64,000 bases of DNA, taken from NCBI GenBank assembly GCA_013821455.1, contig JACDGS010000007.1, positions 1 to 64,000 of the forward strand. The letters are read 5' to 3'. Position numbers and translations under genes: made by a program. Positions 1-64,000 of the stretch are shown piece after piece. The notes under the pieces are model-generated. The model saw only the letters and a program-made list of their open reading frames with translations. It searched no databases and was not told where the DNA came from. This DNA comes from Chthoniobacterales bacterium. Lineage in GTDB: Bacteria > Verrucomicrobiota > Verrucomicrobiia > Chthoniobacterales > UBA10450. Position 1 is the first letter of the stretch. Each line of letters opens with the position of its first letter.

Positions 1-2
1 CC

Positions 3-3000
3 GCGACTCCGACGTCTTCCATCGACCAGAAACTTTTCGGCGGGATGAGATGGCGTCAGGTGGGACCATTCCGCGGCGGACGCGCGCTCGCGATCGAAGG
101 CGTTCCGGGCGAACCAAACACCTACTACTTCGGCGCCGTCGCCGGCGGGGTGTGGAAGACGACGGATGGCGGTGCGAATTGGACGCCGCTGTTTGATAAA
201 GAGGCGATCTCGTCCATCGGCGCGATCGCGGTCGCACCATCCAATCACAATGTCGTCTATGTCGGCACCGGCGAAGCGGCCATGCGCGGCAATGTCACTT
301 ACGGCACCGGCATGTATAAGTCGTCCGACGGCGGTAAGACGTGGAAGAACATCGGCTTGAAAGACAGCCGGCAAATCGCCCGGATCGCGGTCGATCCCAG
401 GAACCCGGACATCGCGCTCGTCGCTGCCTTCGGGCACGCCTTCGGACCCAACCAGGAGCGCGGTATTTTCCGCACGACGGATGGCGGCAAGACGTGGGCG
501 AAAGTTCTCTACAAAGACGAGAACTCCGGCGCGATCGATGTCGTGCTTGATCCGCACAATCCAAACCTCGTTTTCGCCTCGCTCTGGCAGGCGCGCCGCC
601 AGCCGTGGAATTTCTCCAGTGGCGGACCGGGCAGCGGTTTGTATCGCTCGGAAGATGGCGGCGTGACTTGGAAACAATTGCAAGGAAACGGCCTGCCCGA
701 TGGAATTCTCGGGCGCATCGGTGTCGCGATTTCCGGCGCGGACTCGAGTCGTGTCTATGCGATCGTGGAAGCGAAAGAAGGCGGCATCTTTCGCTCTGAA
801 GACGGCGGCGGGAAATGGACGCGCGTGAATGACGACGGCCGCTTCCGCCAGCGCGCGTGGTATTTTTCGAACATCTACGCCGACCCGAAAGCGCCCGACA
901 CCGTCTATATCTTGAACACCGGCCTCTACCGCTCCGTCGATGGCGGAAAGACCTTCAACCTCCTGCCGGCGCGCCACGGCGATCATCACGGGCTTTGGAT
1001 TGATCCGGAAAATCCGCAGCGTCTCGGCAACGCGAACGACGGCGGCGCGAGCGTCTCCTTAGACGGCGGCAAGAGCTGGACTACGCAAGGCAACCAACCG
1101 ACCGCGCAGTTTTATCACGTCGCGGTTGACAACGCGTTTCCGTATCACATCTACGGCGCGCAGCAGGACAACTCGAACGTCTGCATTGCCAGCCGCACCG
1201 ATACCGGAATCATCGGCCCGCAGGATTGGTATCCGGCCGGCGGCGGCGAGTGCGGCTTTGTCATTCCCGATCCGCGCGACTGGCACGTGATCTACTCGAA
1301 TAACGAGGGCTTCCTCACGCGCTACGACAAGACTAGGGAGCAAGGGCAGGACCTCAGCGTCTTGCCGCTGGATAACGCCGGACACGGCGCGGCGGATGTC
1401 GTTCATCGCTTCCAATGGGTGTCGCCCTTCTTCCTTTCGCCGCACGATCCGGACACGATCTACACCGCGGGCGAAGCCGTCTTCAAATCAAACGATCATG
1501 GACAAAGCTGGAAGCAGATCAGCGGCGATCTCACGCGGAACGATAAGACGAAGCAGCAACCGAGTGGCGGTTCCATTCAACTCGACATCACTTCAGTCGA
1601 GTACTACGACACCATCTTCGCCCTCGCGGAATCGCCGAAGCAAAAAGGAATGATCTGGGCCGGCACCGACGATGGCCTGGTTCACCTAACGACGGATGAT
1701 GGCGCGCATTGGGCGAACGTCTCCCCGAAGATGCCGGAGTGGAGCACGATCGATTTGATCGAACCTTCGCCGCACGACGCGAACGCCGCCTACCTCGCGG
1801 TCGATCGCCACAAGCTCGACGACATCAAGCCTTATATCTTCAAGACCGCCGACGCGGGAAAGACGTGGAGCGCGATTGTCAAAGGGCTGCCTGACGGCGC
1901 AATCGTGCATGCGGTGCGCGAAGATCCAAAGAGGCGCGGCTTGCTCTACGCCGGCACTGAGCTCGGTGTTTTCATGTCGCCTGATGACGGCGCGAACTGG
2001 CAACCCTTGCAGCTCAACCTGCCGGTCTCACCCGTGCATGACCTGGTCGTGAAAGATGATGACTTGATTGCAGCGACGCATGGCCGCGCCTTCTGGGTGC
2101 TCGATGACCTGACGCCATTACGCCAGGTGAAACCACAGCTCGCGCCGACGGACAGTCTGCTCTACCAGCCGCAAACTGCGCTCCTCCTTAACTATCCTAC
2201 GGAGTACGATAAGCGTCAGCCGGTGGGCGAGAATCCGCCTCCTGGCGCTATCATCGATTACTACTTCAAGAGCGCGCCGAAAGATGAGGTCACGCTCGAC
2301 GTCCTCGATGCCAAGGGACAACTCGTTAGGCATCTTTCCAGTAAGGAAAAAAAGGACAACAAACAGCCTGAGGAATGGCCCGACCGCGTGCAGTCCGCCA
2401 AAATCATTCCCGTGGCCGAAGGCATGAATCGGTTCGCCTGGGACCTGCGCTACGATGACCCTGTGCAAACGCCCGGCGCGTTCTACTCCGGCGAAGGACC
2501 GCGCGGGCCGAAGGTGCTCCCCGGTGATTACCAGGTGAAGCTGACCGTCGCCGGCAAAGCGCAGACCGCGCCACTCCACATCGTCATGGATCCGCGAATC
2601 AAAGACGCCGGCGAAGCGGTGCAGAAGCAGTTCGAGCTCGGCCTGCAGGTGCGCGACCGCATTTCGCAATTGCACCAGGCGGTGAACGAAATCCGGGACG
2701 TCAAAGCGCAGCTGCAAGCACTGCACATGAAGTTCGCCGGCGAGCCGCGGGCCACGCCGGTGCTCGAGATGGCCGAAGATTTGCGCAAGAAGATGTCTGC
2801 CGTCGAAGAGCAGCTCATCCAGGTGAACATGAAGAGCTCAGAAGGAAATCTCGTCTTTCCGAACATGCTGAACGAGCGCTTCGATTCCTTCAGCCACGTC
2901 ATCGACGGCGCTAATGCCGCACCGACGCAGCCGCAATACGACGTCTTCAAAATGCTCAGTGGCCAGCTCGACGAACAGCTCCAGAAATGGACGCAACTGA

Positions 3001-3092
3001 AGACCGACGATGTCCCTAAAGTCGGCGCGGCGATCAAGCAGCTTGATCTACCGGCGTTAATCGTGAGCGAGAAGGTCGAGCCGGCGAAGTAA
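3..3092 (+). CDS. Sortilin/VPS10-like beta-propeller protein (5' partial)
   Basis: The reading frame is open from base 3, and the ATG at 45 sits inside a conserved WRxxGPFRGGR segment, so the true start lies before the window. The protein is built of repeated Asp-box motifs of the BNR/sortilin type (TTDGGANW, SSDGGKTW, TTDGGKTW, SEDGGVTW, SVDGGKTF, SLDGGKSW, TADAGKTW, SPDDGANW) that form a multi-bladed propeller over about the first 690 residues. A C-terminal region of about 320 residues follows, with a beta-sandwich-like part and a helical, coiled-coil-prone end. Such proteins are usually secreted and annotated as glycosyl hydrolase or exo-alpha-sialidase, but no catalytic residues for a glycosidase can be assigned here, so the substrate is unknown. 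It carries one TCGTTAGGC copy, at 2323. Confidence 0.85.
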   Translation, partial: ATPTSSIDQKLFGGMRWRQVGPFRGGRALAIEGVPGEPNTYYFGAVAGGVWKTTDGGANWTPLFDKEAISSIGAIAVAPSNHNVVYVGTGEAAMRGNVTYGTGMYKSSDGGKTWKNIGLKDSRQIARIAVDPRNPDIALVAAFGHAFGPNQERGIFRTTDGGKTWAKVLYKDENSGAIDVVLDPHNPNLVFASLWQARRQPWNFSSGGPGSGLYRSEDGGVTWKQLQGNGLPDGILGRIGVAISGADSSRVYAIVEAKEGGIFRSEDGGGKWTRVNDDGRFRQRAWYFSNIYADPKAPDTVYILNTGLYRSVDGGKTFNLLPARHGDHHGLWIDPENPQRLGNANDGGASVSLDGGKSWTTQGNQPTAQFYHVAVDNAFPYHIYGAQQDNSNVCIASRTDTGIIGPQDWYPAGGGECGFVIPDPRDWHVIYSNNEGFLTRYDKTREQGQDLSVLPLDNAGHGAADVVHRFQWVSPFFLSPHDPDTIYTAGEAVFKSNDHGQSWKQISGDLTRNDKTKQQPSGGSIQLDITSVEYYDTIFALAESPKQKGMIWAGTDDGLVHLTTDDGAHWANVSPKMPEWSTIDLIEPSPHDANAAYLAVDRHKLDDIKPYIFKTADAGKTWSAIVKGLPDGAIVHAVREDPKRRGLLYAGTELGVFMSPDDGANWQPLQLNLPVSPVHDLVVKDDDLIAATHGRAFWVLDDLTPLRQVKPQLAPTDSLLYQPQTALLLNYPTEYDKRQPVGENPPPGAIIDYYFKSAPKDEVTLDVLDAKGQLVRHLSSKEKKDNKQPEEWPDRVQSAKIIPVAEGMNRFAWDLRYDDPVQTPGAFYSGEGPRGPKVLPGDYQVKLTVAGKAQTAPLHIVMDPRIKDAGEAVQKQFELGLQVRDRISQLHQAVNEIRDVKAQLQALHMKFAGEPRATPVLEMAEDLRKKMSAVEEQLIQVNMKSSEGNLVFPNMLNERFDSFSHVIDGANAAPTQPQYDVFKMLSGQLDEQLQKWTQLKTDDVPKVGAAIKQLDLPALIVSEKVEPAK

Positions 3093-3217
3093 GAGGCAAC
3101 GCGCTTGGTCGCGGATCAAACGGGAGGCGCGCGGTCATGGCGCTCATCGGCGCGGCGCCAACCCGACGACCGCAGGTTGCGCACTATGGGAACGATCCTG
3201 CTGACGTCCGGTAGACG

Positions 3218-4672
3218 CTAAACGCTCGTCGCCGTTCGCTTCCTTCTGCCGACGAGAAAAATCGCCGCGCCTAACGAGTTCGCCAACAGGATTACCGCCG
3301 TGATTTTAAAGGTGAACGCCGACGAATTCTTCACGGTGATGATCGGAAAGATCGACAGACAGACATAAAGCAGGGTCATCAAAAATCCCGAGCCCGCGGC
3401 GATGCGCAGCCACCACGGCGGTCGCGCGGAATTCACACCACGCAATCCGATCAGCGGGATCGCGAACATCACCAGATAAGTCAGCGCGTAGAAGATGCCG
3501 CCGGCGTTGAAGAGCAGTTGGAACGACTCCTGATTGCCCACGCCGATCAGGCTGAGCAGACCGAGCGCGAGCGTCATCGCGCCGACGAGCAGGATCGAGT
3601 TCACCGGGGTCCGATAGCGCGGATGCAACTTCGTGAACCATTGCGGGAGTAAGTGATCCCAGCCCGCCACCATCGGCAGCCTCGTTAGGCCGGTAAAATT
3701 CACGCTCGCCTGCGCCACTCGCAGCGTCATCAGGAGCGCCAGCGCCACTGGCACGATCAACGCCGCCAGCCCGAAGGGCGCAAACGGCACGCTCAAGACC
3801 TGCGGGATCGGCGCGATCAGATCGATTTTATCGAGCGGAATAAACGCCAGCACCGAGCTCGTCCCGAGGATGAACATGATCGCGATCACCGGAGCCGCGA
3901 TTAAGACCGACCGTCCGATCGTCCGTCCCGGGTTCCGGCATTCACCCGCCAGGATCGCCACATACTCGAAGCCGCCGAGCGCGCCGAACCCGAGCTTTCC
4001 GAGGATATTCAGGCTGAACAACGAGACCACCGGCAGCGCCGTCGCCAGGGGCGAATAATGCCCGATCGTCCCGCGCGCCACGCTCACAAACGGCAGCGCG
4101 ATCAAGACCGCGAACACCGTCAGCATAATGATCCCGCCGACATTATGCACCCATTTCCCCACGCTCAGCCCCACCGTCGAGACGTACACCAGAAGCCCAA
4201 CCACGAGGACACTCGCGAGCGTGATGATCCATTTGTTCGACGCGATCCAAGCCCCGCGCGGCCCGATCGCGTAAGCCAGATTCGTCGCCAACTGCAGCCC
4301 GGCCTCCGACGTATTCGTGATCACATAGAGCCAGAGATTCCAAGCCACCATGAACCCGAAGAGCTCGTTAAACCCGAGCTTCGCCCACTGATAAAGCCCG
4401 CCCTCCAGCGGCATGCGGCGATTGAGATAAATCACCACCGCCGCCGACGGAAAATAAAAAAACGCAATCGCCAGCAGCCAGAAAACGATATGCGCCGGCC
4501 CGAGCTTCGCCGCCGCCCCGACCCACGACAGCCCGATGACGAAAAGAATCTGCGTCAGCGCCAGATCGCGCAGCCCCAGTTCCTTCCGAAAAACGGAACT
4601 GTGCTCCGCCACGCGCTCCTCGGATGCGTGAAACTCAGAGACTTCGTCAGCGTTGCTGTGCTTTCGCGACAT
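3218..4672 (-). CDS. APC-superfamily amino acid permease
   Basis: About 484 residues with roughly a dozen hydrophobic segments and the N-terminal layout of the amino acid/polyamine/organocation family (LGLRDLALTQILFVIG, then RRMPLEGGLYQWAK and GALGGFEYVAILAGE). The family moves amino acids or polyamines across the inner membrane by symport or antiport; the substrate cannot be read from sequence. I prefer the ATG at 4672 to the in-frame TTG at 4690, because the longer form adds only six residues. The N-terminal 30 residues are hydrophilic and cytoplasmic. The gene stands alone, convergent with the propeller gene and divergent from the NYN gene. It carries two motif copies (3269, 3682), the last before a 6.4 kb stretch without any. 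Confidence 0.85.
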   Translation of the reverse strand: MSRKHSNADEVSEFHASEERVAEHSSVFRKELGLRDLALTQILFVIGLSWVGAAAKLGPAHIVFWLLAIAFFYFPSAAVVIYLNRRMPLEGGLYQWAKLGFNELFGFMVAWNLWLYVITNTSEAGLQLATNLAYAIGPRGAWIASNKWIITLASVLVVGLLVYVSTVGLSVGKWVHNVGGIIMLTVFAVLIALPFVSVARGTIGHYSPLATALPVVSLFSLNILGKLGFGALGGFEYVAILAGECRNPGRTIGRSVLIAAPVIAIMFILGTSSVLAFIPLDKIDLIAPIPQVLSVPFAPFGLAALIVPVALALLMTLRVAQASVNFTGLTRLPMVAGWDHLLPQWFTKLHPRYRTPVNSILLVGAMTLALGLLSLIGVGNQESFQLLFNAGGIFYALTYLVMFAIPLIGLRGVNSARPPWWLRIAAGSGFLMTLLYVCLSIFPIITVKNSSAFTFKITAVILLANSLGAAIFLVGRRKRTATSV

Positions 4673-4894
4673 CGCCCGCACGATCTCCAAAACACCGTGC
4701 GGTGTCGATCATTGAGGCAATAAACGACAACGCATCTAGAAGCACAGGGTCCACGGCATTGGCACAGAACGTACGCGGCTTAAGATAGTCCTTGCTTTGG
4801 CCGCCCTTTTGCTACCTTATCGCACCATATCCCCCCCGAGCCTTCGGGCGAGGGGCGCGAGGCCGCGGGAGCAATCCTGCGGCTTCTGCATTTT

Positions 4895-5512
4895 ATGGCC
4901 CTGAAGACGAACGTCTACGTCGACGCGTTTAACCTTTACTACGGCTGTCTGCGCAAGACGCCGTATCGCTGGCTGAACCTGGCGGCACTTTGCTCGAAAA
5001 TTCTGCCGAGGAACGAAATTCATCGCATCCGATATTTCACTGCGCTTGTAACGCCGCGGCCATCTGATCCGCAACAGCGAAACCGGCAGGAGGTATACAT
5101 TCGCGCTCTGCGCACGCTGCCGAACTTGAGCGTGCACACCGGCCGCTATCTCGCGAGCAAGGTGCGAATGAAACGCGCGGACGGTTTTGGTATGATCGAA
5201 GTTCTGAAGTCGGAAGAAAAAGGCTCCGATGTCAATCTTGCCAGTTACCTGCTCATTGACGCCTACCGGAGTGATTGCGATGTCGCGGTAATTATCTCGA
5301 ACGACTCGGATCTCGTTTTCCCGATCGAGCACATCAAACAGCAAGTCGGCAAGGTCATCGGCATCCTCAACCCGCGTTCGAGACCGAGCCGGGAATTATT
5401 TCCCCTCGCAAACTTCTACCGACAAATCCGCCCGAGCGTTCTGGCCGACAGTCAGTTTCCCGACTCGTTAACAGACGCCCAAGGCGAGTTCCACAAGCCT
5501 CCAAGTTGGTGA
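4895..5512 (+). CDS. NYN-domain (LabA/DUF88-like) putative ribonuclease
   Basis: A 205-residue protein with the PIN-like NYN fold. It starts TNVYVDAFNLYYG (acidic Asp10 and Asn13), has a central EEKGSDVNLASYLLIDA motif and then DVAVIISNDSDLVFPI, giving the conserved acidic cluster that binds a divalent metal in this nuclease superfamily. The final stretch, after about residue 170, is not conserved-looking. NYN proteins act on RNA or in RNA processing; the target here is unknown. It is the first gene of a motif-free segment and lies 72 bp before a PIN-domain gene in the same orientation, so the two nuclease-fold genes may be one accessory unit. No signal peptide or membrane segment is visible. 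Confidence 0.85.
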   Translation: MALKTNVYVDAFNLYYGCLRKTPYRWLNLAALCSKILPRNEIHRIRYFTALVTPRPSDPQQRNRQEVYIRALRTLPNLSVHTGRYLASKVRMKRADGFGMIEVLKSEEKGSDVNLASYLLIDAYRSDCDVAVIISNDSDLVFPIEHIKQQVGKVIGILNPRSRPSRELFPLANFYRQIRPSVLADSQFPDSLTDAQGEFHKPPSW

Positions 5513-5584
5513 GATAGTGCCGGCACCCACGGCCAACTTTCTCCGGTTCGTTGCAGGCACCTTCGTATCTGATTCTGCACTCCG

Positions 5585-7054
5585 ATGAAATACCTCATCG
5601 ATACGAATGTGTTCATTCCTCTGGAGCCTACCGCACTCGCGGAGGTCGAGCCGTTAACGAGTGCTGCCGCAACGTTTGCCCAAAAATCGAATCGCGCAGG
5701 ATTTTCATTGTTCGTGCATCCCGCTCAGACGAGAGAGATTCTAAGCGATCGCGACGAAAATCGCCGTAGCTTGCGAAGCGAATTACTGCAGAAATATCCT
5801 CTTCTGCCTCAGCCGCCGGACTCGCGACGTGTGGACCGCGTTCTTGGCTCCGTTAAGCCCGACAGCCATCACTGGGTTGACCATCAGTTGCTGGCTGCTG
5901 TGCATGCGGACGCGATTGATACATTGATCACCGAAGACATCGGCATTCACAGGAAGGCGAAACGTCTGGGTTTGGAGCACCGGGTGGCATACTTGGCTGA
6001 GGCGATCGCAACGCTAGGCGCTCTTTTCGATAACGTCCCCGCAGCACTTCCAGCAGTTGAAGCGACGAAGGCACACAATCTCGACGCGTCAGATCCAATA
6101 TTTCACTCTGTTCGGCAGGATTATCCGCCGTTTGATGAATGGCTGAAAAAGTGTAAGCGCGAGCATCGGCAAGTTTGGATCGTTCGCGCCCCTGACAGAA
6201 GCTATGCCGGCGTCGCGATTGTGAACCGTGAAGATCGGCCGGATTTCGGGGCGACCCTGAAGACGTTGAAGATTTGCACATTCAAAGTCTCCGCGGTCCA
6301 CGCGGGATTTCGCTACGGCGAATTGTTGCTCCGCGATGTTCTCCACTACGCTGAGCAGAACGCGTTCGGTTCTCTATTCGTCGAGGTTTTTCCACGCCAC
6401 GAACGACTGGTCGCGTTTCTGCAGGAATTCGGTTTCTCTGACCAGCACGCGAATACTGGTCGCGGCGAACTGCGGATGACGAAAAGGCTCGCGTTCAACG
6501 CCGTCGACCTCGCCGAATGCGATGCTCTTGAATTCAACAGACGCTTCGGTCCATCCGCCATGAAGTGGGCGGACACTCCCGCTTTCCTTGTGCCGATCCA
6601 GCCGAAGTATCACGATCTTCTCTTCCCAGAAGGGACATTGCAGGCAGATTTCTTCGAAGGCCGCATGGCCTGCGGCAACGCACTGCGCAAGGCTTATCTG
6701 TGCAACGCGGTCTGCCGAGAAATTAAGCCGGGGGCCGCAATCTGCTTTTACAGGTCCGAAGATGTTCAGGGAGTGACCGTGATTGGAGTCGCAGAAGAAA
6801 CGCTCGTGTCGCGGCGTCCAACGGAGGTCGCTCGCTTCGTCGGAAAGCGGACTGTGTATCCGCTTCGCGAAATTGAGCGTCTATGTCAGAGCGAGGTGTT
6901 GGCAATCCTCTTTCGTCAGTCTCGAGTGCTGCGTGCGCCGATCACGTTGGACAAGCTTCTCGAAAGCGACATTATCGCCGGCGCCCCTCAATCAATTGTG
7001 AAACTGAAACTCGCCGGCCGAAGATGGATTCAGAATCAGACCCAGGCTCAGTAG
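5585..7054 (+). CDS. PIN - GNAT - PUA/EVE-like three-domain protein
   Basis: 489 residues with three parts. Residues 1-145 are a PIN nuclease-like domain: MKYLIDTNVF with Asp6, then Glu51, Asp99 in VDHQLLAA and TED at 116-118. Residues 165-305 read as a GNAT acyltransferase: QVWIVRAPDRSYAGVAIV, then KVSAVHAGFRYGELLL as a degenerate acetyl-CoA loop, then LVAFLQEFGF. Residues 330-480 look like a PUA/EVE/ASCH-type RNA-binding domain (FLVPIQPKYHDLLF, IKPGAAICFYRS, GVTVIGVAEE). The last 31 bp overlap the next gene, an ASCH protein, so the two are probably translated together. PIN, GNAT and PUA-like modules occur in toxin-antitoxin and RNA-modification contexts. The specific activity here is unknown; a toxin or antiphage role is inference. 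Confidence 0.75.
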   Translation: MKYLIDTNVFIPLEPTALAEVEPLTSAAATFAQKSNRAGFSLFVHPAQTREILSDRDENRRSLRSELLQKYPLLPQPPDSRRVDRVLGSVKPDSHHWVDHQLLAAVHADAIDTLITEDIGIHRKAKRLGLEHRVAYLAEAIATLGALFDNVPAALPAVEATKAHNLDASDPIFHSVRQDYPPFDEWLKKCKREHRQVWIVRAPDRSYAGVAIVNREDRPDFGATLKTLKICTFKVSAVHAGFRYGELLLRDVLHYAEQNAFGSLFVEVFPRHERLVAFLQEFGFSDQHANTGRGELRMTKRLAFNAVDLAECDALEFNRRFGPSAMKWADTPAFLVPIQPKYHDLLFPEGTLQADFFEGRMACGNALRKAYLCNAVCREIKPGAAICFYRSEDVQGVTVIGVAEETLVSRRPTEVARFVGKRTVYPLREIERLCQSEVLAILFRQSRVLRAPITLDKLLESDIIAGAPQSIVKLKLAGRRWIQNQTQAQ

Positions 7055-7452
7055 CTCTTCTGGCAATTAAGCCGCGTTTTGCCGACGCGATAATCGCCGG
7101 TCGCAAGACCGTCGAATTCCGTAAAACGCGATTTTCCCAGCCTCCGCGATATGTGGTGCTTTACGCAAGCACGCCGGTCAGGCAGATCGTCGCGTATTTC
7201 AAGGTCGCGTACATCAAAGAGCTTACGCCACTCGGCTTGTGGCGAAAATTTCGGCACGTCGGTGCCATCGAGCATGACGAATTTTTCGACTACTACGACA
7301 ACTGTTCCCTCGGGTACGCGATTGTCGTCGCGACCGTTTGGAAGCTCGGGAAGCCTGCTCGTTTGGGGCATTTGCGTCCGCGTGGCGCTGCACCACAGAG
7401 TTTCCGATATCTAAACAAAAGTTCGATCCGACGCCTCTCGGAACGCCGTTAG
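7024..7452 (+). CDS. ASCH-domain protein
   Basis: 142 residues from the ATG at 7024. An upstream ATG at 6883 would only lengthen the overlap with the PIN-GNAT gene and adds a non-conserved tail. The core is typical of ASCH/PUA-like proteins: ALLAIKPRFADAIIAGRKTVEFRK, then VVLYASTPVRQIVAYF and GYAIVVATVWKLG. ASCH domains bind RNA or modified nucleotides, and some are nucleoside amidohydrolases (YqfB type). It overlaps the preceding gene by 31 bp, which points to a functional pair, perhaps antitoxin and toxin or partners in RNA modification. The stop codon lies in a near copy of the 9-mer (CCGTTAGGC), the only near copy noted in this segment. Confidence 0.8.
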   Translation: MDSESDPGSVALLAIKPRFADAIIAGRKTVEFRKTRFSQPPRYVVLYASTPVRQIVAYFKVAYIKELTPLGLWRKFRHVGAIEHDEFFDYYDNCSLGYAIVVATVWKLGKPARLGHLRPRGAAPQSFRYLNKSSIRRLSERR

Positions 7453-7667
7453 GCCATGCCACTCGAGGGCTTTAAGGAGGGCAGGATCAGTGGTCCGGGG
7501 CGAAGTGTGGGTTTTTGGGTTCGCTCCCCAAGGTGGCGGCTACGATGACGGCGCTTAGCTCAGTAGCGGGAGAAGTGACCGGAAGAATTGATCGAAGCGC
7601 GCTCAGGAAAGCCAGCCATGCCAAATGTCTTCCGCGACTCGGCGTTTGCCTGTATCACTTCAAGCCT

Positions 7668-8774
7668 ATGAAACGCCGTGACTTTATTCGCTCGACTGCG
7701 GGTGCTACTCTGGCCGCCACTGCCGCGCGCCAACTCCGCGCCCAAACGCCGAACATCTTGCCTAACAAATCGATCAAGCCGGTCGTGATCTCTTCGGCCA
7801 ACGGCAACAAGTTCAAAAACGGCGGCGACATGACCTGTGTGCAAAAGGCGTGGACGATGATCACGCAAGGCGCCGATGTCCTTGATTCGTTGATCGCGGG
7901 CGTGAACCTCGTCGAGCTCGATCCGCTGGACGACAGCGTCGGTTACGGCGGTTTGCCGAATGCCGATGGCGTCGTGCAGCTCGATTCGTGTTGCATGCAC
8001 GGCCCGAAAAAACGCGCCGGCGGCGTGGCTTGCATCGAAGGCGTGCGCACGCCGTCACTCGTCGCGCAGAAAGTGATGGAGATGACCGATCATCATCTCA
8101 TCGTCGGCCAAGGCGCGCAGGATTTCGCGCGCTCGATGGGATTCAAAATCGAAGAGGACTTGAACACGGAGCATTCGAGAAAACTCTGGCTGGAATGGAA
8201 ACGCCGGATCGATCCGGAACACTATTTGGATCCGGATAAACGCTCCGGGGAAGCTCGGCGGGTGCAGGAGGAGATGATCGCCGATGGTCTGCTCGATCCG
8301 CGTCGGGTTTACGGCACGATCAATTGCAACGGCGTGAACGCGAAAGGCGAAGTCTGCGGCGTGACCACGACGAGCGGCTTGTCCTGGAAAATTCCGGGAC
8401 GGGTCGGCGATTCACCGATTCTCGGGGCGGGACTTTACGTCGATGGCGACAGCGGCGCCGCCGGGTCAACTGGCCGAGGCGAGGCGAATCTTTACGGACT
8501 TTGCTCTTACCTCGTGGTGGAAAACCTGCGGCACGGCATGACGCCGAAAGACGCCGGTCTCGACGCCTGCAAACGGATCAAGAAAAACACGATCGAAAAG
8601 CGACTGCTGAACAGCCGAGGCGAGCCGAATTTCAATGTGAACTTCTATGTCCTGAACGCGAAGGGCGAATACGCAGGGGTGGCGCTTTACGCGAACACCT
8701 TCGCGGTCTGCACCGAGGATGGACCGAAGACGGTCGCGTCCGAACCTCTGCTGCAAGGAAAGCCGGAGGATTAG
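7668..8774 (+). CDS. N4-(beta-N-acetylglucosaminyl)-L-asparaginase family, Tat-exported
   Basis: Start chosen at the ATG at 7668, because the protein then opens with a twin-arginine signal (KRRDFIRSTAGATLAATAA); the open frame reaches back to 7515 but the extra 51 residues look random. The 368-residue product is an Ntn-hydrolase precursor of the glycosylasparaginase family: GGLPNADGVVQLDSC near the N-terminus, then the self-cleavage region VYGTINCNGVNAKGEVCG, where the Thr should become the nucleophile, then the GDSPILGAGLYVDGDSGAAG substrate loop. It removes asparagine from glycan-linked asparagine in the periplasm or outside the cell. It stands alone between the ASCH gene and an inverted repeat and has no copy of the 9-mer. 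Confidence 0.9.
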   Translation: MKRRDFIRSTAGATLAATAARQLRAQTPNILPNKSIKPVVISSANGNKFKNGGDMTCVQKAWTMITQGADVLDSLIAGVNLVELDPLDDSVGYGGLPNADGVVQLDSCCMHGPKKRAGGVACIEGVRTPSLVAQKVMEMTDHHLIVGQGAQDFARSMGFKIEEDLNTEHSRKLWLEWKRRIDPEHYLDPDKRSGEARRVQEEMIADGLLDPRRVYGTINCNGVNAKGEVCGVTTTSGLSWKIPGRVGDSPILGAGLYVDGDSGAAGSTGRGEANLYGLCSYLVVENLRHGMTPKDAGLDACKRIKKNTIEKRLLNSRGEPNFNVNFYVLNAKGEYAGVALYANTFAVCTEDGPKTVASEPLLQGKPED

Positions 8775-8850
8775 CCTTCGCGGCTCTCCTGGACGCGAGA
8801 TTCCTATCCCGCGCGCTCTCCTGTACGCCATCTGACAACCGCAGCGCGAT

Positions 8851-8969
8851 GAGGAATCTGGAAGCCAGGAAACCAGGATGATTAGGAAAACAGGAAATAG
8901 GATAGGCTGCGGGGGTTTCGGTTCTGTTCTCTTTTTCTGGGTTCCTGGTTTCCAGATTCAAAATTCCTC
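8851..8969. repeat. Long inverted-repeat element (AGCCAGGAAACCAGGA type)
   Basis: Two arms of nearly 30 bp, 8851-8878 and 8942-8969, are close inverse complements (GGAATCTGGAAGCCAGGAAA against TTCCTGGTTTCCAGATT). The loop is purine-rich then pyrimidine-rich. It lies between the converging asparaginase and DUF4870 genes and could end both transcripts. The sequence type resembles small non-coding repeats scattered in many genomes. Confidence 0.75.
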
Positions 8970-8976
8970 ACGCGGA

Positions 8977-9360
8977 TTACTGGATAAACCGGATAGTCAT
9001 CGGGTAGCGGTAGAACTTCCCGTCGCTCGCCTGGATGGCGGCGATGATGACGAAGACGGCGTTCAGAACCCAGAGGATGGCGAGGAAAACGAAGCCGACC
9101 AGAATCAGGCAAAAGACCAGCGCGACGGCGTTATAGATGAGCATCGAGATTTGGAAGTTGAGCGCTTCCTTGCCGTGCGCGTCGATCTCGGGCGAGTCGT
9201 GGCGTTTGGCCAGCCAGACGATCAGCGGCGGGATAATGTGGCCGGGAAAATGAATGAAAACGCCCAGCAATGCGCTGGCGTGACAAAGCGCGGACCACGT
9301 GCGCACGTTGCTGAGCGAGGTGACGGGGAGCGGCGGTGGTGTTGGGTAGGTTGTTTCCAT
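8977..9360 (-). CDS. DUF4870-family small membrane protein
   Basis: 127 residues with a short Pro/Thr-rich N-terminus, then TWSALCHASALLGVFIHF, HIIPPLIVWLAKRHDSPEIDAH, GKEALNFQISMLIYN and a last hydrophobic pair, the standard pattern of DUF4870 (TM helix, conserved HGKEALNFQ, two more TM helices). The function of the family is unknown; it is an inner-membrane protein. The gene ends just inside the inverted-repeat region at 8851-8969 and is 79 bp from the mazF stop, which is transcribed in the same direction. Confidence 0.85.
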   Translation of the reverse strand: METTYPTPPPLPVTSLSNVRTWSALCHASALLGVFIHFPGHIIPPLIVWLAKRHDSPEIDAHGKEALNFQISMLIYNAVALVFCLILVGFVFLAILWVLNAVFVIIAAIQASDGKFYRYPMTIRFIQ

Positions 9361-9438
9361 GGCTTCTACTTTATGGATGCAACCGGCTCGACGTTTGGAT
9401 TCAAAAAAGCTTTAGGACGGGCGGAGCGCGGCGAAAGC

Positions 9439-9777
9439 CTAGCGGAGCAAAGCCGTAACCTTGGCCAACAGCTCCTCAATCATGGCGGTTGGTAACTTGC
9501 TGACAAACGAAGCGTGTCGCGCCGACCAATCCAGGCTCTTCACTTGGTCGCTCAGGATTGCGCCGGTAATTGCCATGTCATCGGGCAAAATGACCTCGAA
9601 CGGATAGCCCTTTATCCGATTCGTGATCGGGCAGAATAAAGCCAGGCCGGATTGTTGGTTGTAGCTGCGCGGTGAAAGCACGACCGCCGGTCGATGCCCA
9701 GCTTGTTCATGGCCGGTCTGCGGGCTGAATTGCAACCAAACCAGATCGCCGCGATCCGGGACGTAGCGACGCGGCAT
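9439..9777 (-). CDS. mazF: MazF/PemK-family mRNA endoribonuclease toxin
   Basis: 112 residues with the family landmarks: RGDLVWLQFSPQTGHEQAGHRPAVVLS at the N-terminus, containing the GDLVW strand, the GHEQ loop and the RPAVVLS strand, then PITNRIKGYPFEV and LSDQVKSLDW. This is the CcdB/PemK fold that cleaves mRNA at short motifs. The start ATG overlaps the antitoxin stop by one base (TAATG), so translation is coupled. Length and all core motifs are intact, so the toxin should be active. Confidence 0.95.
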   Translation of the reverse strand: MPRRYVPDRGDLVWLQFSPQTGHEQAGHRPAVVLSPRSYNQQSGLALFCPITNRIKGYPFEVILPDDMAITGAILSDQVKSLDWSARHASFVSKLPTAMIEELLAKVTALLR

Positions 9778-10019
9778 TACCAGGCTTCCCGCCCAGTCGG
9801 TTGATCGATCTCAGTTTCGGCGTGGCGATTTTTTTTGGTGATCCTGACGACCAGGTCTGCGAGTTGATACGTCTTGCTTGTGATCGGCGCAATCACGAGG
9901 CGCCCGCGCGTCACCCGCACATCCACCGGCTGGCCTTCGCCGACCGACATCTCCTCGGCGTAGGCGCGGGGAATGCGCAGCGCCAGGCTGTTTCCCCACT
10001 TCTGCAACACGGTGGTCAT
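9777..10019 (-). CDS. mazE: MazE/PemI-like AbrB-fold antitoxin
   Basis: 80 residues. The N-terminal VLQKWGNSLALRIPRAYAEE is the AbrB/MazE swapped-hairpin DNA-binding domain; the C-terminal TYQLADLVVRITKKN and following residues should wrap the toxin. It sits upstream of mazF with TAA and ATG overlapping by one base. MazE-type antitoxins usually repress their own promoter, which here would lie in 10020-10118. That interval also holds a perfect hairpin (10060-10093) and two tandem 9-mer copies (10097, 10108). Confidence 0.9.
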   Translation of the reverse strand: MTTVLQKWGNSLALRIPRAYAEEMSVGEGQPVDVRVTRGRLVIAPITSKTYQLADLVVRITKKNRHAETEIDQPTGREAW

Positions 10020-10059
10020 GTATCTACATTAAAGATACGCTCGGAGGTAGCGCAAGCGG

Positions 10060-10093
10060 AAAGCGGCCGGACGTTTGCACATCCGGCCGCTTT
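10060..10093. terminator. 12-bp perfect hairpin upstream of mazE
   Basis: The arms AAAGCGGCCGGA (10060-10071) and TCCGGCCGCTTT (10082-10093) pair perfectly around a 10-base loop. There is only a short T run, so it may be a weak or bidirectional terminator for the decayed gene at 10119, or an operator for mazEF. Confidence 0.55.
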
Positions 10094-10118
10094 GATTCGT
10101 TAGGCTGTCGTTAGGCAA

Positions 10119-10684
10119 TCAGACGCCGACGGCGATGCTGACTTGGTTGCTCCACTGGCCGACGCGGTTGTCCCCGACGCGGTATAGCCTGGTAGATCCA
10201 CTTCGCGGGCGCATTCGGGAAGGTCTGGGTGTCGGTCTAGCCTGCGTGGTGTCGATCGCGAGCAGGACCATGCCTTTGCCGTCGCCGCGATCGACCTGCA
10301 GTTCGCACTGGTCGAGGAATGCGCTGAACCCCTGCCAGCCCCAGGCGATGCTGACCTGGCCGCCGCTGCTCGAGAGACCGAGCACCGGCGCGAGGGTGGC
10401 GTAATCGGGTCCGACTTGCGGTGTGCCTTCGATCCCGAACGCTTGACCAATCGATTCGTTGTAATCGGCGCTGGCTTTGATCTGCTTCACGAGCGCGCGA
10501 AGGTAGGAACGGCGGGCGCGCCAGTTGGCGGCACGCTGCCGCCCCGGCCCTCGAGATCCTTCCAGGCGGTCAATTGTTGGAGGCGTTTTGGGTGATCTCC
10601 TGGCATTGCAGGACGTAGCCGAAATAATCGGAGTCGGGTGCTATCGTTAGGCGGCTTCGCTGATCGCTTTACACGCCCTCGCAA
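10119..10684 (-). pseudogene. Decayed hypothetical gene with fibronectin-like C-terminus
   Basis: Fragments of one protein are spread over more than one frame. The segment starting at 10684 holds LTAWKDLEGRG and ends at a TGA at 10487-10489. The next frame begins KQIKASADYNESIGQAFGIE and runs into GQVSIAWGWQGFSAFLDQCEL and AIDTTQA. Between about 10190 and 10245 the sensible continuation (TFPNAPAKWIYQAI) is in another frame, and YRVGDNRVGQWSNQVSIAV returns to the earlier frame. This needs at least two or three frameshifts. Related intact proteins occur in Verrucomicrobia as unknown-function proteins with a C-terminal fibronectin-like part; that link is from memory. It could be a true pseudogene or reflect poor base calling. 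One 9-mer copy lies inside, at 10644. Confidence 0.6.
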
Positions 10685-10701
10685 ATAAGTGAGTGCTGCG
10701 C

Positions 10702-11028
10702 ATGAAGACGATCCTTCTGCTCACCATCTCTAACGTGTTTATGAACCTGGCCTGGTACGGCCATTTAAAGTTCAAGAACGAGGCGCTCTGGCTGGTCATC
10801 CTGGCGAGTTGGGGGCTGGCATTTTTTGAATATTGCTTTCAAGTGCCGGCGAATCGCCTCGGCTCGAATGAGTGGACCGTGCCACAGCTCAAGGTGCTGC
10901 AGGAATGCATCACCCTGGTCGTCTTTACGATCGTCGCCTTCGCGCTTTTCCGGTCGCCCGTGAAATGGAACATCCTCGTCGCTTACAGCTTCGTCGTCGG
11001 CGCGGTTTTCTTCGCCTTTAAGTTCTAA
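10702..11028 (+). CDS. DMT-like DUF486 membrane protein
   Basis: 108 residues from the ATG at 10702 (a GTG at 10693 is also in frame). Four hydrophobic segments are visible, including MKTILLLTISNVFMNLAWYGHLKF, LVILASWGLAFFEYCFQVPANR and ITLVVFTIVAFALF. The pattern NVFMNLAWYGHLK then FFEYCFQVPANRxG is characteristic of DUF486, a short relative of drug/metabolite transporters. The substrate is unknown. The gene ends 58 bp from the convergent TPR gene; two direct 9-mer copies one helical turn apart (11055, 11065) fill that gap. Confidence 0.85.
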   Translation: MKTILLLTISNVFMNLAWYGHLKFKNEALWLVILASWGLAFFEYCFQVPANRLGSNEWTVPQLKVLQECITLVVFTIVAFALFRSPVKWNILVAYSFVVGAVFFAFKF

Positions 11029-11085
11029 GCGCGTCTCGTGCGCCGTTATCGAGTTCGTTAGGCTTCGTTAGGCAGCGGAATAGGC

Positions 11086-12413
11086 TTATCGCTCCACCTC
11101 ATCCCGAAACGGCTTTCGATCCTGGTAAAGGGCGAGACGTTCTTTTAAATGCTTTTGCCGTTGGGCATCTTTACCGGCGAGATCGATCGCTTCCTGCTCG
11201 TAGCAAACCGCGTCGTCGTAGTTTCCGGCCTCCGCCTCAGCCGCCGCGAGTGTGTCCAGGTAGTTCCAGTTCCTCCAGGAGCTTTTCTCACATTCCGCGG
11301 TTGCCTGCTCGACCGCTCTGGCCCCGTCGCGGAACGCTGGATCCGGACAAGTGGCCAGAAGCCAGGCCAGAGGTTTCGACCGAGTCGGGACGGCGCCGCG
11401 TGCCAGCCCCTTGACCTGTTCGTAGTCGCTTACGGCCGGCTGGTATTGACCCGCCATCGCATAGGTCCGCGCCCGATCGTTGTAGCCATCGCCCGCCTGG
11501 GTCAGTTTTATTAACTCGGTGAAATCGGCGATGGCTTGCGGATACTTTTTCAGGTCGCGGTAAGCCAGCGCCCGGTGTTGCCAGGCAAGCTCATCGCGTG
11601 GATCGAGCTGCAACACTCTCGTCAGATCGTCGATCGCTTTCGTATAGCTCTTCTCATCGAGATAAGTGAGCGCCCCGCGAATAGGAATAACCCTTTTGTT
11701 TTGGCGCGAGCTGGATGGCCGTCGTGAGGTCTGCGAGCGCGCGGTCATATTCCTTCTCGTCACGATAGAATCGCCCACGGGCCCCAAACGCGGCCGCGCT
11801 CTGAGGATTGATTTGGATCGCGGCGTCGAAACTGGCGATAGCTCCGTCGCGATCCTTTAGGTGGCTCGAGGCGTAACCGGCTTCGATATACGCAGCGAGA
11901 TATTTCGGGAAGGCACGGATCGCTTCCCGAAAAGCGTGGCGCGCGGCTTCGAAGTCGCGCGTCCTTTCGTAATGCAAACCTTCGTAATACCAGACGAGGC
12001 CCAGATTGGGATCGAGGCGAAGAGCATGCTGGTAATCCGCGAGCGCCAGATCGAACTGCCGCGTTTCCTCATAGGCAAAACCGCGTTCCTCCAAAGCGTA
12101 GGTGAAATCCGGATAGAGCTTCAGCGCTTGGGAAAAGTCGTCGATCGCGTCAGCCGGCTGTTGCAATTCACGATAGCAGTCACCGCGGTAAGCCAGCGTC
12201 CACGCTCGCGCGGAATGCGCGTTCGGTTTCTTTAACGAGGAGGTGAAATCCCGGATCGCGCTTTCGTATTTGCGAGACATCATCGCGGCATAACCTCGTT
12301 GGAAGTCCGCCCGGCCCCAAAAAAAAACTGGTGAGTTCGTAAGCCGCAAAAACGAAAACACCCGCCCCGAGGACGAGCGCCGTCACCACTCCGATGATAA
12401 GCACTTTCTTCAC
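11086..12413 (-). pseudogene. TPR-repeat protein interrupted by two frameshifts
   Basis: Three overlapping frames make one protein of about 440 residues. Frame one gives a signal-anchor start (MKKVLIIGVVTALVLGAG, then AYELTSFFLG). It passes into frame two at an A9 tract (about 12318-12326), where FFWGRADFQRGYAAMM continues sensibly. Frame two carries five or six TPR units (AWTLAYRGDCYRELQQPADA, YALEERGFAYEETRQFDLA, AAFGARGRFYRDEKEYDRA). Near 11695 the frame changes again to KRVIPIRGALTYLDEKSYTK and runs to the stop at 11086 with more TPRs. Homology is continuous across both breaks, so a sequencing or assembly error is as likely as true decay. If intact it would be an envelope-anchored scaffold protein. 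Confidence 0.7.
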
Positions 12414-12481
12414 GATTCGAACATAACCACGTTAGGCGGTCGCTTTACCAGCGTGGCTTCGCAAAGGCGCGTCAGCGCAAT

Positions 12482-12530
12482 GGAAGTCAGTCATCTTGAC
12501 TGACTCGGCCGGCGGGCTTCCAGCCTGCCG
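12482..12530. repeat. REP-like double hairpin
   Basis: A perfect hairpin AGTCAGTCA-TCT-TGACTGACT is followed at once by a second imperfect GC hairpin around GGGCTTCCAGCC. It lies downstream of aspS and upstream of the TPR gene (both transcribed leftward). It is related in design to the elements at 16488-16595 and 30809-30879 (GGAAGTCAG start and GGAAGCCC-type loop). Confidence 0.65.
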
Positions 12531-12565
12531 AAAACGGATCGCGCGCGCTCGTTAGGCGGCAGCGC

Positions 12566-14335
12566 TTATTTTTTCTCTTCGGCGAGCTTGAGACCGAGGT
12601 CGCGGAGCTGGCGGAAATCGACTTCGCTCGGCGATTGCGACATGAGATCCTGGCCGCGGTTATTTTTGGGAAACGCCATCACTTCGCGGATCGATTGCTC
12701 GCCGCAAATGAGCATAACGAGCCGATCGAGGCCAAAAGCGATGCCACCGTGCGGCGGCGCGCCTAACCGAAACGCCCGGAGCAAATGTCCGAACTGGGTT
12801 TGTTGCTGTTCTTCGCTGATGCCAAGGACGGCGAACATTTTCGCCTGCAAGTCCGGCTCGTGAATGCGGATGCTACCGCCGCCGATTTCGACGCCGTTCA
12901 GAACAACGTCATAAGCCTCGGCGCGCATTTCGCCGAAGCGTTTTTCTTCCAGCAAAGCGAGGTCGTCGGCGTGCGGGCGGGTGAATGGGTGATGAACGGC
13001 GTTCCACTTCTGCTCCGCGGAGTCGAACTGAAGCAGAGGAAAATCGGTCACCCAAAGGAAGTCGAGTTCCTCGGAGCTTTTCGTTAGGCCTTGAATCTCC
13101 GCCACGCGCAGGCGCAGCCGGCCGAGCACTTCGCAGGCGACGTCCCATTTGTCGGCGGCGAAGAAAATGAGATCGCCTTCTTCGAGCGCGAGCTTCTCTT
13201 GCAGCGCGCTTTTTTCCGCGTCGGTGAAGAACTTCACGATGGGAGATTTCCATTCGCCATTTTCGATTTTGATAAAGGCTAGGCCTTTGGCGCCGAAGTT
13301 TTTTGCGATCGCCGCCATCTCATCGACCTGGCCGATGGTGATGCCGGCAAAGCCTTTGGCATTGATCGCTGTCACCACGCCGCCACTGTCGATCGTGCTG
13401 CGAAAAACCTTGAAGCTGCTCGCACGGAAGTCGTCGGTGAAATCGGCCAGCTTCATCGCGAAACGGCGATCGGGTTTGTCGCTCCCGAAAGTGCCGACGG
13501 CTTCGCGATAGGTCAGGCGCGGGAATGGTGCCGGGATATCGATGCCGCGCGAAGCCTTGAAAATCGCGGCGAGCATACCCTCGGCTAACGCGTAGATATC
13601 GTCCGGCCTAACGAACGACTCTTCAATGTCGATCTGGGTAAACTCCGGTTGGCGATCGGCGCGCAGATCCTCGTCGCGGAAGCATTTCGCGATCTGAAAA
13701 TACTTCTCGATCCCGCCGACCATAAGGAGCTGCTTGTATTGCTGCGGCGCCTGCGGCAGGGCGTAAAATTTCCCGTTCGTTAGGCGGCTCGGCACCAAAA
13801 AATCGCGCGCGCCTTCCGGCGTGCTCTTCGACAAAATGGGCGTCTCGATTTCCAGAAAACCCTGGCCATCGAGGTAATCGCGCGTCGCCTTCGCGACGCG
13901 ATGACGAAGGCGCAAATTGCGCGAGAGCCGCGGACGGCGCAGATCGAAATAGCGGTAGGTGAGGCGGAGATCTTCGTTCGCGACCTCGGCGTCGAGCGGG
14001 AAGGGGAGCGGCTCGGCGCGATTGAGAATCGTTAGGCGCGAAACCACCAGCTCGATCTCGCCCGTCTCCAGTTTAGGATTTTCCGTGCCGGTCAGGCGCG
14101 CGGCGACTCGGCCTTCCACCTGGATGACGTCCTCGTCGCGGAGGTGGTGCGACTGTGCCGCGACCTCGGCGTTTTCTTCCGGGCGGAAGACAATTTGGGT
14201 AAGTCCTGCGCGATCGCGCAGGTCGATGAAGATCACGCCGCCGTGATCGCGCCGGGAATTGATCCAGCCCGCGAGCGTAGCTTGTTCGTGGATATTAGCG
14301 GCGCGCAGAGCGTTGCAATGGTGAGTGCGATACAT
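12566..14335 (-). CDS. aspS: Aspartate--tRNA ligase
   Basis: 589 residues from the ATG at 14335. The open frame extends to 14512, but the extra residues are encoded by an intergenic repeat, so the longer start is rejected. Class II synthetase with an N-terminal anticodon-binding OB fold (ATLAGWINSRRDHGGVIFIDLRDRAG), motif 2 (YFQIAKCFRDEDLRADRQPEFTQID in two parts), the bacterial GAD insertion domain in the middle and motif 3 (GAPPHGGIAFGLDRLVM). It charges tRNA-Asp; in many bacteria of this type that lack AsnRS or GlnRS the enzyme is non-discriminating. It lies downstream of hisS, the common hisS-aspS order, separated by 242 bp holding a repeat. Three 9-mer copies and one near copy are inside. 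Confidence 0.97.
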   Translation of the reverse strand: MYRTHHCNALRAANIHEQATLAGWINSRRDHGGVIFIDLRDRAGLTQIVFRPEENAEVAAQSHHLRDEDVIQVEGRVAARLTGTENPKLETGEIELVVSRLTILNRAEPLPFPLDAEVANEDLRLTYRYFDLRRPRLSRNLRLRHRVAKATRDYLDGQGFLEIETPILSKSTPEGARDFLVPSRLTNGKFYALPQAPQQYKQLLMVGGIEKYFQIAKCFRDEDLRADRQPEFTQIDIEESFVRPDDIYALAEGMLAAIFKASRGIDIPAPFPRLTYREAVGTFGSDKPDRRFAMKLADFTDDFRASSFKVFRSTIDSGGVVTAINAKGFAGITIGQVDEMAAIAKNFGAKGLAFIKIENGEWKSPIVKFFTDAEKSALQEKLALEEGDLIFFAADKWDVACEVLGRLRLRVAEIQGLTKSSEELDFLWVTDFPLLQFDSAEQKWNAVHHPFTRPHADDLALLEEKRFGEMRAEAYDVVLNGVEIGGGSIRIHEPDLQAKMFAVLGISEEQQQTQFGHLLRAFRLGAPPHGGIAFGLDRLVMLICGEQSIREVMAFPKNNRGQDLMSQSPSEVDFRQLRDLGLKLAEEKK

Positions 14336-14429
14336 GGCGGGGCGCGGCGGAGTTTCAGTTTGGGCGATGGGAACGATCTCGCAAGTTGCTTGTGGGGTAG
14401 CCACCGTTTGCGACGAGAACACGCGAGAT

Positions 14430-14553
14430 GTGTCATCCCGAGTCGCGCAGACGACGTGGGACCCCGCAGTTGTACTCTGCGCTTCCGGCCAAAAAAGGGC
14501 CGCGGCTTGCATGGAGGGGTCCCTCTCCGCGCTGCGCCGGATCGGGATGACAA
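14430..14553. repeat. Inverted repeat of the GTCATCCCGAG family between hisS and aspS
   Basis: The outer arms TGTCATCCCGA (from 14431) and TCGGGATGACA (to 14552) are perfect inverse complements. Inner parts include GTGGGACCCC on one side and GGGGTCCCTC on the other. Further members lie at 26794, 29353, 33407 and 41183. It sits between hisS and aspS, so it may modulate read-through. Confidence 0.75.
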
Positions 14554-14577
14554 ATGTGCGCGGGTTGAGGAGGTTCG

Positions 14578-15822
14578 TTAGGCTGCCAGGAGGGCCCGGA
14601 TGCGCTGAACTATCTCTTCGTTAGGCAAAAGCACTTCTTCCCGGCTCTGCAGCGTCTTGAGTTTCACGGCGGGCCATTCGTCGCCGTAAAGCAGCGTTGC
14701 TCTTGCGCCTAACGATTCGGCGGTTTGGAATTGCTTGCCGACCTTCGCGGCCGCCATTGGATAATCGACGCGCCAGCCGGCGTCGCGCAGTTGTTGCAAC
14801 TGTCGCATCGCGTCGGCGCGGCGTTCTTCCTTGGCGATCACCAGATAAAGGTCGAGTGCGCTCTCTCGCCTAACGAACTCGTCGAGCTGTTGCGCGGCAA
14901 CAGGATTGCCCTTGATCAGCTCACCCAAAACCACGTCGCCCATCGCGAAACCGACCGCGGGCAGCGATACCGCGTTGTCGCTGAGTTGTGCGATCAACTT
15001 GTCGTAGCGGCCGCCGCCGGCGATCGCGCGCAGCTCGCCTTTGCGGTCGAAAATCTCAAAGACAACGCCGGTGTAATAGGCGAGTCCGCGCACGATGGAG
15101 AGATCGATTTTCGCGAAATCGGCGAGACCGCGCTGCGCCAATTTCTGCACCAGCTGTTCGAGCTTTTCGCTGCGGCCGCCGCCGTCGAGCACTTTGAAAA
15201 CCGGCTCGCCTAACGAGCCGAGCTTCTCCGCCGTCTTCTCGCGCGGCTCGCGTTCGCTTTTGTCGATCGCTTGCAGAAGCTCGGTCCAGCGTTCGTTAGG
15301 CACATTTTCGGCGGTGAGGAGATCGGTCCAAAAAGCGCGGTCGCTCAGCCGCACCACGAAGTCGTTAGGCGTAAAGCCGAGGCCGCGCAGGAGATCGATC
15401 GCGAGTGCGATGATTTCGACATCCGCGCCTAACGAGTCGTCGCCGATGAGGTCGCAGTTGAGCTGGAAATGCTCGCGCAGTCTGCCGCGCTGCTTCTTCT
15501 CGTAGCGGAAACATTGCGGGATCGAGAACCACTTGAGTGGCTTGCGAAACTCCCGCGCGTGCGCCGCGACGACGCGCGCCAGCGTGGGCGTGAGCTCTGG
15601 CCGCAGCGTCACTTCGCGCTCGCCTTTGTCGGTGAAATTAAAAAGCTGACTAACGATTTCCGGGCCGCTTTTTTTTTGCAAAAGCTCGGTCGGTTCGAGC
15701 ACCGGCCCGTCCCATTCGACGAAGCCATAGCGGCGGCAGACCTCGCGCCAGGTGGCGAAGATGGCGTTGCGAAAAGCGCAATCCTCAGGAAGGAAATCGC
15801 GGAATCCAGGGAGCGGTTTCAT
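14578..15822 (-). CDS. hisS: Histidine--tRNA ligase
   Basis: 414 residues, a normal length for bacterial HisRS. Start PLPGFRDFLPED contains the family GxRDxLP signature. Motif 2 region: LKWFSIPQCFRYEKKQRGRLREHFQLNCDLIG (read as two parts). The HisA motif appears as IVRGLAYYTGVVFEIF, and AIAGGGRYDKLI is motif-3-proximal. A C-terminal anticodon-binding domain (LDLYLVIAKEERRADA onward) is complete. It charges tRNA-His and heads an hisS-aspS arrangement. It is the densest site for the 9-mer in the window: eight copies in 1.25 kb, one of which provides the stop codon (GCC TAA CGA). The TTA leucine codons I noticed in it are inside these copies. Confidence 0.97.
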   Translation of the reverse strand: MKPLPGFRDFLPEDCAFRNAIFATWREVCRRYGFVEWDGPVLEPTELLQKKSGPEIVSQLFNFTDKGEREVTLRPELTPTLARVVAAHAREFRKPLKWFSIPQCFRYEKKQRGRLREHFQLNCDLIGDDSLGADVEIIALAIDLLRGLGFTPNDFVVRLSDRAFWTDLLTAENVPNERWTELLQAIDKSEREPREKTAEKLGSLGEPVFKVLDGGGRSEKLEQLVQKLAQRGLADFAKIDLSIVRGLAYYTGVVFEIFDRKGELRAIAGGGRYDKLIAQLSDNAVSLPAVGFAMGDVVLGELIKGNPVAAQQLDEFVRRESALDLYLVIAKEERRADAMRQLQQLRDAGWRVDYPMAAAKVGKQFQTAESLGARATLLYGDEWPAVKLKTLQSREEVLLPNEEIVQRIRALLAA

Positions 15823-15951
15823 AAAAATCGCCTAACGATGGGACCGCTTCCTGCTCCTTTTCCGAAATAAGGATGCAGTTGAATAAAGGCCGGCGCACCC
15901 AAGTCGGACATAAACGACGGAATCATCCGTTAACCAAACCAAAGGACAAAC

Positions 15952-16419
15952 ATGAAACAAAACAGATTCAGTAAATTAATGGCGGCCGGAGTGGTGAGCG
16001 CATTTGCGCTCGGAACTGCTCTCGCGCAGGAGCCAGCCACCACGACCACAACCACTAACGTTGGCGGAACGACGGCAGTGACCGCGAGCACCACGGCTGG
16101 GGACACGGGGATATCCTCCACGACCACCTCGAGCCTGGACGGCACCGGCACCCTCACGACTCTTTCGCCTGAAGGAAACATCATGACCGTGCGCACGACG
16201 ACGAGCGCGGAGCCGACGACGTATTACTACACGAGTAAGACGATGGTGGTTGATCCGTCCGGTCAGGCCGTGCAAATCTCGGCGCTGCGCCCCGACATGC
16301 CCGTCACCTACACTTATGCCAAGGAAGGCGATCGCCTTGTCATCACGAAGGTGACTTTGCAGAAGCCGATTTCTTTTTACGAGAAGAAGGAAACGACGAC
16401 CACGACGACGAGTCACTAA
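15952..16419 (+). CDS. Thr-rich secreted protein of unknown function
   Basis: 155 residues with a clear signal peptide (MKQNRFSKLMAAGVVSAFAL, cleavage near ALAQ). The mature part is very rich in Thr and Ser up to about residue 75, then a compact beta-type region (IMTVRTTTSAEPTTYYYTSK, VTYTYAKEGDRLVITKVTL) and a Thr-rich tail. I do not recognise a family beyond similarity to small secreted proteins with a single beta domain. An AAAGGA ribosome-binding site lies seven bases before the ATG. It is divergent from hisS and followed by a strong terminator, so it is a single-gene unit. Confidence 0.75.
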   Translation: MKQNRFSKLMAAGVVSAFALGTALAQEPATTTTTTNVGGTTAVTASTTAGDTGISSTTTSSLDGTGTLTTLSPEGNIMTVRTTTSAEPTTYYYTSKTMVVDPSGQAVQISALRPDMPVTYTYAKEGDRLVITKVTLQKPISFYEKKETTTTTTSH

Positions 16420-16453
16420 TGATTCGTTAGTCGTTAGGCGACGAATTCTTAGA

Positions 16454-16485
16454 CGCCCGCGAAGATTTTCTTCGCGGGCGTTTTT
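16454..16485 (+). terminator. Rho-independent terminator
   Basis: A perfect 12-bp stem, CGCCCGCGAAGA (16454-16465) with TCTTCGCGGGCG (16469-16480), a TTT loop and five T residues after it. It lies 35 bp downstream of the Thr-rich protein gene. Confidence 0.95.
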
Positions 16486-16487
16486 CG

Positions 16488-16595
16488 CGTAACTCAGGCA
16501 TCCTGCCTGATACGTCATGCATGCTTCCAGCATGGTGGTTGGATGCTGCGGGCTGGAAGCCCGCGCGACTCATCAGGCAGGATGCCTGAGTTACG
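16488..16595. repeat. REP-like element with 23-bp perfect terminal inverted repeats
   Basis: The outer arms 16488-16510 and 16573-16595 are exact inverse complements (ACTCAGGCATCCTGCCTGA core), each arm itself nearly palindromic around GCATCCTGC. An inner hairpin GGGCTGGAAGCCC follows. It fills the gap between the terminator and the galE stop codon and touches galE directly. It resembles REP/BIME elements mobilised by REP-associated transposases; no such gene is in the window. Confidence 0.85.
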
Positions 16596-17567
16596 TCAGT
16601 CGCCGTAGCCTTTGGGGAATTTTTGGTGCCACTTCCATGCGCTCTCGATGATGGCGCGCAAGTCTTCGAATTTTGGCTGCCAACCCAGCTCGCGCTTTAT
16701 TTTTTCCGAGGCGGCAATGAGGCGCGGTGGATCGCCGGGCCGTCTCGGTTTCTCCACGACGGGAATTTCCCGGCCCGTGACCTCGCGGCAAATGTCGATG
16801 ACCTCGCGCACACTCGAGCCGCCGCCGGTGCCGAGGTTGTAGCAGGCGCTTTCCTTCGCGCCGACGGCGAGGATGTGCGCGCGCGAAAGATCGAGAATGT
16901 GAATGTAATCGCGGATGCAGGTGCCGTCCGGCGTTTCGTAGTCGGTGCCGTAAATCTCGACCTGCGGCTTTTGGCCGAGCGCGACTTTGAGAACGTTTGG
17001 AATCAAGTGCGTCTCGCAACGATGATCTTCGCCGAATTTCTCCGTCGCGCCGGCGGCGTTGAAGTAACGGAGCGCGACATATTTCAGTCCGTGAATCTCA
17101 TCGTACCAGCGGAGGATTTTTTCGAAGAGCAGTTTCGATTCGCCATAAGGATTGATCGGGCGTTGCGGCAAAGTCTCGTCGATCGGCACCCGCTCGGGCG
17201 GCCCGAAGGTGGCGCAGGTCGATGAGAAAACGAGCCGACCCACGCCCGCGTCGCGCATGGCGTCGAGCAGGTTGATGCCAGCGCAGACGTTGTTCCGAAA
17301 ATATTTCGACGGGTTCTCCATCGACTCGCCGACGAGCGCATTGGCCGCGAAATGCATGACCGCGTCCGGCTTCGTTTCCTGGAGCGCTTTGCTGATTTCT
17401 TCGCGCCGCGAGAGATCGCCGCCGATGAAAGCGGCGCGCTCATCGACGGAGAGCCGGTGGCCCTCGGTGAGGTTGTCGAAAACGACGACCTCATGCTTTT
17501 CATCAAGCAACAGCTCGACGCAAATACTCCCGATGTAACCCGCCCCGCCGACGACGAAAATCTTCAT
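16596..17567 (-). CDS. galE: UDP-glucose 4-epimerase
   Basis: 323 residues. N-terminal NAD-binding GGAGYIGS (residues 7-14), active-site Ser in FSSTCATFG (about 115-122) and the catalytic YxxxK pair Tyr141-Lys145 in NPYGESK. LRYFNAAGA and IRDYIHILDLSRAH are GalE-specific. It interconverts UDP-glucose and UDP-galactose for envelope polysaccharides, in the cytoplasm. It is followed at once by an inverted repeat; the next gene upstream (17598, same strand) is a lipoprotein only 30 bp away, so the two may be cotranscribed. Confidence 0.95.
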   Translation of the reverse strand: MKIFVVGGAGYIGSICVELLLDEKHEVVVFDNLTEGHRLSVDERAAFIGGDLSRREEISKALQETKPDAVMHFAANALVGESMENPSKYFRNNVCAGINLLDAMRDAGVGRLVFSSTCATFGPPERVPIDETLPQRPINPYGESKLLFEKILRWYDEIHGLKYVALRYFNAAGATEKFGEDHRCETHLIPNVLKVALGQKPQVEIYGTDYETPDGTCIRDYIHILDLSRAHILAVGAKESACYNLGTGGGSSVREVIDICREVTGREIPVVEKPRRPGDPPRLIAASEKIKRELGWQPKFEDLRAIIESAWKWHQKFPKGYGD

Positions 17568-17597
17568 CCGCGGACAGTGCGGCGCGGCGTGCCGCTG

Positions 17598-18122
17598 TCA
17601 AAAAAATGCCGGGGACAGGTGGGTGTTTTCGCGACCGCTCGGTTTTTTGTTCAGGCTCACGATCATGGCGTGAACTTTGGGATTGCGTGCTCGCGGCGCG
17701 AGCACCTCCAGGCTTTTCGTGGTCGAGCCCCATTCCAGGACGTCGATATCCACGTGTTGCACGCCCCACTTATTCATCTCGAAGCGGTTCGTCTTGTAGA
17801 GGTCGATCGTGCCGGTGCCAACGAGCGCGCCGCCATAATCATCAATGCGAAAAACTTCATCCGTCTGGACGATGCGGAATTTCGTCCCGAGCGGCCAGCG
17901 CGACCAATCGGCCGAGGCGCTCTTGATGTTGCTGCCGGAAAGGCGCGTGCCGATGGCATTGCGCGGGCCGCCCCGCTCGGAGTGGGTGTAGGCGGTGGTG
18001 CGGACCTGGGAGATGCGATCGGTCGCGGGCTGTTTGCTGGCGCTCTGGGGCGCCTGGGTAGCGCAGCCTGCGGCGAAAAGGGAGAATACGCCTAACGACG
18101 AAATTTTCAGCAAGCGGCGCAT
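17598..18122 (-). CDS. 3D-domain lipoprotein (MltA C-terminal-like)
   Basis: 174 residues. The lipobox LFAAGC puts the lipidated Cys at residue 20. The core is a double-psi beta barrel of the 3D class: RTTAYTHSERGG, then LGTKFRIVQTDEVFRIDDYGG (two pieces) and GTGTIDLYKTNRFEMNKWG, in which the Asp residues of the DDYGG and GTIDLY segments are the family's namesake acids. The domain occurs in lytic transglycosylases and related wall enzymes, so a peptidoglycan role at the outer membrane is likely. It is divergent from the phosphoesterase gene, with only 7 bp between their starts. It has one 9-mer copy near the N-terminus (18090). Confidence 0.85.
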   Translation of the reverse strand: MRRLLKISSLGVFSLFAAGCATQAPQSASKQPATDRISQVRTTAYTHSERGGPRNAIGTRLSGSNIKSASADWSRWPLGTKFRIVQTDEVFRIDDYGGALVGTGTIDLYKTNRFEMNKWGVQHVDIDVLEWGSTTKSLEVLAPRARNPKVHAMIVSLNKKPSGRENTHLSPAFF

Positions 18123-18129
18123 CGCGAAG

Positions 18130-18858
18130 ATGCCTGCTTATCGATTGAAGGCGCGGGTGGCAAGACGTAATTTCTCCCGCTTCGCCGCCGCTTCTGCCTT
18201 GATCTCCGTCCCGACTCCCAGCCGAATTGCCATCCGGCCGCACATCTTCCTCGATGGCAGGCTGGCGCTTTTTCATGAACGCGAACGCTGGCTCGCAGTG
18301 GCCGATCTTCACTTTGGTTACGAGCTGAGCCAGCGTGCGGCGGGGCGGTTGCTGCCGATGTGGGGGATGACTTCGATCGAGCAGCGATTGACGGAATTGC
18401 TCGATGATTATCAGCCGCGGCAGCTCATCATCGTGGGAGATTTGGTGCATGATAAGGCATCCGGCCAAGCCGCGGCGGAGTTGCTCGACCGTTTGCGGAC
18501 CCGTTGCGAAGTAATCGCTTTAGCTGGGAATCATGACCGGCACGTCGCGCGCGCGATTTTTTTCGAGACGCGCTGGGAGACGCCGGAGTTTATCTTTCAA
18601 CATGGCCATTGCCTGAGCGACGAAGCCGGCCGGATACAGATCATCGGCCATCACCATCCGGCGGCCAGCCTCAGCGACGGCGCGGGTTTGCGGCTGAAGT
18701 TCCCCGCCTTTGTGCAACAGGAACGCTGTTGGATTTTGCCGGCCTTTTCGCCCTGGGCCGGTGGCGTGGTTTGGCCTAACGACGACGGGGAAAGCCGCAT
18801 CTGGCTCTGTACGCCGCAGAGAGTTCTGCGCGTGGACGGCAACCGCACCTTCGCCTAA
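18130..18858 (+). CDS. PdeM-like metallophosphoesterase (COG1407)
   Basis: 242 residues from the ATG at 18130; the open frame reaches back to 17995, but that would run through the divergent lipoprotein gene. Calcineurin-type metal motifs are all present: VADLHFG, VGDLVHD, AGNHDRH and IGHHHP. The pattern matches the small COG1407 family, whose members are often linked to an ATP-dependent ligase and helicase in DNA repair (PdeM); no such partner is adjacent here. The stop codon is the TAA of a GCCTAACGA copy (18853), and another copy (18774) encodes Pro-Asn-Asp near the C-terminus. The 3' end overlaps mscL (opposite strand) by 4 bp. Confidence 0.88.
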
Positions 18859-19313
18859 CGAGCCGCTGCGGCCAGCTCGGTCGTGCAGTGGGGGCAGCGG
18901 CTTGCTTTCACGGGGATGGTCATAGTGCAGGCCGGGCAATCCTTCGAGCTTGGAGCGGTGTCGGGCGCGGGCCGTTTCAGTTTGTTCATCGCTTTCACGA
19001 CGAGGAAAATGCAAAAGGCGACAATGATGAAATTGATCAGCACCGTGACGAAATTTCCGTAATTGAGTGTGACGGCTTTAGCCGCGGCCGCGGCCGCCGG
19101 CGTCGCGAAGTTTGTCGCGCCATCCACGCCGGCTTTGAGGACGACGAACTTGTTTGAGAAATCCAGCCCGCCTGTGGCCAGCCCGAGCGGCGGCATGAGA
19201 ATGTCCTTCACGAGCGAGGTGACAATGCCGCCGAACGCCGCCCCAATGATGACACCGACGGCGAGATCCACGGCGCTGCCTTTGACCGCGAACTCTTTGA
19301 ATTCTTTCCACAT
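18855..19313 (-). CDS. mscL: Large-conductance mechanosensitive channel
   Basis: 152 residues. Typical N-terminus ([20 protein letters not shown]), then TM1 [20 protein letters not shown], a periplasmic loop and TM2 [20 protein letters not shown]. It opens under membrane tension to release solutes in osmotic downshock. The C-terminus carries a small zinc-ribbon-like tail ([18 protein letters not shown]), seen in some MscL of other phyla. It lies 15 bp downstream of leuS, same strand, so it is probably read from the same transcript. Confidence 0.96.
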
Positions 19314-19327
19314 AGCCTGAGTCCTTA

Positions 19328-22426
<3,099 letters not shown>

Positions 22427-22447
22427 GCGGAAAGAGGGCCAACACTA

Positions 22448-22532
22448 GACAGGATTAATAGGATTTACAGGATGGGTTTGCCGCTTTGAAACGGCGCTGG
22501 AGTTTTATCCAGTCAATCCTGTAAACCCTGTC
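22448..22532. repeat. Inverted repeat of the ACAGGATT family
   Basis: GACAGGATTAATAGGATTTA near 22448 is mirrored by ATCCTGTAAACCCTGTC ending at 22531. It fills the gap between the divergent starts of leuS and rdgB and ends 3 bp before the rdgB ATG, so it must contain or neighbour their promoters. A second member is at 51091-51169. Confidence 0.75.
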
Positions 22533-22534
22533 GA

Positions 22535-23137
22535 ATGCTTTCTCTTTGCCTGGCCACGCGCAACGCGCACAAGACGCGTGAGTTTGTCGAGATGCTTGGC
22601 GCGGAGGTCGCGCTCGAGGATTTGAGCGCGCATCCGGAAATCGAGGAGGTGATCGAGGACGGGGCAACTTTCGCGGAGAACGCGCGACTCAAGGCCGTGA
22701 GCGTCTCGCGGTTCCTGCCGGGCTTCGTCTTGGCGGATGATTCCGGTCTCGAGGTGGATTCGTTAGGCGGTGGACCGGGACTTTGGTCCGCGCGCTTCGC
22801 GGGCGCGGGCGCGAGCGATGAGGCAAACCGGCGAAAGTTGTTGGAGGAACTGGCGGCGCTCGGACCGGACGCGGCCCACACTGCACGCTTTTGCTGCGTG
22901 CTCGCGCTGGCACGCGCCGGCGAAGTGCTGGCGACTTTCGAAGGGACGGCCGCTGGCGAAATCGTGAGGCAAGCGCGCGGGGCGGCCGGCTTCGGTTACG
23001 ATCCGTTATTCCAGCCTAACGAATTCTCAAAGACATTCGCCGAACTTTCCGCGGCCACGAAGAACTCCATCAGTCACCGTGGCCGCGCTGTCACCAAATT
23101 GAAACAGTTTCTCCGAGCCGCGAACCTCCTGACGTAA
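22535..23137 (+). CDS. rdgB: XTP/dITP diphosphatase (Ham1 family)
   Basis: 200 residues. Family landmarks: LCLATRNAHKTREF at the N-terminus, DGATFAENARLKA, VLADDSGLEVDSLGG, GPGLWSARFAG, then AAGFGYDPLFQPNEFSKTFAEL and the C-terminal SHRGRAVTKLKQF. It hydrolyses deaminated purine nucleoside triphosphates to monophosphates and so keeps inosine and xanthosine out of DNA. Two 9-mer copies lie in or next to conserved motifs: one encodes the SerLeuGly after VDSLGG, the other ProAsnGlu in FQPNEFSKTF, at places where relatives vary, a sign of selection for the DNA word. Confidence 0.95.
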   Translation: MLSLCLATRNAHKTREFVEMLGAEVALEDLSAHPEIEEVIEDGATFAENARLKAVSVSRFLPGFVLADDSGLEVDSLGGGPGLWSARFAGAGASDEANRRKLLEELAALGPDAAHTARFCCVLALARAGEVLATFEGTAAGEIVRQARGAAGFGYDPLFQPNEFSKTFAELSAATKNSISHRGRAVTKLKQFLRAANLLT

Positions 23138-23147
23138 GGGGAGTCGG

Positions 23148-23660
23148 TTACGGTGTTGGGGCCGGTGGTGGCGGAGGAGGTGGTGCCCCACCGGGCGCCC
23201 CAGCTGCATTAGGCGTGCCGGGTGCGCCAGGAGCACCATGCTTTATTTTAATTTCGTAGGCGACTTTCTCGATGCCTGCCGACCGCACACGATCGAGCAA
23301 CTTCATCACCTCACCGTGGAGCGCTTCTCTGTCTGCACTTAGGAAGACCTTCACCTTGGCATTCCCCTTGTAGAGCGCGAGGAGACGCGGCATCACGTCA
23401 CCGTCAGTGACCACTTCCTTATCGAAGTGAACGACGCCGTCGGCATCTATAAACAAACTGAGATGATCCCTCGGATCGGGCGTCGCCGTTGGCTGAGCAG
23501 TCGGTGGGACGATCGCTGGCAGGTTCACGCGGATGCCTTTCATGTGCACCTGGCTCAGGCTCACCATCATGAAACTGGCCAGAAGGAAGAACATGATATC
23601 GATCAGCGGAATGATTTCGATGCGGGCCCTTTTTTTTGGCACTGGCGAAGTGAGTTTCAT
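23148..23660 (-). CDS. exbD: ExbD/TolR-type biopolymer transport protein (second copy)
   Basis: 170 residues. One N-terminal TM helix preceded by RARIEIIPLIDIMFFLLASF, with the conserved Asp of ExbD (PLIDIMFF) that carries protons, then a periplasmic domain (VFLSADREALHGEVMKLLDR, VAYEIK) and a Gly/Ala/Pro-rich tail that is longer than usual. With ExbB it harvests the proton gradient for TonB. It is the last gene of a four-gene operon, 15 bp after tonB. Its N-terminal 45 residues are nearly identical to those of the other ExbD at 24316, a recent duplication or conversion. Confidence 0.93.
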   Translation of the reverse strand: MKLTSPVPKKRARIEIIPLIDIMFFLLASFMMVSLSQVHMKGIRVNLPAIVPPTAQPTATPDPRDHLSLFIDADGVVHFDKEVVTDGDVMPRLLALYKGNAKVKVFLSADREALHGEVMKLLDRVRSAGIEKVAYEIKIKHGAPGAPGTPNAAGAPGGAPPPPPPPAPTP

Positions 23661-23675
23661 AGCATCAGGTTTCGT

Positions 23676-24305
23676 CTAAAGCTGGGCGCCTTGCAGCGTG
23701 TAGGTAATCGGCACAACGACCTTGTGATAAACGCCCGGCTTGCAACGCCAGCGTCGGAAGGTGTTAATGGAGGTCTGGTCGAGAATCGAACTTCCGGTGC
23801 TCTGGGTGGCTGAGACATCCGTGGCATTGCCACTGTCATCAAAGGTGATAAGGAATTTGCCGCTGCCGGTCGCGTGGGAGCGCCGGGCTTCGTAAGGGTA
23901 AACAGGGTGCGGCGCACTGGTCCAGTTAGCTCTAGCCGCCGAATAGTTAACCGTCCCCGAATAGCTCGTGCCTCTATTCTCTGAGACCTTCGGTCTCGGC
24001 TTCGGCGGTGGGACATTCGGCGGGCGCGGGGGAGGAGTTGGCTCTTGAATTGTGAACTCAGTCGGTTCATCTGGCGGCGGAGGGGGCGGAGGCGGTTCTT
24101 CTTCGGGTGGCGGCGTCGACTCCGGAGGTAACTCGGTGATGACGGCGTCGATCGGTGCTGACGGCATGGCAATCTCCTCGGGAACTGCCTCCTGCGGATG
24201 AATGCTGGCCAGGCCAACAGCGGCAGCTTCAATTGCGAGGGCTGCCGCCAAGGAGCCAAGGAACTGCCACCTTGGACGCGGTTTGTAGAAGATCGGCGTG
24301 GCCAT
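23676..24305 (-). CDS. tonB: TonB-family energy transducer
   Basis: 209 residues. N-terminal TM segment (QFLGSLAAALAIEAAAVGLA), then a proline-rich spacer with PPPEEEPPPPPPPPDEP and PTPPPRPPNVPPPKPRPK, then the TonB C-terminal domain (HPVYPYEARRSHATGSGKFL, ITFDDSGNATDVS, SSILDQTSINTFRRW). It carries energy from the ExbB-ExbD motor to outer-membrane TonB-dependent transporters. It lies between two exbD genes with 10-15 bp gaps. The operon has no copy of the 9-mer over about 3 kb. Confidence 0.93.
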   Translation of the reverse strand: MATPIFYKPRPRWQFLGSLAAALAIEAAAVGLASIHPQEAVPEEIAMPSAPIDAVITELPPESTPPPEEEPPPPPPPPDEPTEFTIQEPTPPPRPPNVPPPKPRPKVSENRGTSYSGTVNYSAARANWTSAPHPVYPYEARRSHATGSGKFLITFDDSGNATDVSATQSTGSSILDQTSINTFRRWRCKPGVYHKVVVPITYTLQGAQL

Positions 24306-24315
24306 GACTCTCGAA

Positions 24316-24747
24316 CTATCGGGTAGCTTGACTGGGCAACGATGGGCTCTTCACTTCAAAGGCGATCTTATAGAATCCAGCTGCCCGCACCTGCTCGATC
24401 AATCGGAGGACGTCGCCGTGGTAGGCATCGCGATCGCCACGAATGAAAATCTTGGCGCCTGGACTGATGCGACGCACGTTGAGCAATTTTTGATAAACGT
24501 CGTTCGGATCCACCTTTTGTTTGTCATAATAAATCTCGCCGCCCTTATCCACCGAAAGAGCCACGTACTCACGCCTCGACTGGGTCTGACCGCTGATGCC
24601 GGGAGGTAGGTTCAGCTTTATGCCCTTCACGTGCACCTGGCTCAGGCTCACCATCATGAAGCTGGCCAGGAGGAAGAACATGATGTCGATCAACGGAATG
24701 ATCTCAATCCGTGCTTTGTGGTGCGGGATTGGTGAGCTTATATGCAT
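24316..24747 (-). CDS. exbD: ExbD/TolR-type biopolymer transport protein (first copy)
   Basis: 143 residues with the single TM helix and proton-carrying Asp in ARIEIIPLIDIMFFLLAS, a YDKQKVDPNDVYQKLL periplasmic part and KIFIRGDRDAYHGDVLRLIE, all typical of ExbD. It follows exbB by 18 bp and precedes tonB by 10 bp. Two ExbD paralogues flanking TonB suggest a heteromeric stator or two alternative motors. The shorter tail separates it from the second copy. Confidence 0.93.
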   Translation of the reverse strand: MHISSPIPHHKARIEIIPLIDIMFFLLASFMMVSLSQVHVKGIKLNLPPGISGQTQSRREYVALSVDKGGEIYYDKQKVDPNDVYQKLLNVRRISPGAKIFIRGDRDAYHGDVLRLIEQVRAAGFYKIAFEVKSPSLPSQATR

Positions 24748-24765
24748 GAGCGGCGTCCTTATCCT

Positions 24766-25767
24766 TTAAAGGGACGATCCATGGGCGGAGCTCTGTGCTT
24801 GCCCGGCAATGGTTACCTCGTTCCCACTTTTAGCTCCCAACATAACCTCAAGATTCGTCGCTGCCGTTTGTAGTTCGAACTCTAAGTTAGACACTCGAGA
24901 GGAGAAATAATTAAATGGAACCAGCGCGAAAATCGCGATGCCAAGACCGCACGCCGTCGCGATGAGCGCTTCCGCGATACCGCCGGTGACGGCTTGCACG
25001 GCGAGCTCTTCGCTCCCCAACATGCTGAACGATTTCATCAGCCCGGTGATCGTGCCCAACAGACCAAGTAACGGCGCGAGGGTGACGAGCGTGTCCATGA
25101 CCACGAGGTAATGGCCCGCACGTTTGATCTCGATCCCGGCCGCTACTTGCAGCGCCCCCTGGAGCGACGAGTGCTGATGATTCAAGCCGTTCCAGATCAT
25201 GCGCAAAACCGGATCGCGCGTGCCGCGTGCCAGTTTCGAGGCTTCGTTCACGTCGCCGGCCTCGAGCGCGGTGAAGACCTTTTCGACCCGTTTCGGATCG
25301 CGGCGAAAAAAGCGGAAACCCCACCAGACGCAGCGATCGATTACCACAAACAAGGAGACGATGGAGACGAGCAGGATCGGCCACATAATCGGCCCGCCTG
25401 CCCTAAAGTTTCGAATGAAGAAATTCGAGCTCTCCGTGGGCTCCGCTGGAGCCGGAGCGGCGCTAGCTTCCGGTGTCACAGCGGCTGTGACAGCGGGTGA
25501 AGTAACAGCAGCCGGTGAAGTGTCGGCTGTCGCGGGAGCTGTGCCCGGTGCAGGCGGAACAGCCGGTGCGACTGTTGTCCCAGACGCCGCTGCGACAGAA
25601 GCACCGGGAACTGCGGCTTCCGACGGCGAAGTGGCCAGAGCGGGTGAAGTCGCCGGCGCGCCAGGCGGATTCATCGCCGGGCTCGTCGCTGGCGGGGGCG
25701 GACTTTGCGCGAAGCCGGCGAGCGCGACACTGAGAGAGCAGAGACTAACGATGAGCGTTTTTTTCAT
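24766..25767 (-). CDS. exbB: ExbB/TolQ/MotA-family proton channel protein
   Basis: 333 residues from the ATG at 25767, which opens a signal peptide (MKKTLIVSLCSLSVALAGF); the frame extends to 25866 but the extra part has no such feature. After the signal comes about 100 residues of Ala/Pro/Thr-rich low-complexity sequence in the periplasm, then TM1 (GPIMWPILLVSIVSLFVVID), a cytoplasmic helix, and TM2-TM3 (LVTLAPLLGLLGTITGLMKS, ALIATACGLGIAIFALVP). The first gene of the exbB-exbD-tonB-exbD operon. The long exported spacer before TM1 is unusual against E. coli ExbB but is seen in related phyla. Confidence 0.93.
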   Translation of the reverse strand: MKKTLIVSLCSLSVALAGFAQSPPPPATSPAMNPPGAPATSPALATSPSEAAVPGASVAAASGTTVAPAVPPAPGTAPATADTSPAAVTSPAVTAAVTPEASAAPAPAEPTESSNFFIRNFRAGGPIMWPILLVSIVSLFVVIDRCVWWGFRFFRRDPKRVEKVFTALEAGDVNEASKLARGTRDPVLRMIWNGLNHQHSSLQGALQVAAGIEIKRAGHYLVVMDTLVTLAPLLGLLGTITGLMKSFSMLGSEELAVQAVTGGIAEALIATACGLGIAIFALVPFNYFSSRVSNLEFELQTAATNLEVMLGAKSGNEVTIAGQAQSSAHGSSL

Positions 25768-25965
25768 ATTGAGCAGGTTGATGGTTTCGACAGAAGATTC
25801 CGGCGTTGGTTGATGGCGTTGGTTATCCCAGAGAAAACGAGCGCGCGTCGAGTAAAACTTTTCCAATTTCTTTGCCGGCGGCGATTCATCGAGACTCCAT
25901 GGTTAATTCGGATGGGCTTTTACAGTGGGATGTAGAGAAGCGCAGTAAATTGCACATAGGCAAGT

Positions 25966-26742
25966 TTATTCCGCCGCACGCGCGGCGTGCGCGACCCGAT
26001 TGCGCAGGGGCGGCCAATCGCCCACCACGGCTTCCAGTTCATCGTCCGTCCGGAGCGCTCCGACTCCTGACGGCGTCCCGGTCAGAATCAAATCGCCTGG
26101 CTCGAGGGTGAGCGATTCACTCGCGAAAGAAACGATGCGCGCGACCGAATAAATCATCTGACTGGTGCGCGCCTCTTGTCGTATCTCGCCGTTCTGGCGA
26201 AGCGATATCGGGAGATCGTTAGGCTCAACCTCCGTGTAAACGAACGGCCCGACCGGCGTGTAAGTGTCGAAAGATTTGCAGCGCGAAAATTGTTTTTCGG
26301 CCTTCTGTAAATCGCGATCGCTGATATCGAGCGCGACCGTGTAACCAAAGACAAAATCAAGGGCGCGCTCCACGCTGAGGTTCTTCGCTCGCGTCCCGAT
26401 GACAATCGCGAGTTCGGTTTCGAAGTCGGTCTTATGCTCGGGAAAAGCGATCTCGATCGTGCCTTCGTGCGGGAGGAGCGAGCTCGGCGCTTTGAACCAG
26501 ATGAGCGGCGAGCCGATCTCTGTCCGCTGCATTTCTTTAATGTGATCGGCGTAATTCAAACCAACTGCGATCACTTTGCTCGGCTCGACCGGCAAAGCGA
26601 CGGTCAGTTCGCCTAACGAACGCACTTCTCCGCTCGACTCGAGGCCGCGCCAGAACGGCTGCCCTAACAAGTGCACCTCCTGACCGCGCACTTCGCCATA
26701 GACTTTTGCGCCCTGAAAAAGAAAGCCGCCGAAAGTGCGCAT
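25966..26742 (-). CDS. Fumarylacetoacetate hydrolase family protein
   Basis: 258 residues with the FAH fold: KVIAVGLNYADHIKEM, PLIWFKAPSSLL, a metal-binding DFETELAIVIG in which the Glu residues bind Mg, FGYTVALDISDRDLQ, and the closing LEPGDLILTGTPSGVG. Family members hydrolyse or decarboxylate 2-oxo acids in aromatic and sugar catabolism, and close relatives are ureidoglycolate lyases or 5-oxopent-3-ene dicarboxylate decarboxylases; the substrate cannot be told from sequence. It stands alone between the exb operon and a repeat element. It has two 9-mer copies (26216, 26611). Confidence 0.9.
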   Translation of the reverse strand: MRTFGGFLFQGAKVYGEVRGQEVHLLGQPFWRGLESSGEVRSLGELTVALPVEPSKVIAVGLNYADHIKEMQRTEIGSPLIWFKAPSSLLPHEGTIEIAFPEHKTDFETELAIVIGTRAKNLSVERALDFVFGYTVALDISDRDLQKAEKQFSRCKSFDTYTPVGPFVYTEVEPNDLPISLRQNGEIRQEARTSQMIYSVARIVSFASESLTLEPGDLILTGTPSGVGALRTDDELEAVVGDWPPLRNRVAHAARAAE

Positions 26743-26793
26743 CGCGTCCGAGCTTTCGCGCGTCGCGCGGACGCGTCAAGCCGCATGCGCGCG

Positions 26794-26946
26794 TGTCATC
26801 CCGAGCGAAGCGCAGCGGAGTCGAGGGATCCCGTGGCGCAACCTGGAAGCTTGAGAGCGCCAAGGTTTTGGTCGCGTCCGGCTTCGAGGACTTCGAGGCA
26901 GTGCCACGGGATCCCTCGACTGCGCTACGCTTCGCTCGGGATGACA
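26794..26946. repeat. Inverted repeat of the GTCATCCCGAG family, longest member
   Basis: Two arms of about 45 bp (26794-26838 and 26903-26946) are almost perfect inverse complements, with TGTCATCCCGAGCGAAGCG at one end and CGCTTCGCTCGGGATGACA at the other. They flank a loop of about 64 bp. The element lies between the phosphodiester glycosidase stop and the FAH start. Confidence 0.85.
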
Positions 26947-26964
26947 GAGCTGCTGGCACCACGC

Positions 26965-27732
26965 CTAACGAGTCGATCGCGGAACGATGGCGACGAAATC
27001 TCGCACCGTTTTTTGCTCGGAAATATCGGCCCCGCCCGCGACCCAGAACGCACTGGAAGAACCGCCGTCGAGATTAAGCGCGCGCGCGAATTTTACCTCG
27101 CCCGCTATATTCGTTAGGCAGAGAACTCGCGCCATTTCCGCCAGGGAAACGCCGGAACAATAACCGAGCGCCGCGCTCTTGCGGCCATCGATCGCGGCAA
27201 AAGTTCGGCGTGCCGAACGCGTGTCGTTCAAACCGGGTACCGGTTCCCCACGTTCCACCAAGAGCGGACCGCACTGCACGGCTTCCGCGACCGCGCGGTT
27301 CATTTTGAAATGCGCCGCCCTAACGATCTCGACGCTATCCTTCTCGGCGAAAAGAACTCCGCTTAAAAGCTTCGCGCGGCTCAAAGGCGAAATCGTTTTG
27401 CCCGCGCTCACCAGCAAACCGACCGGAGCATCCTGAGGATCGAAATAGCCACCATTCACTCCGGCGAGGGCGTGCAGGTCAGTCATCACCGCGGCAAGAT
27501 CGCGCCGCTCGGCGGGTTGATCGACCAGGCGGAGTGTCGCCGCGCTGTTGCGAAAGATGGCGAGGTGCAGAGTGGCGCGCTCACCCGTTTCGTCGTTCGC
27601 CACTTCTGTCTTCCGGTGCTCGATGAGTTCGTTAGGCGAATTTTGCCGCTCCGAGCTCACGACATTCCAATCCGCCCTTGCCGGAGTCCAAAATCCGAGA
27701 AACAAGAGCAGCGCAAGGCAGCGTGGATTCAT
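26965..27732 (-). CDS. Exported phosphodiester glycosidase (DUF2233/NAGPA-like)
   Basis: 255 residues with a signal peptide (CLALLLFLGFWTPARA). The family landmarks are LAGVNGGYFDPQDAPVGLLV, VQCGPLLVERGE, the RRTFAAIDGRKSAALGYCSG stretch, and ALNLDGGSSSAFWV, which carries the Asp-Gly-Gly motif of the NAGPA family. Relatives cleave phosphodiester-linked sugars (NAGPA removes GlcNAc from a phosphodiester); the bacterial substrate may be a wall or capsule phosphoglycan. Its stop is the TAG in a TCGTTAGGC copy (26963, opposite strand), and another copy lies 2 bp before its ATG (27734), so the gene is framed by copies. Confidence 0.85.
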   Translation of the reverse strand: MNPRCLALLLFLGFWTPARADWNVVSSERQNSPNELIEHRKTEVANDETGERATLHLAIFRNSAATLRLVDQPAERRDLAAVMTDLHALAGVNGGYFDPQDAPVGLLVSAGKTISPLSRAKLLSGVLFAEKDSVEIVRAAHFKMNRAVAEAVQCGPLLVERGEPVPGLNDTRSARRTFAAIDGRKSAALGYCSGVSLAEMARVLCLTNIAGEVKFARALNLDGGSSSAFWVAGGADISEQKTVRDFVAIVPRSTR

Positions 27733-27800
27733 CGCCTAACGAACGCACTTCGCGGCGCGGGGTCAACGCGGCGCCAGCGACGCAATAATGTCCCCGGAAT

Positions 27801-29282
27801 TTACGAGCCGGCTTTGAGCACGGCGAAGGTGCGGCTGCCTTTGCGATCGAGATAGAGCAGGATTCCTTTGACTGGATCCGCATTCGTTAAGGCGGCGCGG
27901 AAAGTTGCGACGCTCGTGACGGCCTTTCCATTTACTTCCGTGATTACATCTTCCCGGCGGATGTCCTGCGCCGCAGCGATGGAGTCATCGGCGACGTCAG
28001 TCACGATGACGCCTTGCTGCACGCCGAGATTGAGGCGCGCCACCATCTCTTTCGTCAAATCCTGCACTTGCAGCCCGAATTTATTAATCTCTTCCTGGCG
28101 TGGCGGTACGACCGGCGCGGAAGGCGCAGCGGCGATTTTGCTGAGGTCGTTAGGCAATTCCCCCGTCGTAATCGCGATCTGCATAATCTGGCCTTTGCGC
28201 CAAACGCTGAGATCGACTTTTTGGCCGACTTTCTTTTTTAAAATCTCGTGCTGCAGCTGGGCGTCCGTCGTCACGGGCGCGCCATCGACCTGGGTGATGA
28301 CGTCGAACGGGCGCAGGTCGCTTTTGTAGGCCGGCGCGTCGGCTTCAATCGTGCGCACAATGACGCCGCGATCGACGCCTTTGAAGAGATCGCGGAGCGA
28401 GGGATTGTCGCCCAAGGTCTCGATGCGAATACCAAGCCACGGTCTAACGATCTTCTGGCCGGAGACAAGCTGCTGGCCGATTTCGTTCACCAGATTGCTG
28501 GGAATGGCGAAGCCAAGGCCGCGATTGAGTCCGTTGATGAGGGTGTTCATGCCGACGACTTTGCCGTCGATGTCGCAGAGCGGGCCGCCGCTGTTACCGG
28601 GGTTGATCGAGGTATCGGTTTGCAGGTAGTCGGCGATGTTGTAGCCGTCGGTCTCGAGCAGCTTGGTGCGGCCCTTCCCGCTGATCACGCCGAAGGTGAA
28701 AGTGTAATCGAGCTTGAAGGGCGCGCCGATGGCGAAGGCAAACTGCCCGACCCGCACCGCGTCGCTGTCCGCGAGTTGCACGACCGGGAGATTGTTCGCG
28801 TCCACCTTGATCACGGCGATGTCGGTCTTCTCGTCCGTGCCCACGATCTTGCCCACAAAGTCGCGGCCGTCCTTCAGTTTCACTTCCACTTTATCGGCGC
28901 CCTCGACGACGTGGTAATTTGTGTAAATAAATCCATCCTGCCTAACGATGAAGCCGGAGCCTTCGCTCTGCACCGCTTCGGGCGGGGTGCCGCGTTGCGG
29001 CGAGTTACTGTCGGGCGATTGGAAAAAAAGATCGTCGAGGGAGTTGTCGCTGCCGTCCGCTTTTTTCGTCACCTCGATGATGACCACGCTCGGAGCGACG
29101 GTCTCGAAGACTTTCTCGAAAGCGCTGTTGAGCTGGTGAACAACGTCTTTCCCGGGAGCGGCGGCTTCCGCGGGAATGGTCGCGGTCGGTTCCGGAGTGG
29201 GCGCTGCCGGAGCAGGGGAAGTCTGTGCGCGCGCAGTCGCGCCTAACGATAAGGTCAGGAGAAGCGAAAGAAGACGATGCAT
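27801..29282 (-). CDS. DegP/HtrA-like periplasmic serine protease
   Basis: 493 residues. Signal peptide (MHRLLSLLLTLSLGATARA), then a Pro/Ala/Thr-rich spacer, then a trypsin-like domain with His124 (TNYHVVEGAD), Asp154 (EKTDIAVIK) and Ser231 (NPGNSGGPL). Two PDZ domains follow (WLGIRIETLGDNPSLRDLFK onward and KFGLQVQDLTKEMVARLNLG onward), the second ending near the C-terminus. Such proteases degrade or refold damaged envelope proteins. The catalytic triad is complete. The N-terminal spacer between the signal and the protease is longer than in E. coli DegP. Three 9-mer copies lie inside. Confidence 0.93.
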   Translation of the reverse strand: MHRLLSLLLTLSLGATARAQTSPAPAAPTPEPTATIPAEAAAPGKDVVHQLNSAFEKVFETVAPSVVIIEVTKKADGSDNSLDDLFFQSPDSNSPQRGTPPEAVQSEGSGFIVRQDGFIYTNYHVVEGADKVEVKLKDGRDFVGKIVGTDEKTDIAVIKVDANNLPVVQLADSDAVRVGQFAFAIGAPFKLDYTFTFGVISGKGRTKLLETDGYNIADYLQTDTSINPGNSGGPLCDIDGKVVGMNTLINGLNRGLGFAIPSNLVNEIGQQLVSGQKIVRPWLGIRIETLGDNPSLRDLFKGVDRGVIVRTIEADAPAYKSDLRPFDVITQVDGAPVTTDAQLQHEILKKKVGQKVDLSVWRKGQIMQIAITTGELPNDLSKIAAAPSAPVVPPRQEEINKFGLQVQDLTKEMVARLNLGVQQGVIVTDVADDSIAAAQDIRREDVITEVNGKAVTSVATFRAALTNADPVKGILLYLDRKGSRTFAVLKAGS

Positions 29283-29352
29283 AAGCGGCGATATGGACAG
29301 AAGCGCGCGGTGCGCTGTTCAAATAGTATCGGGAAGCATAAAGCGGGCAACC

Positions 29353-29475
29353 GTCATCCCGAGCGGAGCCCAAGGCGAGGTCGAGGGATCCCGTCGGGTT
29401 TCCGTGCCGCAAGTCTTGCTGCGCGACGCCCTCACGATTTCTCCACGGGATCCCTCGGCCTCGCTCGGGATGACG
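29353..29475. repeat. Inverted repeat of the GTCATCCCGAG family
   Basis: GTCATCCCGAGCGGAGCC at 29353 and CTCGCTCGGGATGAC ending at 29474 form the arms; inner parts GGGATCCCGT and ACGGGATCCC also pair. It lies between the divergent degP-like and kamA genes. Confidence 0.8.
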
Positions 29476-29535
29476 GCGCTTACCGGGCGCCTCGCACGGA
29501 GCGCAACGTGCTTTACGCACTCGAAAGTGCCCACA

Positions 29536-29564
29536 TTGACACCTTAGTCAGGGCCCTTAGCTTT
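29536..29564 (+). promoter_or_regulatory. Weak candidate promoter for kamA
   Basis: A consensus -35 box TTGACA at 29536-29541 with, 16-17 bp later, TAGCTT/AGCTTT as a poor -10. It ends about 17 bp before the kamA ATG, which leaves little room for a leader. Low confidence. Confidence 0.25.
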
Positions 29565-29580
29565 TTTTCTACAAATCAAA

Positions 29581-30789
29581 ATGCTTACTCTTGCCGACGG
29601 CAAAAAGGACGGAAAAGAGTTCATCTCTATGGCGCCCGGTTACTTTCCGGATGTCGCGCCGGAACTCTGGAATGACTGGAAATGGCAGCTCAAGAATCGC
29701 GTCACGACTCTGGCGCAACTCGAGCAGCACCTCGTGCTCTCCGAGGAAGAGCGAGCGGGCGTGTTGCTCTCGGGCGACAAACTCGCGCTTGCGATCACGC
29801 CGCATTTTTTCAATCTGATCGAGCGGGATAATCCGGACTGCCCGATCCGGCGTCAGGTCGTCCCGCGGATCGAGGAGACCTGGGCCTCGCCTTACGATAT
29901 GGCGGACCCGTGCGGCGAAGACTCGCACATGCCGGTGCCGGGATTGGTGCATCGTTATCCCGATCGCGTGCTTTTTCTGGTGACCGACCGTTGCGCGAGT
30001 TACTGCCGTTACTGCACGCGCAGCCGCGTAGTCAGCGGCGTAGGCGAACAGGAATTGCACACCGAATTCGAGGCGGCCTTTAAATATCTCGAAGAGCACA
30101 CCGAAGTCCGCGATGTCCTTCTTTCCGGAGGCGACGCACTCTTATTTAGCGACGCTCGCTTGGAGAAAATTCTGAGCCGGCTGCGCGCCATCCCGCACAT
30201 CGAGTTTCTGCGCATTGGAACCCGGGTGCCGATTTTCCTGCCGCAAAGAATCACGCCGGAGCTCTGCGCGATGCTGCAAAAATATCATCCGTTGTGGATG
30301 AGCGTGCACGTCAATCACCCGCGCGAACTCACCACGGAGGTGCGCGCCGGTCTGGAGCGGCTGGCGAACCACGGCATTCCGTTAGGCAACCAAAGCGTTC
30401 TCCTCGCCGGCGTAAACGACAACCTCGAAACGATGAAGACGCTCTTGCACAAGTTACTCATGTGCCGGGTGCGTCCGTATTATCTCTATCAGTGTGACCT
30501 TATTACTGGCTCATCACACCTGCGCGCCTCGGTCGCGAAAGGCATCGAGATCATCGAAGGCCTGCGGGGACACACGACTGGCTATGCGGTGCCACAATTT
30601 GTCATCGATGCGCCGGGCGGTGGCGGCAAAGTGCCGATCAATCCCGGTTACGTTCTCTATCACGACAACGAGAAGATCGTGATTCGGAACTACGAAGGCC
30701 AGATCTTCGAGTATCCCGAGACCGGCGGGGACCAAAGCGTGCAATTTGCGCCGCAGCGCGAGTATCACGACGAGTATCTCTATTCCTAA
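29581..30789 (+). CDS. kamA: L-lysine 2,3-aminomutase (KamA family)
   Basis: 402 residues. Radical-SAM cluster CASYCRYC (Cys138, Cys142, Cys145) in VTDRCASYCRYCTRSR. The SAM-binding LSGGDAL follows. The PLP lysine lies in DAPGGGGKVPI near the C-terminus. KYHPLWMSVHVNHPRE and GIPLGNQSVLLAGVND are diagnostic of KamA. It turns L-lysine into L-beta-lysine, feeding lysine fermentation or making compatible solutes and cofactors. Distinguishing lysine aminomutase from glutamate or arginine 2,3-aminomutase is not certain by eye. Single gene, with GTCATCCCGAG repeats upstream and a REP-like element downstream. Confidence 0.9.
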   Translation: MLTLADGKKDGKEFISMAPGYFPDVAPELWNDWKWQLKNRVTTLAQLEQHLVLSEEERAGVLLSGDKLALAITPHFFNLIERDNPDCPIRRQVVPRIEETWASPYDMADPCGEDSHMPVPGLVHRYPDRVLFLVTDRCASYCRYCTRSRVVSGVGEQELHTEFEAAFKYLEEHTEVRDVLLSGGDALLFSDARLEKILSRLRAIPHIEFLRIGTRVPIFLPQRITPELCAMLQKYHPLWMSVHVNHPRELTTEVRAGLERLANHGIPLGNQSVLLAGVNDNLETMKTLLHKLLMCRVRPYYLYQCDLITGSSHLRASVAKGIEIIEGLRGHTTGYAVPQFVIDAPGGGGKVPINPGYVLYHDNEKIVIRNYEGQIFEYPETGGDQSVQFAPQREYHDEYLYS

Positions 30790-30808
30790 CTGCGTCTAAA
30801 ACCCGTTA

Positions 30809-30879
30809 GGAAGTCAGGCAGCGTGCCTTTACTCGGCCGAAGGCCTATCAGCCGAGTTAGGGCCGGAAGCCCGACTTCC
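30809..30879. repeat. REP-like compound hairpin
   Basis: Outer arms GGAAGTC (30809) and GACTTCC (to 30879) with an inner ACTCGGC...GCCGAGT pair and a GGCCGGAAGCCC loop. It lies between kamA and the glycosidase-like gene and shares design with 12482-12530. Confidence 0.65.
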
Positions 30880-30999
30880 GAAACTTTCTCCTCTTCTGGC
30901 ACAAAGCTCGCTGCATTAGAACACGAAGGGCATCTCCACGGACTATCCGTCCGACTCCTCCGGGCGCCAGCCATAGGCCGCAACCCGTGCAGCGAAACT

Positions 31000-32196
31000 A
31001 TGACCATGAAGCCGACCCTTTACCCACAACCATTATCCCATTTCACGATCCTATCGGTTATCGCCGGAGTTATCGCCCTCGCCTTATCCGCGCCCACATC
31101 TGCGTTGGCTATCGGCTTAAAGCCGCAACCCAGCGGCATCTACGACCTGCTGGTGGGCGCGCCCATCACCGGCATGGTGGATCTCACTAACAATCCACTG
31201 CTCGATAATCCCAACGTCGATGGCTATCGCTTCAAGAGCGGCTGGGCCAGAATCCAACCGGATGGCCCGGATACCTATAACTGGGATCAGATTGATGCGG
31301 CGATCGCGATCGCCGCGGCGCATGGCAAGAAACTTAGTATCAGTATCGGCGCCGGCACTGTGACCCCCGACTGGGTCTATAACACTCCTCCTCTCGTCTA
31401 TAAATATCCCATCATCGAGACCGACCCTGCCACGGGTCTATCCATAGGGAACGAACCGCTCCCGTGGGATACGGCCTATCAGGCAAAATGGGCAACCTTT
31501 CTCGCTGCCTATGCCGCCAGATACGATAAGAATCCTAACTGTTCCTACATCGTCATGGGTGGATTCATGCAGGTTATCACTATGACTCTGGCGGGTATCT
31601 CCGCCGATGAAACAGCTCTCACTGCTCTCGCGCAAAACCCGCCCGCGGGTTATCCAGGACTTACCACCTCCTATACCGACGCTAATGCCGCTTACATCCC
31701 CGCCGCGGAAGCTATCATCACTCAATACACCAATACCTTTTCTGAAACTCCGGTCATCGCTACCCTGGCAAGAGTCTTTCCCAGCGCTGCCGGACTGACG
31801 GACCAACAAACCGTAAGCGACTGGGCCTTGCTCGCTTTTCCAAATCATTACGGCACCATGGTCTCAGCTCTGTACGGCACTGTCCCGCCGCACGCGCCCG
31901 CGCCCGTGCCTCCGATCGCGAGCGCGAAAGGCTTCCAAATGGTCTGCCACGCCAGCGACGCGTCGCGCCTCTACATCGATCCGGATCCCGTTCCGCTTCC
32001 TCCTGCACCGATTCCTTTGCAAGACGCGCTCGAGCACGCTGTAAGTCTCGGCGGCAAGTATGTCGAAGTTTACGAGGGCGACCTTACGCCGGCGGTATCG
32101 CAGCCTGTCCTGGCCATCGAGCAGGCTAAGTTGAAAGCGAATGTAGCAGCGGGCGGCCCGCCGCAGACGCCGACGAATTTGCGGATAACTCCATAA
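31000..32196 (+). CDS. Secreted TIM-barrel, glycosidase-like protein with truncated C-terminus
   Basis: About 398 residues from the ATG at 31000 (another ATG at 31006); the frame reaches back to 30823 but that part includes the repeat. N-terminal signal anchor (ILSVIAGVIALALSAPTSAL). The body looks like a glycoside hydrolase barrel: YRFKSGWARIQPDGPDTYNW is typical of family 42/5-like barrels (Trp-x-x-[hydrophobic]-x-P...YNW), then KKLSISIGAGTVTPDWVYN and CSYIVMGGFMQ. No catalytic Glu pair can be named with confidence. The protein ends QTPTNLRITP, which resembles the first strand of a fibronectin type III domain, so a C-terminal domain may have been lost. I do not recognise the exact family. 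Confidence 0.6.
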   Translation: MTMKPTLYPQPLSHFTILSVIAGVIALALSAPTSALAIGLKPQPSGIYDLLVGAPITGMVDLTNNPLLDNPNVDGYRFKSGWARIQPDGPDTYNWDQIDAAIAIAAAHGKKLSISIGAGTVTPDWVYNTPPLVYKYPIIETDPATGLSIGNEPLPWDTAYQAKWATFLAAYAARYDKNPNCSYIVMGGFMQVITMTLAGISADETALTALAQNPPAGYPGLTTSYTDANAAYIPAAEAIITQYTNTFSETPVIATLARVFPSAAGLTDQQTVSDWALLAFPNHYGTMVSALYGTVPPHAPAPVPPIASAKGFQMVCHASDASRLYIDPDPVPLPPAPIPLQDALEHAVSLGGKYVEVYEGDLTPAVSQPVLAIEQAKLKANVAAGGPPQTPTNLRITP

Positions 32197-32286
32197 GTCT
32201 TCGCACCTCCCGGTATTCCTTCGAGTTAGTTCCCGAAAGGGGATTTGTGATGCAGCCTCCCGACCTCCAGCGCGCGTATTCTTGGC

Positions 32287-33399
32287 GTGCCGATTACCGC
32301 TCGCCGATTACGCCAGGAAAAAAAGAAAGCCGCCGAACTCGAAGTCACGCTGGATCCTGAGACCGTCGCGGAGGACGCCGGCCTGCGCTATGTCAGCGAC
32401 GATCAACCTGGTTACTCTCGCAAGAAGCGTGGCAGTAAGTTCGTTTACTTCGATACCGCCGGCAAAGAGATCAAGGATGAGACTCGCATCCTGCGTCTGA
32501 ATCGTCTCGCGATCCCACCGGCTTACAAAGACGTTTGGATTTGCCCTTCGCCAAACGGCCACCTCCAGGCCACCGGGCGCGACGATCGCGGCCGTAAACA
32601 ATACCGCTATCACGAGAAGTGGCGGCTTGAACGCGACGAGAACAAGTACGAAAAGATGATCGTCTTCGGTCAGGCTCTTCCTAAGATCCGCCGCCGACTC
32701 AGGCGAGATTCAAAGAAGAAAGGCCTGCCGCGCCAGAAAGTGCTCGCGACCGTAGTCGAGTTACTCGAGCGCACCTTCATCCGCATCGGCAACGAAGAGT
32801 ATGCCAGGGAAAACAAATCCTTTGGCCTAACGACCATGCGCGCCCGGCACGTTGATGTGAAAGGCGGCAATGTTCGCTTCCGCTTTCGCGGCAAGAGCGG
32901 CGTCGAGCACGACATCGACGTGGACGATCGCCGCGTCGCTAAAATCATAAAGAAGATGCAGGAGTTACCGGGCCAGGAAGTCTTTCAATATCTCGATAAC
33001 GAAGGACAGCGCCACCAAGTCACTTCCGACGATGTAAATAGTTATCTCCACGAAATAACAGGTGAAGAGTTCACGGCGAAAGACTTCCGCACTTGGGCCG
33101 GCACTGTCATGGCCGCGATGGCCTTACAATCCCAGGAGCTGTTCGAGAACAAATCGCAGGCAAAGAAGAACGTCAAAACTGCTATCTCAGCCGTAGCGAA
33201 AATGCTGGGCAACACCCCGACAGTTTGTCGTAAGTGCTATGTCCACCCGGCGGTCCTTGAGACCTATCTCGATGGCAGCCTTATCGAAGGCCTGAAGAAG
33301 CGAACAGAGAAAACTCTCGCTAAGTCCTTTGGCCGTTTGCGCAGCGAAGAAGTCGCTGTCCTCACCTTCCTACAGGAGCGCTTGAAGAAAAAGAGTTAG
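32287..33399 (+). CDS. Type IB DNA topoisomerase (poxvirus-like)
   Basis: 370 residues, starting at a GTG (32287). Landmarks: LRLNRLAIPPAYKDVWICPS, then ATGRDDRGRKQYRYHEKWR which carries the active-site Arg and Lys, LLERTFIRIGNEEYARENKSFGLTT (in two pieces), KDFRTWAGTVMAA with another active-site Arg and the C-terminal CYVHPAVLETY containing the probable Tyr nucleophile. It relaxes supercoils by a 3'-phosphotyrosine intermediate without ATP. It stands as a single gene among secreted-enzyme genes. Codon use in this and following genes includes many TTA, CTA and AGT codons. Confidence 0.92.
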   Translation: MPITARRLRQEKKKAAELEVTLDPETVAEDAGLRYVSDDQPGYSRKKRGSKFVYFDTAGKEIKDETRILRLNRLAIPPAYKDVWICPSPNGHLQATGRDDRGRKQYRYHEKWRLERDENKYEKMIVFGQALPKIRRRLRRDSKKKGLPRQKVLATVVELLERTFIRIGNEEYARENKSFGLTTMRARHVDVKGGNVRFRFRGKSGVEHDIDVDDRRVAKIIKKMQELPGQEVFQYLDNEGQRHQVTSDDVNSYLHEITGEEFTAKDFRTWAGTVMAAMALQSQELFENKSQAKKNVKTAISAVAKMLGNTPTVCRKCYVHPAVLETYLDGSLIEGLKKRTEKTLAKSFGRLRSEEVAVLTFLQERLKKKS

Positions 33400-33406
33400 A
33401 AGTCAT

Positions 33407-33437
33407 CGTCATCCCGAGCGAAGTCGAGGGATCCCGT
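33407..33437 (+). repeat. Half copy of the GTCATCCCGAG repeat
   Basis: GTCATCCCGAGCGAAGTCGA then GGGATCCCGT, matching one arm of the elements at 26794 and 29353. No opposite arm is found before the next gene. Confidence 0.7.
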
Positions 33438-33572
33438 AGAGCTTTTGGAAAGCCCCGCAGCCAGAACACTCAAACTTAAGGCGCGGTCCGCGTTGGCCAA
33501 CGATAACACCTAAAAGTTGCTGATAATAAGACTTGCGAACCACAGCCACGAAATGAAAGAAGTAACTCACAA

Positions 33573-34622
33573 ATGAAGTATCTCTTCTTTCTTACCTTTC
33601 TGGCAGTCAGTCTTTCGACCGGCCGCGCCCAGGGCATAACCTCCTATCTCGTTGGCGACCCCGCCGACGTTATCGTGCGACCCACCGCCGGCACCTGCGT
33701 CATGGGCGGCGCGACCGAGGACGACAACGCCATGCGCTGGTTTCTCGAACGCGCCCACGGCGGCGACATCCTGGTCATCCGCGCGACCGGCGACGACGCT
33801 TACAATGACTATCTCTACCGTCAGTTAGGAGTGACCGTTAACTCTGTTGAGACGATTATAGTTCCCTCCCGCGCCGCCGCCTCCGATCCTTATCTCGCGC
33901 AACAACTCACTAACGCCGAAGCGATCTGGATCGCAGGCGGCGACCAATATGACTATGTCTCCTACTGGAAAGGAACGCCCGTTGAGCGCCTTCTCAACGA
34001 GCATGTCAGTCAGAAGCACGGAGTCATCGGCGGCACCAGTGCCGGCATGGCGATCCTGGGCAGCGATTACTTTAGCGCCGCCAAGGGAACCGTCACTTCC
34101 GCCGAAGCCCTGGCCGATCCTTTTAACAGCAAAGTAACTCTGGGAGTAGATGACTTTCTCCACTTATCCTTCCTAGGAGACACCATCACCGATACTCACT
34201 ACGATAACCCCGACCGCCGCGGCCGGCACTTTACTTTTATAGCCCGGCTCACTCATGACCTGGGCCGCCGCTTCTACGGCATCGCCTGCGACGAATACAC
34301 CGCCATCTGCATCGACGGGGAAGGACGCGCTCGAGCCTTTGGTGGTTATCCTACCTATGACGACAACGCCTACTTCCTCCAGACAAATTGCGTCGTTCCC
34401 TATAACCCTGAAGTTTGCACAGCCGGAACCCCGCTCACCTGGGATCGTGCGGGCGCAGCTGTGAAAGTGTATCATGTAAAAGGCGATGCTAGCGGCAGTG
34501 CTATGTTCGATTTAAAAGGCTGGCATGACGGCAAAGGCGGCGCCTGGGAAGAGTGGTCGGCGAAAGCCGGAGTTATGACTTATAAGACGCACGCGGCCCC
34601 GCCGGCCTGCGGCAAGCAGTAA
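33573..34622 (+). CDS. Exported cyanophycinase-like (S51 family) peptidase
   Basis: 349 residues with a signal peptide (KYLFFLTFLAVSLSTGRA). The fold is that of S51 peptidases: CVMGGATEDDNAMRWFLE, AEAIWIAGGDQYDYV, and the nucleophile elbow GVIGGTSAGMAILG with the catalytic Ser, followed by HLSFLGDTITDTHYDNPDRRGR, which holds the His and Arg/Asp residues of the family. Relatives cut beta-Asp-Arg dipeptides from cyanophycin, either inside the cell or, with a signal as here, outside it. The C-terminal half (from 250) is less conserved. It sits 16 bp before a GNAT gene on the same strand. Confidence 0.85.
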   Translation: MKYLFFLTFLAVSLSTGRAQGITSYLVGDPADVIVRPTAGTCVMGGATEDDNAMRWFLERAHGGDILVIRATGDDAYNDYLYRQLGVTVNSVETIIVPSRAAASDPYLAQQLTNAEAIWIAGGDQYDYVSYWKGTPVERLLNEHVSQKHGVIGGTSAGMAILGSDYFSAAKGTVTSAEALADPFNSKVTLGVDDFLHLSFLGDTITDTHYDNPDRRGRHFTFIARLTHDLGRRFYGIACDEYTAICIDGEGRARAFGGYPTYDDNAYFLQTNCVVPYNPEVCTAGTPLTWDRAGAAVKVYHVKGDASGSAMFDLKGWHDGKGGAWEEWSAKAGVMTYKTHAAPPACGKQ

Positions 34623-34638
34623 GGCAGCATTCACTAAC

Positions 34639-35166
34639 ATGTCCAAGCCATCCGACTTCGCGATCAGGTCCGCCACAGATGCGGACGTAACCGTGATCCT
34701 CGACCTGATCCGCCAGCTGGCCGAATACGAGCGCGCGCCGAACGACGTTGTCGCGACCGAAGAATTGCTGCGGGAAAACCTTTTCGGCGCGCATCCGGCG
34801 GCGGAGGTCCTCCTCGGCGAAGAAGCCGGTGCGGCCGTTGGCTTCGCCCTGTTCTTTCACAACTTCTCCACCTGGATTGGCCGTCGTGGATTGTATCTGG
34901 AAGACCTATTCGTCCAGCCCGACGCGCGTGGCCAAGGCTATGGGCGTGCTTTACTCGTTAGGCTAGCCGAAATCGCTCAGGAGCGTGACTGCGGCCGCAT
35001 GGAATGGGCCGTCCTCGATTGGAACGACCCGGCGATTCAGTTCTACCGTAAAATCGGAGCCAAACCTAACGAGGAATGGACAATCTTTCGCCTCACCCGC
35101 GATGGCATCTCCGAACTCGCCGCGGCGCCAAAACGGCGCCAGCGCGCCACATCCCGAGAAAGGTAA
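34639..35166 (+). CDS. GNAT-family N-acetyltransferase (diamine acetyltransferase-like)
   Basis: 175 residues. IRSATDADVTVILDLIRQLA at the N-terminus, VGFALFFHNFSTWIGRRGLY, LEDLFVQPDARGQGYGRALL with the acetyl-CoA loop, then MEWAVLDWNDPAIQFYRKIG. The overall pattern matches the spermidine/diamine N-acetyltransferase branch of GNAT. The C-terminus (AAAPKRRQRATSRER) is basic and may be disordered. It directly follows the S51 gene. One exact 9-mer (34955) and one near copy (35065) are inside. Confidence 0.85.
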   Translation: MSKPSDFAIRSATDADVTVILDLIRQLAEYERAPNDVVATEELLRENLFGAHPAAEVLLGEEAGAAVGFALFFHNFSTWIGRRGLYLEDLFVQPDARGQGYGRALLVRLAEIAQERDCGRMEWAVLDWNDPAIQFYRKIGAKPNEEWTIFRLTRDGISELAAAPKRRQRATSRER

Positions 35167-35538
35167 CGAGTGCGAAGTAAGTCCGGGGAGCGCACGCGCC
35201 CTCGCGTGCTGGTTTCGGCGCCTCGCCGAAACGAACTTGCGCCGAAGGTTGAGAGCCGAAGGACCTCGAGTACCCCAAGTACGCGCTGGCGACGGCGCTA
35301 TCGCCTCAGCGCGAGTCAGCCATACGGTTACATTGGCCGCCAACTACCAATCGAGCGCTCTAAATTTGAAAGTAAACCCATCGCCTCAGCTATCTAAGGC
35401 GTCTAACATTCCCTGGCCGCTCGCCCGAAAGAAGAGGCGACTTGGAAACTCGACTGCTTTAGGCAGCCAAGTTAGAAAAGCTATCGGGAATAGCATCAAT
35501 CTCCTATATTGCGACGAGCGAGAGGACCTCCAAGTTCA
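35167..35538. other. 372-bp intergenic region with two tandem hairpins
   Basis: No gene is supported. Two perfect short hairpins follow each other: GCACGCG (35192) with CGCGTGC (35203), and GTTTCGGCG (35212) with CGCCGAAAC (35224). They could end the GNAT transcript but lack a T run. The remainder, to 35538, is unremarkable and presumably holds the GH15 promoter. Confidence 0.6.
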
Positions 35539-37362
35539 ATGAATAAGCGCCACACAAACATCAAATCGGCGCGGATCGAAGATTACGCTTTCCTGAGTGA
35601 CACACAGAGCGGCGCGCTTGTTAGTCGCAATGGCTCGGTGGACTGGCTTTGCCTGCCGCGCTTCGATTCCGGTGCTTGTTTTGCGGCATTGTTAGGCGGA
35701 AAGGAAAACGGTTGCTGGCATTTTACACCCAAAGGTAAGACGAAGAAATGTTCCCGCCGTTATCAGGGCGATACCTTGATCCTGGAGACAGAAGTGCAAA
35801 CCGCGGATGGCACCGTGCGCTTCATCGATTTCATGCCACCGCGCGGGACGAATCCCGACATCATCCGCATCATAGAAGGTGTCGAGGGCAAAGTAACTCT
35901 GCGCATGGAGTTAATCATCCGCTTCGACTACGGCTCGGTTGTTCCATGGGTCAGGCGGCGTCATGGCGGCCTCGAAGCTATCGCAGGACCTGATGCACTT
36001 ATCCTGCGCACGCCAGTGGAGACACACGGCGAAGACCTTAAGACGGTGGCCGAATTTAAAGTTACCAAGGGTGATCGTATTCCTTTTGTCCTGACCTGGT
36101 ATCCTTCCCATGAGTCACCGCCCAAGCCCGTCCGCGCCGAAAGCGCGCTAAGTGACACTAAGAGTTATTGGCGGGAGTGGTCGCGCCGCTTTGAACGCGC
36201 CGGTCCGTGGCAGGACGCAGTCATGCGTTCGCTCCTGACACTTAAAGGACTCACTTATGCGCCCACTGGCGGTATCGTAGCCGCGGCGACCACTTCTTTA
36301 CCGGAGCAAATCGGTGGCGTGCGTAACTGGGATTATCGTTTCTGCTGGTTGCGCGATGCTACGTTCACTCTTTTCGCTCTGCTCGGTGCGGGCTATCAGG
36401 ACGAAGCCAGAGCCTGGCGAGAATGGCTTCTGCGCGCGATCGCTGGCAGTCCCTCGCAAGTACAAATCATGTATGGAGTAAGTGGGGAGCGGCGGCTCGA
36501 GGAACGTGAGTTACCCTGGCTAAGTGGCTACGAAAATTCCCAGCCCGTGCGCGTAGGAAATGCCGCGGCCGGCCAGTTTCAGCTCGATGTTTTCGGCGAA
36601 GTCCTGGATGCCATCTATCAGGCGCATCGGTCCGGCTTGGAATCGAGCGATGCCGACTGGCGGTTGCAAGCTGCGCTTCTTCATTTTCTCGAAACAAGAT
36701 GGGAAAAACCCGATGAAGGCATCTGGGAAGTGCGCGGTCCGCGTCGCCCATTTACTCATTCCAAAGTCATGGCCTGGGTCGCGTTCGATCGTGCCGTGAA
36801 GCTGGTGGAAGATTGTCAGTGCGATTCCGATGGCAGCCTCGAGCGCTGGCGAAAATTACGCGATAAGATTCATCGCCAGGTTTGCACCCGCGGCTTCAAC
36901 AAAAAGAAGAATGCCTTCACCCAGTTCTACGGCTCGGATGCGATGGACGCGAGCGTTCTTATGTTGCCATTGGTTGGTTTTCTTCCGCCTAACGACAAAA
37001 GGATTCGCGGCACGATCGAGGCGGTCGAACGCGAGCTGCTTCAGGATGGATTTGTCCTGCGTTATCGGCCTAACGAAAAGAAGGTGGACGGTCTTCCCGG
37101 GAGCGAAGGCGTTTTCCTGCCCTGTTCCTTCTGGCTGGCGGATTGTCTCCATCTCATCGGCCGCAAAGGCGATGCGCGCATGCTCTTCGAGCGGCTCCTC
37201 GCTTTGCGTAACGATGTCGGACTTTTGGCGGAAGAATACGACCCGAAGAAGAAACGTTTCCTCGGCAATTTCCCGCAGGCTTTTAGCCATGTCGGATTGG
37301 TCAATAGCGCGCAGACTCTCTCCGAGCGGCCGGGCGCCGCGGCCGATCAGCGTGCAAGTTAA
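35539..37362 (+). CDS. Glycoside hydrolase family 15 protein (glucoamylase/trehalase-like)
   Basis: 607 residues from the ATG at 35539. N-terminal GH15 cap: IEDYAFLSDTQSGALVSRNG and SVDWLCLPRFDSGACFAALL. The (alpha/alpha)6 barrel carries LPEQIGGVRNWDYRFCWLRD with the motif around the family's catalytic acid region, then TRWEKPDEGIWEVRGPRRP and LAEEYDPKKKRFLGNFPQAF. Such cytoplasmic enzymes without a signal hydrolyse alpha-glucans or trehalose. It is not close to any trehalose or glycogen genes here. Two 9-mer copies lie near the 3' end (36987, 37068), and one near copy is in the 5' part. Confidence 0.92.
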   Translation: MNKRHTNIKSARIEDYAFLSDTQSGALVSRNGSVDWLCLPRFDSGACFAALLGGKENGCWHFTPKGKTKKCSRRYQGDTLILETEVQTADGTVRFIDFMPPRGTNPDIIRIIEGVEGKVTLRMELIIRFDYGSVVPWVRRRHGGLEAIAGPDALILRTPVETHGEDLKTVAEFKVTKGDRIPFVLTWYPSHESPPKPVRAESALSDTKSYWREWSRRFERAGPWQDAVMRSLLTLKGLTYAPTGGIVAAATTSLPEQIGGVRNWDYRFCWLRDATFTLFALLGAGYQDEARAWREWLLRAIAGSPSQVQIMYGVSGERRLEERELPWLSGYENSQPVRVGNAAAGQFQLDVFGEVLDAIYQAHRSGLESSDADWRLQAALLHFLETRWEKPDEGIWEVRGPRRPFTHSKVMAWVAFDRAVKLVEDCQCDSDGSLERWRKLRDKIHRQVCTRGFNKKKNAFTQFYGSDAMDASVLMLPLVGFLPPNDKRIRGTIEAVERELLQDGFVLRYRPNEKKVDGLPGSEGVFLPCSFWLADCLHLIGRKGDARMLFERLLALRNDVGLLAEEYDPKKKRFLGNFPQAFSHVGLVNSAQTLSERPGAAADQRAS

Positions 37363-37598
37363 AGTCAGCGTGGCCCAACTTGCTGCACGCGCGAATGAGG
37401 CCGCGAGCGATTCTCGAAGCGTTGTCGGAGTCATGAGCGCGCCGGAAAAAATTAATGCCGCGGCGGGAAAGCGATGGCGCGCGAGACAGCTCTCGCTAGG
37501 CTTTCATTCCATGCTCCGGTCAGCGTTATTCTTGCTTGTCTCCGGATGGAATGAGCCAGTGTCAGCAGGGCGTTTTGGATAGCGGCTGACTCTGTCCC

Positions 37599-38258
37599 AT
37601 GGCTCAAATCTTCTCCCGCAGCGCCAACGTGCACGCGCGGGTGATTCTTTTTGGCCTCATCATCTTACTGGCTGGAGCGGGCTGGACGATGTCGGCCATT
37701 TTTTGGTCGCCCTACACCACCTACGTCGATGTGCCGTTATCACAGCCGGTTCCCTTCAGCCACAAACATCATGTCGGCGACGACGGAATCGACTGCCGCT
37801 ACTGCCATACCTCAGTAGAGAAATCGGCCTTCGCCGGCATCCCGAGCACGCAGATTTGCATGACCTGCCATTCCCAGCTCTGGACCGAAGCGTCGCTCCT
37901 CGCGCCCGTGCGAAATAGTCTAACGACAAATCGGCCGCTGCAATGGAACCGTGTCAACGACCTGCCCGACTTTGCCTATTTCAATCATAGCATCCACATC
38001 TCAAAAGGCGTCGGCTGTTCCACCTGTCACGGTGAGCTTGATAAGATGCCGCTCACCTGGCGGACGCAAACCCTTTACATGAAATGGTGTCTCGAATGCC
38101 ATCGCGCGCCGGAAAGCTACGTCCGGCCACACTCCGAGATCTATGATTTGCATTGGACGCCACCGCCCGATCAGAAGAAGCAGGGACTTATACTCGTTAG
38201 GCAAAATCAGATCGATACGACGGGGCGACTAACTAACTGCTCAACCTGCCACCGATGA
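37599..38258 (+). CDS. actA: Alternative complex III subunit ActA (pentaheme cytochrome c)
   Basis: 219 residues with one N-terminal TM helix (VILFGLIILLAGAGWTMSAI) and five CxxCH haem sites: CRYCH, CMTCH, CSTCH, CLECH and CSTCH at the very end. This matches ActA of Rhodothermus and Chloroflexus ACIII, which anchors and receives electrons at the periplasmic side. It opens the cluster; the TGA stop overlaps the actB ATG. One 9-mer copy (38194) lies near the 3' end. 37363-37598 upstream is non-coding by what I can see and probably holds the operon promoter. Confidence 0.95.
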   Translation: MAQIFSRSANVHARVILFGLIILLAGAGWTMSAIFWSPYTTYVDVPLSQPVPFSHKHHVGDDGIDCRYCHTSVEKSAFAGIPSTQICMTCHSQLWTEASLLAPVRNSLTTNRPLQWNRVNDLPDFAYFNHSIHISKGVGCSTCHGELDKMPLTWRTQTLYMKWCLECHRAPESYVRPHSEIYDLHWTPPPDQKKQGLILVRQNQIDTTGRLTNCSTCHR

Positions 38259-41173
38259 AGTCCGAGTCACCTAAGTATTGGCGCAGTCTGGAGGAACTCG
38301 CTGCCACGCCGGAATTTGAAGACTGGCTGCATCGCGAATTTCCGCGTGGTGCTTCCGAGTGGAATGGCGGCCTGCCCCGGCGCGATTTCTTGCGCTTGAT
38401 GGGTGCTTCGCTCGCTCTTGCCGGCCTCGGCGCCTGCACTAAACAGCGCATCGAAAAGATCGTTCCCTATGTCGATCAACCCGAACGAATCATACCAGGA
38501 CAGCCATTGCGTTTCGCGAGTGCGACTTCGTTAGGCGGCTACGGTCAAGGTATCGTAGTCACGAGCAATGAGGGAAGGCCGACCAAGATAGAAGGGAATC
38601 CTGACCATCCTACAAGCCGCGGAGCTACGACTGTCTGGGCGCAGGCAGATCTGCTCGATCTCTACGACCCAGATCGCGCGAAGATTGTAACTAATGGAAA
38701 TATCGGTGGAACCTGGGGAACGTTTCTGGAGCGGCTCAATCTAAGTCTGGCTGAGCCAGGGGCGAAGGGCGGGATTGGACTTAGGTTTCTTACCCAAACA
38801 GTCACTTCGCCAACACTGGGATCGCAGTTCCAAGCCATCGCCAGGAAGTTCCCTGAGGCGCGATGGCACCAATGGGACCCACTGACCCGAGACACTGTTC
38901 GAGAAGCTCGCGCAGGTGGCGTTCACGGTGGCGAAAACCTCTACGATTTCACGAAGGCGAAAGTCATCGTCGCGCTCGACTCCGACTTTCTCTATCTCCA
39001 TCCGGCTGCCTTGCGTCATGCGCGTGACTTCGCGACTGGCCGTCGGGTAGAGAAGCCGGACGGCGCCGTCATGAGTCGCTTCTATGCCGCGGAGCCGACA
39101 CCTAGCATTACTGGCTCTAATGCCGATCACCGTTTGCCTATCGCCGCGCGGATGATTCCGGCGCTCGCCGCTGCGCTCGCGGCCCTCGTTGGCACAGGGG
39201 AGACTGGCGCAGACATTCCCGCGACGGCGAACGAATGGATCTGGGCCGCCGCACAAGATCTGCGCGCACACGCGGGCGAGAGCATCGTCCTGGCAGGTGA
39301 GACTCAGCCCGTCGCGGTGCACGCGCTGGTGGCGCAAATCAACGCGTCGTTAGGCAATTTTGGCTCGACGGTTTTGGAACGCAATCCGGTCGAGCCCAAT
39401 CCTATCCCGCAAGGTGCTTCACTTAAGACTCTCGTGGAGGAAATGCGACAAGGTGTAGTTAGCGTACTTGTCATTCTCGGCGGCAATCCGGTGTATGATG
39501 CGCCGGTCGATCTCGACTTCGCTGCGGCTCTTAAGAAGGTGAAGTTGCGCGTGCATCATACCTTGCAGGTGAATGAGACTTCGCACCTCTGCGACTGGCA
39601 AATTCCCGCGACGCACTTTCTCGAAAGCTGGAGCGATCTGAGAGCCTGCGATGGGACAGTGACCATCGTGCAACCACTTATCGCGCCACTCTATGATGGC
39701 TGCTCCGCGCATGAGTTACTGGATGCCTTTCTTCAACAACCTAACCGGAGTGCTTATGAGATTGTCGCGGCCTACTACGGGCAAGGTGTGGATGAAGCGG
39801 GCTTCGAGGCGCAGTGGCGCAAGTTTCTAAGTGATGGGATAACGACGGGAGAGAAACCGCCGCGCGCGCAAAGAACTTCAATCGACTCTTCGTCCGCTGC
39901 TTTACCCCAGCCAGGAAGTGGATTGGAACTTGTATTCCGCGCCGATCCTAACGTTCTCGACGGACGCTACGCCAACAATGGGTGGTTGCAGGAGTTACCT
40001 CACCCTTTCTCTAAGATCACCTGGGACAATGCTATACTCGTTAGTCCGACCCTGGCCCGGCGCGAGAAGCTGGAGAACGGCGATTACCTTGAGCTGGCTT
40101 ACAAAGGACGAAAGCTAGCCGGCCCTATCTGGATTTTACCCGGCCAGGCCGAAGAGACACTTACCTTGCACCTGGGTTACGGCCGGCAAAGTGCCGGACG
40201 TGTCGGGACGAACAAAGGCTACAATGCTTACTCGCTGCGCACCTCGGATGCACTCTGGGACGGCTCTGGCCTAACGATCCGCAAATTGCCGCGCCGGGAA
40301 GAGTTCGCGACCACGCAGCATCATTTCACGATCGATGGCAGGGATATGTATCGGGCTGGAACCCTGGCTGAATTCATGAGTCATCCGCGCTTCGCGGCGG
40401 AGATGCGCGAGGTGCCGAAGCCGGATGAGACCCTGTATAACCCTGATGAGTTTGAGAACAAAGGCTATGCTTGGGCGATGGTCATCGATCTCGGCACCTG
40501 CATTGGCTGCAATGCCTGCACCATCGCCTGCCAGGCCGAGAATAATATTCCGGTTGTTGGCAAAGCGCAGGTGCGCGCTGGGCGCGAGATGCATTGGATA
40601 CGCATCGATACTTATCACACTAACTCACCGGATAACCCGGAGTTTCACCATCAGCCGGTGCCGTGCATGCACTGTCAGCACGCGCCTTGTGAGTTAGTCT
40701 GCCCGGTAGCCGCGACCGTGACGGATGACGAAGGACTTAACCTGCAAGTCTATAACCGCTGTGTCGGAACTCGTTATTGTTCCAATAACTGTCCCTATAA
40801 AGTCAGGCGCTTCAATTTTCTCGAATACAACGGCAATCTTAGTGCGAGCGAGAAGCTGGTGAAGAACCCCGATGTCACGGTGCGTTCGCGCGGAGTAATG
40901 GAAAAATGCACCTATTGTTTGCAGCGCATCAATTCGGCGCGCATCGCGGCGGAGTTACAGCGGCGCACGATTCGCGATGGAGAAATTACTCCCGCTTGCG
41001 CGCAAGTATGTCCTTCCCAGGCGATCGTCTTCGGCGACCTGCATGATCCGAAGAGCCGAGTATCGCATTTGAAACAGCATCCGCTCGATTACGGCATGCT
41101 CGCGGAGCTGAACACACGACCGCGCACTAGTTATACGGCGAAGCTGCGCAACCCGGCGAAAGGACTTTCGTGA
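38255..41173 (+). CDS. actB: Alternative complex III subunit ActB (molybdopterin-like plus iron-sulfur fusion)
   Basis: 972 residues. Tat signal GGLPRRDFLRLMGASLALAG at 38-57. Residues 60-730 are the molybdopterin-oxidoreductase-like region, which in ACIII has no molybdenum. The C-terminal ferredoxin-like part carries four cysteine clusters: CIGCNACTIAC (about 749), CMHCQHAPCELVC (803), CVGTRYCSNNC (835) and CTYCLQRI...CAQVCPSQ (885-918), as in the fused B subunit with three 4Fe-4S and one 3Fe-4S centre. It takes electrons from quinol oxidation in ActC toward the haems. Overlaps actA by 4 bp. Three exact 9-mers are inside. A GTCATCCCGAG repeat separates it from actC. Confidence 0.96.
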   Translation: MKSESPKYWRSLEELAATPEFEDWLHREFPRGASEWNGGLPRRDFLRLMGASLALAGLGACTKQRIEKIVPYVDQPERIIPGQPLRFASATSLGGYGQGIVVTSNEGRPTKIEGNPDHPTSRGATTVWAQADLLDLYDPDRAKIVTNGNIGGTWGTFLERLNLSLAEPGAKGGIGLRFLTQTVTSPTLGSQFQAIARKFPEARWHQWDPLTRDTVREARAGGVHGGENLYDFTKAKVIVALDSDFLYLHPAALRHARDFATGRRVEKPDGAVMSRFYAAEPTPSITGSNADHRLPIAARMIPALAAALAALVGTGETGADIPATANEWIWAAAQDLRAHAGESIVLAGETQPVAVHALVAQINASLGNFGSTVLERNPVEPNPIPQGASLKTLVEEMRQGVVSVLVILGGNPVYDAPVDLDFAAALKKVKLRVHHTLQVNETSHLCDWQIPATHFLESWSDLRACDGTVTIVQPLIAPLYDGCSAHELLDAFLQQPNRSAYEIVAAYYGQGVDEAGFEAQWRKFLSDGITTGEKPPRAQRTSIDSSSAALPQPGSGLELVFRADPNVLDGRYANNGWLQELPHPFSKITWDNAILVSPTLARREKLENGDYLELAYKGRKLAGPIWILPGQAEETLTLHLGYGRQSAGRVGTNKGYNAYSLRTSDALWDGSGLTIRKLPRREEFATTQHHFTIDGRDMYRAGTLAEFMSHPRFAAEMREVPKPDETLYNPDEFENKGYAWAMVIDLGTCIGCNACTIACQAENNIPVVGKAQVRAGREMHWIRIDTYHTNSPDNPEFHHQPVPCMHCQHAPCELVCPVAATVTDDEGLNLQVYNRCVGTRYCSNNCPYKVRRFNFLEYNGNLSASEKLVKNPDVTVRSRGVMEKCTYCLQRINSARIAAELQRRTIRDGEITPACAQVCPSQAIVFGDLHDPKSRVSHLKQHPLDYGMLAELNTRPRTSYTAKLRNPAKGLS

Positions 41174-41182
41174 AAGCGCCGA

Positions 41183-41302
41183 CTTGTCATCCCGAACGGA
41201 GCGAGGGACCCCTCTCTTGCCCTGACGCTCTCCTATTAAATGCGCCGTTGTATGGGCTTAGAGGGGTCCTTCGCCGCGCTTCGCCGGCTCAGGATGACAA
41301 GT
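41183..41302. repeat. Inverted repeat of the GTCATCCCGAG family within the act operon
   Basis: ACTTGTCATCC (near 41182) pairs with GGATGACAAGT (41292-41302), and GAGGGACCCCT with AGGGGTCCTT inside. It interrupts the run of overlapping act genes between actB and actC, so it may act as mRNA processing or attenuation site. Confidence 0.75.
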
Positions 41303-41321
41303 GCTACGGATGGAGCGTCCA

Positions 41322-42725
41322 ATGAAATCGACCATCCCGCCTAACGAGCAAAGGAACACGCGGATGTCGCCGCTGGGTTATCCGACAAACCTGCTCGCCC
41401 CCGGACAGACTTACGAAACCGTCAACGAAACGATCGGCTCGATTGTCCTGCGCAATCGCCAGCCCGCGACCTGGTGGATTGGTTTTGTTGTCGCCTTCGG
41501 CCTGCTCATGATGTTCTTCTTTGCTCTCGCCTGGCTCTTCATTCGCGGGGTCGGTATCTGGGGCATTAATATCCCCGTGGCGTGGGGATTCGCCATCGTC
41601 AACTTCGTCTGGTGGGTCGGAATAGGTCACGCCGGCACCTTTATCTCCGCCATCCTTCTCCTCATGTTCCAGCATTGGCGCACGGCGATTAATCGTTTCG
41701 CCGAAGCCATGACTCTCTTTGCCGTCGCTTGCGCCGGCTTGATGCCGTTACTACACTTAGGCAGGCCCTGGCTCTTTTTCTATCTCTTTCCCTACCCGGA
41801 TACGATGGGACTATGGCCGCAATTTCGTAGCCCGCTCGTCTGGGATGTCTTTGCTGTCTCTACTTACTTTATCGTTTCGCTCCTATTCTGGTATCTTGGC
41901 CTTGTTCCGGATGTAGCAACCCTGCGCGACCGGGCTGATAAGAAATGGCAGAAGAAGTTCTACGGCGTTCTGGCTCTGGGCTGGCGTAACTCCGCGGAAC
42001 ACTGGCAACGTCATCAAATAGCCTACCTACTCCTCGGCGGCCTGGCGACGCCTTTGGTTCTTTCAGTGCATAGCGTAGTGAGCTTTGATTTCGCCGTAGC
42101 CATCGTGCCGGGGTGGCATTCTACCATTTTCCCGCCTTACTTCGTCGCGGGCGCTATCTACTCGGGCTTCGCCATGGTCCTTAACATTATCATACCCGTG
42201 CGCAAGCTCTACCATCTCGAGAACCTCATCACCGAGCGCTATCTCAATAACATGGCTAATGTCATGTTCGTCACCGGCCTCATGGTCTCCTACGGTTATC
42301 TCATCGAAGCGTTCATGTCCTGGTATAGCGGAGATATCTTCGAGCAGTATATGATGTTGAATCGCGCCTTTGGACCATACGGCTGGGTCTTTTGGGTGCT
42401 GATGCTTTGTAACGTGATTGTGCCGCAGGCGCTCTGGTCGGCACGCATTCGCCGTAACCCGCTCACTCTTTTCATCGTCGCTTTCTTCATCAATGTCGGG
42501 ATGTGGATCGAGCGCTTTGTTATCGTCATCACGAGCTTGTCTCGCGACTTTGTCCCTTCGTCGTGGGGGATGTTTTTTCCTACCGTCTGGGATTGGGCGG
42601 TTCTCTTTGGCAGCGTAGGTTTGTTCCTTACTCTTCTTTTCCTTTTTGTGCGCTTCTTCCCCATGATCTCCATCTCCGAGTCACGCGAGTTAGTCGCGGA
42701 GCCGCAAAAGGCCAATGCCTTATGA
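41322..42725 (+). CDS. actC: Alternative complex III subunit ActC (NrfD/PsrC-like quinol oxidising)
   Basis: 467 residues from the ATG at 41322 (earlier in-frame starts lie next to the repeat). Ten or so TM helices of the NrfD family: ATWWIGFVVAFGLLMMFFFA, NIPVAWGFAIVNFVWWVGIG, GTFISAILLLMFQHW, and later RYLNNMANVMFVTGLMVSYG and so on. NrfD-type proteins hold the quinol site on the periplasmic face. A conserved His-Ala-Gly-Thr stretch (GIGHAGTFISAI) matches ActC and ActF. It overlaps actD by 4 bp (ATGA). One 9-mer near the start encodes ProAsnGlu. Confidence 0.95.
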   Translation: MKSTIPPNEQRNTRMSPLGYPTNLLAPGQTYETVNETIGSIVLRNRQPATWWIGFVVAFGLLMMFFFALAWLFIRGVGIWGINIPVAWGFAIVNFVWWVGIGHAGTFISAILLLMFQHWRTAINRFAEAMTLFAVACAGLMPLLHLGRPWLFFYLFPYPDTMGLWPQFRSPLVWDVFAVSTYFIVSLLFWYLGLVPDVATLRDRADKKWQKKFYGVLALGWRNSAEHWQRHQIAYLLLGGLATPLVLSVHSVVSFDFAVAIVPGWHSTIFPPYFVAGAIYSGFAMVLNIIIPVRKLYHLENLITERYLNNMANVMFVTGLMVSYGYLIEAFMSWYSGDIFEQYMMLNRAFGPYGWVFWVLMLCNVIVPQALWSARIRRNPLTLFIVAFFINVGMWIERFVIVITSLSRDFVPSSWGMFFPTVWDWAVLFGSVGLFLTLLFLFVRFFPMISISESRELVAEPQKANAL

Positions 42726-43255
42726 GTGAAGATTGGGTTTACGGACTGGTCGCGGAGTTTGAGAGCGACGCGCAACTCATGCGCGCGGCGGAGGAGACTT
42801 ATGCGAAAGGTTATCGCAAGATAGATGGATTTACCCCGTTTCCGATTGAAGGTCTGGGTAAGGCGTTGGGGAAGAGTAACCGTATCCCCTTACTGGTATT
42901 GCTCGCCGGAATCCTGGGCGGTTGCAGCGCCTACTTTATGGAGTGGTTCGCGAATGTGGTGAGTTATCCTCTGAATATTGGCGGCCGTCCCTTGCATAGC
43001 TGGCCGGCGTTTATTCCCATCACGTTTGAGCTCACTGTCCTCGGTGCTGCTCTGACCGCTTTCTTTTCGGTTTTCGTCTTGAGTGGCTTGCCTAAGCCTT
43101 ATCACCCGATGTTTAACCTGCCGGAATTCGAACGCGCTTCGCAGGATCGCTTCTTTCTCTGCATCGAGACGGTCGATCCGCAGTTTGATCCCGTGCGCAC
43201 CCGCTTATTTTTGGAAACTCTTCGGCCTTTGATGGTGAAAGAGGTGGCTAAATGA
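42722..43255 (+). CDS. actD: Alternative complex III subunit ActD (DUF3341)
   Basis: 177 residues from the ATG at 42722, which overlaps the actC stop as ATGA. The open frame extends back to 42503 but those residues shadow actC. N-terminal cytosolic part (VYGLVAEFESDAQLMRAAEE, GYRKIDGFTPFPIEGLG), then two TM helices (LLVLLAGILGGCSAYFME, LTVLGAALTAFFSVFVLSGL) and a C-terminal tail. This is the usual ActD shape. It may anchor or regulate the cytosolic side of ACIII. Confidence 0.95.
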   Translation: MSEDWVYGLVAEFESDAQLMRAAEETYAKGYRKIDGFTPFPIEGLGKALGKSNRIPLLVLLAGILGGCSAYFMEWFANVVSYPLNIGGRPLHSWPAFIPITFELTVLGAALTAFFSVFVLSGLPKPYHPMFNLPEFERASQDRFFLCIETVDPQFDPVRTRLFLETLRPLMVKEVAK

Positions 43256-43827
43256 TCCGCGCTCTTTTATGCGTCGGATTAAGCAGTCTCCTCCTGAGTA
43301 GTTGCCGGCAGGATATGTATAACCAGCCAAAGGCGAAGACCTACTCGCAAAGCGAATTTTTCCGCGACGGAACGAGCGCGCGTTCTCTTCCGGCCCATAC
43401 TGTGGAGTATCACGGCGCGGGCGAAAGTGAGGTTTTCAGCACCGGGCTGACGGACGGCTTTCTTATCACACAGCTACCGGCGCCGCTTACCCCGACTCCC
43501 GAATTACTGCAGCGTGGGCGGGAACGCTATGACATTAATTGTGCGGTCTGCCATGGTCTTACCGGGGCGGGAAACGGCCAGATCGTGCAGCGCGGGTTCC
43601 CGGCGCCGCCGACTTATCATAGCGAACGCCTGCGCAACGTGCCGCTGGGTCACTTCTACGATGTTATCACGAATGGCTACGGGACGATGTATTCCTACGC
43701 TTCGCGGGTCGAGCCTGTAGACCGCTGGGCGATCGCGGCCTATGTCCGCGCCTTGCAACTAAGTCAGCAGGCGACGACCAGCGATCTCCCGCCTAACGAA
43801 CAAAGGACCTTGGAGGCAACGCCTTGA
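43252..43827 (+). CDS. actE: Alternative complex III subunit ActE (monohaem cytochrome c)
   Basis: 191 residues; start ATGA overlaps actD. N-terminus LLCVGLSSLLLSSCRQDMY has a lipobox-like LLSSC. One CxxCH haem site in NCAVCHGLTGAGNGQIVQRG, with DVITNGYGTMYSYASRV as the Met-ligand side. It carries electrons from the B or A subunit toward the oxidase. The 9-mer at 43791 encodes ProAsnGlu just before the C-terminus. Confidence 0.95.
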   Translation: MIRALLCVGLSSLLLSSCRQDMYNQPKAKTYSQSEFFRDGTSARSLPAHTVEYHGAGESEVFSTGLTDGFLITQLPAPLTPTPELLQRGRERYDINCAVCHGLTGAGNGQIVQRGFPAPPTYHSERLRNVPLGHFYDVITNGYGTMYSYASRVEPVDRWAIAAYVRALQLSQQATTSDLPPNEQRTLEATP

Positions 43828-44990
43828 GCGCGGAAGCGGGCACACTCATCAAGGGACCCAGCCGCTGGGCGCTGGTGGTAGGAGCGGCCTGTCTGCTCTT
43901 ATGCGCGCTGGGGTGGTTCTTTAATCCGCGGCAATTTTTTATTTCTTATCTGTTCGCAGAGTTAGTCTGGGTGGGTGTAGCTCTCGGCTGCATGGCATTT
44001 CTCATGATCCACTATCTCACTGGCGGAACCTGGGGCTGGCCGGTGCGACGCTTCTTCGAAGCGGCCGCCAGGACATTGCCTCTCCTCGGATTACTCTTCA
44101 TTCCAATTTTTTTTGGCCTGCATCTCCTCTATCCCTGGGCCATGCCCGCGCGAGTGGCGGCGAGCGCAGCGCTCCAGCAGAAACAATTCTACCTAAGCGT
44201 CCCATTTTTCATCGTGCGCGCCGTCGTCGCTTTCGCGATCTGGAGTTGGCTCGCATTCCTTCTTAGTAAGTGGTCGGTCGAGCAGGATGCCACTAACGAT
44301 CCTGCGCCGATGAAACGACTGCGCAAACTCAGTGGTCCGGGATTGGTCATCTATCCGCTGACTGTGACTGTGGTCTTTGTCGATTGGGTCATGTCATTGG
44401 AGGCGGATTGGTATTCAACCATGTTTCCCATCCTGATCTGCATCGGCCAGATGTTAAGTGGGTTGGCCTTCGTTATCCTACTGCTCGCCTGGCTGGGGCC
44501 GCGCACTTCGTTGGCTGAGATTCTCGGAAAGGAGAACTTTCATTACCTCGGCAGTCTCCTGCTCGCCTTCACCATGCTGTGGGCTTACATGAGTTTCTCG
44601 CAGTTACTTGTCATCTGGTCGGGTGACTTACCCCATGAGATCTCGTGGTATCTCCATCGTATCTCAGGCGGCTGGCGCTGGGTTCTTACCTTTCTCGTCC
44701 TATTCCATTTCTTCGGCCCTTTCTTTCTCTTGCTTTCGCGACAAATGAAACAGACGCGCCGCGCGCTGGCGACGATCGCCGGCGCCATGTTCATTGCGCA
44801 TGTGGTCGATGTGTGGTGGATGGTAGCGCCGTCATTTTATCCGCAGGGTTTGCATGTGAGCTGGATGGATTTCGCTGCGTTATTAGGCATCGGCGGTATC
44901 TGGCTTTCCTTCTTCGCACGTAACCTCGCGGCGCAACCATTAGTGCCGATGAACGACCCGCGCTTCGCCGTCGCCGCAGTTAAAATATGA
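43824..44990 (+). CDS. actF: Alternative complex III subunit ActF (NrfD-like)
   Basis: 388 residues. The start is a TTG at 43824 that overlaps the TGA of actE, so translation depends on coupling. Ten TM segments similar to ActC but with fewer conserved quinol-site residues: WALVVGAACLLLCALGWFF, ELVWVGVALGCMAFLMIHYL, WVLTFLVLFHFFGPFFLLLS, FAALLGIGGIWLSFF. It is the second membrane subunit and forms part of the proposed proton path in ACIII. At least nine TTA leucine codons occur in this gene, unlike the genes at 12-29 kb. Confidence 0.95.
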   Translation: MSAEAGTLIKGPSRWALVVGAACLLLCALGWFFNPRQFFISYLFAELVWVGVALGCMAFLMIHYLTGGTWGWPVRRFFEAAARTLPLLGLLFIPIFFGLHLLYPWAMPARVAASAALQQKQFYLSVPFFIVRAVVAFAIWSWLAFLLSKWSVEQDATNDPAPMKRLRKLSGPGLVIYPLTVTVVFVDWVMSLEADWYSTMFPILICIGQMLSGLAFVILLLAWLGPRTSLAEILGKENFHYLGSLLLAFTMLWAYMSFSQLLVIWSGDLPHEISWYLHRISGGWRWVLTFLVLFHFFGPFFLLLSRQMKQTRRALATIAGAMFIAHVVDVWWMVAPSFYPQGLHVSWMDFAALLGIGGIWLSFFARNLAAQPLVPMNDPRFAVAAVKI

Positions 44991-45436
44991 ATCCACAGGG
45001 GCGGACAAGAGAGAAGGACGGGCACGAAGGCAGGGATGCCGACATTCTTGGTGTAGTTTTGATTATAGGCCTTGTCCTAGTCCTGCTCGCGATAGGGTTT
45101 CTCGCCGCGCGGGGAGTGTTTCGTTATGCGCAAAGAAGAACCGGTCCCGCGGCCAGGGTGATGAAGCTGGCGGACTTCCCGGCGCCACGTCTTCAGGCCT
45201 ATCCGGCGGATGACTATCGAGCTTTTCTTAAAGCCCGAGAGAGAGAGTTACACTCTTACGGATGGGTGGATCGTAAGTCGGGTGTGGTTCGGGTACCGAT
45301 CGAGCGGGCCATGCAGCTCGTGGTCGAGCGAGGCTTGCCCGAAGTCGGAGGAGGACAGACCCGGGTGCAACTAATGCAAGCTCGCCCGGCAAGTGAGGCG
45401 CAGCCTAAGAATCCGGTTGGGCCGCCTTCATCATGA
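44987..45436 (+). CDS. Small single-pass membrane protein, ACIII-oxidase accessory
   Basis: 149 residues. One TM helix (ADILGVVLIIGLVLVLLAIG), then a periplasmic part with a notable block LHSYGWVDRKSGVVRVPIER and AMQLVVERGLP. That block resembles short proteins placed between act and cox genes in other phyla, but I cannot name a family. It overlaps actF by 4 bp and sco by 4 bp, so it is translated as part of the module and is a candidate accessory subunit or assembly factor. No haem or metal motif. Confidence 0.7.
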   Translation: MNPQGRTREKDGHEGRDADILGVVLIIGLVLVLLAIGFLAARGVFRYAQRRTGPAARVMKLADFPAPRLQAYPADDYRAFLKARERELHSYGWVDRKSGVVRVPIERAMQLVVERGLPEVGGGQTRVQLMQARPASEAQPKNPVGPPSS

Positions 45437-46245
45437 AACCGGGAACGCTTCTCCTCGCCTTGCTTCTCTTTGCTTTCTGGTCGGAGCGGGCTTTCGCTCT
45501 TTCGCCTAACGAGCTCAACCACCTCGGTTATGATCAACACCTCGGCCAGACTATTTCGCGCGACTTGCTTTTTCGGGACTCCGAGAAGCGGACCGTTTCG
45601 ATCGGAGAGTTACTGACTAAGAAGCCAACCTTGCTTGTGCTGGGTTACTACCATTGCCCGATGCTTTGTACGCTGATCAATGATGGCTTGATCGAGTCTT
45701 TGCAGGAGCTGCGGTTCGATGTTGGCCGCGATTTCAATGTCATCAATCTCAGTGTCGATCCGAACGAAACGCCGGAAGTCGCCGCGGCGAAAAAGCGCGA
45801 ATATCTCAAGCGCTACGGCCGTCACGGCGCCGAGGCGGGTTGGCATTTCCTTACCGGCGACAAACAGTCGATTGCGCAGATAACTAACGAAGCGGGTTTA
45901 CGTTTCGCCTACGATCCCGCGACTCATGAATACGCTCATCCGAGTGGCTTTGTCGTCCTGACTCCGGAAGGTAAAATCTCGCGCTATTTCTTCGGGGTAA
46001 ATTACGATCCAAGGGAACTTAGAAGCGCCATTATCGCGGCCTCGCGCGGGGAGAAGGGTTCGATCGTCCAGCAACTTATCCTCCTGTGTTTTCACTATAA
46101 CCCTATAACGGGCAAGTATGGGCAACTGGTGCTGACCGTCCTGCGCATCCTGGGTACAGCTACCGTCGTCGTGCTGGGGGGATGGCTTTTCTGGCTGAGT
46201 CGAAGCGGTCCGAGAAAGACGGCCGTCGACGGTTCCGGGGCATGA
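45433..46245 (+). CDS. SCO1/SenC-family copper chaperone
   Basis: 270 residues. Signal peptide LLLALLLFAFWSERAFA, a thioredoxin-like fold with the copper-binding CPMLC motif (YYHCPMLCTLIN) and the conserved His in EYAHPSGFVVL. A C-terminal TM helix (LVLTVLRILGTATVVVLGGW) adds a second anchor. It inserts copper into the CuA site of cox subunit II. It overlaps coxB by 4 bp. The 9-mer at 45514 encodes ProAsnGlu after the signal cleavage region. Confidence 0.93.
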   Translation: MKPGTLLLALLLFAFWSERAFALSPNELNHLGYDQHLGQTISRDLLFRDSEKRTVSIGELLTKKPTLLVLGYYHCPMLCTLINDGLIESLQELRFDVGRDFNVINLSVDPNETPEVAAAKKREYLKRYGRHGAEAGWHFLTGDKQSIAQITNEAGLRFAYDPATHEYAHPSGFVVLTPEGKISRYFFGVNYDPRELRSAIIAASRGEKGSIVQQLILLCFHYNPITGKYGQLVLTVLRILGTATVVVLGGWLFWLSRSGPRKTAVDGSGA

Positions 46246-47186
46246 TGGACGACTTTCATCTTTTTCCGGTTGATGCTTCTTCCAGCGCCCAGCAGGTGGA
46301 CTGGCTTTTCTACGCTCTTATCCTGATGTCGCTCTTCTTTATTGCGGCCGTCTTTCTGCCGATCTTTTATTTTTCGATTCGTTATCGTCGCGGAGCGAAG
46401 GTCGATCGGTCGAATCCTCAAATCGGCTCGAATCTTCTGGAGACGGGGTGGACGGTGCTGCCGCTCCTTATCTCGTTAGGCGTCTTTACCTGGGGCGCGT
46501 TGGTTTACTTTCGGTTAGAAACTCCTCCGGCCAATGCGCTGCAGGTGCAGGTGGTGGCGAAACAATGGATGTGGAAGTTACAGCACGCTGAAGGTAAGCG
46601 GGAGATCAATGAGTTACACCTCCCGCTGGGAACGACGATAAGTCTAACCATGACTTCGGAAGACGTGATCCACAGCTTCTTTGTGCCCGCTTTCCGAGTG
46701 AAACAGGATGTCCTGCCGGGAAAGTATACGACTGAGTGGTTTCGGCCGACGCGCCTTGGGGAATATCATCTTTTTTGCGCGGAGTACTGTGGGACGAATC
46801 ATTCAGCGATGATCGGTCGTGTGGTCGTGATGCGCCCGGCCGACTACGAAGAATGGCTTAACTCAGGAGAGACGGGGCGATCGATTGTCTTTGAAGGACA
46901 TCGTCTTTTCCAGGAGCGCGGGTGCAGTGGATGTCATGTCGATAGCAGAGCTATTCACGCGCCGCCTTTGGAGGGAGTCTATGGGAAGCAGGTCCCGCTG
47001 GCCTCGGGAGAGATTGTGACCGCGGACGATCAGTATTTGCGCGACTCGATCCTGGTCCCAGGAAAGCAGATCTCTGCGGGTTACGAGAATCTTATGCCCA
47101 GTTATACGGGGCATATCAGTGAGGCTGAGATCATGCAGATCATTGCCTACTTAAAGTCGTTAGGGGAACAGAGGCCGGAACGCTAA
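46242..47186 (+). CDS. coxB: Cytochrome c oxidase subunit II with fused cytochrome c domain (caa3 type)
   Basis: 314 residues from the ATG at 46242 (the frame starts at 46182, inside sco). Two TM helices ([20 protein letters not shown] and [20 protein letters not shown]), the CuA cupredoxin domain with [12 protein letters not shown], and a C-terminal cytochrome c domain with CSGCH and a distal Met ([17 protein letters not shown]). Electrons pass from the ACIII cytochrome to the fused haem, then CuA. TAA and the coxA ATG overlap by one base. One 9-mer (46473). Confidence 0.95.
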
Positions 47187-48859
47187 TGGAAACACATCTG
47201 GAAGCGGAATCGGCGACAGCCAGAATTGTTAGAACCTCCGGTAGGATGGCGCCGGTGAATTATCTTAGTCGCGAGCACGGCGTGAAGTCCTGGTTGCTGA
47301 CGACGGATCACAAGCGGATCGCCTTACTCTATCTTTTCACGATCCTCTTCTTTTTTACCATCGCGAGCGTCGCCGCCGCGATGATGCGGATCGAACTACT
47401 GACACCTCAAGGCGATCTCGTTACCTCGGAGACCTATAACAAGCTTTTCACCATCCATGGCGTGCTCATGGTTTGGTTTTTTCTTATCCCGTCCATCCCT
47501 GCGGTGCTCGGAAACTTTGTCATACCTATGATGCTCGGGGCGCGTGATGTAGCGTTTCCGAAACTCAATCTGATTAGTTGGTATCTCTTCATCATCGGAG
47601 GCGCGCTGGCTTTGTGGTCGCTCGTGCACGGGGGGGTGGATACGGGTTGGACCTTCTACACACCCTATAGCACCACTTATGCTAACTCACATGTCATCTC
47701 GATGGCGGCGGGTATCTTTGTCGCGGGTTTTTCTTCCATCGCTACGGGACTAAACTTCATCGTCACCGTGCATAAGTTGCGCGCGCCGGGGCTAACCTGG
47801 TTCCGGCTGCCGCTTTTCATTTGGTCGATGTATGCCACGAGCCTGATCATGGTATTAGCGACACCGGTCCTTGCCATCACCCTGGGACTTATGTCTCTCG
47901 AACGATTCTGGGGTATCGGAATATTCGACCCCAAACTGGGTGGAGATCCGGTGCTGTTTCAACACCTCTTCTGGTTCTATTCGCATCCGGCGGTTTACAT
48001 CATGATTCTTCCCGGGATGGGAGTTATCAGTGAGGTAATTACCTGTTTCTCGCGCAAGCAGGTGTTTGGTTACGCCTGGATCGCGTCCGCCAGCATGGCC
48101 ATTGCTATTCTGGGTTTTCTCGTCTGGGGACATCACATGTTCGTTAGCTCACAGTCTATCTACGCCGGGATGGTTTTCTCGATTCTTAGCTTTATCGTCG
48201 CTATTCCTTCTGGGATTAAAGTCTTTAACTGGACGGCGACTTTACACAAAGGTTCGATTAGTTTTCATACACCGATGCTTTATGCACTTGGCTTCATTGG
48301 ACTCTTTACGATCGGTGGCCTAACCGGGCTTTTCCTCGCTGCGCTCGCAGTGGATGTGCATGTCACTGATACTTACTTCGTGGTGGCGCATTTTCACTAC
48401 ATCATGGTGGGAGGAATGGTAACGGCCTTCATGGGCGGCCTGCACTATTGGTGGCCTAAGATAACCGGCCGGCTCTACCCAGAGTTCCTGGGCAAAATCT
48501 CAGCCATCGTTCTCTTCATCGGCTTTAATCTAACCTTCTTTCCACAGTTCCTTCTCGGCTATCTGGGTATGCCGCGCCGCTACCATGCTTATCCGCCGGA
48601 GTTTCAGGTATTCCATGTCTTATCGACAGCGGGCGCGACGATTCTTGGAATAGGCTATCTCATGCCGCTTATGTATCTTATCTGGTCGCTAAAACACGGA
48701 CGGTTAGCAGGGCCTAATCCCTGGCGGGCCACTGGCTTGGAATGGCAAACGGAATCGCCGCCGCCAAAGCATAACTTCGAGGAAACTCCGATTGTAACGG
48801 GGCCGCCCTACCAATACTCAGCGGAAGAAGATAATCAGATCGAAATGGCCAATGTCTAA
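47186..48859 (+). CDS. coxA: Cytochrome c oxidase subunit I
   Basis: 557 residues, twelve TM helices. Haem and CuB ligands: His in [26 protein letters not shown] with the His-Tyr crosslink pair, GHHMFV with the CuB His pair, and [11 protein letters not shown] with the two haem His. This is an A-type haem-copper oxidase that reduces oxygen and pumps protons. It is followed not by coxC but, with an 8-bp overlap, by a lipid-kinase-family gene; no subunit III gene appears in the window. No 9-mer copies are present in this gene. Confidence 0.97.
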
Positions 48860-49772
48860 GGAACAACAGCGCGGCCGGATTGAGGTTGTTCTTAACGCCA
48901 AGTCTGGCTCGCAGAAGGCGGAGGAAGCGCATAACGCTATCGAGCGAGTGCTAAGTCAGTCTGGGCGCCCGTATCAGATCACGGTCCCGGCTAAGAATGA
49001 GTTAGGGAAGATGGTGAAGGAGAAAGCGGCGAGTGAGTGTGAGGTGTTAGTAGCGGCGGGTGGCGATGGGACGATTTGTAGCGTGGCCGACGCGGCTTTG
49101 AAGAGTGGAAAGACACTTGGTGTTATACCACTGGGAACCTTTAACTATTTCGCAAAAAACCTTGGGATACCTTTGGAGCCGGACAAGGCGACTGAGGTTC
49201 TTCTTGGTGATCATACCGTGCGCGCTCCTGTCCTCGATCTGAATGGGCGACTTATCCTGAACAACACCAGCATTGGCATTCATCCGGCTGTGCTCTTGAA
49301 GCGGCGCCAGATGTATCGGCGCTGGGGGCGCAACCAACTCAGCGCTTATGCTTCTGTCATCATGACGGCCTTTCAGCCTCCCCCGCGTCTGCGCGTGAAA
49401 CTGGCGCTAAGTGAAGGTGAGGTCGAGCGCGAGACTCCGTTAGTCATGGTGTGCTCGAATGCTTTTCAGATGGAGGCTTTCGGGCTGGCGGGTAAGGAGT
49501 GTTTGGCGGAAGGAAAGTTCGCCCTGTATGTCGCGCGCATGGCCGGACGCGCGACGATTTTCAAACATGGAGTTAGGACCATGTTACGGAAGCTGCGGCC
49601 GGAGATCGACTATGAGGTGATCTGCACTTCGGATGTAACGATCGAGACGCGCCGCCGGCGATTTCGCGCGGCGGTGGATGGTGAGTTGGAAGAGTTAGAA
49701 GGTCCGTTGCGTTTTCGCGTGAGATCGGAAGCGCTCTGCGTCTTGGTGCCTGAGGAGCCGGAGAAGGAGTGA
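48852..49772 (+). CDS. Diacylglycerol kinase-catalytic-domain lipid kinase family protein
   Basis: 306 residues. [20 protein letters not shown] at the N-terminus and the catalytic [15 protein letters not shown] with GGDGT, then [19 protein letters not shown] and the [13 protein letters not shown] strand. The family phosphorylates diacylglycerol or related lipids. It overlaps coxA by 8 bp and the next gene by 4 bp, so it is probably in the same transcript although its link to respiration is unclear. Confidence 0.9.
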
Positions 49773-50575
49773 GGAAGCTGCTGCATCTTTCGGATTTGCA
49801 TTTTGGGCGGGTCGATAACTCGCTCGTGGAGCCGATGGTGACGATGGCGCAAAGTCTCGCGCCCGATCTGGTGGTTGTTTCCGGTGATTTTACCCAACGC
49901 GCGCGGCGGACCCAATTTCGCGCCGCCCGGATTTTCCTGGATCGGCTACCGATGCCGCGGCTGGTTGTTCCGGGGAATCACGACATTCCGCTTTGGGATG
50001 TCGTTAGGCGATTCGCTAGTCCGTTGGGCCGCTATCGGCGCTACATTACAGATGACCTTGCGCCCTTCTATCATGATGAGGAGATGGCGGTGCTGGGGAT
50101 CAATACGGCGCGCTCGCTCACAAGAAAATACGGGCGGATCAATGCCCTGCAGATCGCGCATGCCGGCGAGGTCTTTGCTGGCATAACCTCGGGAGTGACC
50201 AAGGTGGTGGTGACTCATCATCCCTTTGACCTACCTCCTGGATCTCATAGTCACCTGGTAGGGCGCGCGGCCATGGCGATGCAGGGATTGGCCGCGGCAG
50301 GAGTCGATCTTATTCTTTCAGGCCATCTCCATTTGCAGCATACCGGCCTAACGACGAAGCGCTATCGGATCAAAGGTTATTCCGCCCTCGTTGCGCAAAC
50401 CGGAACGACCATCTCGACGCGTGGCCGCGGCGAGGCGAATTCGTTCAACTTCATCACAATCGAGCGCGAGGCGATCTCGATTGCTTCACACCTTTGGTCT
50501 CCGGAGCAGCGTCAGTTCCTTGCGAATCCCGTTGCTCGGTTTGTGCGGTCGGCCGAAGGCTGGAGACCCGCCTAA
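49769..50575 (+). CDS. Calcineurin-like metallophosphoesterase (Icc-like)
   Basis: 268 residues; the GTG start overlaps the previous stop. All metal motifs are present: LSDLHFG, VSGDFTQ, PGNHDIP, VVTHHPF and SGHLHLQH. The pattern is that of cyclic-nucleotide or phospholipid phosphoesterases of the Icc/YfcE type. The stop codon is the TAA of a GCCTAACGA copy at 50570, and two further copies (50001, 50346) encode ValArg and LeuThr. It ends the long operon that starts at actA or actC. Confidence 0.9.
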   Translation: MRKLLHLSDLHFGRVDNSLVEPMVTMAQSLAPDLVVVSGDFTQRARRTQFRAARIFLDRLPMPRLVVPGNHDIPLWDVVRRFASPLGRYRRYITDDLAPFYHDEEMAVLGINTARSLTRKYGRINALQIAHAGEVFAGITSGVTKVVVTHHPFDLPPGSHSHLVGRAAMAMQGLAAAGVDLILSGHLHLQHTGLTTKRYRIKGYSALVAQTGTTISTRGRGEANSFNFITIEREAISIASHLWSPEQRQFLANPVARFVRSAEGWRPA

Positions 50576-50668
50576 CGAGTAAAGCACTTCAAACGTAGCT
50601 TTCTACACGCTCATAGCACTGGGAGACATTGCCGCGCCAGCATAGGGTAGCGAGGTAAGTGTACAGCA

Positions 50669-50705
50669 AAACCTTCCGCGCGAGGATGTCCCGCGTGGAA
50701 GGTTT
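50669..50705 (-). terminator. Hairpin downstream of the Thr-rich lipoprotein gene
   Basis: AAACCTTCCGCGCG (50669-50682) pairs with CGCGTGGAAGGTTT (50692-50705) with one G-T type mismatch and a short loop. On the minus strand it is followed by TTTTG. It lies 22 bp after the stop at 50727. Confidence 0.75.
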
Positions 50706-50726
50706 GCCTCTAAAATTGAAGCGAGA

Positions 50727-50996
50727 CTACGGAGTCGGCGACGTCGTGGTCGTCGTCTCAGTCGTCGTGCTGGTCTCAGCGGCCGGCGAAGCAGTCTCAG
50801 CCGGAGTCGCGGTGGCCTCTGCGGCCGGCGATGTCGTGGTGGTCTCGGTTGTAGTCGAGGTTGACGTGTCCGCCGGAGTCGCGGTTGCGCTCGCCGTGGT
50901 GTCCGCGGGCGCTGGGCTCGGGGCAACGACGTCGGTTTTTTGTTCGCACGCCGCGAGAAGGGCAGCGCTGGCCAGGATGCAGATATATTTCTTCAT
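50727..50996 (-). CDS. Small Thr/Ala-rich lipoprotein
   Basis: 89 residues from the ATG at 50996. Lipobox SAALLAAC gives a lipidated Cys at about residue 17. The rest is low-complexity Thr/Ala/Pro/Ser repeats (TSTSTTTETTTTSP, ETSTTTETTTTTSP) encoded by imperfect tandem GC-rich repeats on the DNA. No family is recognised. It recalls the Thr-rich secreted protein at 15952 in composition. Confidence 0.65.
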   Translation of the reverse strand: MKKYICILASAALLAACEQKTDVVAPSPAPADTTASATATPADTSTSTTTETTTTSPAAEATATPAETASPAAETSTTTETTTTTSPTP

Positions 50997-51090
50997 AGGT
51001 TTTGGGATTCGCGCCACGTTGGGGTCACAATCGACTCGGGGCAAGGAAACTTTTCGGCTTTGTAGAATTTAATTTGGACGGGAAGAGCGA

Positions 51091-51169
51091 GACAGGATTA
51101 ACAGGATTTACCGGATGAGGCGAAGACGAGTGTCGCGGGCTCGTTTGTTCAATCCGGGAAATCCTGTTC
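51091..51169. repeat. Inverted repeat of the ACAGGATT family
   Basis: GACAGGATTAACAGGATTTA at 51091 and AATCCGGGAAATCCTGTTC ending at 51169 form the arms. It lies 12 bp downstream of the ald stop, between ald and the lipoprotein gene, and is related to 22448-22532. Confidence 0.75.
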
Positions 51170-51181
51170 AAGTTTTCGGTC

Positions 51182-52309
51182 TTACGAAGGTGATGCGGCG
51201 TCATCAGCCGCCTGAAACGGCGGTTCGTATTTCATCCCGTGCGCTTCGGCGACGGCGGGATGAGTCAATCGGCCATCCATGGTGTTGATCCCGCCGATGA
51301 GTGCGGGTTGGCGTTCGCATGCTTCTTTCAACCCCAAATCCGCCAGCAGCTCGACATAGCGGTAGGTAATGTTGGTTAGCGCCTGCGTAGCGGTCCGCGC
51401 ATAGGCCGCCGGCATGTTGGCGACGCAGTAGTGAATGACTCCTTCCTCGACGAAAACCGGATCAAGGTGAGTTGTCGGCCGCGAAGTCTCGACGCAACCG
51501 CCCTGGTCGATCGCTATGTCCACCACGACACTACCGGGGCGCATGGCCCGGAGCATTTCTCGCGTGATGAGTTTCGGCGCTTTCGCGCCCGGCACGAGGA
51601 CGGCGCCGATGAGAAGATCAACCGAGGGCATCAATTCCTGCAAATGCGCTTCACTGGAATAGAGCGTGTGTGCCGAGTGCATGGTGATGTCGAGGAAACG
51701 CATCCGCTCGAGATCGACCTCAAGAATGGTTACGTCCGCACCGAGGCCGGTCGCCATACGCGCGGCGTTGACGCCTGATGTTCCGCCACCGAGAACGACG
51801 ACACGACCGGGCAACACTCCCGGCACGCCGCCGAGGAGAACGCCGTTGCCGCCGTTGTGTTTGGCGAGAAAATAAGCGCCCATCACGACAGACATGCGCC
51901 CTGCGATTTCGCTCATCGGTTCCAGCAAAGGCAAACGCCCGCCAACCTGAATCGTCTCATAAGCAACGCCCGTAACGCCGGATTTCATAAGCGCTTCCGT
52001 GAGGGAACGGCTCGCCGCCAGATGCAGATAAGTGAAAAGGATCTGTCCCTTGCGCAGAAGCTCGTACTCCGCGGGCAAGGGCTCCTTTACCTTCACGATC
52101 ATGTCGGCGCGCCGGAAAAGATCGGGCGCATTATCGACAATCTCCGCGCCCGCAGCGGTGTAGTCCGCGTCGGGGTAGCCAGTGCCGACTCCAGCGTTCT
52201 TTTGCACGAGCACAGTGTGCCCGCGCTTGGTTAGTTGATAGGCCGCGGAAGGGAGCAGGCTGACGCGGTTTTCCTGCTGCTTAATTTCTTTCGGGATGCC
52301 GATGATCAT
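51182..52309 (-). CDS. ald: Alanine dehydrogenase
   Basis: 375 residues. Opens MIIGIPKEIKQQENRVSLLP, has the Lys and His motifs VKVKEPLPAEYELLRKGQIL and FTYLHLAAS, an NAD-binding VVLGGGTSGVNAARMA, then DIAIDQGGC and FVEEGVIHYCVANMP, all standard. It interconverts L-alanine and pyruvate with NAD and ammonia. It is a single gene, 33 bp downstream of the yqgE stop on the same strand. No 9-mer copy is present here. Confidence 0.97.
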   Translation of the reverse strand: MIIGIPKEIKQQENRVSLLPSAAYQLTKRGHTVLVQKNAGVGTGYPDADYTAAGAEIVDNAPDLFRRADMIVKVKEPLPAEYELLRKGQILFTYLHLAASRSLTEALMKSGVTGVAYETIQVGGRLPLLEPMSEIAGRMSVVMGAYFLAKHNGGNGVLLGGVPGVLPGRVVVLGGGTSGVNAARMATGLGADVTILEVDLERMRFLDITMHSAHTLYSSEAHLQELMPSVDLLIGAVLVPGAKAPKLITREMLRAMRPGSVVVDIAIDQGGCVETSRPTTHLDPVFVEEGVIHYCVANMPAAYARTATQALTNITYRYVELLADLGLKEACERQPALIGGINTMDGRLTHPAVAEAHGMKYEPPFQAADDAASPS

Positions 52310-52342
52310 ATCTCACTGCTTCGCACCAGAAAGAGCGCGAAG

Positions 52343-52900
52343 CTAGTTCAAAGAGGGATCGTCGGGAGCGGCCGCCAGCATCTTGAACCACGGGCCCAAA
52401 CCGCGCATAATTTCGAACCAAAGCTTCGGCAATTTCTCTGGCGCAAGAGTCGCGCGGTCGGGCGCTTGCAAGAGCCACGCCTGCTCTTCGAGCTCTTTTT
52501 CCAACTGGCCCGCCTTCCAGCCAGCGTAGCCGACAAAGGCGCGAATCGACTGATGCGCGGCGCTATTAACATTCTCGAATGCTTCGGCCACGACCTCTTG
52601 ATTTAAGCTGAGGGAATTACGTCCTTTCCAATCGAAGGCCGCAAACATGAGCTGGTTCGTCCCGACCGGACCGCCAAGGAAAACGGGAACGTTGCCGAGG
52701 GCCTCGGGCGTGTCGTTGGCGACCAGCTCGGAGACTTGTTTGTCGAGCGGACGGTTGATGATCACCCCGACCGCGCCGTCGTCTTTGTCGTGCGCGGAAA
52801 TGAAAAGAACGCTGCGCCGGAAATTTGGGTCGAGCATGCTGGGATGCGCGATCAGGAGTTGTCCGGCAAGGCTTGGCGAATCTCCAGAAATCTGACGCAT
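52343..52900 (-). CDS. YqgE/AlgH-family protein
   Basis: About 185 residues from the ATG near 52900; a TTG at 52933 adds eleven. SLAGQLLIAHPSMLDPNFRR, then SVLFISAHDKDDGAVGVIIN, RPLDKQVSELV and VFLGGPVGTNQLMF are signatures of the YqgE family. The function is not known. It lies downstream of recF, 48 bp away, in the same direction. Confidence 0.9.
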   Translation of the reverse strand: MRQISGDSPSLAGQLLIAHPSMLDPNFRRSVLFISAHDKDDGAVGVIINRPLDKQVSELVANDTPEALGNVPVFLGGPVGTNQLMFAAFDWKGRNSLSLNQEVVAEAFENVNSAAHQSIRAFVGYAGWKAGQLEKELEEQAWLLQAPDRATLAPEKLPKLWFEIMRGLGPWFKMLAAAPDDPSLN

Positions 52901-52948
52901 GAGAAAATAGAAACCCGCGCCGGGCCGATGCAAGTTTGCGCGGCGCGC

Positions 52949-53998
52949 TCAACCCCTGGGACGAATCTCGCCGCCGGCCAGTTCCAGGACTGGGCCGTCC
53001 CACGCGGACTCGCGCCAGTCGAGACTGGTGGCCGTGATGAGCTTTTGGGACTCGTTAGGCAAAGCGGCCAGAAGTGCATTGCGCCGGGAGGCGTCGAGTT
53101 CGCCAAAAATGTCGTCGATCAGGAGCAGTGGTGGACCTTCCGCCTCTTCGGCCAGGAGCCGTGCCTGCGCCAATTTCAACGCCAGTGCGGCGGTCCGCTG
53201 CTGTCCCTCGGAAGCAAATTGCGCGGCCGACATTTCGCGCACGAAGAGGCACAGATCGTCCCGGTGTGGTCCTACAGTCGTTAGGCGCAAACGCGCGTCT
53301 TCCGCCTGGGCGCGCTCCAGATGGGCCGCGAAATCCTCTTCATTTCCCGGCACGTAATCGAGGGCCAGACTTTCATTCCCGCTGATCGCATGATGACTTG
53401 CCTCCGCCGCCGGCCGCAGACGCCTAACGAGTGCGGCGCGCATTTCGCCTAACGACCTCCCCGCTTTCACCAGCGGCTCCGTGTAGGCGGTGAGTTCGCG
53501 CGGGCGTGGGTGCGGGGATTTCAGCAGGGCATTCCGCGCCCGCAGCGCCCGCTCGTAGACGCGTAACGCGGGGCGATAACGCACGTCTACCTGGCTGCCG
53601 ATGAAGTCGAGAAAGCGCCGTCGCGTTTCGGCCGCGCCGCGGATCAGATCGAGATCGTTATTCGCAAAAGAAACGACGCGTAGAAATGCCAGATAATCTG
53701 CGAGGTCCCGCTGCTCGACGCCGTCGAGAGCCACCTTCCGTCGCAGCGTGCTGTAATAAAATTGCAGGAGGTGCTCTTCGATATGTCCCGAGACGACGAA
53801 AGATTTTTCCCCCGCGCGCAAGGCCGGCGCCATCGTCGCTGCGCGTTGCGATTGCAAACGCAAGAGCACGCAAGCTGCCTCGAGCAGCGTCGTTTTACCC
53901 TGGCCGTTGGCGCCGACGATGAAATTAAAACCGCTGGAAAACTCGGCCGCAATCGCGGGGAAGCAGCGAAAGTTGCGCAGTTGCAGATCGCGAAGCAT
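52949..53998 (-). CDS. recF: DNA replication and repair protein RecF
   Basis: 349 residues. Walker A in VGANGQGKTTLLEA, then FANNDLDLIRGAAETRRRFL, the ABC-type signature around ASEGQQRTAALALKLAQA, and Walker B in LLLIDDIFGELDASRRN. It loads RecA on gapped DNA together with RecO and RecR. It carries four exact 9-mers (53052, 53278, 53422, 53447) in about 1 kb. It is not next to dnaA or dnaN here. Confidence 0.96.
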   Translation of the reverse strand: MLRDLQLRNFRCFPAIAAEFSSGFNFIVGANGQGKTTLLEAACVLLRLQSQRAATMAPALRAGEKSFVVSGHIEEHLLQFYYSTLRRKVALDGVEQRDLADYLAFLRVVSFANNDLDLIRGAAETRRRFLDFIGSQVDVRYRPALRVYERALRARNALLKSPHPRPRELTAYTEPLVKAGRSLGEMRAALVRRLRPAAEASHHAISGNESLALDYVPGNEEDFAAHLERAQAEDARLRLTTVGPHRDDLCLFVREMSAAQFASEGQQRTAALALKLAQARLLAEEAEGPPLLLIDDIFGELDASRRNALLAALPNESQKLITATSLDWRESAWDGPVLELAGGEIRPRG

Positions 53999-54010
53999 GC
54001 CCGCGCCGGT

Positions 54011-54862
54011 TCACAGACTAACGAGTTCGAGGCGGCAAGTCATCCGCGCCTCGGTCACTCCGCGTTGATAATAATATCCGTCGATCGGCGTGACGTCGCC
54101 CGGCTCGATTCCCGCTGCCGCAATGATGAAATTCTGATCGCAGAAAATGCCGTTCGTCGGATCCATCCCCACCCACCCAGCACCGGGCAAATAGACCTCC
54201 GTCCAGGCATGGAGCGATCCTTCCGCGCGGCGCGATTCCGGATCCGCTTCCCGGAGGAAGCCGCTCGTTAGGCGCGCCGCCAAGCCGTTCTGGCGGAGGA
54301 CCGCGGCGAGGAGCAGCGCCACGTCGCGGCAGGCGCCTTTGCCGATGCGCAGAGTCTCGTTAGGCGGACGCGCCGGTCCTTCCTCGCGCCGCTCGTAACT
54401 GACGCACTCGTGCAGGCGCTCATTCAACTGCACCAGCGTCGAAACGGTTGGCCGCGGATGGTCAATGTTAGGCGCGGTCCAGTGTGGAATTTCCAGAGCG
54501 GTATCGTGAGGCGCTAATTGGTAAGGCGCGAGCACGCGCTGCAATTCCACGGGGTAAGAAAAGGGCATGGTCGCCGCCTCGGGCGCGAGCAGGAAATCGA
54601 AAGGATTCCGTTTTTCCAATTCCAAATCGAGCTCAAGCCCGAAGCGAAGTTCCGCCGCCGGATCGGTGAAGGAACAAGCCGCGACACAGTTATCGAAGAC
54701 GTCGCGGCCGAAGCGCACGTGAGCATCTGCGTTCGTCTCAAACTTCATCCGCAGCACGCGCGTGAAGACGTCGCCGCGTGGAAAAAGCCGCAGCTCGTGA
54801 CGAGAAAAACGCACGGGCGCAGCATAACGATAAGAGGTTTCATAGCGGACGCCGAGCTTCAC
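54011..54862 (-). CDS. Transglutaminase-like superfamily protein
   Basis: 283 residues. N-terminal beta sandwich (YETSYRYAAPVRFSRHELRL), a bacterial transglutaminase N-terminal domain, then the catalytic core: Cys in GKGACRDVALLLAAVLR, His in GSLHAWTEVYLPG and Asp in GMDPTNG. Such cytosolic proteins are often in operons with alpha-E and circularly permuted ATP-grasp genes; none is here. It lies 12 bp upstream of recF on the same strand. Two 9-mer copies (54265, 54357). Confidence 0.9.
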   Translation of the reverse strand: MKLGVRYETSYRYAAPVRFSRHELRLFPRGDVFTRVLRMKFETNADAHVRFGRDVFDNCVAACSFTDPAAELRFGLELDLELEKRNPFDFLLAPEAATMPFSYPVELQRVLAPYQLAPHDTALEIPHWTAPNIDHPRPTVSTLVQLNERLHECVSYERREEGPARPPNETLRIGKGACRDVALLLAAVLRQNGLAARLTSGFLREADPESRRAEGSLHAWTEVYLPGAGWVGMDPTNGIFCDQNFIIAAAGIEPGDVTPIDGYYYQRGVTEARMTCRLELVSL

Positions 54863-55029
54863 CGCGGGGACGCTAAGTCGGCTCTTTAAAAATTCCTATT
54901 CGATCCAAAAATTTTCTTGCACCGGCCATTCAGGTCGACTATCTGATCCGCAGATTTGAATGATTGTTCTGGGGGGAACAGCCGCCCTTCATGCCCTTCG
55001 GGTGTGGGGGGCGGTACCTTTTTGGGGTA

Positions 55030-55707
55030 ATGCCGCCGGTCGAAAATCCCCCCGCACCCGCCCGAAGACGGCTCGGTTGTCCGCTCGCTTTCGCCCTCGT
55101 CGTTCTCATCCTGGCGCTGCTCGGGGCCTTCCTTTTTTACCGCGCTGAAACGTGGCCGGGTCGGACGACGGCATCCCTGGAACGCGTGGGCCGTGAGGCG
55201 CGTGACGAATTCGTTAGGCTGGCTCAGCTGCAACCTCGCGTCACGATTAACGATCGTGTTTATCTGGAGCAAACCACGACCGTCGCGCAGCTCGCCGTGC
55301 TCGAGCGCCAGGTGGAAGTCGAGCACGAGTTGCTGCACTCGTGGGCCGGGAGCACGAAGCGGGTCAAGCTGCATGGAACTTTCGCCGTGAAAGCTGGCTT
55401 CGATCTGCACAAAAAATTCAACGTTGATATTCATCCCCAGGGAGTCCTGATCGAGCTCCCGCACGCTGAGATCCTTTCCGTCGAGCAAAAAAGGGTTGAG
55501 GTGCTCGCGCTCGAAAACGGTTTGTGGAACCGGATTTCGCCTAACGACATCGAGCACGAGCTGGCCGCCCTGCCGGAACTCGCGCGCGCAAAGTCCCACG
55601 CCCTTCCAGCCGAGGCGGAAGACACTTTCACGCGTCAGTTCCTGGAAAAATTTCATCCTTCGCAGCCGGTGCGTGCCATCTTTCCTGCGCCGTCGCCGGC
55701 TGGTTAG
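55030..55707 (+). CDS. DUF4230-like membrane-anchored protein
   Basis: 225 residues from the ATG at 55030; earlier in-frame ATGs lie in odd, GC-rich sequence. A single TM helix (CPLAFALVVLILALLGAFLF), then a soluble domain with YLEQTTTVAQLAVLERQVEV, HGTFAVKAGFDLHKKFNVDI, LIELPHAEILSVEQK, matching DUF4230 in layout. Function unknown. The stop lies in a one-mismatch 9-mer (GGTTAGGC), followed at once by an exact copy (55712). It is 15 bp before the AsmA-like gene. Confidence 0.75.
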   Translation: MPPVENPPAPARRRLGCPLAFALVVLILALLGAFLFYRAETWPGRTTASLERVGREARDEFVRLAQLQPRVTINDRVYLEQTTTVAQLAVLERQVEVEHELLHSWAGSTKRVKLHGTFAVKAGFDLHKKFNVDIHPQGVLIELPHAEILSVEQKRVEVLALENGLWNRISPNDIEHELAALPELARAKSHALPAEAEDTFTRQFLEKFHPSQPVRAIFPAPSPAG

Positions 55708-55722
55708 GCATTCGTTAGGCCA

Positions 55723-58536
55723 GTGACGGATTTCACCATGCGGTTGCGCAAACGTCTTCTTTTTTTAGGTGCGATCCTGCTGCTTCTTGGGGTCTTAACC
55801 GCCCTGCTCGCACCTTACGCGGTCGCGCGGGGCTTGCGCGTCTGGCTGGGCTGGGCGGCGCGCCAGGAGGGCGTCGCGATCAACATGGCCGGAATCGATG
55901 CACCATTTTTGCACGCGATCACGATCGACCAAGTGCGTCTCGCGCCCGGTCCGGACGACGCGCGGGCGATAGACCTGCAAGCCAGTCGCGTCATCCTCGA
56001 TTTAAATTTCCGCGGTTGGCTTTTCTCCCGGCGCGCCCGTTTGCTCCACTCTGTTCGCGTCGAGCATTTGCGCGGTCGGATTCAACGCACAAAAGCGAGC
56101 CGCGCAAGACTCGACTGGCGCAGTCTGCATCGTTTACTTCCGGACGTTTTCGGTTTCCAGGACGCCGATCTCGATGTGACGACGGACGAGACCGCGTTCG
56201 CTTTTCATGGGGTCAACCTCAACGGCAGCGACGTGGAATCGGGCAGCTTTACGGCGCACGACATCCACGTGACCTCGCCCATTCTGCGCCAGAACTTCAC
56301 CGAACTGCGCGGCGCCACGGCGTGGGACGGCGAGCGCCTAACGATCGCAGGATTGCCGCTCGTGAGGGGGCTCGATCTGGAAACTCTAACCATCGATCTT
56401 TCACGCCTAACGAAAAGGCAGCTCGGGCTCGATTTTCAACTGGACGCTTTTGGCGGAACCTTGCGTGTCAGCGTCCAAGGCAGCGGCGGCGAGAAAAAAT
56501 TTGGTCTCGATCTGGCTGGATCGGCCGCGAATATTTCCCTCGCGCAAATTTCGGCAGCGGCCGGTTTGCTCGAGCCACTCACCGGTTCGGTGCACGCGGC
56601 GCAATTCACCTTCCGCGGAAGCCCGGGAGAATTTCTCGACGCTACGGCTTCGATCTGGATCGAGCTTTCGGATTTCGCGTGGCGCGAACGGCGCGGCGAC
56701 CATCTCGTCTTCGGCGCGACTTATTACGATCGCCGGCTGCAGGTCGAGCAGCTTTACGTGCAGCAGCAGCCTAACGAACTGACTGTGAACGGCGAGTTTC
56801 TCTGGCCGAAACCGCCGGCCAGGTGGAACGCGCTGCAGTTTCGCGGCGTGGTGAATGCGGCCATCCCGGATGCTAATGCGTTTGCGCAGCTTTTCGGCGC
56901 GCAAGCGGGGGATTTTTCCGGCGCGCTCTCGGCCCGCGGTGAAATCGATTCTCTCGATCCCTCGGCGCACGGTCGCCTCGGTTTTCGCGGAGATGGCCTG
57001 CGCTTTCGCGGCGTCTCTCTCGATTCGTTAGGCGGAATTTTCCAGCTCCAAGGTTCCGAGGCGACGCTCGCCAACCTGGAGATTCGCCACGGCGACGATT
57101 TTTTGCGCGGGCACGGGACCGCGGACCTCACCGGGGCGCATCGTTACTCTGCCCGTCTCACCGGAGCGATCGGAAATCTGTTGGAGTATGCGCCCGTTCT
57201 CCCGGCTGCGTGGCGAGCTTCGAAGATTGGCGGCGGCGTCACCTTTGACTGGACAGGCGACGGCACCGCGGCGGCGCATTCGGGAACGATGCAGATTTTT
57301 GCGCACAGTTTGCAATTGCCGTTCGCGGCCCTGCGTGCGCCGATCGATGTCACGCTCGAAGGCACCTATTCGCCGCAGGATGTTTTCTTTCGCACTTTCA
57401 AATTGGCCGACGATCGCATCTCGTTAGGCGGTTTCCTCATGCTCGGTCCGGATTTCGTCGAGCTGCAGGCGCTTCAGATGACCCTCGATGGAATGCCGCG
57501 AGTCAGTGGCACGCTTTTTCTGCCGTTGAGCTTCGAGCGCTGGCGCAAATCCTTCAGCCTGCTCGACGCTCTGGAGGAGCGGCAAAAATTCGACGTCGAT
57601 TTGATGGTTGATAATTTTGACCTCGCGGAACTTCCGCGCGCGCTTGGAGAAGCGGGCGCGACGAGCGGATTGCTCAGCGGCAAGCTGGCCGCTTACGGCC
57701 CGCTCTCCGCGCTACAGCTCACCACCAATTGGCGGTTACAAAACCTTGGGCCTTCCGCGAAGCCGAATACGATCGACTTCGATTCGCACATCGAAGGGGG
57801 AAGAGCCGACGCGAATCTGCGCGCGCAGTTCGGCGTCAGCGCGCCGTTGCGCGTGAGCACTTCGCTGCCACTGCGCTTGGAGAAGAAGAGTTTCGAAGAC
57901 GGCTCGATTGTCGATCAAACGAAACCATTTTGGCTCACGCTGGATTGCCCGGCGTTGTTCCCGTCGATGATGCCGGAAAAGCTTCGGCCTTTTGGCGTGA
58001 AGAGCGGGCTTGTCTCCGGGCAGATCGTTTATTCAGGAACTGTGTCCACGCCTATCATCGATGGGAGCGCGGAATTCCTCGATCTGAAAATAAATCCGCC
58101 ACCGCCCCTGCCGGCGTTGACTAATCTCACGGCCGCGCTGCGCTTTGGAAACAGGGAGGCCGTAATCGATCGGCTTGCTGTCGATCTCGATGGAATCTCC
58201 ACGGAAGGGCGAGGCAGCCTAACGACGACGCCCTCTTCGTTTGCGCTCACTCTCCAAACGGCGCCGGGAAGTCTCGCGCTGGCGGGCATCCCCGCGCGCG
58301 GGAGCGAAATCTCCGATGTCCGGCTTTTCGGCGACGCGCCCGGACAGCAGCCGGTAAAGCTCCAGGAAGTCATCGTTAGGGGAAAGACCGGCGCGAACAA
58401 TTTCAGCCTAACGATTCGGTCGGACGCCGGACAGACGACCTTATTTGTCGATCCTCGCGCCGCCTCGACGGCGGGACCGCTGCTTCTTCATCCGATCGAG
58501 CCGTCGCTCAATGATAAAGGAAACCTGTGGCCGTGA
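55723..58536 (+). CDS. AsmA/TamB-like large envelope protein
   Basis: 937 residues; GTG start at 55723 or ATG at 55738. One N-terminal TM helix (LLFLGAILLLLGVLTALLAP), then a long beta-rich, repetitive periplasmic region: IDQVRLAPGPDDARAIDLQA, GHGTADLTGAHRYSARLTG, GLLSGKLAAYGPLSALQLTT, GIVYS-type strands, characteristic of AsmA-like proteins that may ferry lipids between membranes. A TamB C-terminal autotransport-like domain is not evident. It carries seven exact 9-mers. The 3' end overlaps the convergent small gene by 29 bp. Confidence 0.8.
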   Translation: MTDFTMRLRKRLLFLGAILLLLGVLTALLAPYAVARGLRVWLGWAARQEGVAINMAGIDAPFLHAITIDQVRLAPGPDDARAIDLQASRVILDLNFRGWLFSRRARLLHSVRVEHLRGRIQRTKASRARLDWRSLHRLLPDVFGFQDADLDVTTDETAFAFHGVNLNGSDVESGSFTAHDIHVTSPILRQNFTELRGATAWDGERLTIAGLPLVRGLDLETLTIDLSRLTKRQLGLDFQLDAFGGTLRVSVQGSGGEKKFGLDLAGSAANISLAQISAAAGLLEPLTGSVHAAQFTFRGSPGEFLDATASIWIELSDFAWRERRGDHLVFGATYYDRRLQVEQLYVQQQPNELTVNGEFLWPKPPARWNALQFRGVVNAAIPDANAFAQLFGAQAGDFSGALSARGEIDSLDPSAHGRLGFRGDGLRFRGVSLDSLGGIFQLQGSEATLANLEIRHGDDFLRGHGTADLTGAHRYSARLTGAIGNLLEYAPVLPAAWRASKIGGGVTFDWTGDGTAAAHSGTMQIFAHSLQLPFAALRAPIDVTLEGTYSPQDVFFRTFKLADDRISLGGFLMLGPDFVELQALQMTLDGMPRVSGTLFLPLSFERWRKSFSLLDALEERQKFDVDLMVDNFDLAELPRALGEAGATSGLLSGKLAAYGPLSALQLTTNWRLQNLGPSAKPNTIDFDSHIEGGRADANLRAQFGVSAPLRVSTSLPLRLEKKSFEDGSIVDQTKPFWLTLDCPALFPSMMPEKLRPFGVKSGLVSGQIVYSGTVSTPIIDGSAEFLDLKINPPPPLPALTNLTAALRFGNREAVIDRLAVDLDGISTEGRGSLTTTPSSFALTLQTAPGSLALAGIPARGSEISDVRLFGDAPGQQPVKLQEVIVRGKTGANNFSLTIRSDAGQTTLFVDPRAASTAGPLLLHPIEPSLNDKGNLWP

Positions 58537-58867
58537 TCACTTTGCCATCGCGCACCAACGCCGTGTGTTTTTGCGGCCCGGTATAGGATCCGAAAACGTT
58601 GCGCGCGTTGACGGTGAACTCGACGAGATAACCGGACACTTGCTGATCCTTCGTCACCGCCAATTGTCCGGGCTTGGGCTCGCCTAACCATTTTACCTGT
58701 ACGCTCTTCGGATCGCCAAGGCTCGAGTTCAGCCAAGCGGTCACGATTTCGCGATAATTTTGCGGATACGCTCCGTAATCCGGCGCGGGACTTTGCGCGC
58801 GCTCGATGGTTGGCTGCAGAATGACCAGCGCGCAGAGCAGCGGGAGTAGCTGGGCGATCCGTCTCAT
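58508..58867 (-). CDS. Small exported protein of unknown function
   Basis: 119 residues from the ATG at 58867 with a signal peptide (IAQLLPLLCALVILQPTI). The mature part, with YREIVTAWLNSSLGDPKSVQ and GYLVEFTVNARNVFGSYTGP, looks like a small beta-type domain found in other secreted proteins of unknown function. It overlaps the AsmA-like gene (opposite strand) by 29 bp at the 3' ends and is divergent from the M48 gene. Confidence 0.7.
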   Translation of the reverse strand: MRRIAQLLPLLCALVILQPTIERAQSPAPDYGAYPQNYREIVTAWLNSSLGDPKSVQVKWLGEPKPGQLAVTKDQQVSGYLVEFTVNARNVFGSYTGPQKHTALVRDGKVITATGFLYH

Positions 58868-58953
58868 CGCTTCAGCGTAGCGTCCGGCCGCACGATGTCG
58901 AGACTGCGAGAAAGATGCTTTCGTCGCGGCGAACATTTCCGTATCCGTTACGC

Positions 58954-60273
58954 ATGCGAATTTTTCTTCTCTCGCTTCTGGCCGGCTCTTTCTTGCTTAC
59001 GGGCATCGCCCCGGCCTCCGCGCAGCCCACGCCCGCCCGCCTAACGACCTCGGACCAGGCCCCACAAACGCTCGACCCGGCCGCGGCCACGCAAGCCTGG
59101 CTCGCCACCGTGCCGGCGGACAAGCGCGCCGCTTCCGATGCGTATTTCGAAGGCGGTTACTGGCTCATCCTTTGGGATTTTCTTCTCGGCGCGGCCATCT
59201 CGATTTTCTTTCTCGCCAGCGGGCTTTCCGCGCGACTGCGCGATTTCGCGGAACGGAAGACGCGCTTCAAGGCGATGCAGGTCGCCCTTTACGCGGTCTG
59301 CTACGTCGTGATCAGCGCAGTCATTTCGTTTCCGCTCGATGTCTATTCGCAATATTTTCGTGAGCATCAGTACGGCTTGGCGACACAGACATTTGGCCCT
59401 TGGTTTGGGGAGCGCTTGACCGCATTCGCGATCACGATCGTCGCGGCCGCTTTGGTTCTGATTGTTCTCTATGCAGTTTTCCGGCGGGCGCCGCGGACTT
59501 GGTGGCTTTGGGGCACTGGCGTCGCCATTATCTTTGCCGTTTTTGGATCACTCATCGCGCCGGTCTTTATCGAACCGATTTTCAATAAGTATAAGCCGCT
59601 CGCCGATCCGAAAATCAGCGCGTCGATTCTGGCCATGGCTTCGGCGAATGAAATCCCCGTGCACCAGGTTTTCGAAGTCGATGCCTCGCGGCAAAGCAAT
59701 CGCGTGAGCGCGAACGTCTCCGGCATTTTTGGGACGACGCGGATCGCGCTGAACGACAACTTGCTCAAGCAATGCACCCTGCCGGAAATCCGCGCGGTCA
59801 TGGCGCACGAGATGGGCCATTACGTGCTTAATCACTCGATGAAGCTGATTTTGTATTCGAGCGTTTTCCTCTTCGTCGGTTTCGCGTTGATGCGAGCGCT
59901 TTTCGATCGCTGTGTGCGGCGCTGGGGCAGTAGTTGGGGCGTGCGCGGGATTGCGGATCCGGCCGGGCTGCCGCTCATCGCGCTACTTTTTTCGACCTAC
60001 TTTTTCCTGCTCACTCCGTTGCTGAATACCGCCACGCGCGTGACCGAACGTGAGGCTGACGCTTTTGGCATCAACACGGCGCGGGAGGCCGATGGCTTCG
60101 CCAAAGTCGCGCTGAAACTCGGCGCTTATCGCAAGCTCGATCCCGGTCCGTGGGAGGAAATCATTTTCTTCGATCACCCGAGCGGGCGCGCGCGCATCCG
60201 CATGGCGATGGATTGGAAAGCCGCCAACCTTCCGGCGGGCGATGCCGGGAAACCGCTCACGGTTTCTCGTTAG
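58954..60273 (+). CDS. M48-family (Ste24-like) membrane metallopeptidase
   Basis: About 439 residues from the ATG at 58954 (an upstream ATG at 58915 also in frame). Signal or first TM (MRIFLLSLLAGSFLLTGIA), then further TM helices and the zinc site MAHEMGHYVLNHSMK (HEMGH) with the downstream Glu in TEREADAFGINTAREADG. This is the CAAX-prenyl protease 1 architecture. It degrades or processes membrane proteins. The stop codon is the TAG of a TCGTTAGGC copy (60267). The convergent S1/P1 nuclease gene ends 1 bp away. Confidence 0.9.
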   Translation: MRIFLLSLLAGSFLLTGIAPASAQPTPARLTTSDQAPQTLDPAAATQAWLATVPADKRAASDAYFEGGYWLILWDFLLGAAISIFFLASGLSARLRDFAERKTRFKAMQVALYAVCYVVISAVISFPLDVYSQYFREHQYGLATQTFGPWFGERLTAFAITIVAAALVLIVLYAVFRRAPRTWWLWGTGVAIIFAVFGSLIAPVFIEPIFNKYKPLADPKISASILAMASANEIPVHQVFEVDASRQSNRVSANVSGIFGTTRIALNDNLLKQCTLPEIRAVMAHEMGHYVLNHSMKLILYSSVFLFVGFALMRALFDRCVRRWGSSWGVRGIADPAGLPLIALLFSTYFFLLTPLLNTATRVTEREADAFGINTAREADGFAKVALKLGAYRKLDPGPWEEIIFFDHPSGRARIRMAMDWKAANLPAGDAGKPLTVSR

Positions 60274-60274
60274 G

Positions 60275-61447
60275 CTACTTGTCGTTAGGCGAGGGCGTGG
60301 GCGTGTCGTTAGGCGACGGTTCGGGTGCAGGGGCGGAGTTCATGGTCTGCTTGAGCAAATCCGCCAGCCGCCAGCCGGCGAGGTGCATCTCATGAAGCAC
60401 GACTTTGGCCGACCACGTACGGTAGGAAACACCGTCCGGCATGGCACGTTCCACCGCGTCGCCGAGCGCGACCGTTTTCTCGTGATCGAGCCCGGGATGC
60501 ACGTGCTCGAAGCTGAGCCGCACGTGCGCCGCGCGCGCGAGCGGAAGGATTTCGTCGGCCCACGCCTCCGGATATTTTTCCAACGGCAAATCCGCCGGCA
60601 GCTTCCAGTGCTTCGGCGCGTCCTTGGCCAGGCGCTTCGCGAGCGCTTCCTCGCCCGCGTCCATTTTGGCGCGGCGCTCTTCCTTCGGCATCGTTAGGGG
60701 AGGTTGCGGCAGGTTGGCGAAAACCGTTTCGCTGTCCCAATAACCGTGGAGCTTCGGATGTTTCGCGGCGAAGGGCGGGGGCGTGCCGTTTAGCTGCAAA
60801 TGCAGAGAGTTACCGCCTTCATCCGCGAACGTTTCTCCCGGCTGATCGGGATTGGCCGGCTGGCCTTGCGCGTCAAAGTATTCCGCGCCGACATGCAGCG
60901 GCTGATGAATGTCGCCGACGAAATGCGCGAGTAAGATCACCGCGATTGGTTTCGTGATCGCGCGCACGTTTTCTTCCGGCTCTTCGCCCCGGAGGACCGC
61001 AATGCAGGAGCGCATCATGTGCACGATGTCCCATTGCGTCCGGCCGGCTTTGCCATCGGTATATTTCTCGAGCGGCTCAGCCAGCGGCACGTCGGTGTAG
61101 TGAAACCAGTGATGGTTCGGCACCGCCGAATTTTCGTCCTCGTTAGGCGGATTGGCCTTCCAAAACGCGCGCAACTGCTCGGCGATTTTTGGATGCGAGG
61201 AAAAGTAACTTTGCACCATGGGATCGTCGACGCCTTTGGCATCCCACTGCTTGATCGTATCGGGAATGATCGCGACCTCACGCAGAGTGTAACCGTCGAG
61301 CAGCTCGGAAACCTTTGCGCCCGTCGGCGTGTGCGCGAGGAGCTTGTCGGCGATCTCGCCGATGATCTGATGACCTTCAGGACCGTACGCTCGGGCAGGA
61401 GCAAGTGCCGCGAAGAGGAGCAAAAGGGAAAGCCTGAATTTCTTCAT
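60275..61447 (-). CDS. Exported S1/P1-like nuclease
   Basis: 390 residues. Signal MKKFRLSLLLLFAALAPARA, then YGPEGHQIIGEIADKLL, whose start is close to the mature N-terminus that supplies a zinc ligand in this family; then HHWFHYTDVPLA, and VILLAHFVGDIHQPLHVGAE with the zinc-binding His and Asp residues. Such enzymes cut single-stranded DNA and RNA with three zinc ions. The C-terminus is unusual: EPSPNDTPTPSPNDK, where each SerProAsnAsp is encoded by a 9-mer copy (60306, 60282), and a third copy lies after the stop (60267). If this protein faces the outside, it degrades nucleic acids around the cell. Confidence 0.9.
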   Translation of the reverse strand: MKKFRLSLLLLFAALAPARAYGPEGHQIIGEIADKLLAHTPTGAKVSELLDGYTLREVAIIPDTIKQWDAKGVDDPMVQSYFSSHPKIAEQLRAFWKANPPNEDENSAVPNHHWFHYTDVPLAEPLEKYTDGKAGRTQWDIVHMMRSCIAVLRGEEPEENVRAITKPIAVILLAHFVGDIHQPLHVGAEYFDAQGQPANPDQPGETFADEGGNSLHLQLNGTPPPFAAKHPKLHGYWDSETVFANLPQPPLTMPKEERRAKMDAGEEALAKRLAKDAPKHWKLPADLPLEKYPEAWADEILPLARAAHVRLSFEHVHPGLDHEKTVALGDAVERAMPDGVSYRTWSAKVVLHEMHLAGWRLADLLKQTMNSAPAPEPSPNDTPTPSPNDK

Positions 61448-61506
61448 GCGAGAATCAGCCTAACGAAAACGTCCCGAACACGCGAGCAGTTCCACTAAAC
61501 GCTCGC

Positions 61507-64000
<2,494 letters not shown>

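Follow-up and report, generated by a model that had tools for sequence, protein, structure and literature searches.

A PIN-GNAT-EVE fusion and its ASCH partner in a Chthoniobacterales genome as a candidate toxin-antitoxin-type conflict module

Three consecutive same-strand genes in the genome of a Chthoniobacterales bacterium raise the question of whether two proteins with nuclease folds, one of them also carrying an acetyltransferase domain, and a small ASCH-domain protein act together as an RNA-targeting conflict system, as had been proposed in a sequence-only reading of the DNA. The stretch analyzed, referred to here as the window, comprises positions 1–64,000 of contig JACDGS010000007.1 and belongs to a 4.3-Mb genome in 117 contigs. 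All three genes are present as that reading had claimed, all on the forward strand, with open reading frames and Pfam or PADLOC matches: a gene for a 205-residue NYN-domain protein (positions 4895–5512; Pfam NYN, 1e-11), a gene for a 489-residue PIN-GNAT-EVE (PUA-like) fusion (5585–7054), and a gene for a 142-residue ASCH-domain protein (7024–7452). The 31-bp overlap between the fusion and ASCH genes (7024–7054), which suggests translational coupling, is likewise confirmed. The conserved ATG at position 7024 is supported as the start of the ASCH gene because the overlap is retained in related loci, at 31 bp in L112 and L116 and at 25 bp in L113. The fusion and ASCH genes have a GC3 of 0.60–0.61, one of the lowest levels among the genes of the window (mean 0.69, sd 0.05), which is consistent with acquisition. 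No restriction-modification (RM) system is found beside the two genes in the window; the copy there has only a MazEF-type toxin-antitoxin pair nearby, on the reverse strand (9439–10019), 2–3 kb away.

The unit is composed of two genes, those of the fusion and the ASCH protein, and their pairing is obligate. Relatives were compared as 51 non-redundant representatives from bacteria, archaea, plasmids, and viruses, clustered at 75% identity, of which 22 contain and 29 lack the PIN domain. An ASCH gene of the PDC-M11B type is present at the locus in 51 of 51. This gene is located directly downstream on the same strand in 44 representatives and overlaps the fusion gene in 42 (by 8–41 bp); in the other arrangements it lies directly upstream (four, on alphaproteobacterial plasmids), on the opposite strand (one), at a distance of 351 bp (one), or ~1 kb upstream (one). 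Within the phylum, an adjacent ASCH gene is found in 10 of the 10 fusion-carrying genomes tested. The divergences of the fusion and of the ASCH protein are correlated (r = 0.78; 0 of 2000 permutations), a figure that is inflated by shared descent. Coincidental proximity can be set aside for the fusion and ASCH genes, because the window's genome contains only one Pfam ASCH match. A fusion occurring without the ASCH gene in housekeeping contexts would speak against a joint role; instead, every locus carries the ASCH gene and the occurrence of the fusion is sporadic. Strong matches to the fusion are found in 4 of the 384 genomes of the class, a patchy distribution, and the family-specific ASCH gene in 5 of the 61 genomes of the family, with the pair shown in two of these (G000 and G438, the latter with two pairs). 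A single-protein query returned only two close relatives, the closest being from Chthoniobacterales/Spartobacteria metagenome-assembled genomes.

Several variants of the gene organization are observed. In three prophage lineages (L045, 5986–7000; L096; L105; and near-copies of these), the GNAT-EVE gene is divided precisely between its two domains: the GNAT frame stops within a few bases of the start codon of the EVE frame, and the two intact open reading frames are followed by the ASCH gene in a natural three-gene version. The idea that the split genes are toxin pseudogenes, and hence a sign of toxicity, was dropped, as the GNAT and EVE frames are intact in all three lineages. L025 (1012–3087) and L014 (1012–3075) encode 690-residue variants, each with an ASCH partner; the L025 variant contains an additional GNAT domain N-terminal to the PIN domain and a C-terminal EVE-like part. 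In the psiM100 prophage (L138, 2554–5346), an annotated inserted fragment, IFa, spans most of the PIN-GNAT-EVE gene, and the ASCH gene (ORF5), annotated as similar to a psiM2 ORF, is located just after IFa.

The pair is a fresh Verrucomicrobiota instance of a known candidate system, and nothing about it is categorically new. The fusion matches the PADLOC model PDC-M11A (2.4e-174; residues 1–486 on profile positions 1–484 of 486), and the ASCH protein matches PDC-M11B (1.1e-38); both matches are near full length, and the genes adjoin each other in the same orientation. PDC denotes a group of putative defence candidates (PMC12988326), and PDC-M11 is a bioinformatic prediction. The same domain order and the same ASCH partner, with no architectural difference, are found in the operons of Bell et al. 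(2020), in which (PIN)-GNAT-EVE proteins with a near-constant ASCH partner were described as a putative toxin-antitoxin or defence module that is associated with type I RM, CRISPR-Cas, and prophages (PMC7641849). The sequence-only reading had not seen the exact set described; the pair, without the NYN gene, had already been reported. As stated by Bell et al., no module in these systems had been experimentally characterized (PMC7641849). Their operons occur in RM/defence or prophage settings, with an optional AAA_17 ATPase and HTH-ASCH fusions, whereas the window copy resides in a Chthoniobacterales-type genome with no adjacent RM system and with a NYN neighbor. Homologues of the pair with a 23-bp overlap are also visible in the lambdoid Escherichia phage PhiR47_2 (PV340567), between cI and kil, where the depositor's annotation names the GNAT-EVE protein "GevT toxin" and the ASCH protein "GevA antitoxin". 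GevT differs from the window fusion in having no PIN domain and shares ~25% identity with it over the common part. GevT/GevA-type pairs of at least 99% identity are present on the chromosomes of 274 of 5,426 complete E. coli genomes. A literature search found no phage-protection or functional study of PDC-M11 or GevT/GevA, and no toxicity, neutralization, or phage data on the fusion/ASCH pair.

The fusion has a modular architecture comprising a PIN domain (residues ~1–150), a GNAT domain (~155–305), and a C-terminal PUA/EVE/ASCH-like domain (~320–489). Pfam gives no PIN match for the window protein; the acidic tetrad of a PIN domain is nevertheless present (D6/E51/D99/D118), relatives L003–L007 align across this part, and the four positions (D6, D/E51, D99, D118) are acidic in 22 of 22 PIN-bearing proteins. 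Just before D99, the window protein and L112 have HH in place of the N-D found in most relatives. The GNAT domain is matched by Pfam above cutoff (2.9e-6), and its CoA loop is conserved; K229, T232, and G245 are kept in 50–51 of 51 proteins; K229 and G245, together with F173, Y180, and F183, are found in all 51. The fusion was modeled with AlphaFold2 (mean pLDDT 85.4), and its GNAT part matches GNATs (VIA-align; Z up to 17.8, rmsd 2.8, 143 aligned). RimI/Ard1/Naa relatives head the list, as they generally do in GNAT fold comparisons, and no particular substrate is singled out. In the C-terminal domain, P323, H343, and N365 are present in 51 of 51 proteins. This domain, termed PUA in the sequence-only reading, probably belongs to the PUA/ASCH/EVE superfamily, as Foldseek indicates; its best solved fold is the ASCH protein of Zymomonas mobilis, ZmASCH, and Pfam EVE gives a weak match in 9 of 31 aligned proteins and none in the window protein. 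ZmASCH is the top Foldseek match of the modeled fusion (TM on target ~0.8) in a table that carries no residue ranges; length and fold leave only the C-terminal domain as the matching part. A sequence search for solved relatives of the entire fusion found none. Every domain of the pair is under strong purifying selection, as seen in the comparison with L112: pN is 0.16 for PIN, 0.14 for GNAT, 0.14 for EVE, and 0.08 for ASCH, with pS of 0.61–0.79, values for which dS is near or beyond saturation and only the direction is safe.

The ASCH partner is matched by Pfam ASCH above cutoff (4.1e-5) and by ZmASCH (5gus) in sequence (3.6e-10), and its AlphaFold2 model (mean pLDDT 91.5) matches ZmASCH in Foldseek (1.6e-14, TM 0.8). 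ZmASCH (5guq/5gus), which was studied as an isolated domain, is of the same ASCH subfamily as the partner. It cleaves single-stranded RNA in a Mg2+-dependent manner and binds single-stranded DNA without degrading it, and the Y47F, K53E, and S128A substitutions lower binding or activity (PMC5615036). Of these cleft residues, Y47 and S128 correspond to Y47 and S126 of the window protein and are invariant in 31 aligned ASCH proteins, whereas K53 corresponds to R53 and is variable in relatives. On alphaproteobacterial plasmids, the partners of PIN-GNAT-EVE proteins are HTH-ASCH proteins with matches to ZmASCH of 1e-19 to 5e-20 and with an HTH that matches HigA/HipB antitoxins; the PDB name of ZmASCH is "Helix-turn-helix domain-containing protein". 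Because these partners match ZmASCH and carry a HigA/HipB-like HTH, ZmASCH itself very likely belongs to the partner family, as far as sequence matches indicate.

Three of the 12 pairs in the phylum lie within type I RM operons (G041, G329, and G173), two further pairs lie ~12–14 kb from such an operon (G438 and G452), and in L112 a type II methyltransferase and a probable REase (weak match) are encoded directly upstream. PIN-containing versions are observed with RM loci and plasmids and PIN-less versions mostly in prophages, as also reported by Bell et al. (PMC7641849); on a tree of the GNAT-EVE region, the PIN label requires two changes. Because the PIN domain is dispensable in the family, the core activity is attributed to the GNAT domain and the reader.

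We favor, at a probability of roughly 0.6, the reading in which the two genes form a toxin-antitoxin-type conflict module of the (PIN)-GNAT-EVE/ASCH kind (PDC-M11; GevT/GevA). This reading is based on the constant pairing and gene overlap, the conserved PIN and GNAT motifs, purifying selection, patchiness, and placement with RM loci, plasmids, and prophages, as well as on the GevT/GevA annotation, the HigA/HipB-like HTH in partner proteins, and the prediction of Bell et al. The toxin-antitoxin or antiphage role put forward in the sequence-only reading agrees, for the fusion/ASCH pair, with Bell et al., PADLOC, and the GevT/GevA record, and does not extend to the NYN gene. In the proposed mechanism, translation of the ASCH protein would be coupled to that of the fusion, which the ASCH protein would keep silent. 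Once this balance is disturbed, by infection or because the locus is lost, the PUA/EVE-like domain would dock the fusion on its target, a modified nucleic acid and most likely a tRNA, and the GNAT domain would acetylate this target (an aminoacyl-tRNA, by analogy with TacT/AtaT) and/or the PIN domain would cleave it. Inactivation of the target would stop translation and phage growth in the style of abortive infection. The TacT/AtaT GNAT toxins and the VapC PIN toxins are established families, and it is by analogy with these that tRNA is the most likely substrate; RNA as the target of the pair is plausible. The type II TacT/AtaT systems have in common with the window pair the GNAT fold and the toxin-type pairing, but have a DUF1778-type ribbon-helix-helix antitoxin beside the GNAT protein rather than an ASCH protein, and the window fusion has additional PIN and PUA-like domains. 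Within type I RM loci, the pair might act as a PrrC-like guard. Counted against the toxin-antitoxin reading are the ribonuclease activity of ZmASCH, the lack of an RM system beside the window pair, and an apparent GNAT-ASCH fusion at L148, which, as read from its frame, is hard to square with ASCH as an antitoxin only.

Such apparent single-protein GNAT-ASCH fusions are observed at L148 (1300–2520, reverse strand), G554 (C8), and G596 (C27), in frames of ~375–408 residues from the same bacterial family. The L148 gene adjoins an apparent dCTP deaminase gene.

The placement with type I and type II RM loci, here and in Bell et al., could also indicate that the pair modifies or senses DNA, with the GNAT domain acetylating a DNA base, as proposed by Iyer et al. 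(2013) and cited by Bell et al. (PMC7641849), and with the EVE and ASCH domains reading modified DNA as an RM accessory. An ASCH-HsdS fusion in Methanohalophilus (PMC7641849) points the same way. We consider this reading possible but unlikely, as 22 of the 51 representatives include a PIN domain, which has an RNase fold, the PIN-less copies lie for the most part in prophages with no RM association (PMC7641849), and ZmASCH degrades single-stranded RNA but not single-stranded DNA.

By analogy with ZmASCH, the ASCH protein may have the role of an effector and not of an antitoxin, as a second enzyme, a Mg-dependent ribonuclease for single-stranded RNA, in a two-enzyme RNA-degrading system. The sequence and fold matches to ZmASCH and the invariant Y47 and S126 argue for such an activity, but the third cleft residue is not conserved and the alphaproteobacterial partners carry antitoxin-like HTH domains, and this reading is judged rather improbable.

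For the toxin-antitoxin reading, a different form of control can be envisaged. The C-terminal domain of the fusion has an ASCH-like fold and aligns weakly with the profile of the partner ASCH, and on this basis the two proteins might be distant relatives, with the ASCH protein neutralizing the fusion as a reader-decoy that competes for the same modified-RNA ligand; this idea is held as a long shot.

A writer/eraser pair, in which the ASCH protein is a YqfB-type amidohydrolase that removes N4-acetylcytidine written by the GNAT domain, is rejected as very improbable. YqfB is of the same superfamily and among the ASCH fold matches, and the Lys and Arg of its K-x-x-T-x-R motif are retained (K28 and R33), but the nucleophile of YqfB is T24, with T24A being inactive (PMC6972931), and the position of this Thr is occupied by Glu31 in 31 of 31 aligned ASCH proteins.

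Weakest is the three-gene RNA-targeting system of the sequence-only reading, which is almost certainly wrong: the NYN gene shares the strand, lies ~70 bp from the fusion, and matches a defence candidate model, PADLOC HEC-09, over its full length (7.7e-43), but it adjoins the pair only in the window. The closest relatives, at 77% and 68% identity, have no NYN gene next to the pair, and neither do the nine further genomes of the phylum that carry the pair (where one weak match lies on a different contig) or any other locus compared (1.2 Mb). The NYN gene is an unrelated neighbor. HEC stands for Hma-embedded candidate (PMC12988326). Just upstream of the NYN gene, a 69-bp stretch (4826–4894) is 86% identical to L112 positions 5121–5189, upstream of the RM genes of that locus; it lies outside the genes that the window and L112 have in common and is single-copy in the window's genome at the search threshold.

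Members of the fusion/ASCH family are found in bacteria, archaea, plasmids, and prophages, and the literature search returned no functional paper on it. The present analysis ties its ASCH partner to a crystallized single-stranded RNA nuclease, disfavors an N4-acetylcytidine eraser, and drops the NYN gene from the module. If the ASCH protein does act as a reader-decoy antitoxin, as opposed to one that wraps the active site, it would exert toxin-antitoxin control of a new type.
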